DNA from: Acidobacteriota bacterium
Lineage (GTDB): Bacteria; Acidobacteriota; Vicinamibacteria; Vicinamibacterales; UBA8438
Direction of reading: 5' to 3'
Assembly (NCBI GenBank): GCA_015659035.1
Contig: DQNS01000137.1
Location: 1 to 33,142, forward strand
Length of the DNA stretch: 33,142 nt
Part shown: piece after piece, positions 1 through 33,142 of the stretch
Numbering within the stretch: the stretch's first letter is position 1
Layout: every line of letters starts with the position of its first letter
The notes under the pieces: model-generated
What the model saw: the letters and a program-made list of their open reading frames with translations, nothing else
The model's database searches: none
What the model was told of the DNA's origin: nothing
Translations under genes and position numbers: made by a program

Positions 1-31
1 AGCGCTCGCGAGGCGGAGCCCCGCGAGCGCT
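1..31. repeat. GC-rich palindrome at the window edge
   Basis: Perfect 10-bp inverted repeat: agcgctcgcg at 1-10 and cgcgagcgct at 22-31, with an 11-bp loop. It lies within the open frame of the PEGA protein, close to where its C-terminus is expected. It could be a REP-like element or a terminator stem whose T-tract lies outside the window. Confidence 0.5.
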
Positions 32-793
32 AGCCGCCAGCCGTTCCCGCGCCCGCTCGACGTCGCGGTGGAACGCGAACAGCGCGTCGGCGGTGTCCTG
101 CTCGTCGGTGAAGTTGTAGGTCCGCCCCTCTCGACGCTTCAGCGTCAGGGTGTGCTCGAGATAGTCGATCTCGTGCCGCTCGATCTCGGCCAGCGGGGTC
201 GAGAACGCGTCGTCGTCGGTGGTCGCGTAGTGGATGCCCTCGAGGTCCGCGCGGAGCACCCCCTCGCAGGACCCGAGTCGGTGCTTGTGCACAACGGCCA
301 CCGAGACGTCGAGCCGGACCTCCAGGAACCGTACATCGATCACAACCGGTTCAGTGCCGATCTCGATGTCCCTGGCGAAGCCGTCGTGGCCATCCGCTGA
401 CACGTTGAGCTGATGCGGTCCGGGTGGCACCTCGGCGGTCTCGAACGGCGTCGTGCCCAGATACGTGCGGTCGAGGAACACCGACGCGCCAGGCACGTCG
501 CTCGCGACCCGCAGCACCGGTTCTGGCGACGCGGGTAGAGGTGGGGCGACCTCCCTCACCACCGCCGGTTCCGGCTCCCTCACCGGCGTCGGTGCCGCCG
601 GTTCCGGGTCCCCTTCGGGTGCCGGTCTTGGCGGAGGCGGGTCGGCCGCAGCGGTGACCGGCACCGGCTCCTCGAGGGGTGGCATCGAAAAATACGCGAC
701 GACGCCGCACCCGACGACGATCAGACCGATCAGCACGAAACGCCCCGTGCGGGACGACTCTTCCTGTTCTGACTGGTGTGTCAGCAAGGACAT
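1..793 (-). CDS. PEGA-domain single-pass membrane protein, partial (C-terminus beyond the window)
   Basis: The frame is open from an ATG at 793 to the left edge (264 codons, no stop seen). Residues about 18-35 form one hydrophobic membrane segment after a short polar N-terminus. Residues 48-92 are a Pro/Glu/Ala-rich linker. Residues about 94-155 look like a PEGA domain (VPGVSVFLDRTYLGTTPFE, then VPPGPHQL), a surface beta fold often found after a membrane anchor. The remaining part (about 160-250), with EGVLRADLEGIHYAT and LTLKRREGRTYNFTD, resembles a small PH/GRAM-like beta domain; this is my inference. The topology predicts an N-in anchor with the domains outside the cytoplasmic membrane. 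The start lies 13 bp after the dapE-like stop, so it could be the last gene of the lysine operon, but no functional link is visible. The last codons run through a GC-rich palindrome at 1-31. Function unknown. Confidence 0.75.
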   Translation of the reverse strand, partial: MSLLTHQSEQEESSRTGRFVLIGLIVVGCGVVAYFSMPPLEEPVPVTAAADPPPPRPAPEGDPEPAAPTPVREPEPAVVREVAPPLPASPEPVLRVASDVPGASVFLDRTYLGTTPFETAEVPPGPHQLNVSADGHDGFARDIEIGTEPVVIDVRFLEVRLDVSVAVVHKHRLGSCEGVLRADLEGIHYATTDDDAFSTPLAEIERHEIDYLEHTLTLKRREGRTYNFTDEQDTADALFAFHRDVERARERLAASARGAPPRER

Positions 794-806
794 CGTATGG
801 TAGGCC

Positions 807-1823
807 TCAAGCCTCGTCGCGCGCGAGCAGCGTCCTGGCAATCGTTGTGTAGTGGCCGATCGCGGCGCGAAGCTCGTCGACGTGCACGTGCTCCTCGGCG
901 GTGTGGGCGACCAGCACCGAGCCGGGTCCGAAGAGCAGCGGCCGCCCCCAGGCCGAGAGAAACGGGATGTCGGTCGTGAACGGGAAGACCGCGGTCTCGA
1001 ACCCCGGCACCGTCATCATCTCGACCGGCGGCACCTCGGCCACATCCTCGATCTCGACCAGCGCCGTCACAGGCTCGAGCGCCGCCCGCACCGCCGACGC
1101 GGGGCCTACGATGCGGAAGTTGACCTCGGCGCTCGCGTATGGGGGGACCACGTTCGCGGCTATCCCGCCGTCGATCAGGCTCACCGTGTAGGTGGTGGCC
1201 CCGAGGGTGGGGCTGAGGGGCAGATCGAGGGTGCGAAGCGCGACCAGGGCGTCGACCAGCTTCTCGATCGCCGATTCGCCCTGCTCGGGGTGCGACGAGT
1301 GCGCCGCCCGCCCCCGGGCGAGCAGCTTGACCCGGCAGACACCCCGTGTCGCCGCCCCGAGTCGGTTGTCGGTCGGCTCGCCGTTGACCAGGTAGCGGGA
1401 CCCTGGCGGCACCTGGTTCGCGGCGTGTGCCCCGTGGCTGCCGCGTTCCTCACCGACCACGAACAGCAGACCGACCCGCGTCTCTCCCGAGGCGCGCAGT
1501 TGCTCGAGTGCGCCGACCTGTGCCGCGGCGATCCCCTTGGCGTCGCAGGCGCCCCGTCCATACAGGAGACCATCCTCCTGCCGGCTCGGGAAGAACGGCG
1601 GCACACAGTCGAGATGGGTCGATAGCACCACAACCGGGTCGCCGAGCGTCACGTAGAGGTTGACGCGCTCGCCCTCGACCGGTTGTGTCTCCACCGTGTA
1701 GCCGCGCGCCCGCAGCCAGTCGGCGAGCCAGCGGACGACCGGGCCCTCGCTCCCGGTGGTCGAGTCGATGTCGATCAGCGACCGCGCGAGCCCGACCACG
1801 TCGAACGCTGTCACCGGAGCCAT
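807..1823 (-). CDS. dapE: M20-family metallopeptidase, probable succinyl-diaminopimelate desuccinylase (DapE-like)
   Basis: A 338-aa zinc hydrolase of the M20 family. The metal and catalytic residues are all visible: H70 and D72 (THLDCVPP), the bridging D94 (GRGACDAKG), the general base pair E125-E126 (VVGEERGSHG), E149 (NGEPTDN) and a late His, H307 (VAHTAEEHV). A dimerisation (lid) domain occupies the middle third. The ATG at 1823 overlaps the dapD stop by 13 bp, so translation is probably coupled. Longer open sequence upstream only reads through dapD in another frame. Directly following dapD, the expected role is removal of succinate from N-succinyl-LL-diaminopimelate. M20 enzymes change substrate easily (ArgE, LysK, dipeptidases) and the protein is shorter than typical proteobacterial DapE (about 375 aa), so the substrate rests on context. 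The protein should be cytoplasmic. Confidence 0.8.
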   Translation of the reverse strand: MAPVTAFDVVGLARSLIDIDSTTGSEGPVVRWLADWLRARGYTVETQPVEGERVNLYVTLGDPVVVLSTHLDCVPPFFPSRQEDGLLYGRGACDAKGIAAAQVGALEQLRASGETRVGLLFVVGEERGSHGAHAANQVPPGSRYLVNGEPTDNRLGAATRGVCRVKLLARGRAAHSSHPEQGESAIEKLVDALVALRTLDLPLSPTLGATTYTVSLIDGGIAANVVPPYASAEVNFRIVGPASAVRAALEPVTALVEIEDVAEVPPVEMMTVPGFETAVFPFTTDIPFLSAWGRPLLFGPGSVLVAHTAEEHVHVDELRAAIGHYTTIARTLLARDEA

Positions 1824-2668
1824 GCCTCGAGCTCGGTGCCGGTGTCGGTCTTGTCGTCGCGATATTTGACGATGACCGGGGTGGCCAGGGCGAGCCCCCA
1901 TTCGCGGCCGGCTTCGGCGGTGACGGCCCGCGTGCCCGGCACTACCACCGCCCCTTCGGGAATCACCAGAGGCGAGCCGTCGCGCGACGTGATCACCCGT
2001 CGCCTGGGCAGATCGTAGACCGGGGTCGACCTGGTCAACACCGTGCCGGCCGCAATGACCGCGCGCGCCCGCACGACCGCACCTTCGTAGATGCCGGTGC
2101 TACCGCCCACGAGCACGTCGTCTTCGATAATCACCGGGAGCGCGCCGACCGGTTCGAGCACGCCGCCGATCTGCGCCCCGGCGCTGACGTGCACACGTCG
2201 ACCGATCTGCGCGCAGGACCCGACGAGGGCGTGCGAGTCGATCAGGCTGTCGTCGCCGACATACGCGCCGATGTTGATGAACATCGGAGGCATGCAGATC
2301 ACCCCCGTACCGACATATGCGCCGTCGCGAATTGAGGAGCCGCCAGGCACCAGCCTGACCCGCGACGACGGGTCGAGCGGCTTGAGCGGCAGCGTGTCCT
2401 TGTCGAGAAACGGCACCCGGGGATCCGGTGCGGCGAACGGCGCGATCTCGCCGCACCGGAAGCCGACCAGGATGCCCTGCTTGACCCAGGTGTTCACCGT
2501 CCAGCCGGTGGGCGAGGCGGGGTCAGGAACGGCTGCCCGGATGCGGCCGGACGACAGCTCGGCCCGGAAGGCCGCGAAGACGGTGCGGGCCTCGTCACGG
2601 TCCGCGTCCGCGCCGGCCGCGTGAAGACGTTCGATGGTTGTCGCGAGCGACGACGAGTCAACGGTCAC
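1811..2668 (-). CDS. dapD: 2,3,4,5-tetrahydropyridine-2,6-dicarboxylate N-succinyltransferase
   Basis: A 285-aa acyltransferase of the lysine/diaminopimelate pathway. It succinylates tetrahydrodipicolinate using succinyl-CoA. The N-terminal third is helical. From about residue 105 onward there is a left-handed beta-helix made of hexapeptide repeats, with the diagnostic DapD stretches PGGSSIRDGAYVGTGVICMP, FINIGAYV, LVGSCAQIG and IGGVLEP. Length is close to the family norm (about 275 aa). The start is GTG at 2668 with only a weak ribosome binding site. It lies 196 bp downstream of dapA in the same direction and overlaps the dapE-like gene at its 3' end. The choice of DapD/DapE enzymes indicates the succinylase branch rather than the LL-diaminopimelate aminotransferase or acetylase route. 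dapC, dapF and lysA are not in this window. Confidence 0.95.
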   Translation of the reverse strand: MTVDSSSLATTIERLHAAGADADRDEARTVFAAFRAELSSGRIRAAVPDPASPTGWTVNTWVKQGILVGFRCGEIAPFAAPDPRVPFLDKDTLPLKPLDPSSRVRLVPGGSSIRDGAYVGTGVICMPPMFINIGAYVGDDSLIDSHALVGSCAQIGRRVHVSAGAQIGGVLEPVGALPVIIEDDVLVGGSTGIYEGAVVRARAVIAAGTVLTRSTPVYDLPRRRVITSRDGSPLVIPEGAVVVPGTRAVTAEAGREWGLALATPVIVKYRDDKTDTGTELEAWLR

Positions 2669-2864
2669 TGTGACGTTCTCTGTTGTCAGTTCCCAGTGCG
2701 CCCAGAGCGCTAGACATTCGAGGGTGATATCGGAACACTTGAAACAAGTCTATTGGTGCCTGCGAAGATGTCTAGCCCCTCGCGTCGCGGGGCTCTGAAG
2801 AAAAGTCTGCTTGGCGATGCTGCGCCGTCCATCGTCCGGGCACTTCGGGGTGCAGCTTCGCCCA
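2669..2864. other. dapA-dapD spacer with inverted repeats
   Basis: This 196-bp gap has no credible gene. It contains a perfect 9-bp inverted repeat (gctagacat at 2709-2717, atgtctagc at 2768-2776; 50 bp between arms) and a small dyad, acttg-aaa-caagt, at 2737-2749. A third hairpin follows: agcccc at 2774-2779 pairing with ggggct at 2789-2794. On the minus strand the last could be a weak terminator or processing stem after dapA, and the others could be control elements for dapD. No T-tract and no clear -35/-10 pair were found. Confidence 0.35.
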
Positions 2865-3776
2865 CTAGCTGGATGCGGCCGATTTGAGGTGGGGCGTGAT
2901 GCCGAGCGCATCGAGCACCTGGACGATCTGGGCGAGCGAGTCGGGTCGCGGCGGGACCATCGGCAGACGATAGTGAAGCTCGAGCAGCCCGAGATGCGCC
3001 ATTGCCGCCTTGACCGGTATCGGGTTGGTCTCGATGAAGTTAACTTGCATCAACGGGAGGAGCCGGGTGTGGAGCTGACGGGCGGTGTCGAAGTCGCCGT
3101 TCAACGCCACCGACACCAGACGCGACATCTCCTCAGGCGCTTCGTTCGAGGCCACCGAGATGACACCCGAGCCGCCGACGGACAGGAGCGGCACCGTGAA
3201 CAGGTCGTCGCCCGAGAGCACGCTGAACCCGGTGGGGACCGCGCGACAGATCTCACACATCTGCGGCATGTTCGCCGAGGCCTCCTTGACCCCGACGATG
3301 TTCGGGATGTCGGCCAGTCGGCACAGCGTGCCGACGTCCACATTGCAGCCGGTGCGACCCGGCACGTTGTAGACCACGATCGGTAACGGCGTGCTCTCGG
3401 CGATCGCCCGGTAGTGCTGGTAGATACCCTCGGGGGTCGGTCTGTTGTAGTACGGGGTGACTGACAAGATGCCGTCCGCCCCGGCGCCTCGCATGTCGGC
3501 GACCAGATCGATCACGCCCCGAGTGTCGTAGCCGCCCGCGCCGGCGAGCACGGGCACCCGCCCGCCCGCCGTTTTCACGACCAGCTCCACCACCCGCCGC
3601 TGCTCGGCGCGCGAGAGGGTCGGGCTCTCGCCGGTGCTGCCGCACGGGACGAGGAAGTGGACGCCCGCGTCGATCTGGCGCGCCGCCAGACGCTGTACGG
3701 CTGGCTCGTCCACGGCCCCGTCGGCCGTGAACGGCGTTACCAGTGCCGTTCCACATCCGAACCAGTTCTCTGTCAT
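2865..3776 (-). CDS. dapA: 4-hydroxy-tetrahydrodipicolinate synthase
   Basis: A 303-aa TIM-barrel aldolase condensing pyruvate with aspartate semialdehyde, the first step committed to lysine/diaminopimelate. The Schiff-base lysine is K164 (VGVKEAS). Y136 and R141 (VVYNVPGRTG) and the S47-T48 pair of CGSTGES complete the active site, where many homologues have two threonines. The ATG at 3776 overlaps the dapB stop as ATGA, a typical coupling arrangement, so longer in-frame sequence reaching 4229 is read-through of dapB and is not used. Length matches the family (about 290-300 aa). It is the second enzyme gene of the operon after dapB and is followed by a 196-bp spacer before dapD. Confidence 0.95.
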   Translation of the reverse strand: MTENWFGCGTALVTPFTADGAVDEPAVQRLAARQIDAGVHFLVPCGSTGESPTLSRAEQRRVVELVVKTAGGRVPVLAGAGGYDTRGVIDLVADMRGAGADGILSVTPYYNRPTPEGIYQHYRAIAESTPLPIVVYNVPGRTGCNVDVGTLCRLADIPNIVGVKEASANMPQMCEICRAVPTGFSVLSGDDLFTVPLLSVGGSGVISVASNEAPEEMSRLVSVALNGDFDTARQLHTRLLPLMQVNFIETNPIPVKAAMAHLGLLELHYRLPMVPPRPDSLAQIVQVLDALGITPHLKSAASS

Positions 3777-4471
3777 CGCTCGTCTAGTCCGAGGACGTCG
3801 CGCATCGAGAACCATCCGTGCCGGCCCTGCACCCAGCGTGCCGCTTCGAGCGCGCCGCGCGCGAACGTGGCGCGGTCGCGCGTGGTGTGGGTCAGGGCGA
3901 TCGTCTCGCTCGGGCCGTCGAACCCGACCGTATGGGTGCCGGGCGCGGCACCGACTCGTGTCGACGCCATGTCGATGGTCCGGGCGTATCCGTGTCGCGC
4001 CATCTCCCGCTGCAGCGCGAGCGCGGTGCCCGAGGGGGCGTCGACCTTGGCGGCGTGGTGGACCTCGTGAATCCAGGCGCCGAATTCCTCGTGCGGCTCG
4101 AAGAGCCGCGCCGCGCGCGCGGCCAGGTCCAGGAACAGGTTGACCCCGAGGGAGAAGTTGGCGGCGGCAACCACGCCGATCCCGGCGTCCTCTACGATCT
4201 TCCGCATTGCGCGCTCTTCGGCCACCCACCCGGTGGTGCCGACTACGAGGTTGACCCCATGCTCCGCCAGTCGGGGCAGGGTGTCGACCACGGCGTCGGC
4301 GGTCGAGAAGTCGATGGCCACATCGACGTCGCGCACCCGAGCAGGCGTGATACCGGCGCCGGCATGGTTGTCGTCGATGTCGAGCCGCCCCGCCACCTCG
4401 AAGCCGTACGACTCACTGAGCTGGTCGACCAGCCTGCCCATCCGACCGTATCCGATCACGAGGAGACGCAT
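3773..4471 (-). CDS. dapB: 4-hydroxy-tetrahydrodipicolinate reductase
   Basis: A 232-aa NAD(P)H-dependent reductase making tetrahydrodipicolinate from the DapA product. The N-terminal Rossmann motif is VIGYGRMG (5-12). The nicotinamide-side loop is VVGTTGW (77-82). The catalytic part has NFSLGVN (105-111), the His pair EVHH (136-139), and K142 with DAPSGTA (144-150). It is somewhat shorter than the E. coli enzyme (273 aa), as in many shorter DapB forms. It starts 10 bp after the tandem-ACT gene stop and overlaps dapA by ATGA, so the three genes are almost certainly co-transcribed. Confidence 0.95.
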   Translation of the reverse strand: MRLLVIGYGRMGRLVDQLSESYGFEVAGRLDIDDNHAGAGITPARVRDVDVAIDFSTADAVVDTLPRLAEHGVNLVVGTTGWVAEERAMRKIVEDAGIGVVAAANFSLGVNLFLDLAARAARLFEPHEEFGAWIHEVHHAAKVDAPSGTALALQREMARHGYARTIDMASTRVGAAPGTHTVGFDGPSETIALTHTTRDRATFARGALEAARWVQGRHGWFSMRDVLGLDER

Positions 4472-4481
4472 GACCGGGCCC

Positions 4482-4937
4482 TTACTGCGTCCGGCTGTTC
4501 CGGGCCGCGCCGCCCCGGGTGACTTTGCGTATGACGGCGACCGCCTTTTCCGCGTCGTCCTCGCTGTTGAACGTCAAGGTCACGGAGTAGCGCATGCCGA
4601 CCACCTCGGCGTCGAGGTTGCGTACCCCGATGCCGGCCCAGGCGACGGCGTTGGCAACCGCGTAGGCGAGTCCGGGTCGGTTGTCTCCCTGGAGCAGCAC
4701 GGTCGTCGAGGGCACCAGACTGAAGCCGGCGGCTCGCGCCACCATCGCGGCCCGCTTGCCTTCCCCGGCGTAGACCTCGATGGTCAGACGACCCGCGGCC
4801 GCGGGTGTGGCGCGGGCCCGGATCACCTTGAGGTCCGCGTTGCCCTGCGCGAGCGGTTCGAGCGCCTCGGCGAGCGCGCCTGGCCGGCTCGGGACCTCGG
4901 TGCGCCAGAGCCTGATGCGTTTGATTCTGACTGCCAT
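4482..4937 (-). CDS. Tandem ACT-domain protein (putative amino-acid sensor)
   Basis: A 151-aa protein made almost entirely of two ACT-like ligand-binding units: residues about 7-70 (EVPSRPGALAEALEPLAQGN, followed by a Val-Ile-rich strand) and about 77-140 (LLQGDNRPGLAYAVANAVAW, then strand VVGMRYSVTLTFNS). Both have the loop where ACT domains bind amino acids (SRPGAL and NRPGLA). No catalytic domain is attached. It is the first gene of the dap operon, 10 bp before dapB and about 45 nt after a predicted transcription start. A free-standing ACT pair at the head of a lysine operon could sense lysine or another aspartate-family amino acid and act on a partner enzyme; this is inference. The C-terminus is basic and probably flexible. 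Confidence 0.8.
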   Translation of the reverse strand: MAVRIKRIRLWRTEVPSRPGALAEALEPLAQGNADLKVIRARATPAAAGRLTIEVYAGEGKRAAMVARAAGFSLVPSTTVLLQGDNRPGLAYAVANAVAWAGIGVRNLDAEVVGMRYSVTLTFNSEDDAEKAVAVIRKVTRGGAARNSRTQ

Positions 4938-4988
4938 GTGCAGATGAGAAGCCGCCGGTTTCGCTGGAGCGACTATCGAAGTGGGGTG

Positions 4989-4994
4989 ATTATA
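4989..4994 (-). promoter_or_regulatory. Perfect -10 box (TATAAT) for the dap operon
   Basis: Reading leftwards, the sequence is TATAAT, an exact sigma-70 -10 hexamer in a GC-rich background. It predicts transcription starting near 4982, about 45 nt before the ACT-protein ATG at 4937. The -35 match is poor (TTCTGA at 18 bp spacing, positions 5018-5013) and overlaps the 7-bp tandem repeat starting at 5014. Confidence 0.55.
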
Positions 4995-5013
4995 CTAGCT
5001 TGCTCGGGTGCCT

Positions 5014-5062
5014 CAGAAGTCAGAAGTCGGAAGTCAGAAGACAGGAGACAGAAGACAGAAAG
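5014..5062 (+). repeat. 7-bp tandem repeat array (CAGAAGN, seven units)
   Basis: Seven consecutive 7-mers: cagaagt, cagaagt, cggaagt, cagaaga, caggaga, cagaaga, cagaaag. It sits between the divergent dap operon and quinone reductase genes. Shorter arrays of the same type occur in at least five other spacers of the window. Confidence 0.85.
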
Positions 5063-5110
5063 GGGCGGTGGGTTTCGCCAACCGTTAGGACTCACGGGAG
5101 AACGCAAATC

Positions 5111-6121
5111 ATGACGGCGCTGCCGAGGACGATGCGGGCGATTGAGGTCACCGAACCGGGTGAGCCGGAGGTGCTGGTCATCGGCGAGCGCGCCGTGCCG
5201 TCCGTTGGTGCAGGCGACGTGCTCATCCGGGTGGCGGCCGCCGGTGTGAACCGAGCCGACGTGATGCAGCGTCGCGGGAATTATCCGCCGCCGCCGGGGG
5301 CGTCCGACGTGCTGGGGCTGGAGGTGTCGGGGACGGTCGCCGCGGTCGGTGAGGCCGTGTCCGGGTGGCGTGTCGACGATGCGGTCTGCGCGCTGCTCGC
5401 GGGTGGCGGATACGCCGAGTACTGCGCGGTGCCCGCGCCGCTGTGTCTGCCGGTACCCGGTGGCCTCGATGTCGTCGACGCCGCCGCGCTGCCCGAGGTG
5501 GTGCTGACAGTCTGGACCAATGTGTTCGAGCGGGGACGCCTCGCCGCGGGCGAGACGTTGCTCGTCCACGGTGGGTCCAGCGGCATCGGGACGATGGCGA
5601 TCCAGCTTGCGCGGGCGTTCGGTTCACGCGTGTTCGTCACCGCCGGGTCCGCCGAAAAATGCGCCGCGTGCGAGGCGCTGGGTGCGGAACGGGCGGTGAA
5701 CTATCGGGAGACCGATTTCGTCGAGGCGGTGCGGGAGGCAGCGAGCGACGGCGGGGTCGACGTCATCCTGGACATGGTCGGACGGGACTACCTCCAGCGG
5801 AACCTGGACCTGCTGAACCTCGACGGGCGGCTTGTCATCATCGCGCTGATGAGCGGTGCAATGGCCGAGGTCAATCTGGCGACCCTCATGCGGCGGCGTC
5901 TGACCATGACCGGCTCGACGCTGCGGGCGCGTACCCTCGAGCAGAAAACCGCAGTTGTCGACGCGGCCCGCGAACGGGTCTGGCCGCTCTTCGAGACCGG
6001 ACGGTTGCACCCTGTCATCCACCAGCGTCTGCCGCTGGCGCAGGCGGCCGAGGCCCACCGCCTGATGGAGGCCAGCACCCACATTGGCAAGCTGCTGCTC
6101 GTTACCAGGGCAAGCGAATGA
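5111..6121 (+). CDS. NAD(P)H-quinone oxidoreductase, zinc-less medium-chain dehydrogenase (PIG3/TP53I3-like)
   Basis: A 336-aa medium-chain reductase. The N-terminal GroES-like half has the quinone-reductase signature around residues 34-75 (AAAGVNRADVMQRRGNYPPP and VLGLEVSGTV). The Rossmann half carries the NADPH motif VHGGSSGIGTMAIQLA (152-167). No structural or catalytic zinc cysteines are present, so it belongs to the zinc-independent quinone oxidoreductases. Expected role: one- or two-electron reduction of quinones with NADPH in the cytoplasm. The ATG at 5111 has a ribosome binding site (gggaga, about 8 nt upstream), so the open frame reaching back to 5000 is not used. It is transcribed alone and divergently from the dap operon. 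The physiological substrate cannot be told from the sequence. Confidence 0.9.
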   Translation: MTALPRTMRAIEVTEPGEPEVLVIGERAVPSVGAGDVLIRVAAAGVNRADVMQRRGNYPPPPGASDVLGLEVSGTVAAVGEAVSGWRVDDAVCALLAGGGYAEYCAVPAPLCLPVPGGLDVVDAAALPEVVLTVWTNVFERGRLAAGETLLVHGGSSGIGTMAIQLARAFGSRVFVTAGSAEKCAACEALGAERAVNYRETDFVEAVREAASDGGVDVILDMVGRDYLQRNLDLLNLDGRLVIIALMSGAMAEVNLATLMRRRLTMTGSTLRARTLEQKTAVVDAARERVWPLFETGRLHPVIHQRLPLAQAAEAHRLMEASTHIGKLLLVTRASE

Positions 6122-6175
6122 CTGTTTGCTGCCTGCCCTCGATGGGGACTGGTGTGGCCGGGCCCGTCAGAGCGC

Positions 6176-6196
6176 CTGAAGCCCGAAGTCTGAAGC
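6176..6196 (+). repeat. 7-bp repeat array (CTGAAGC, CCGAAGT, CTGAAGC)
   Basis: Three 7-mers in the 106-bp convergent spacer between the quinone reductase and treT. Part of the flanking sequence (gcgcctgaagcccga) recurs inverted at 15435-15449. Confidence 0.6.
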
Positions 6197-6227
6197 CGCA
6201 GCCCATGAGCCGACCGCGAGGGCATTC

Positions 6228-7469
6228 CTACGGCGTCCCGCCCGTCAGCAGCGACAGGTCCGTGTCGTCGTGCTCCATGGCGAGCATAAGCAGCAGGTAG
6301 TCGCGGATGTGCCGGGTGGTCAGGAAGTTTTCCTTGACGTGCTCGTGTCCGGCGGTCCCCACCGCGTCTCGGAGCTCGGGATCGCCGAGCAACTCGACTG
6401 CACGGTTGGCCGCACCCTCCGGCGAGTGCACGAGAAAACCGGTTACGCCGTTGAGGAGCTGCAGCCGGATGCCGCCGACCGCGCCGCCGATGACCGGCTT
6501 TTTCTTCCAGAGCGCCTCGGTCACCGTCAGCCCGAACCCTTCCTTGATCGACTTCTGCATCACAATGGTCGACCCCCGGACCAGCGCGTTGATGTCGAGA
6601 TCGCTGAACGGTGGCAGCTCCAGGACGTGGATGTCGGGATCGTTCCCGGCCGCCTCCCGGACCTCGTGCAGGACCTCCGCGCCTTCCGGGTCGTCGGACG
6701 CGCCGCCGCCAGCCAGCAGCAGTTGACAGTCATGGCGCCGTCGCGCCATGCGATACGCGCGCATGACGCCGAGTGGATCCTTCAACCGGTCGAACCGGGA
6801 GATCTGGGTCAGGATCGGCCGGTCCGGATCCACCCCGTACCGCTCCACGACCGCCCGCACCTTGTCGTCCGGCAGGTCGCGGTTCTTGTCGCTGAGCGGG
6901 TCGATCGAGGGCGGCACCATGTACTGCGGGATCGCCAGCTGTTGGGCGAAGTCCGGCATCGAGAAAATCGAGGCATCGTATTGGGCGACGTAGTCCTGCA
7001 GGAAACCCCAGACCCGCGGGTCGGGTGTCGAGACGTCGATGTGACAGCGCCAGAGCCAGTGTCCGCCGACGTCCGGCTTCCGGGAGATCAACCCGGCCGG
7101 TTGGGGATCGTGCACCACGATCACATCCCCGTAGGTGTCCAGCTCGGCCAGGTTCATTGCGGTCGTGGCGCGAAAGACGTCGAACATCTCCTCGGTGATC
7201 GTCTCCTCGCCCCCATGCAGCGCGTTGTGAAACGCCTTGGTCACACCGAAGAACGCCTGGTTGCCTTTGATGACATCCCACGTGGTGTCAATTCCGAGGT
7301 CGCGCAGCAACGGGACCATGCGGGTCAGGATTTCGGCCACGCCGCCGCCGACCGAGGTCGAGTTGATGTGCTGCAACCGCAGGTGACGCACGCGGTCGGC
7401 CAGCATCAGGAGTTCGTCAATTACCTCCGACCCCACGATCTGGCGGTAGTCCTCGAGACGGGTGCTCAT
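6228..7469 (-). CDS. treT: Trehalose glycosyltransferring synthase (TreT), GT4 family
   Basis: A 413-aa GT-B glycosyltransferase. The N-terminal domain has the TreT/trehalose phosphorylase signature, residues 34-46 (HINSTSVGGGVAE), followed by IKGNQAFFGVTKAFHNALHG (68-87). The C-terminal nucleotide-sugar domain has SRFDRLKDP (224-232) and the GT4 EX7E motif E310-E318 in KEGFGLTVTEAL. Known TreT enzymes join glucose from ADP- or UDP-glucose to free glucose, making trehalose in one step, so a role in osmotic or desiccation protection is likely. It is the third gene after the amidohydrolase and DUF5752 genes, but 155 bp downstream of the latter, so it may have its own promoter. No strong ribosome binding site is seen before the ATG. 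Trehalose phosphorylase is the main alternative function. Confidence 0.85.
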   Translation of the reverse strand: MSTRLEDYRQIVGSEVIDELLMLADRVRHLRLQHINSTSVGGGVAEILTRMVPLLRDLGIDTTWDVIKGNQAFFGVTKAFHNALHGGEETITEEMFDVFRATTAMNLAELDTYGDVIVVHDPQPAGLISRKPDVGGHWLWRCHIDVSTPDPRVWGFLQDYVAQYDASIFSMPDFAQQLAIPQYMVPPSIDPLSDKNRDLPDDKVRAVVERYGVDPDRPILTQISRFDRLKDPLGVMRAYRMARRRHDCQLLLAGGGASDDPEGAEVLHEVREAAGNDPDIHVLELPPFSDLDINALVRGSTIVMQKSIKEGFGLTVTEALWKKKPVIGGAVGGIRLQLLNGVTGFLVHSPEGAANRAVELLGDPELRDAVGTAGHEHVKENFLTTRHIRDYLLLMLAMEHDDTDLSLLTGGTP

Positions 7470-7624
7470 GCTGGTGTACCGTGTCCCGTGCTAGAGGTGC
7501 GTTGCCCAAGTCTCGGTGCGCGGCGCCAGGCTGGCAAGGTGCGACGAGGGAGCACATTGGGCATTTGACTGAGGAGCAACGCAGCCCGCCAGGCAGCCCC
7601 ACCCGGGAATTGGGTGAGGTAGCC
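7470..7624. other. treT upstream spacer with nested inverted repeats
   Basis: A 155-bp gap. A 13-bp inverted repeat with one mismatch brackets it: tgtcccgtgctag at 7482-7494 and ctagcacggggca at 7625-7637. The right arm contains the DUF5752 stop codon. Inside are two further complementary pairs, gcgttgc 7499-7505 with gcaacgc 7576-7582 and gcccaa 7504-7509 with ttgggc 7557-7562. The transcript could fold into a long stem. No gene and no clear promoter were found. Confidence 0.35.
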
Positions 7625-8275
7625 CTAGCACGGGGCACCAGTGCCGAGCCGGACGATGTCCCGGCGCAGCTCGTCGAGGCTGCGGACGTAGGGGTTCAGC
7701 GCGTCGATCGCCGACGCGAGGTCGGCCCGCCCCCGGTCGGTCAGCCAGCGCGAGAAGTCGCTGGTCCGACGGCCAAGCCGCAGCCTGGCCTCGAAGAAGT
7801 GGAAGTAGAGCGATGCGTGGGAGATTGCCGCGACCTTCCGGAAGAAATCGTCGACATCATCCGCGACGATGCCGGTCGGCAGCACGAAGCTGCGGGACCG
7901 ACAGAAGTGAAACGCCTCCTCCGGACGGCACTCGTAGCCGGGGCGATCCAGCTCGCCAAGATACTCGTCGACCGTTCCGATGACGGCGTCGCGGAGCTCC
8001 CTGATGGTGGTGAAGGCGAGCAGGTCGATGGCCGCCAGCTTTTCGGCCAGGGCCTCTTCCCGCAGCGCCTGCGACACCCAGCGGGCGAAGTCGTTGTAGT
8101 GCGCCGAGCGCTGAAAGTCGTGCGCAAGATACTCCTGGTGCGTGTGAAAGAAGATCGACGAACCCGGCACCTTGGGTAACTCGGCGCGCAACTCTTTGAG
8201 ACTGCAGACCTTGATGCCGGTCAGTACCACCAGCCGCAGCTCGGTGTCGAAGATGAAGGACTTCTGGTCTCTCAT
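7625..8275 (-). CDS. DUF5752-type protein of unknown function
   Basis: A 216-aa soluble protein that I recognise as the DUF5752 type from its pattern: SSIFFHTHQEYLAHD near residue 45, YNDFARWV, an LR-rich helix at about 92, FHFCRSRSFVLPTGIVADDV at about 122-141, then SLYFHFFEARLRLG and DFSRWL. The C-terminal region, about residues 190-207 (LNPYVRSLDELRRDIVRL), is also typical. It has several conserved His and aromatic residues but no catalytic motif that I can assign. It overlaps the upstream amidohydrolase gene by ATGA and precedes treT, so a role in trehalose or sugar metabolism is possible. No membrane segment or signal peptide is seen. Confidence 0.75.
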   Translation of the reverse strand: MRDQKSFIFDTELRLVVLTGIKVCSLKELRAELPKVPGSSIFFHTHQEYLAHDFQRSAHYNDFARWVSQALREEALAEKLAAIDLLAFTTIRELRDAVIGTVDEYLGELDRPGYECRPEEAFHFCRSRSFVLPTGIVADDVDDFFRKVAAISHASLYFHFFEARLRLGRRTSDFSRWLTDRGRADLASAIDALNPYVRSLDELRRDIVRLGTGAPC

Positions 8276-9171
8276 GCGTCACCAAACACGCGGTCGAAGT
8301 TGCTTCCGAGGATCTGCGCGCGAGCGGCGTCGTCGATCCCCAGGTCATCGAGAATCGACATCTGCGTGTCGTAGACCGGTTGTTGCCAGCCACGCGGGAA
8401 AAACGACGAATCGGTGCCGAACAGCAGACGGTCCGGCCCGAGCGTCTCAAGCGTCTGCCGGAACACGTCGGCGAGTGTCAGCCCCGGCAGGTATCGCAGC
8501 CACGCGTTCGAGCTGGAGGTGTCCAGATGGATGTTCGGGCAGAGGTCGGCCGCCATCAGCGTCTCTCTCAGGAACCCGGCGCCGAAGTGCGGAATCACCA
8601 CCGGCACCCCCGGGTATCGGGTCGTGAGAGGCACGATCGCCAACGGGTCGCCAAGCCTGATGTCGACGCGGGTCGCGAGCCCCAGCTTGCGTCGGACACC
8701 GAGGGTCAGCACCCCGCAGTGGATGAAGACGGCAGCGCCCGCGTCGGCCGCACACGCGAACACCCGGTCGACGCCATCGTGGTCCAGCGCGTAGCCGTGC
8801 ATCGCTGGAAACAGACACACGCACCGGAGCCCGTCCGCACCGAGCGCGCGGGGCACGCGCGTGCCCGCGCCGGGTGCCGTCGGGTCCACCATGGTCATGC
8901 CGACGAGCCGCTTGGGGTGCCGGCGCACGGCAGCGGCGACCGATGGCTCGTCTCCTGGCACACTGGCCATCACCGCGGCGCGGGCGACACCATGGGTGTC
9001 GAGCTCGCTGACCCACCGGTCGGCCAGTGTCTCGGGGTCGCCCGGCGGCTGCCAGCCCAGTCGTTCGGGAATCGCGACCGCGGCGTCGTCGGTCAAGGGG
9101 GGCGTCGTCTGGCTTCCGAGCGTCGCGAAGAATCGGGAGGAGAAGAAGTGACAGTGTGCGTCGTTGACCAT
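8272..9171 (-). CDS. Amidohydrolase-2 family metal-dependent hydrolase/decarboxylase
   Basis: A 299-aa TIM-barrel hydrolase of the amidohydrolase-2 type. Metal-site residues are visible: H6 and H8 (DAHCHF), H151 (FIHCG), H195 (VIPHFG) and D254 (LLFGTDSSF). Members of this group hydrolyse or decarboxylate small acids, for example the ACMSD and gamma-resorcylate decarboxylases. The substrate here is unknown. It overlaps DUF5752 by ATGA and heads the cluster leading to treT. Length is normal for the family, with no signal peptide. The 145-bp divergent region before it has a palindrome, cagtatactg, at 9205-9214, which could serve as a -10 box in either direction. Confidence 0.85.
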   Translation of the reverse strand: MVNDAHCHFFSSRFFATLGSQTTPPLTDDAAVAIPERLGWQPPGDPETLADRWVSELDTHGVARAAVMASVPGDEPSVAAAVRRHPKRLVGMTMVDPTAPGAGTRVPRALGADGLRCVCLFPAMHGYALDHDGVDRVFACAADAGAAVFIHCGVLTLGVRRKLGLATRVDIRLGDPLAIVPLTTRYPGVPVVIPHFGAGFLRETLMAADLCPNIHLDTSSSNAWLRYLPGLTLADVFRQTLETLGPDRLLFGTDSSFFPRGWQQPVYDTQMSILDDLGIDDAARAQILGSNFDRVFGDA

Positions 9172-9300
9172 GTTCGCCAGCGGACGATGAAGGATCTTCT
9201 CCTGCAGTATACTGGCTGCCCGGCAGTCGGTGGCGAAGGTCCGGCGTCGAAACTATCCGGATCTTCATCGCGGTCAGGGCAGCCGGTTCGGTCGGTGGGC

Positions 9301-9308
9301 AAAGGAGG
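9301..9308 (+). promoter_or_regulatory. Strong Shine-Dalgarno that fixes a GTG start
   Basis: aaaggagg at 9301-9308 lies 8 nt before the GTG at 9317. This favours GTG over the upstream ATG at 9230, which would add 29 basic, poorly structured residues. Confidence 0.7.
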
Positions 9309-9316
9309 TCGTGCTC

Positions 9317-9577
9317 GTGGCAAGTGTGGGGAAGGTCGGTCGAAACGACCCCTGTCCGTGTGGCAGCGGCAAAAAATACAAGCAGTGCTGCCAGCGCAAG
9401 ACACACGCTATTAGCTCGACGGCCTGGATCGCGATCGTCGCGTTCGCGGTCGCCGCGCTGGCCGCGTTCATCTTCAGCTTCAACACGACGACCCCGCTCG
9501 GCGACGCCAGATGTCCGCCCGGCCAGGTGTGGAATCTCGGGCACGATGGTAGCCCACTACCTCACTGCCACGGCTGA
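9317..9577 (+). CDS. Small membrane protein with an N-terminal SEC-C zinc motif
   Basis: An 86-aa protein. Residues about 8-22 are a SEC-C motif ([17 protein letters not shown]), the zinc knuckle known from the SecA C-terminus. One hydrophobic helix follows at about 31-52 ([20 protein letters not shown]), then a short tail with [12 protein letters not shown] and a C-terminal HCHG. The design suggests a cytoplasmic zinc module joined to a membrane helix, with a Cys/His tail outside. A role near the Sec or ribosome pathway is only a guess, since SEC-C motifs occur in many contexts. The start is GTG, chosen from the strong ribosome binding site. It is a single gene between the amidohydrolase (divergent) and the aldo/keto reductase. 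Confidence 0.75.
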
Positions 9578-9673
9578 GACAACGTCAGCCTACCGGAATC
9601 TGGGCTCCGAGACCGGGGACCCGGGACTCGTATCACTGGCGTCCTGGACCACCGGGCGCCCACCACGATAAAG

Positions 9674-9701
9674 CCCGAGCCCCGAAGCCCGAATCTCAAG
9701 A
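9674..9701 (+). repeat. 7-bp repeat array (CCCGAGC, CCCGAAG, CCCGAAT, CTCAAGA)
   Basis: Four 7-mers in the 138-bp spacer before the aldo/keto reductase. They are related to the CNGAAGN consensus of the other arrays. Confidence 0.55.
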
Positions 9702-9715
9702 GCTCTCCTGTCGCC

Positions 9716-10702
9716 ATGGACTACGTCTCACTCGGGCGCACCGGTCTGAAGGTGTCCCGGCTCTGTCTCGGCATGATGACCTACGGGTCACCGAGCTGGC
9801 GCGACTGGGTCCTGCCCGAGGCGGAGGGCCGTCGGGTCTTTCGGCGGGCGCTCGAGCACGGCATCAACTTCTTCGACACCGCCGACATGTACTCGATCGG
9901 GGTGAGCGAAGAGATTCTGGGGCGCGCCATCAAAGATATGACGCGGCGCGACCAGGTGGTCATCGCCACCAAGGCACATTTTCCGATGGGCGACGGCCCC
10001 AACGATCGGGGACTGTCGCGCAAGCATCTCTTCGACGCGATCGACGGGTCGCTGCGGCGTCTCGGGCTGGATCACGTCGATCTGTATCAGATCCACCGCC
10101 TCGACCCGGAGACGCCGATCGAGGAAACACTGGACGCGCTCAACGACATCGTGCGGGCCGGCAAGGCGCGGTATCTGGGAGCGTCCAGCATGTATGCCTG
10201 GCAATTCGCGCAGCTGCTCCACACGGCCGATCGTCACGGTTGGGCCCGGTTCGTGTCGATGCAAAACCACTACAACCTCGTGTATCGCGAGGAGGAGCGC
10301 GAGATGCTTCCGCTGTGCCGGGCGGAGGGGGTCGGGGTGATCCCATGGAGTCCGCTCGCGCGCGGGTTTCTGGCCGGCACACGGAGACCGGAAGCGGAAG
10401 CGTGGGGGACGACCCCTCGGGCGAAGAGCGACGCTTTCGCCCACACGCTGTACTACTCGGAGAGCGACTTCCAGATCGTCGAGCGGGTCACCGAGCTGGC
10501 CACCCGGCGTGAGCTGACGCCTGCGCAGATCGCCCTGGCCTGGCTGGTGCGTCAGCCCGGTGTCACCGCCCCGATCGTCGGGGTGTCACAGATCGCCCAA
10601 CTCGACCAGCTGGTTGCCGCGCTCGATGTCGAGCTGGATGACGAGGAGTGCGCGTTTCTCGAAGCGCTCTACACCCCGCACGCGGTGCTGGGGCACTCCT
10701 AG
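9716..10702 (+). CDS. Aldo/keto reductase
   Basis: A 328-aa NADPH-dependent TIM-barrel oxidoreductase. The catalytic tetrad is complete: D54 and Y59 (NFFDTADMYS), K86 (VVIATKAHF) and H127 (LYQIHRLD). The C-terminal cofactor region has QPGVTAPIVGVSQIAQLDQL, with the usual G/S phosphate contacts. It is most like the bacterial AKRs related to the Kv-beta/YhdN/tas type, acting on small aldehydes or ketones; the substrate is not predictable. The plus-strand gene converges on glnA, separated by 285 bp. The start is the ATG at 9716 and no strong ribosome binding site is seen. Confidence 0.92.
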   Translation: MDYVSLGRTGLKVSRLCLGMMTYGSPSWRDWVLPEAEGRRVFRRALEHGINFFDTADMYSIGVSEEILGRAIKDMTRRDQVVIATKAHFPMGDGPNDRGLSRKHLFDAIDGSLRRLGLDHVDLYQIHRLDPETPIEETLDALNDIVRAGKARYLGASSMYAWQFAQLLHTADRHGWARFVSMQNHYNLVYREEEREMLPLCRAEGVGVIPWSPLARGFLAGTRRPEAEAWGTTPRAKSDAFAHTLYYSESDFQIVERVTELATRRELTPAQIALAWLVRQPGVTAPIVGVSQIAQLDQLVAALDVELDDEECAFLEALYTPHAVLGHS

Positions 10703-10880
10703 TCTAGGACCCGGGTGGGAATAGGGAATAGCTGGGCGTCTTGGAGGTGACGGCGATGAACCGATCCAGACGACTCGCTGGTATACGCAACCAGAGTTCT
10801 GCCGACTGCTTACGCGCGCTGGGGTTACGGAGATCGCCGTGCGGCGCGGGTACACGTCGCGGCGAGAAGCCCTCCGGTTG

Positions 10881-10901
10881 CCTCCTGCCTTCTGACTTCT
10901 G
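10881..10901 (-). repeat. 7-bp repeat array (CAGAAGT, CAGAAGG, CAGGAGG)
   Basis: Three 7-mers on the minus strand in the convergent spacer between the aldo/keto reductase and glnA. Same family as the array at 5014. Confidence 0.7.
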
Positions 10902-10924
10902 CCACTTGGAAGAGTGCGCTCATC

Positions 10925-10971
10925 CCCCTCACCCAGGCCCTCTCCCGGAGGGAGAGGGAGAAACCGGAGCG
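10925..10971. repeat. Dispersed hairpin repeat (CCCTCTCCC-GGA-GGGAGAGGG core), copy 1
   Basis: The core 10938-10958 is a perfect 9-bp stem with a 3-nt loop. Flanks match copy 2 at 15850-15897: ccctcaccc before and gagaa..gggagcgc-like sequence after. This type of repeat is common in many bacterial genomes and gives spurious short ORFs. It lies about 17 bp beyond the glnA stop and may act as a 3'-end hairpin, but there is no U-tract on either strand. Confidence 0.75.
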
Positions 10972-10987
10972 CTCGTGTCGGAAGCCT

Positions 10988-12400
10988 CTAGAGGTCGAAA
11001 TACATCGCGAACTCCCACGGGTGCGGCCGCAGGCGGATCGCATCCACTTCGCCGCGCTTGAAGTCGATCCAGGTCTCCACGAGGTCGGACGTGAACACGT
11101 CGCCGTTCAGCAGGAAGTCGTTGTCCGCCGCCAGCGCGTCGAGTGACTCCTCCAGACTCCCCGGCGTGCTCTCGATCTTGGCCATCTCCTCGGGAGGGAG
11201 ATCGTACAGGTCCTTGTCGAGCGGTCCCGGCGGCGTGATCTTGTTCTGAATGCCGTCGAGTCCGGCCATCAGCATCGCGCTGAACGCCAGATAGCCGTTG
11301 CATGTCGGGTCGGGGAACCGGACCTCGATCCGCTTCGCCTTCTCGCTCGCCGAGTACACCGGAATCCGGACCGCCGCGCTCCGGTTCCGAAACGAGTAGA
11401 TCAGGTTGATCGGCGCCTCGTAGCCCGGCACCAGACGGCGATACGAGTTGGTGGTCGGGTTGCAGAACGCCAGCAGCGCCCCGGCGTGCTTCAGGATGCC
11501 GCCGATGTAGTAGAGCGCGGTCTTGCTGAGTCCCGCATGGGCGCCCGGATCGAAGAACGTATTCTTCCCGTCCTTCCAGAGACTCTGGTGGACGTGCATG
11601 CCAGAGCCGTTGTCCTGGAAGATCGGTTTGGGCATCATCGTCACCGTCTTGTCGTGTCGCCGCGCCACGTTCTTGACGACATACTTGTACTTCAGCAGCT
11701 TGTCGCCCATGCTCACGAGCGAGTCGAACCGCATGTCGATCTCCGTCTGACCGGCGGTGCCGACCTCGTGGTGGTGCACCTCGATCGCGACGCCGACCTG
11801 TTCGAGCTCGAGCATCATCTCGGTCCGGAGATCCTGGTGGCTGTCCATCGGGGGGACCGGGAAGTAGCCCTCCTTGTAGCGCGGCTTGTAGCCAAGGTTG
11901 GGCTGCTCGTCGCGCCCGCTGTTCCAGAACCCCTCCTTCGCGTCGACATAGTAGAAGCCATGGTCATGGCTCTGGCTGAACCGCACGTCGTCGAGAATGA
12001 AGAACTCCGGTTCCGGTCCGAAATACGCCGTGTCCGCGATTCCGGTGCTGTTCAGATACGCCTCGGCCTTCTGGGCGACATAGCGGGGGTCTCGAGAATA
12101 GGCCTCGCCCGTGATCGGGTCCTTGACGTTGCAAATGATGTTCAGGGTCGGGTGCTGGGTGAACGGGTCCTCGAACGCGGTCGCCGGGTCGGGGAACAGC
12201 AGCATGTCGCTTTCCTGGATCTGCTTGAACCCGCGGATGCTCGAGCCGTCGAACCCGACCCCTTCCTCGAAGGCGTCCAGGTCGAACTCCTTCGCGGAGA
12301 CGGTGAAGTGCTGCCAGAGTCCCGGCAGATCGATGAACCGTAGATCGATCGCCGGAATGCCCTTGTCCTTGATCAATGCCATCACGTCGTTCGGTGTCAT
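10988..12400 (-). CDS. glnA: Glutamine synthetase type I (GSI-beta)
   Basis: A 470-aa enzyme making glutamine from glutamate, ammonia and ATP; it is expected to form a dodecamer. Visible motifs: the N-terminal beta-grasp with FDGSSIRGF (50-58), the metal ligands E129 and E131 (YFGPEPEFF), [17 protein letters not shown] (209-225), the ATP region [16 protein letters not shown] (258-273), NRSAAVRIP (339-347) and the C-terminal RPHPWEF. The adenylylation tyrosine is Y399 in [10 protein letters not shown], so it is the GSI-beta form that can be adenylylated. Length matches E. coli (469 aa). The ATG is preceded by gggagg at 7 nt. It is the last gene of glnD-glnB-glnA, 39 bp after glnB. The adenylyltransferase gene glnE is not in the window. 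Confidence 0.97.
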
Positions 12401-12439
12401 CCGTCGTCCTCCCTATCCCTCTATTGGTGGCGCAATCCG

Positions 12440-12763
12440 TTACACCACGTCTCGTTCGCCGGTGCGAATGTTGAGGCTTTCTTCGACCGGGATCACGAAG
12501 ACCCGCCCATCGCCGATTCTGGCTGCGGACATGATCGCGTCTATCACGCCCTCCACCATCTCGTCCGGCACGACCGCCTCGATCTTCATCTTCGGTAACA
12601 GGCTCACCTCGTACTCGCGTCCGCGATACACGGCCGAGTGTCCCCGTTGCCGCCCGTGACCACGCACCTCGGTGACGGTCATGCCACCCACGTTGCACGC
12701 AGCCAGCGCGTCTTTGACCTCGTCCACCTTGTTGGGTCGCACGATCGCCTTAACGAGCTTCAT
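12440..12763 (-). CDS. glnB: Nitrogen regulatory protein P-II (GlnB type)
   Basis: A 107-aa trimeric signal protein that binds ATP/ADP and 2-oxoglutarate. The T-loop (about 37-58) has Y46 and the uridylylation site Y51 (YRGREYEV), preceded by RGHGRQRGH. The B-loop is ARIGDGRVF, and the C-terminal RTGER matches the nucleotide-binding tail. Start: the ATG giving MKLVKAIVRP, the conserved PII beginning; a codon at 12772 would add only three residues. It overlaps the glnD stop by 14 bp and precedes glnA, so the PII sensor, its modifying enzyme and the target synthetase are encoded together. Compared with the second PII (17380), its T-loop and C-loop differ, which fits a role with GlnD/GlnA rather than AmtB. 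Confidence 0.95.
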   Translation of the reverse strand: MKLVKAIVRPNKVDEVKDALAACNVGGMTVTEVRGHGRQRGHSAVYRGREYEVSLLPKMKIEAVVPDEMVEGVIDAIMSAARIGDGRVFVIPVEESLNIRTGERDVV

Positions 12764-15338
12764 CGGCCACACCCACTGCCTGTTCGAGATCGGCCCGCAG
12801 GTTCTGCTCCATGTCCGGCGACAGCTTGGCGCCGTTGCGGGTCAGGTGGAACACGTCGATCGCCCGGTCGCCCTCGGTCGAGATCAGCACGAGGTCGATG
12901 TCGCAGCCGTGTTCCGAGATGACACGGCTGATGCGGTAGAGCAGCCCCCACTGGTTGGCGCCGCCGATCTCGAGCACCGTGTAGCGATCCGAGTAGTGGT
13001 GGTCAAAATGCACCAGGCTGTGGACTCGGATCTTGCCCCGCTGCGCCCGCGCGGCAGCGTCCCGGCCCCTGAGCATCGCCGTCAGCTCGACGTTGCCAGT
13101 GACCACATCCTGCAGCAGTCTGGTCAACTCGGACGGACCAGACTCGTTGAGCTCCAGGAACAGGTCGGCGTCGACGAAGCGGAACACGTCGATCACCACG
13201 TTCTGGCGATTGCTCATCGCCTGCCCGCGCAGGATGTCCATGCCGAAGTATGAGAGGACCCCGCAGATATTGGAGAAGATCCGTGGCCGATCCTTGGTGA
13301 CGACACTCAGTCCCCAGACGTCGTCGTGCTTGTCAAGCGTCAGACGCACCTCGTCCGGCTCGAGGTCGCGTGACAGCCGGATGTGCGCATACACCGTGCG
13401 CGGGTCGACGAGGCGGAGGTAGCGTTGCGGCAGTCCCTCGAGAAAGCCGGTCACCTGGTGCTTGGAGATCTCCGGCGGACGGTGGGCCTGGAGCTGCGCG
13501 ATGCTCGACTGTCCGCTCGCGATCACCTCGTCGCCGTAGCCCAGCGTGATGCGGTTGTAGGTGTCCACGTAGAGCCGCCACAGGAGGTCTTCTTTCCACG
13601 GCGTGAGGGTGTTCGGGCTCACCGCCTGGATGTCGGCGAGCGTCAGCAGACACAGCATCTTGAGCCTGTCCTCGGTGCCGACCAGCCGGGCGAACTGTCG
13701 TGCCACCTCCGGGTCCTCGCTGTCCCGGCGGAACGCCGCCACCGACATCTGGAGATGGTGCCGGATCAGGAACTCGACCGTGCGGATCGACTCGGGGGGC
13801 ACCCGGAGCCGTCGGAGCGGTCCCTCCGCCATCCGGATGCTTTCCTCGGCGTGGTTCCTGTTCGTCCACTTCCCGACGTCGTGAAACAGCAGCGCCAGCA
13901 CGATCAGCTCCGGCTGCCGCAGCTCGGCGAGGACGCGGGCGAACCGCCGTCGCTGGGTGGCGTTCGGGTCGGCGAGCTCCGACAGATTGCGGATGGTCAA
14001 GAGCGTGTGCTCGTCGACCGTATATTTGTGGTAGAAGTCGCGGATGACCCGGCAGTAGATCTTGCGGAACTCCGGAAACATGCGGCCCAGCAGGCCGCTC
14101 TCGTGCATCTCTGACAGCCGCTCGTAGAGCCCCGGTTTTGGCGTGAGCAAGTGCAGGAACTGGTCACGCTCGCCCGTGGCCGGAAAGAACGCCTCAGATG
14201 TGTAGCGGTCGCTGTGCCGTTCAACAAACGCCAGCGCCTCGGGCGACACCGGACAGCCCTCGTCGATCGCCGCCTGGAAGGCGTTGAGCCAGGTGCGTGG
14301 CTGGAGCGATGCTCGGACGGTGTCGACGAAGCCGATCCCGTCGCGGCTCATCAGGATATTGTCGCCAACCGACTTCGTCGTCCCGGGACCGGGCGGCGGG
14401 TTCGCCTCGGTGATGGCGGCGGCCAGGATCCGCGCGATGATCCGGGCGTGATGGAAGTAGACGCTCATCAGCGCTTCGACCTGCCTCCGTGCTTCGCCGC
14501 CGGGCGACCCGAACCGTTCGGCAACCGCCTCCTGATCATCGTGGCTCAGGACGTTCAGATTGCGCCGGTTCTCCAGATGCAACAGTGACCGGAGCCGGAG
14601 GAAAAACTCCTCCGCCTCGTCGAGTGCCTCGACGAGGCGGCCGGAGGTCGCAGGCACCGAGCGGGCCGTGCCTGGCTGGGTCAGGGCCACGAACGTCCGA
14701 ATCGCTGCGACATCGCGGAGCGCCCCGGGCGCCTCCTTCACGTCCGGCTCGAGCTGGTAGATCGTGGCGTTGAAGTGCCGATGGCGCTCGGCGACCAGAC
14801 CGAACAATGCCTCGACCGTCGGTTGTCGCCAGACCGACTCGGGGCCGTGGACGAGGGTGTCGAATCGCTCGAAGACACCGGCATCGCCCGTCAGGAAGCG
14901 GGAGTCGCCGACCGCGACGAGAAACTCCGGGTTGTCCGTCTCGGCCTGCGAGAACTCGCTCAACTGGCGCACCTGATGACCCACATCGAAGCCGAGGTCC
15001 CAGAGCGGGTGTAACAGCGCCTTGACGAAACGTTCCTCGGCGGCAGCAATCGGGCCGCCAAACAGGATCATCAGGTCGAGGTCAGAGTGGAGACACAGGT
15101 GGCGTCGGCCATATCCGCCAATCGCCAGCAGCGCGACCGGGGTCTCGGCCTGTGAGGAGGCTTCCGCGTATATCCGCATCACGAGGCGGTCGATCCGTCT
15201 GGAGTAGTTCTCTGCCGCCTGCGCGCCACCCCGTGCCAGACGGATCTCGACGCGGTACTCGTCGCGCGCTGCGCAGAGCATCTCGGCGAGGGAGCGCTCA
15301 CCGGCCGGCGCGGCATCGGCGGCGTGCTCAATGGTCAT
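12750..15338 (-). CDS. glnD: [Protein-PII] uridylyltransferase/uridylyl-removing enzyme
   Basis: An 862-aa nitrogen sensor that adds UMP to PII when glutamine is low and removes it when glutamine is high. Domains in order: nucleotidyltransferase with GGYGRR (74-79) and metal aspartates D86 and D88 in SDLDL; a linker helical region; an HD phosphohydrolase with H486-D487 (LLFHDVGKW), H496 (NHAEES) and RHHLQM near 526-531; then two ACT domains, about 672-745 and 785-860, which bind glutamine. All catalytic residues are present. The ATG at 15338 follows a ggag; an in-frame GTG at 15356 is an alternative start. It is the first gene of glnD-glnB-glnA, 556 bp downstream of amtB. A strong hairpin lies just upstream at 15363-15399. 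Confidence 0.95.
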   Translation of the reverse strand: MTIEHAADAAPAGERSLAEMLCAARDEYRVEIRLARGGAQAAENYSRRIDRLVMRIYAEASSQAETPVALLAIGGYGRRHLCLHSDLDLMILFGGPIAAAEERFVKALLHPLWDLGFDVGHQVRQLSEFSQAETDNPEFLVAVGDSRFLTGDAGVFERFDTLVHGPESVWRQPTVEALFGLVAERHRHFNATIYQLEPDVKEAPGALRDVAAIRTFVALTQPGTARSVPATSGRLVEALDEAEEFFLRLRSLLHLENRRNLNVLSHDDQEAVAERFGSPGGEARRQVEALMSVYFHHARIIARILAAAITEANPPPGPGTTKSVGDNILMSRDGIGFVDTVRASLQPRTWLNAFQAAIDEGCPVSPEALAFVERHSDRYTSEAFFPATGERDQFLHLLTPKPGLYERLSEMHESGLLGRMFPEFRKIYCRVIRDFYHKYTVDEHTLLTIRNLSELADPNATQRRRFARVLAELRQPELIVLALLFHDVGKWTNRNHAEESIRMAEGPLRRLRVPPESIRTVEFLIRHHLQMSVAAFRRDSEDPEVARQFARLVGTEDRLKMLCLLTLADIQAVSPNTLTPWKEDLLWRLYVDTYNRITLGYGDEVIASGQSSIAQLQAHRPPEISKHQVTGFLEGLPQRYLRLVDPRTVYAHIRLSRDLEPDEVRLTLDKHDDVWGLSVVTKDRPRIFSNICGVLSYFGMDILRGQAMSNRQNVVIDVFRFVDADLFLELNESGPSELTRLLQDVVTGNVELTAMLRGRDAAARAQRGKIRVHSLVHFDHHYSDRYTVLEIGGANQWGLLYRISRVISEHGCDIDLVLISTEGDRAIDVFHLTRNGAKLSPDMEQNLRADLEQAVGVADEAR

Positions 15339-15362
15339 CGATACGCGAAGCTCCACACAACG

Positions 15363-15399
15363 CTGACCCGGGCCGATACGGTGCGGGCCCGCGGGTCAG
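15363..15399. promoter_or_regulatory. Inverted repeat immediately upstream of glnD
   Basis: ctgaccc at 15363-15369 pairs with gggtcag at 15393-15399, extended by g15370-c15392 and, after a 2-nt bulge, by ggcc 15371-15374 with ggcc 15386-15389. The arm ends 24 bp before the glnD ATG, so it would lie in the 5' leader or act as an operator. There is no U-tract. Confidence 0.4.
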
Positions 15400-15427
15400 C
15401 CGACCCGAGACGGGTGCCGCCAACCTT

Positions 15428-15450
15428 GGCTTCGTCTCGGGCTTCAGGCG
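15428..15450 (-). repeat. Degenerate GAAG-type repeat, inverted copy of the 6171-6196 sequence
   Basis: On the minus strand the sequence gcgcctgaagcccga at 15449-15435 repeats that starting near 6172 on the plus strand, followed by further GAAGC units with broken 7-bp spacing. Confidence 0.4.
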
Positions 15451-15566
15451 CTCCGGTGGGTTCTCACAGACCCGCTGTTCACTCGTCTCTCTAAGGACTT
15501 GAGACCTTGGACGTGAGATCTCTCGGAGGGTGCTGAAGAATGCGGCGAAGCCCTCAGGGTTTTTTG

Positions 15567-15587
15567 ACTCCTAACTTCTGACTTCCG
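15567..15587 (-). repeat. 7-bp repeat array (CGGAAGT, CAGAAGT, TAGGAGT)
   Basis: Three 7-mers on the minus strand in the amtB-glnD spacer. Same family as the array at 5014. Confidence 0.6.
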
Positions 15588-15601
15588 TAGGACCCCGTCA
15601 C

Positions 15602-15721
15602 CTAGTACCCGCTGCTGAAGCCGAAGGTGGCGACCGCCTGGACCGGGAGCCGCCGTACGGGACGCCAACTACCTGCCATGTGGGTGCCTCGGACCGTCAG
15701 TCGCCCGAATGAACGAGTCAT
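15602..15721 (-). pseudogene. Possible remnant of an outer-membrane protein C-terminus (39 codons)
   Basis: A short frame from ATG 15721 to TAG 15602 ends in LPVQAVATFGFSSGY. The alternating pattern with a terminal aromatic resembles the last strand of a beta-barrel porin. Porin-like genes often sit next to glnK-amtB in other bacteria. There is no good ribosome binding site and the region is too short to prove this; it may be chance. Confidence 0.2.
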
Positions 15722-15849
15722 CTTACCAGAGGTTCTGGCATCCGGCGGCGGTGACGGAGGTGGATGCTGCCGCCGTCGGCTGCGAACGTGTTCAGCAGCC
15801 GATTCACCGAGCGCCCGGAGCCTGAGGCCCGCAAGCGATGTAGCGATGA

Positions 15850-15897
15850 ACCCTCACCCCGCCCCTCTCCCAGAGAGAGGGAGAAGCGGGAGCGCCC
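15850..15897. repeat. Dispersed hairpin repeat (CCCTCTC-GAGAGGG core), copy 2
   Basis: Stem ccctctc at 15863-15869 with gagaggg at 15875-15881. Shared flanks with copy 1 (10925-10971). It lies about 15 bp beyond the amtB stop, just as copy 1 lies beyond glnA. Confidence 0.7.
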
Positions 15898-15912
15898 CAA
15901 TTCGCCGGTTTT

Positions 15913-17211
15913 CTACAGATTGAACCCTCGCTCGTCGTGCAGGGCGAGGTCGAGCCCGGTGCCTTCCTCCTCGGCGGTCACGCGGATGCCGATCATGCCG
16001 TCGACCACCTTGACGAGGATGAACGTCAGCGCGCCCGAATACACCAGGGTGGCGACGATGCCCACCGCCTGCAGCCAAAGCTGGTTGCCGATGTTCAGGT
16101 CCTCCACCGAGCCGCCCAGTGCGCTGGAGGCGAACACCCCGGTCAGGAGCACGCCCACAATGCCCCCGATGCCGTGGACGCCGAAGACGTCCAGTGAGTC
16201 GTCATAGCCGATCAGGCGCTTCAGGCTGTTGGCGCCCCAGTAGCACAGCACGCCAGCGGCGAGCCCGATCGCCAGAGCGCCCACCGGGCCGACGTACCCG
16301 GACGCCGGGGTGATCGCGGCCAGTCCCGCGATCGTGCCGGTGGCGATGCCGAGCACGCTCGGCTTGCCGTGACTGGACCACTCGATGAGCATCCAGGTGA
16401 ACCCGGCCATCGCGGCAGAGATGTGCGTCACCGCCATCGCCATGCCGGCTACTCCATCGGCCGCAGACGCGCTGCCGGCGTTGAAGCCGAACCAGCCAAC
16501 CCACAGCATCGAGGTGCCGACGACGGTGAGCACCAGGCTGTTGGGCGCCATCGGGGTGTCGGGGTATCCGCGACGCTTGCCAAGCAGGATACAGAGCACC
16601 AGCGCGGCGACCCCGGCGTTGATGTGCACGACGATGCCGCCCGCGAAATCGAGCACTCCCATCTCGCCGAGGAAGCCGCCGCCCCAGACCCAGTGGGCCA
16701 CCGGAGTGTAGACGACGGTCAACCACAGCGCCATGAAGACCATCATCGCCGAGAACTTCATGCGCTCGGCGAATGCCCCGACCATGAGCGCCGGCGTAAT
16801 GACGGCGAACGTGAGCTGGAACATCTGGAAAACCGACTCGGGGATTGTGCCCGAGAGGGTGTCCACCTCGACGCCCGAGAGAAAGAGCTTGCCGAAACCG
16901 ATGAAGCCGTTCAGACTCCCGCCATCGCCGAACGCCAGTCCGTAGGCGTAGACCGTCCACAAGACGGTCACCATGCAGGTGATCGCGAAGCACTGCATCA
17001 TGACCGACAGAACGTTCTTGGCGCGTACCAGCCCGGCGTAGAAGAGCGACAGCCCGGGGATGGTCATGAAGAGAACGAGCACGCTCGAGGTGAGCATCCA
17101 GGAGGTGTCGCCGGCGCTCAGCTCGTCCTGCGCGGCTGCCAGTCGGGGGAGCGCGAGCACGAGGAGTGCGGCTGCGAGCGGAACCGCGGCTCTACGTTTG
17201 AGGGTCGTCAT
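15913..17211 (-). CDS. amtB: Ammonium transporter, Amt family
   Basis: A 432-aa inner-membrane ammonium channel with 11 predicted helices after a cleavable-looking signal peptide (residues 1-27, basic MTTLKRR, hydrophobic core, then RLAAAQ). The twin pore histidines are H173 (PVAHWVWGG) and H346 (FGVHGIGG). Other Amt marks are the DTSWML start region, FYAGLVRAKN (57-66), GAFAERMKFS (145-154) and WVGWFGFNAGS (237-247). The cytoplasmic tail, with EEEGTGLDLALHDERGF, is the usual GlnK docking and end motif. The ATG at 17211 has gaggagga at 9 nt. An in-frame ATG at 17235 overlaps the stop of the preceding small PII fragment (TAATG) and contains that Shine-Dalgarno downstream, so it is less likely. 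It is downstream of glnK in the classical glnK-amtB order. Confidence 0.95.
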   Translation of the reverse strand: MTTLKRRAAVPLAAALLVLALPRLAAAQDELSAGDTSWMLTSSVLVLFMTIPGLSLFYAGLVRAKNVLSVMMQCFAITCMVTVLWTVYAYGLAFGDGGSLNGFIGFGKLFLSGVEVDTLSGTIPESVFQMFQLTFAVITPALMVGAFAERMKFSAMMVFMALWLTVVYTPVAHWVWGGGFLGEMGVLDFAGGIVVHINAGVAALVLCILLGKRRGYPDTPMAPNSLVLTVVGTSMLWVGWFGFNAGSASAADGVAGMAMAVTHISAAMAGFTWMLIEWSSHGKPSVLGIATGTIAGLAAITPASGYVGPVGALAIGLAAGVLCYWGANSLKRLIGYDDSLDVFGVHGIGGIVGVLLTGVFASSALGGSVEDLNIGNQLWLQAVGIVATLVYSGALTFILVKVVDGMIGIRVTAEEEGTGLDLALHDERGFNL

Positions 17212-17234
17212 CAGTCCGGCTCCTCCTCGAGGCA

Positions 17235-17330
17235 TTAGATTGCGTTGATTGCGTTGATGTCGCTGACGAAGATCTTGGCGTCGCCGATGGTCCCGGTGCG
17301 CGCCGCGCTCTCCCGGTTCCCCTTGCTCAT
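17235..17330 (-). pseudogene. 31-codon PII C-terminal fragment between glnK and amtB
   Basis: An ATG-started frame whose residues 9-26 (ARTGTIGDAKIFVSDI region) align with residues 81-96 of the adjacent GlnK ([16 protein letters not shown]). It keeps the B-loop that contacts ATP but lacks the T-loop and the rest of the fold. It ends with a repeated INAINAI, encoded by a 9-bp direct repeat. It has a good Shine-Dalgarno, ggaga, 8 nt before the ATG, and its TAA overlaps an ATG in frame with amtB. It is most simply the remains of a second PII gene after tandem duplication and deletion. The translation signals leave open a leader-ORF role for amtB. Confidence 0.6.
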
Positions 17331-17332
17331 AT

Positions 17333-17349
17333 CAGACTTCTCCAGTCTG
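17333..17349 (-). promoter_or_regulatory. Hairpin presenting the Shine-Dalgarno of the PII fragment
   Basis: On the minus strand, cagact-ggaga-agtctg forms a perfect 6-bp stem with the ggaga Shine-Dalgarno as its whole loop, 8 nt before the ATG at 17330. Confidence 0.5.
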
Positions 17350-17379
17350 CACAGTCGCTGTCACGGTGAGACGGCCCTT

Positions 17380-17967
<588 letters not shown>

Positions 17968-19533
17968 TCATGTAGAACCGCCGGGCGTGGGTGCCGTGTG
18001 GTAGCGTGCGCAGTCGATGTCGTACTTCTTGACCTTGTAGCTGACGATCCGATCTGTGGACCGGAGCAGGGTGGCCGCCCTCACGCGGTTGCCACGCGTC
18101 GCCTTGAGCGCGTCCTCGATCAGGTCCTTCTCATACGCCTCGACGGCGTCGCTGAGCGACAGGCTCATCACCGTACCGGATGCCTCGCCGGTCTGGAGGG
18201 ACGGCGGGAGATCGTGCGCGTGGATGACGCTGCCGTCACAGACGAGCACCGCCCGCTCGATCGCGTTCTCGAGCTCCCGCACGTTCCCAGGCCAGTGATA
18301 CGCCATGAGCATGTCGATCGCCGGGGTTGAGATCCGCTTCACGTGCTTGCCGTGCTCGACGGCGTAGCGATCCAGAAAGTGGTCGGCGAGTAGCAGCACG
18401 TCGGTCTTCCGCTCCCGCAGCGGCGGCACGAAGATCGCGAAGACGTTGAGGCGGTAGTGGAGGTCCTCCCGGAACGTGCCGGCGGCGATCGCCTTCTCGA
18501 GGTCCGAGTTGCTCGCCGCGATCAGCCGGACGTTCACTGTGACCGGTTCGGTGCCGCCCAGACGCTCGAACTCCCGCTCCTGCAGGACGCGGAGCAGCTT
18601 GACCTGTGTCGACGGGTTGAGGTCCCCGATTTCATCCAGAAACAGGGTGCCACCGTGAGCCAGCTCGAAGCGCCCCTTCTTGCGGCCTTGGGCGCCGGTG
18701 AACGCCCCTTTCTCGTAGCCGAACAGCTCGGACTCGATCAGTGAGTCGGGGAGCGCCGCACAGCTCACCTTGATGAACGGCTTCTTGGCGCGCGGCGAGT
18801 TGTAATGGATGGCGTGGGCGATCAGCTCCTTCCCGGTACCCGATTCGCCCCGCACGAGCACGGTCGTGTTGACGCCGGCCACCTGGGCCACCTGGGCGTA
18901 GACCTGCTGCATTGGTCGACTGGTGCCCACGATGTTGGAGAAATCGTAACGCTGCTTCAGTTCCCCGCGCAGGTGGACGTTCTCGTCGACTAGCCGCTGA
19001 CGCTCGGCGTCCACCAGGTGGTTGACCCGGATCGCCTGGGCGATCATCGAGGCGACCACGTCGAGAACCCGGACGTAGCCCTGGTAGTCGCGTCCCTTCT
19101 CGAACGGCAGATCGATGCTGAGGGCGCCGACCGGCTTCTTCCGGGTCTTGATCGGCACGCAGATGAAGCTGATGTCGCGGCGGTCGAGGTTCTTGCGCCG
19201 CGCCCTGTTGAGGAACGTCGGCTCCTTGCTGGCGCGCGGCACAATGACCGGTCTGCCGCTCTCGACCACCCGACCCGTCACGCCCTCGCCGATCGCGTAC
19301 CGCGCCGAGCGTCCCTCCGGGGTGAGCCCCTCGGAGGCTTCCACCTGGAGCAGTCCCGAGTCCGGGTTCAACAGGGTGATGGAGCTGCACACGACGCTGT
19401 CCCGTCGGTCGAGCAGCTGCAGGACCCGCTGGAGCGACGCTCGCAGACTGGAGCCGCCGGCGAGCGCGTCGTTGACCTTGGCGAGCGCGATCAATCGGGC
19501 GGCGTCGTTGGAGATCGCTCGTTCTTTCGCCAT
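17968..19533 (-). CDS. NifA-like sigma-54-dependent transcriptional activator (GAF - AAA+ - Fis HTH)
   Basis: A 521-aa enhancer-binding protein. Residues about 25-180 are a GAF sensor domain (SSITLLNPDSGLLQVEASEG, IGEGVTGRVVESGRP). Residues about 198-430 are the AAA+ domain with Walker A GESGTGKE (229-236), the sigma-54 contact loop GAFTGA (276-281) and Walker B TLFLDEI (296-302). The C-terminal helix-turn-helix includes RGNRVRAATLLRSTDRIVSY. There is no receiver domain, so it is not a two-component NtrC. This architecture is called NifA in annotation, but no nif genes are present; the sigma-54 promoter directly downstream before glnK suggests nitrogen-assimilation genes as targets. ATG at 19533; an upstream in-frame codon at 19581 is possible. 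Confidence 0.92.
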   Translation of the reverse strand: MAKERAISNDAARLIALAKVNDALAGGSSLRASLQRVLQLLDRRDSVVCSSITLLNPDSGLLQVEASEGLTPEGRSARYAIGEGVTGRVVESGRPVIVPRASKEPTFLNRARRKNLDRRDISFICVPIKTRKKPVGALSIDLPFEKGRDYQGYVRVLDVVASMIAQAIRVNHLVDAERQRLVDENVHLRGELKQRYDFSNIVGTSRPMQQVYAQVAQVAGVNTTVLVRGESGTGKELIAHAIHYNSPRAKKPFIKVSCAALPDSLIESELFGYEKGAFTGAQGRKKGRFELAHGGTLFLDEIGDLNPSTQVKLLRVLQEREFERLGGTEPVTVNVRLIAASNSDLEKAIAAGTFREDLHYRLNVFAIFVPPLRERKTDVLLLADHFLDRYAVEHGKHVKRISTPAIDMLMAYHWPGNVRELENAIERAVLVCDGSVIHAHDLPPSLQTGEASGTVMSLSLSDAVEAYEKDLIEDALKATRGNRVRAATLLRSTDRIVSYKVKKYDIDCARYHTAPTPGGST

Positions 19534-19584
19534 TGGGATAAGGGTGTCTGTGTTGCTGCTGAGACGAAGCCGTGACGCCAACCT

Positions 19585-19605
19585 GCTTCTGCCTTCTGAC
19601 TACCA
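19585..19605 (-). repeat. 7-bp repeat array (TGGTAGT, CAGAAGG, CAGAAGC)
   Basis: Minus-strand 7-mers in the 122-bp spacer between gltD and the NifA-like gene. Same family as the array at 5014. Confidence 0.5.
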
Positions 19606-19655
19606 GCGGGCGGCTGCACGGCGCACCTAAGATCCAGGGCCTCCAAGTATGCGCC

Positions 19656-21104
19656 CTACGGCAGGGGCATCGGGAGCCGTGTCTCACCCATCAGATAGCG
19701 GTCGATGCCGGCGGCCGCGCTGCGGCCCTCGGCGATTGCCCATACGATCAGCGACTGACCGCGTTGCATGTCGCCCGCGGCGAACACCCCAGCGACGCCG
19801 GTCATCCAGTTCGCGTCCCTAGACACGTTGCCGCGGTCGGTGAGCGTCACGCCGAGCTGGCTGAGCAGCCCGTCGCGCGTTGGCCCGAGGAAACCCATCG
19901 CTAGCAGGACGAGGTCGACCTCGAGCTCGAACGCGCTGCCCGGCACCGGGGTGAAGGACACACGCCCGTCTTCGCGCGTCATCTCGACCTCACTGGCGTG
20001 CAGGGCTGTCACCTGGCCGGCCTCATTGCCGGTGAATCGATCGGTGGACACCGAGAACACCCGCTCGCCGCCCTCTTCGTGCGCCCCGGAGACGCGGAAG
20101 ATGTTAGGCCATTCCGGCCACGGGTTTGTCTCGTGCCGCTGGTCCGGCGGTCGCGGCAGCAACTCGAACTGGTGAATCGACCGCGCACCCTGCCGGTGCG
20201 CCGTACCGAGACAGTCGGCGCCGGTGTCGCCGCCGCCGATGATCACGACCCGCTTGTCTTCCGCGGTGATGAACTCGTCGTCGCTGATCACGTCACCCTC
20301 GCAGCGCCGGTTCTGCAGGGTGAGATACTCCATCGCGAAGTGGATGCCACGCAACTCGCGCCCAGGCACCGTGAGGTCACGGGGCCTGCCGGCTCCGCCG
20401 GCGAGCAGCATCGCGTCGCACTCCCGTCTCACCGTATCGGCCGGCACCGTGACGCCGACGTCGGTGTTGACCTGGAATGTGATGCCCTCGGCCTCGAGGA
20501 TCGACAGACGGCGGCTCAGGAATCGCTTCTCCATCTTGAATTCCGGGATGCCATACCTGAGCAACCCGCCGATCCGGTCCGAGCGCTCGAAGACGGTGAC
20601 CTGATGCCCAGCCCGGTTCAGCTGGTCGGCGGCGGCGAGACCGGCCGGCCCGGACCCGACGACCGCCACCGTCTTGCCGGTGCGGGTCTTCGGGGGCTCG
20701 GGGCGGATCCAGCCCTCCTCGAACGCGCGTTCCACGATGGCGGCCTCGATCGACTTGATTGTCACGGCGTCTCGGTCGATCGCGAGCACGCAAGAGCCCT
20801 CACACGGCGCCGGGCAGAGCCGTCCGGTCCACTCCGGGAAATTGTTGGTCTTATGGAGACGGTCGATCGCGGCTTGCCATCTGTCCCGGTAGACGAGGTC
20901 GTTCCAGTCCGGAATGAGGTTGCCCAATGGGCACCCCTGGTGACAGAACGGGATCCCGCAATCCATGCAGCGGGCGCCTTGCGCCTGCAGATCCTGGGTG
21001 GCGTAGGGCAAATAGACCTCGCGCCAGTCGTGGCGGCGCTCATCGACGGCACGGGTCGACTGCTTCCGTCGGTCGATCTCGATGAATCCCTTCAGCGTGC
21101 CCAT
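19656..21104 (-). CDS. gltD: Glutamate synthase (NADPH) small subunit
   Basis: A 482-aa flavoprotein that passes electrons from NADPH to the large subunit. The N-terminal iron-sulfur region has C46, C49, C54 and C58 (CMDCGIPFCHQGC) and C97, C101 and C105 (CPAPCEGSC). The FAD Rossmann motif is VVGSGPAGLAAADQL (148-162), the NADPH motif VIIGGGDTGADC, and the C-terminal FAD motif GVFAAGDMQRGQSLIVWAIA. Length equals E. coli GltD plus about 10 aa. The ATG at 21104 begins MGTLKGFIE, as in homologues. An upstream GTG at 21140 overlaps the only good Shine-Dalgarno (ggaggtg), so the exact start is uncertain. It lies 133-170 bp downstream of gltB on the same strand. Confidence 0.95.
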   Translation of the reverse strand: MGTLKGFIEIDRRKQSTRAVDERRHDWREVYLPYATQDLQAQGARCMDCGIPFCHQGCPLGNLIPDWNDLVYRDRWQAAIDRLHKTNNFPEWTGRLCPAPCEGSCVLAIDRDAVTIKSIEAAIVERAFEEGWIRPEPPKTRTGKTVAVVGSGPAGLAAADQLNRAGHQVTVFERSDRIGGLLRYGIPEFKMEKRFLSRRLSILEAEGITFQVNTDVGVTVPADTVRRECDAMLLAGGAGRPRDLTVPGRELRGIHFAMEYLTLQNRRCEGDVISDDEFITAEDKRVVIIGGGDTGADCLGTAHRQGARSIHQFELLPRPPDQRHETNPWPEWPNIFRVSGAHEEGGERVFSVSTDRFTGNEAGQVTALHASEVEMTREDGRVSFTPVPGSAFELEVDLVLLAMGFLGPTRDGLLSQLGVTLTDRGNVSRDANWMTGVAGVFAAGDMQRGQSLIVWAIAEGRSAAAGIDRYLMGETRLPMPLP

Positions 21105-21273
21105 CGGTTCCAATACGCCGGTGTCGCCCGTCGCAGACACCTCCAGATCGAGGCTCCGCGCGGACCCGAGGCCTCACCTCCCGGCGGGGGTGGCGTGAAT
21201 CCCTAACATAACAGATGCCTGATCCGAACGAGGCCAGGAGCGCGATCGCTGGCTGTCTCCCGGGAGCACTCCG

Positions 21274-25862
<4,589 letters not shown>

Positions 25863-25866
<4 letters not shown>

Positions 25867-26906
25867 AGGTTGGCCCCCCGTGTGGCGTGGGCGGCTGGAC
25901 CGGACTGCGCGCGCGACGATGCACGGCGGTTGCCGGTGCGCCGGCGTGTGCCGATCGTGGGTCGGGCGGAGACCGGCCGGGCCGCGGCGTCCCCTGTGCC
26001 GTTCTGGAGCAACGTGATGAATTCGGTGACCGCCGGGTTCAGTCGCCGATTGCGGCGATGCACGATGCTGAGCGGCCGGACCAGTGTCGGTTCCCCAGGC
26101 GGCAGGATGAACTGCGCCTGCACCAGCGTTTGCCGTTGCACCTCGCGTCGCAGTGTCGGTTCCGGCAGGACGGCGACCCCGGCGCCCTCGTCGACCGCTT
26201 GTTTGATCGTCTCGATGTTGTCGAACTCGGCGGTGACGTCGACCTCGACCGCGTATCGCCTGAGGAACCGGTCGACCTCGCGCCGGACCGGCAATTCACG
26301 GTCGAACGCCACGAATCGCTCCCCTGCCAGGTCGGCGGGGCGCACGCTGCGCTGGCCGTTCTGGTCAGGGGCCATCCGCGCGAACCGGTGCGTCGGCGGG
26401 CAGGCGACCACCATGAGCTGACGCTTCCAGGGAATGGCGGTGAGCTCCCGGCCGGGCGTGACGAAGGACATGAGCCCCAGGTCGGACTGGTCGTTCAGAA
26501 TCCGCCGGGAGACCTCGTCCGGGTGCATGTACTCCAGGTCGATGCCGGCGCCCGGCACGAGGGCGCGAAACCGGTCCACATATTGGCTCAGGTCGTGCAG
26601 CCCCACCGAGTAGATCGCGGCCAGCCGGACGGTGTGACCTGAGGGGTTCTGCCGGCGGTGGAGCGCGTTCTCCAGCTCGTGATAGCGCTCGACGATCTCC
26701 TGGCAACCGGTGAAAAAAATCTTGCCTTCCGGTGTCAGCACCCAGGGTCGTTTCGAGCGGTCGATGAGCTGCGCGCCAAGGTGCTTCTCCAGCTGTCGCA
26801 CCGCCTGACTGGCGGCCGACTGAGTGACCGAGCTCGCCTCCGCCCCGCGGGAGAAGCTCTGATGGCGGACGACGTCGCAGAAGATGTTGAGCGTTTCAAT
26901 GTGCAT
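25863..26906 (-). CDS. LysR-type transcriptional regulator upstream of gltB
   Basis: A 347-aa regulator. Residues 1-60 are the LysR winged helix ([40 protein letters not shown]). Residues about 90-300 are the periplasmic-binding-protein-like effector domain. The last 45 residues are an extra Arg/Ala/Ser-rich tail that runs up to the gltB start and is not part of the usual LysR fold. The stop overlaps the gltB GTG. By analogy with GltC of Bacillus, which controls the gltAB genes, it could regulate gltBD, although GltC is divergent. It also lies next to the sulfur operon, so a CysB-like role is an alternative. The effector is unknown. Confidence 0.88.
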
Positions 26907-26919
26907 GAGATCGTCTTAC

Positions 26920-26990
26920 TTTATCACATATCACATGAAGCGCTAATGATTGGAATACTCAATATAAGTTATACTAATAGCTATCGTCCT
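26920..26990 (-). promoter_or_regulatory. AT-rich control region of the LysR-gltBD operon with dyad TATAAGTTATA
   Basis: A markedly AT-rich stretch in a GC-rich window, directly before the LysR gene. It contains a perfect 11-bp dyad, tataagttata, at 26963-26973, a form compatible with LysR-type binding sites, and several -10-like hexamers. Autoregulation by the LysR protein is likely but not shown. Confidence 0.45.
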
Positions 26991-27028
26991 AGGCGACACC
27001 CGGCTGATGGCTCGTCGTGATCGATGCC

Positions 27029-27643
27029 CTAGCCGAGACGCTCGGCGACCGTGTCGAGCGTCGCCGCTGCCTGAGTCTGCGCCAGCAGACCGAACCGGGC
27101 ACGCGGGTCCGTCTCCTGGGTCAGGGTCCACTCGGCGCCGGCGGACAGCGTGGCCAGGAACGCATCCAGGGCGGGGCGAAACGCCGTGAGCGTCTCGGCC
27201 CGGTTCGGGGCCAGCAGACGGTCGTTGGCAACGCACTCGATCTCGTTGCCCCGGAACCGCACGGGTCCCGGCAGTGACGTGTCCGTTTCGAGCAGCCGTC
27301 CGGCGCGGAGCAGCAGCCGGCCCAGCGTTGCTAGCCTGTGGGACAGCGGGCCATCGAGCGGTTGCCGCCGCGCGTATTGCAGCCCGAGCCGTCCCCCGGC
27401 CCGGTCCAGGACGTAGTGTGCCTCGTGGGCCACGAGCACGACACACGGGCCGGTCGGCATGTGGGAGTAGTCGGCGACGTCGATGAGCAGCCCGTCCACC
27501 GCCTGTGTCTGGATCCAACGGTGAAATACCGGGATGACGTCGCCGGGCTCGAGCAGCGACTCGTCGTCGAGAAAGATCTTCAGGGCGATTCGCTGCAGGT
27601 TCGCAACGTCGGGCGCGATGGTGGAAGTGCTGACGGCCCCCAT
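27029..27643 (-). CDS. Uncharacterised protein downstream of sulfite reductase
   Basis: A 204-aa protein I do not recognise. It starts one base after the sulfite reductase stop (TAG-G-ATG), so it is co-transcribed with it. Visible features: a helical start (LQRIALKIFLDD), a strand-rich middle (DGLLIDVADYSHMPTGPCVV, then LVAHEAHYVLD, GRLGLQYARRQPLDG), an Arg/Leu helix (SHRLATLGRLLLRAGRLLE) and a C-terminal helical part. There are no membrane segments. Cys residues are few, so an iron-sulfur protein is unlikely. The strand pattern VVLVAHEAHYVLDRAGGRLG might hold a ligand or act as a small scaffold. The tight linkage suggests a role in sulfite reduction or siroheme handling. The in-frame extension to 27844 is reductase sequence in another frame. 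Confidence 0.7.
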   Translation of the reverse strand: MGAVSTSTIAPDVANLQRIALKIFLDDESLLEPGDVIPVFHRWIQTQAVDGLLIDVADYSHMPTGPCVVLVAHEAHYVLDRAGGRLGLQYARRQPLDGPLSHRLATLGRLLLRAGRLLETDTSLPGPVRFRGNEIECVANDRLLAPNRAETLTAFRPALDAFLATLSAGAEWTLTQETDPRARFGLLAQTQAAATLDTVAERLG

Positions 27644-27644
27644 C

Positions 27645-29927
27645 CTACGCTCTTCCGGCGACCGCCGGGGGGTTACCCGTCGGCGGGACCGCCGGCTGGC
27701 TCGCCAGCCGCGCCTGACAGGCGTGCGTGGCTTCCAGGAACAGCTGGGCCTCTTCGATGAGCTGACGGGCCGTGTCGCGGTCGGCCGGCCGTTCGCCCCG
27801 AGCGTGACGGCGGAAGAGATACTGCGCGAACTTCCCGCCGGCATACTTGTCGAAGAAGAGCTGGGTGTCGAAGAAGCGTGACCGGAACTCGGTGACGATC
27901 TGGTTCGGGTCGGCCGAGATGTCGATGAACTCCGTCTTGATCAACCCCTTGGCGGCCTGCAGCATCGCCCCGTAGGCCAGCGCGTCCGCGTGCGCGAAGT
28001 CGTCCGCCTCGAGTTGAAGCTGTGCTTCGAAGACCTGGGTCTCTGCGCCCACGAGGTCGAATTCGGTCAGGGAGACCACCTCCCCGGCGCATTCGCCCAC
28101 CCCCATGTCGCCGATGCCGAACTCGCGCGGGTCGCCCCAGTCCCGGTAGAAGTCCGGGCGTACGTCGTGGGGCGGGACCGTGGTCAGATCCTTCAGGGTT
28201 TCCCGTAGCGCCCGCTTGCCGACCCGTTTCGTGAAGTCGTAGAAGGTCTCCGCTCCCTGCCGGTCGTGCACGAAGCGGTCCGTGATGCGCCGGACCACCT
28301 CCGGGATGTTCTTCGCGGGCACCGCGCCGATGGCGAGCCCGTAGGCAGCGGCGTTGTCGACCCACTTGCCACCGAGCACCACCTGGAAGTGGGGCACGAT
28401 GTGACCCCCGACGTGACGGCTGACCCCGTAGAACCCTAGGTCGCAGATGTGATGTTGTCCGCACGAGTTGAAGCAGCCGCTGATCTTGATCCGCAGCTGC
28501 TTGACCGCCTCGTCCAGCGTCTCGATCTGCTCGCCGAGCCGGCGCTCGAGCTCGGCCGCCAGCCCTCGTGACGACGCGATACCCAACTTGCAGGTGTCTG
28601 TGCCGGGGCAGGCGGTGATGTCTGCGATCGACCCGGCCCCGGGTCTCGCCAGCCCGATCGACTCGAGCTCGCCATGAAGCGCCGGCAGATCCGACTCGCG
28701 CACCCACCGCAGCACGATGTTCTGTTCGACCGTGGTCCGGACGGTGTCACCAACGAACCGTCGCGCAACGTCCGCCAGCCGCCTGAACTGCCAGCCGCTC
28801 AGGTCGCCCAGCGGCAGACTCACGGTCGCCACCGCATAGCCGGGCTGACGCTGGCGATACACGTTGGTGCGCGCCCAGGCCTTGAAGGTCGGCGACCCCG
28901 ACTCGTCGTCGAGCGGGTGCCCGGTCTTGAGCGGCTGCTCGCCGTAGGCCGGCAGGCCATCCAGATAGGCGGTCCACCGGTCATCGTGCGCCAGCGCGGC
29001 TCGCTCCTCGCGCACCAGCCGCCGGAACTCGTCGAGGCCCAGCTGCGCCACCAGGAACTTGATGCGGGCGCGGGCGCGGTTGCGTTTCTCGCCCAGCCGC
29101 GCGAACACCCGGGCGATCGCCTGGAGGGTCGGCAGGATCTCGTCTTCGGTCATGAACGGCTCGAACGGCCGGGCCTGGTGAGGCACCGCCCCGAGCCCGC
29201 CTCCGACATACACCTCGAAGCCGCGTTGCTCGACGCCGTCCTCCTCGCGGGTCACCGCGATCGCGCCGAAGTCGTGCATGATGACGAGTCCGCAGGCGTG
29301 CTGTCGGCAGCCGGAGAACGCGATCTTGAACTTACGCCCGAAGTCTTGGACATCGGGGTGGCCCAGCAGGAAGCGCATCGACGCCTCGGCATGCGGTGTG
29401 ACATCGAAGCTCTCGTCGCGGCAGACTCCGGCGATCGGACAGGCGGTCACGTTGCGGACGGAGTTGCCGCACGCCTCGCGGGTCGTGATACCGGCCGCGG
29501 CGAGCCGCCGCATCAACGAGGGGGTGTCGTCGATGTGGACATAGTGGAGCTGGACGTCCTGACGGGTGGTGATGTGGCACACGCCGTCGCTGTATTCCTC
29601 GGACAGATCCGCGAGGGTGTCCATCTGGGCGGCCGTGAGCCCGCCGAACGGGAGCTTGATCCGCTGCATCCCGGGCGCGTCCCAGACGGTGTCGGGCCCC
29701 TTGGTCCGCCCGTTCGAGGGGAACGGCAGCATCTTGACGCCGGTGCCGTCGTTCCGTTGACCATTGTCGTAGCGCTGTCCATAGGCGCCGCGTCGCAAGC
29801 GCGTCTCGGCGAACACCTTGTCGTCGATCTTGCCCTGGCCTTTCAGGGCGAGCTGGCTCTCGTAGGTGTCGATCTCACGCGCCAGGTCCGCTGGCACGCT
29901 GTTGCCCAGTGCTTCCTTCCAGGTCAT
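27645..29927 (-). CDS. Siroheme nitrite/sulfite reductase, with C-terminal helical extension
   Basis: A 760-aa reductase of the siroheme/[4Fe-4S] family, reducing sulfite to sulfide (or nitrite to ammonia) with six electrons. The cofactor cysteines are C440 and C446 (ITACPGTDTCKLG) with C485 and C489 (SGCFNSCGQHH). The first half repeats the fold and also has cysteines in similar places: C163/C169 (TACPIAGVC) and C207/C212 (SGCRQHAC). Residues about 600-760 go beyond the usual end and form a helical, HEPN-like domain (AYGAMLQAAKGLIKTE, then FFDKYAGGKFAQYLF). The ATG at 29927 has aaggaagg upstream. Its siroheme-making genes lie just upstream and cysH further up, so sulfite is the favoured substrate. 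The electron donor is probably ferredoxin, as no flavin domain is attached. Confidence 0.9.
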   Translation of the reverse strand: MTWKEALGNSVPADLAREIDTYESQLALKGQGKIDDKVFAETRLRRGAYGQRYDNGQRNDGTGVKMLPFPSNGRTKGPDTVWDAPGMQRIKLPFGGLTAAQMDTLADLSEEYSDGVCHITTRQDVQLHYVHIDDTPSLMRRLAAAGITTREACGNSVRNVTACPIAGVCRDESFDVTPHAEASMRFLLGHPDVQDFGRKFKIAFSGCRQHACGLVIMHDFGAIAVTREEDGVEQRGFEVYVGGGLGAVPHQARPFEPFMTEDEILPTLQAIARVFARLGEKRNRARARIKFLVAQLGLDEFRRLVREERAALAHDDRWTAYLDGLPAYGEQPLKTGHPLDDESGSPTFKAWARTNVYRQRQPGYAVATVSLPLGDLSGWQFRRLADVARRFVGDTVRTTVEQNIVLRWVRESDLPALHGELESIGLARPGAGSIADITACPGTDTCKLGIASSRGLAAELERRLGEQIETLDEAVKQLRIKISGCFNSCGQHHICDLGFYGVSRHVGGHIVPHFQVVLGGKWVDNAAAYGLAIGAVPAKNIPEVVRRITDRFVHDRQGAETFYDFTKRVGKRALRETLKDLTTVPPHDVRPDFYRDWGDPREFGIGDMGVGECAGEVVSLTEFDLVGAETQVFEAQLQLEADDFAHADALAYGAMLQAAKGLIKTEFIDISADPNQIVTEFRSRFFDTQLFFDKYAGGKFAQYLFRRHARGERPADRDTARQLIEEAQLFLEATHACQARLASQPAVPPTGNPPAVAGRA

Positions 29928-29943
29928 CGTCGGCCCTTCCTTA

Positions 29944-30114
29944 GTGGCCCGTGTCATGAATACGGCCGCATTCGGTCGCCGATGCATCCCGCAAGCCCGG
30001 CGCTCGGCTTCTCGTCAGCGGGGTCGAATACTGCCGGTCTGCTCCCTCCTCGCGTCTTGCGGGGCGGGCGCCTCGACGTCCTCGGTGCATGGCCGTATTC
30101 ATGACGCGGGCCAC
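29944..30114. repeat. Repeat element A (MITE-like) between methyltransferase and sulfite reductase genes
   Basis: A 171-bp element with 24-bp terminal inverted repeats with one mismatch: 29944-29967 (gtggcccgtgtcatgaatac...) and 30091-30114. The right end lies immediately next to the stop codon of the methyltransferase gene (30115-30117). The 92 bp from 30023 to 30114 are about 88% identical to element B (31625-31716). It carries no gene. Its transcript would fold into a long stem between two operon cistrons. Confidence 0.8.
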
Positions 30115-30897
30115 CTACGATTCGGCGGCGCCGGTCGCCACGTCGACCGGCTCGTCGGTTTGAGGCGCAGCTTCGCTAAGCACCGCGTGCAGATTGACGA
30201 CGTCCCCGATGACGATCGTGCCGGGTGCGTCGGCATCGGTTGCGCCCGGTGCCGTCCCCAGGTGTCCTAGGGTGCCGACCCACGTGCGCGCGCGTGGTGT
30301 CGCCGCCGCGAACACGACGGCGGCGGCCGTGTCGGCGGGCCACCCGCGTTCGATCAGACAGGCCGCGACCGCACCGCGGTGCGCCAGCCCCATCAGCACG
30401 ATGACCGTCAGCGTCCCCGGGTCGAGCGAGCTCAGCACCGGTCGAAAGCTCGACTCGTCGTGCCCCGACACGACGACGAATCCCGAGGCCAGCCCGCGGT
30501 GGGTGACCGGGATCCCGGCCAACGCCGGCGCGGCGACCGCCGTCGTCAGGCCCTGCACCACCTCGAACGGGACACCGGCTGTTTGAAGCGCGAGCGCTTC
30601 TTCGCCACCGCGGCCGAGCACATACGGGTCACCACATTTCAGCCGCACCACGCGGCGTCCCCGGCGCGCCGCTCGCACCATGACCCGGGTGATCGTGTCC
30701 TGACGCACCGACCGGCGGCCGGCGCGCTTGCCGACCGAGAACCGTTGCGCTCGGTCGGCGAGGGCGACCACCTCGGGGGCCACCAGTGCGTCATAGAGCA
30801 CCAGGTCGGCCGCCCGGAGGCGGTCGAGTGCCCGGATGGTCAGGAGGTCCGGGTCTCCGGGCCCGGCGCCGACAAGCGAGACGAATCCCTTGGTCAT
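30115..30897 (-). CDS. cobA: Uroporphyrinogen-III C-methyltransferase
   Basis: A 260-aa SAM-dependent methyltransferase making precorrin-2, the first step from uroporphyrinogen III to siroheme. Motifs: SLVGAGPGDPDLLTIRAL (7-24), VVRLKCGDPYVLGRGGEE (83-100) and VVQGLTTAVAAPALAGIPVT (113-132), followed by HRG. There is no dehydrogenase/chelatase domain; that is encoded by the gene just before it (8-bp gap), so the CysG functions are split. The ATG start is at 30897. The last 25 residues, rich in Ala/Asp/Glu, are likely flexible. Placed next to sulfite reductase, it should serve siroheme rather than cobalamin production. Confidence 0.93.
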   Translation of the reverse strand: MTKGFVSLVGAGPGDPDLLTIRALDRLRAADLVLYDALVAPEVVALADRAQRFSVGKRAGRRSVRQDTITRVMVRAARRGRRVVRLKCGDPYVLGRGGEEALALQTAGVPFEVVQGLTTAVAAPALAGIPVTHRGLASGFVVVSGHDESSFRPVLSSLDPGTLTVIVLMGLAHRGAVAACLIERGWPADTAAAVVFAAATPRARTWVGTLGHLGTAPGATDADAPGTIVIGDVVNLHAVLSEAAPQTDEPVDVATGAAES

Positions 30898-30905
30898 CAC
30901 GACTG

Positions 30906-31478
30906 CTACCGATCTGCGTAGAGACCAGCCAGCGCGCGTAAGAGCAGTGGCCGCCGCTGGTCCATCGGCACGCCGGTGAGGGTCCACTCGGCGCGCTGGT
31001 CTCGGGCGACCGACATCCACCGCTCCACCTCCGCCTCGGGCAGCAGCGTCTCGAGCGCCTGGCGGATGAGCCCGGCGAGCGCCGGCGCCCGGCCGTCGGT
31101 CGAGATCGCCACCGTCACGCCGCCGCGGCGCACCACGCCTCCGAGATAGACGCTGGCGTGCTGCGGGTCGTCCACGGCGTTGACGAAGACGCGCCGGGTC
31201 TGGGCCGCCTCCGCCACGGCGCGGTTGACCGCGCGTGGCGCGGCCGCCACCGCCAGCCACGCGTCGTCGAGGTCGGACGCCTCGAAGGGACGGCGGCGTA
31301 TCGTCACCCCGCTCCCGGCGATCTCCGGCGTCACCTCAGGCGCGACCACCGTGACCCGAGCGTCGGCATCGAGCAAGGCGCGTAGCTTGGCGGTCGCGAC
31401 CGATCCGCCCCCGACGATGACGACGGCACGGTCGGCCAGCTTCAGGAACACCGGGAACAGAGGTGCAGCCGCGCTCAT
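30906..31478 (-). CDS. Precorrin-2 dehydrogenase/sirohydrochlorin ferrochelatase (CysG N-terminal/Met8 type)
   Basis: A 190-aa bifunctional enzyme that oxidises precorrin-2 with NAD and inserts iron to make siroheme. The NAD motif is AVVIVGGGSVATAKLRALL (18-36). NAVDDP in the middle holds the expected catalytic aspartate, and GRAPALAGLIRQ follows. The C-terminal helical part is short. The ATG at 31478 gives MSAAAPLFPVFLKL, the usual beginning; a GTG at 31493 would add five residues. It is separated from cysH by a 238-bp gap holding repeat element B, and from the methyltransferase by 8 bp. A matching protein in Bacillus is YlnF/SirC. Confidence 0.9.
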   Translation of the reverse strand: MSAAAPLFPVFLKLADRAVVIVGGGSVATAKLRALLDADARVTVVAPEVTPEIAGSGVTIRRRPFEASDLDDAWLAVAAAPRAVNRAVAEAAQTRRVFVNAVDDPQHASVYLGGVVRRGGVTVAISTDGRAPALAGLIRQALETLLPEAEVERWMSVARDQRAEWTLTGVPMDQRRPLLLRALAGLYADR

Positions 31479-31551
31479 GTCGTGTCCCGCCACGTGGTTC
31501 GCGAAATGACTTCCGGGCGGCCGAGCTCGCTGCCCATCGGGACTGCGCGAG

Positions 31552-31716
31552 GCTTAGGGCCCACGCAAGAACCACTTCCCATTTTCGGCCGCCGCTGCAT
31601 CCCGTCTGGCGGCGTTGCTCGTCGGTCGAATACTGCCCGTTTGCTCCCTCCTCGCGCCTTGCGGAGCGAGCGCCTCGACGCCCTCGGTGCGTGGCCGCAT
31701 TTATGACACGGACCAC
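31552..31716. repeat. Repeat element B, related to element A, directly after the cysH stop
   Basis: The 92 bp from 31625 to 31716 match element A at about 88%, mostly transitions, and the similarity continues leftwards with gaps to cttaggggccc-like sequence at about 31552. The right end abuts the cysH stop codon (31717-31719) with zero bases between, as in element A. The left terminal repeat has decayed, so the copy is no longer a good hairpin. No gene inside; the short open frames in it are the same spurious peptides as in element A. Confidence 0.75.
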
Positions 31717-32466
31717 TCAGTAGCTCGGACCGGCATTCTGCTCGAGTGGTGCGGCGACCATCGGCGCATGAAGGCCGCACTCGGTCTTGGGCGCGCCACG
31801 CCAGCGACCCGCCCGGTCGTCCTCGCCCACGGCCGCGGCGCTGGTGCAGGGCAGACACCCGATGCTCGGGTACCCACGGTCGTGCAGCGGGTTGTAGGGC
31901 ACGTCGTTCTGGAGCAGATGAGACCAAACCTCCTGCTTGGTCCAGCGGACGAGCGGGTTCACCTTGCCAAGACCGAACTTCGCGTCCCACTCGACCGCGA
32001 GCGCGCCGGCGCGGCCCGCCGTCTGGTCCCGTCGGATGGCGGTGATCCACGCGTCGAACCCGCTGAGCTCCGCCACGAGCGGGCTGACCTTGCGCAGCTC
32101 GCAACACCGATCGGCGTGGCGGGTCCAGAGCTCAGCGCCGTGGGTCGCCGCCTGCTCATCGACGGTATGCTCGGGGTGCACGCCGCGGATCGTGAGCGCG
32201 TATCGTTCCTCGAGACGCCGCCAGAGGTCGTAGGTCTCCGGAAACAGGAGCCCCGTATCGAGCGTGAAGATGTCTATCTGGAGACGATGCCGCCCGATCA
32301 GGTCGATCAACAGGCAGCCCTCCGCGCCGAACCCCGTGGCGAAGGTCAGCCGTGACCCGAACCCGTCGGCGGCCCACTGCAGGATCTCGAGCGGGGTCGC
32401 CGTCTCGAGCGCCCGGCCCGATTCGGCCAGCTCGGCGGGGTCGGATCGCGTGAGGATCGCAGTCAT
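31717..32466 (-). CDS. cysH: Assimilatory adenylylsulfate (APS) reductase, [4Fe-4S] type
   Basis: A 249-aa reductase turning APS into sulfite and AMP using thioredoxin. The cluster-binding pairs C121-C122 (DRCCELRK) and C204-C207 (IGCLPCT) are present, which marks the APS-specific form; PAPS reductases lack them. The catalytic cysteine is C230 in KTECGLH. The nucleotide site includes FATGFGAEG (42-50) and IFTLDTGLLFPET (66-78). ATG at 32466 with aggag upstream; in-frame sequence back to 32907 is not used. It is the second gene of the operon, 17 bp after DUF2061. ATP sulfurylase genes are not in the window. The stop codon is followed immediately by repeat element B. Confidence 0.95.
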   Translation of the reverse strand: MTAILTRSDPAELAESGRALETATPLEILQWAADGFGSRLTFATGFGAEGCLLIDLIGRHRLQIDIFTLDTGLLFPETYDLWRRLEERYALTIRGVHPEHTVDEQAATHGAELWTRHADRCCELRKVSPLVAELSGFDAWITAIRRDQTAGRAGALAVEWDAKFGLGKVNPLVRWTKQEVWSHLLQNDVPYNPLHDRGYPSIGCLPCTSAAAVGEDDRAGRWRGAPKTECGLHAPMVAAPLEQNAGPSY

Positions 32467-32483
32467 TCCTGCTCCTGATGCGG

Positions 32484-32735
32484 CTACGCCTCCGCTGGTC
32501 CGGTCGTACTGCCAGCGAGGCGGTCGATTGGTTGGCGCCCGACGTTCAGCCGATTCCAGAGTCGCTCGTGGACGAAGTAGAGCGCTATCTTGGTGACGGC
32601 CTCGATCATCCCGACGGTCACCGCGATGCCCAACTCGCCCGTAAACGCGTAGACCAGCAGCGCCGTGGTCAACGTGGCGATGATTCGCCACGAGACCGCC
32701 TTGAGCACCGAGCGCATCGGCGATTCTTTGAACAT
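32484..32735 (-). CDS. DUF2061 family small membrane protein
   Basis: An 83-aa protein with two hydrophobic segments, about residues 15-31 (RIIATLTTALLVYAFTG) and 35-55 (IAVTVGMIEAVTKIALYFVH), ending in HERLWNRL. The pattern AVSWRIIATLTT...GMIEAVTKIALYFVHERLW is the DUF2061 signature. Members are often found beside or fused to sulfate-assimilation genes, and their function is unknown. The ATG at 32735 has agagga upstream; further upstream in-frame sequence would run into the terminator. It is the first full gene behind the polycysteine leader and terminator, 17 bp before cysH, so it should respond to cysteine supply. Transport or membrane positioning of the pathway is a guess. Confidence 0.8.
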   Translation of the reverse strand: MFKESPMRSVLKAVSWRIIATLTTALLVYAFTGELGIAVTVGMIEAVTKIALYFVHERLWNRLNVGRQPIDRLAGSTTGPAEA

Positions 32736-32778
32736 CGTAATCCTCTGGTCTGTCGAGTCCGAACGTGCCGTCACGCAC

Positions 32779-32812
32779 AAAAAAAGCCCGGGGGCTACGT
32801 GGCTCCCGGGCT
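32779..32812 (-). terminator. Intrinsic terminator of the cysteine attenuator
   Basis: On the minus strand, agcccggg pairs with cccgggct (32812-32805 with 32792-32785), with a partly paired loop, directly followed by seven Us (32785-32779). It lies after the leader ORF stop (32853) and 44 bp before the DUF2061 start, so it can stop transcription ahead of the operon. Confidence 0.85.
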
Positions 32813-32892
32813 TCTGGTCTCGCGCCGTTCTTGTCAGTCTGTGTTGTGATACCTAGCGCGTCACGACCGTCAGCTTGGGGGCCCGGAGGGCC
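32801..32892 (-). promoter_or_regulatory. Alternative hairpins of the attenuator (protector and antiterminator)
   Basis: Protector hairpin: ggccc (32892-32888) with gggcc (32884-32880), loop of three, starting 5 nt after the last Cys codon. Antiterminator: ctccgggc (32888-32881) can pair with gcccgggag (32811-32803), the terminator's 5' arm, with a 1-nt bulge. The two are mutually exclusive, as needed for attenuation. Confidence 0.6.
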
Positions 32893-32939
32893 TCCATACA
32901 ACAGCAACAGTTAGCGGCTCGGGCGCGGATGATCACAAC
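32843..32939 (-). promoter_or_regulatory. Long-range inverted repeat enclosing the leader ORF
   Basis: gttgtgat at the leader start (32939-32932 on the minus strand) is perfectly complementary to atcacaac just after the leader stop (32850-32843). Pairing would cover the GTG start codon. Confidence 0.5.
32853..32936 (-). CDS. Polycysteine leader peptide of the sulfur operon (27 aa)
   Basis: Short frame from GTG 32936 to TAG 32853, sequence VIIRARAANCCCCMEALRAP followed by KLTVVTR. Four consecutive cysteine codons (TGT TGC TGT TGT, 32909-32898) sit ten codons in. It precedes an intrinsic terminator and a sulfate-assimilation operon, so it is best read as a ribosome-stalling sensor of charged Cys-tRNA rather than a working protein. 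Polycysteine leader ORFs ahead of sulfur genes are known in mycobacteria. The predicted promoter (TTGACG-18-TACAAA) places the transcript start 3-4 nt before the GTG, so translation may be near-leaderless; a gaagg lies before it but inside the promoter-start interval. Longer in-frame sequence reaching 33056 would cross the promoter and is rejected. Confidence 0.75.
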   Translation of the reverse strand: MIIRARAANCCCCMEALRAPKLTVVTR

Positions 32940-32945
32940 CCCTTC

Positions 32946-32975
32946 TTTGTACCCCGCTGAGGCGGGATTCGTCAA
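32946..32975 (-). promoter_or_regulatory. Promoter of the sulfur operon with an internal dyad
   Basis: TTGACG (32975-32970) and TACAAA (32951-32946), 18 bp apart. The spacer contains a dyad, cccgc-tgag-gcggg (32953-32966), which could be a repressor site overlapping the promoter. Confidence 0.55.
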
Positions 32976-33052
32976 GCGCTCCACGACGGAACAGCACAGG
33001 GACCTCAGAGACCGGGGGCGCCGTCGCATACCCTGGAGCCGTCGATCACACG

Positions 33053-33142
33053 TCACCGCAGATACCCCAGGCTGCGCAACCGGTCCAGCTCGTCGGCCGA
33101 CAGTGTGTCGGCCAGCTCCGCGTCGGCCGGCAGCCGCGCCGC
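33053..33142 (-). CDS. C-terminal end of a gene, probably a sulfatase (partial)
   Basis: The last 29 codons of a gene entering from the right edge. The ending ELDRLRSLGYLR is typical of the C-terminus of sulfatase-family proteins (LRxLGYL), after a hydrophilic stretch of Asp/Glu/Leu. The rest is outside the window. A sulfatase next to sulfate assimilation would be sensible but is unproven. Confidence 0.45.
   Translation of the reverse strand, partial: AARLPADAELADTLSADELDRLRSLGYLR

Follow-up and report, generated by a model that had tools for sequence, protein, structure and literature searches.

A conserved polycysteine leader predicted to attenuate transcription of sulfate-assimilation genes in Acidobacteriota

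The sulfate-reduction and siroheme operon on a 33,142-nucleotide stretch of Acidobacteriota DNA (contig DQNS01000137.1; here called the window) is preceded by a short leader that is best read as a ribosome-mediated transcription attenuator sensing charged tRNA-Cys, to which we assign a probability of roughly 0.87. Beyond the anatomy itself, we found the open reading frame (ORF), its Cys run, the spacing of the promoter, the terminator, and the register of pairing to be conserved, and the leader to be associated with sulfur genes. Judged by these features, the operon would very probably be switched on only when the cell is short of cysteine, and the leader combines the sequence-testable features of a classical amino acid attenuator, namely end-product codons, a terminator, a putative antiterminator, and pathway genes. 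Apparently, this is a regulator of ordinary principle that is undescribed in Acidobacteriota and far broader than a single locus.

The window leader belongs to a 3.18 Mb Vicinamibacterales-type MAG and lies on the minus strand, where the upstream gene ends at approximately 33053. Two predicted promoter elements with an 18-nt spacer, TTGACG (−35; 32970..32975, called from the sequence and the conservation of TTGAC) and TACAAA (−10; 32946..32951), precede an upstream ORF (uORF) of 27 codons, which runs from GTG at 32936 to TAG at 32853 (32853..32936; VIIRARAANCCCCMEALRAPKLTVVTR) and holds the putative sensor, four consecutive Cys codons (TGT TGC TGT TGT; 32898..32909), of which relatives have three to eight. 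Hairpin 1:2 (32866..32903) has a core, GGCCC-TCC-GGGCC (32892-32880, with GGCCC at 32892-32888 and GGGCC at 32884-32880), that begins 5 nt past the Cys codons, and an extension in which the last two Cys codons pair with a GCTGACG stretch. The predicted antiterminator strand 2 (32857..32884; GGGCCCCCAAGCTGACGGTCGTGACGCG) lies fully within the uORF and pairs with strand 3 (32801..32824, with the end at approximately 32801; CGCGAGACCAGAAGCCCGGGAGCC), which overlaps the 5′ arm of intrinsic terminator 3:4 (32779..32813). The terminator comprises a stem (32813-32784), folding at −20.6 kcal/mol, and a U-tract of seven Us (32785-32779), and the ATG of the DUF2061 gene (32735) follows 44 bp beyond the T-run. 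A preliminary description of this DNA had already reported the 27-codon ORF with its four Cys codons, the small hairpin 5 nt after them, the strong terminator with seven Us, and the 44-bp distance to the first gene, all of which are present as described; it included neither the promoter nor the likely leaderless start.

The composition of the operon, given there as DUF2061-cysH-siroheme-sulfite reductase, was confirmed by Pfam. The first structural gene encodes an 83-aa DUF2061 membrane protein (32484..32735, minus strand as for all genes of the operon; PF09834, E 7e-21) and has AGAGGA ahead of its ATG. It is followed by cysH for a PAPS/APS reductase (31717..32466; PF01507, E 1e-42), a gene for the siroheme synthase N-terminal domain (cysG-N, precorrin-2 dehydrogenase; 30906..31493; PF13241, PF14824), a uroporphyrinogen-III methyltransferase (SUMT) gene with an uncertain start codon (30115..30897; PF00590), and a gene for sulfite reductase with NIR_SIR domains (27645..29987; PF01077, PF03460). 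The named relatives of CysH are from Vicinamibacterales/Acidobacteria MAGs, the closest being 88% identical, and no relative of CysH was found in viral contigs.

That the leader is more than a chance arrangement follows from conservation and comparison with relatives, and hardly from the window sequence alone. In single-sequence folding, the window leader RNA was as stable as its shuffles (z −0.52), its own antiterminator duplex was not better than shuffles (p 0.23), and runs of four TGY codons occurred at chance in the genome (35 matches vs 39 for the reversed pattern), with the leader anatomy found at only this locus among the 30 of the 35 matches examined. Small ORFs encoding CCC (≤45 codons), sought at 80 cysH loci from genome contigs, were 29-fold denser in sense-strand sequence ahead of cysH (43 in 271 kb, 0.159/kb) than in the controls taken from these loci (5 in 903 kb, 0.0055/kb). 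Leader peptides of the closest relatives (e.g., VIIRARAACCCCCTEAPWAPELTVQSR) and of more distant ones (MCCCCTVAREVPGADSGPAFALLTL or MCACCCTRARRVPALPVLPN) keep the Cys run as other residues turn over. The preliminary description had proposed a Cys-codon attenuator controlling the operon and had named beforehand the lack of a Cys run or terminator in related genomes, or of codon-level conservation of the ORF, as evidence against it; related genomes keep the Cys run, the ORF, and the terminator.

A covariance model (R1) built from 20 leaders (alignment A2) matched 99 of the 193 genomes of the class, in 66 of 104 genera, with no match in about half of the genomes searched; the window genome has a single match. 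When 396 genomes were drawn from across the phylum, R1 matched 17 at E ≤ 1e-4, all within the class, and this draw serves as a specificity control. Among 70 matches inspected, 62 had at least three consecutive in-frame Cys codons, a count that is partly built in because R1 itself contains two, and the remainder had mostly interrupted Cys clusters; start codons, present in nearly all of the 62, stop codons, and the promoter are independent of these built-in codons, as is the density test for CCC ORFs. Sulfur assimilation or cysteine synthesis accounted for 42 of the 43 first genes identified behind the leader, a tally that omits matches for which picking the longest ORF gave a first gene in the wrong frame: 22 encoded CysD/CysH (PAPS-reductase superfamily), 15 siroheme synthase (CysG), four TauE/SafE, one a PALP (cysteine synthase-like) protein, and one a one-Cys peroxiredoxin. 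The first gene varies behind a retained leader, from DUF2061 in the nearest relatives to cysH, TauE, cysD, and cysG, a pattern in which the leader travels with the pathway and not with any single gene. The peroxiredoxin case (L211:2428-3057) has a match with two Cys codons 36 nt ahead of the 1-Cys peroxiredoxin gene, which may extend the regulon to redox defence.

Upstream of the Cys run, TTGAC was present in 63 of 70 leaders, whereas 3 of 70 control windows had it. In 41 of these 63 leaders, the −10 box is followed at 7–10 nt by the first in-frame start codon, and start codons at offsets of 6–10 nt share the frame of the Cys run 49 times and lie out of frame eight times; in the window, the GTG is 9 nt past the −10 box. 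The usual distance from −10 box to +1 is 6–8 nt. Given this spacing and the start codon offsets, a 5′ UTR of approximately 0–4 nt is predicted, with the window transcription start site (TSS) near 32939, about 3 nt before the GTG, so the uORF is probably leaderless or near-leaderless. Leaderless genes have been computed at approximately 13% in Acidobacteria (PMC3160421). Codon choice in the leaders also differs from that of the genes behind them: TGT made up 117 of 161 Cys codons in leaders (73%) vs 28 of 202 in the cysH genes at these loci (14%), a bias (Fisher p 5e-31, overstated given that the leaders are related) that runs counter to the GC-rich background. Possible reasons for the preference are that TGT is the slower-read or the less-pairing codon.

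RNA pairing is conserved in a long antiterminator register between strand 2 (32884-32857) and strand 3 (32824 to approximately 32801). Across the 20 leaders, 88.7% of cells were paired in this register, a level reached by one of 500 shuffles and falling to 18–47% when the register was slid; U-A to C-G compensatory changes were present, the best covarying pair being UA in eight, CG in six, and UG in four leaders. Over 33 leaders, the antiterminator duplex was also stronger than duplexes formed with a dinucleotide-shuffled strand 2 (mean z −2.0; as the sequences are related, pooled p-values overstate significance). Hairpin 1:2 was paired in 90.7% of cells in the 20 leaders, hairpin 1:2 and terminator 3:4 together in 87.9% across A2, and the terminator was present in all 33 leaders examined. 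The shorter pairing segment of the preliminary description (32888-32881; CTCCGGGC) exists at that position; its pairing across the 20 leaders, at 79.9%, was no better than that of shuffles (358 of 500 as high), and this 8-nt register is accordingly rejected, the longer one being conserved instead. The distance from the Cys run to the stop codon was 39–66 nt in the central 90% of leaders, compared with 13 to >700 nt in other frames, and the uORF therefore seems held to run over strand 2.

Folding of the window leader before strand 4 exists gave antiterminator probabilities of 0.66 with a ribosome stalled at the Cys codons, 0.53 without a ribosome, and 0.16 when the ribosome had reached the stop codon. 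Across relatives, the ribosome-at-stop effect in the equilibrium model was mixed, and it was absent in many with a stop codon further on. For the protector-hairpin switch proposed earlier, hairpin 1:2 was not dominant in simple folding, and in the window a ribosome at the stop codon reduced antiterminator formation most. In the suggested comparison of folding with and without masked Cys codons, masking did not lower the terminator probability, so this comparison cannot decide the mechanism. In equilibrium folding of the full-length leader, the terminator prevails whether masked or not, and the switch must therefore be kinetic (co-transcriptional); in these models, equilibrium folding by itself does not show it.

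Under the attenuator reading, transcription would start about 3 nt ahead of the GTG, and a ribosome would load at the very 5′ end of the transcript. With ample Cys-tRNA, it would pass the Cys codons to the stop codon, leaving strand 2 covered or folded in hairpin 1:2; with strand 2 occupied, strand 3 would pair with strand 4, and RNA polymerase would terminate before DUF2061-cysH. With scarce Cys-tRNA, the ribosome would stall on the Cys codons, and the freed strand 2 would pair with strand 3, a pairing that would prevent the terminator and allow the sulfate-reduction/siroheme operon to be transcribed. Translation of the uORF, the Cys-tRNA signal, termination and readthrough, and the way in which fluent translation blocks strand 2 are the steps that we infer.

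Polycysteine uORFs could also act as they do in mycobacteria, by translation-level or Rho-linked control in which the advance of the ribosome would determine translation of the downstream gene or the access of Rho, with the hairpins playing a secondary part. The mycobacterial uORFs share the sensor, with polyCys runs in probable leaderless uORFs ahead of sulfur operons (PMC4633059, PMC1262725; PMC13236596), but we consider this explanation improbable for the Acidobacteriota leader: a strong intrinsic terminator with a U-tract stands between uORF and gene in 33 of 33 leaders, the conserved pairing overlaps the 5′ arm of that terminator, and the first genes begin past it with start regions of their own. 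It is still less probable that the terminator is constitutive or serves only to end a transcript from upstream, with another factor governing the operon and the small ORF incidental. A LysR-type gene (25863-26906) does follow the operon and could supply such a factor, and an upstream gene does end at approximately 33053; against this, promoter, uORF, and terminator are conserved jointly before differing first genes, and Cys runs are enriched 29-fold.

Within the peptide, conservation is highest in the Cys run, as would be expected if the Cys-rich product itself acted, for instance as a metal or redox binder. However, the remaining residues diverge freely and the run varies from three to eight in length, the 3′ half is conserved as nucleotide-level structure, and sulfur operons carry the ORF at their 5′ end, ahead of a terminator, so that a functional small protein is the most remote of the explanations weighed here.

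In mycobacteria, leaderless polycysteine uORFs lie upstream of cysA2 (Rv0815), Rv0485, and nirA (Shell et al. 2015, PMC4633059), with Cys codons near the uORF C-terminus and, in an earlier comparison, no conserved terminator hairpin (PMC1262725), and a 2026 paper terms the control translation attenuation (PMC13236596). The statement of the preliminary description that such leaders are known in actinobacteria is thus right (PMC4633059, PMC1262725), with the difference that they lack a conserved intrinsic terminator there. Alike in both phyla is a Cys-codon cluster in a short ORF at or near the transcript 5′ end (predicted for the leaders studied here) before sulfur/cysteine operons, a likeness seen in the arrangement; in Acidobacteriota, by contrast, the Cys codons sit closer to the N-terminus, the ORF continues over the antiterminator strand, and an intrinsic terminator follows. 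Because this terminator is always present, we do not file the Acidobacteriota leader under the mycobacterial type. Canestrari et al. 2020 (Mol Microbiol 114:93-108) reportedly also deals with the mycobacterial leaderless polycysteine uORFs.

Classical amino acid attenuators are of the Escherichia coli trp, his, and leu type. They share with the Acidobacteriota leader a leader peptide rich in the end product, mutually exclusive antiterminator and terminator (predicted here), and a biosynthetic operon downstream; unlike them, the Acidobacteriota uORF has a predicted start at the TSS instead of one led by a Shine-Dalgarno (SD) sequence, strand 2 lies inside the ORF and not after the stop codon, and the regulatory amino acid is cysteine. 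The uORFC-8-2 motif upstream of cysS in Rhodobacterales, for which ribosome-mediated attenuation has been proposed, similarly combines a uORF containing tandem Cys codons with an intrinsic terminator behind it (PMC8632094). However, it has two Cys codons, at positions 14-15 and inside the first stem, and occurs only before cysS and only in Rhodobacterales, whereas the Acidobacteriota leader has three to eight and precedes sulfate-assimilation genes. No Rfam 15 family, riboswitches and known leaders included, matched the leader at gathering score, and no description in Acidobacteria was found in a literature search that lacked most subscription journals. New here are the conserved promoter with a probable leaderless uORF start and the longer predicted antiterminator register.

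Outside the class, a Cys-rich uORF with a terminator was found in approximately 22 of 30 sulfite-reductase loci of Acidobacteriota, although in some the Cys codons number just two or three. Terriglobia-type leaders before sulfite reductase or cysG are unrelated in sequence (MCCCCCANVCSGAGGC, MNASRKSCCQCCFCCCPCLHTGMRKLLT) and likewise have Cys clusters, a hairpin, and a terminator. Five non-class leaders read closely keep the 1-2-3-4 complementarity with different letters, e.g., TTGCGCCA/TGGCGCAA and CTGGCG/CGCCAG. We see about even odds that a phylum-wide leaderless Cys attenuator is a principal control of Acidobacteriota sulfate assimilation, as one promoter-uORF-switch module placed before cysD, cysH, cysG, TauE, sulfite reductase, and cysteine-synthase genes, convergent on the mycobacterial sensor, coupled to intrinsic termination, and UGU-tuned. 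Acidobacteriota, which are widespread and mostly uncultured, would gain a concrete, testable sulfur regulon with a defined signal, and cysteine attenuation joined to a probable leaderless start would make a clean test of a 5′-loaded ribosome pacing RNA polymerase. Analogous leaders elsewhere in Acidobacteriota, complete genomes among them, may provide culturable test strains. Beyond the phylum, most other Myxococcales loci in a cysH-locus survey had no Cys-run ORF; in the Myxococcales record L084, cysH is preceded by two successive polyCys ORFs (3552-3623 and 3746-3877) with seven and eight Cys codons, and record L056, titled Planctomycetota, has CCCMC before TauE.

Several minor observations concern the operon itself. 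Only among the closest relatives does the DUF2061 gene head the sulfate-reduction operon, TauE/SafE taking this place in others, and the shared position hints at a role of DUF2061 in sulfite or sulfate transport. The LysR-type regulator gene at 25863-26906 lies on the same strand, downstream of the sulfite reductase gene, and in one relative (L013) a similar LysR reading frame immediately follows cysH. An intergenic repeat of 171 bp with 24-nt terminal inverted repeats (GTGGCCCGTGTCATGAATACGGCC), which looks like a MITE/REP-type element, has two copies inside the operon (29944-30114 and approximately 31583-31716), and a 93-nt part of it has approximately 40 matches in the genome.
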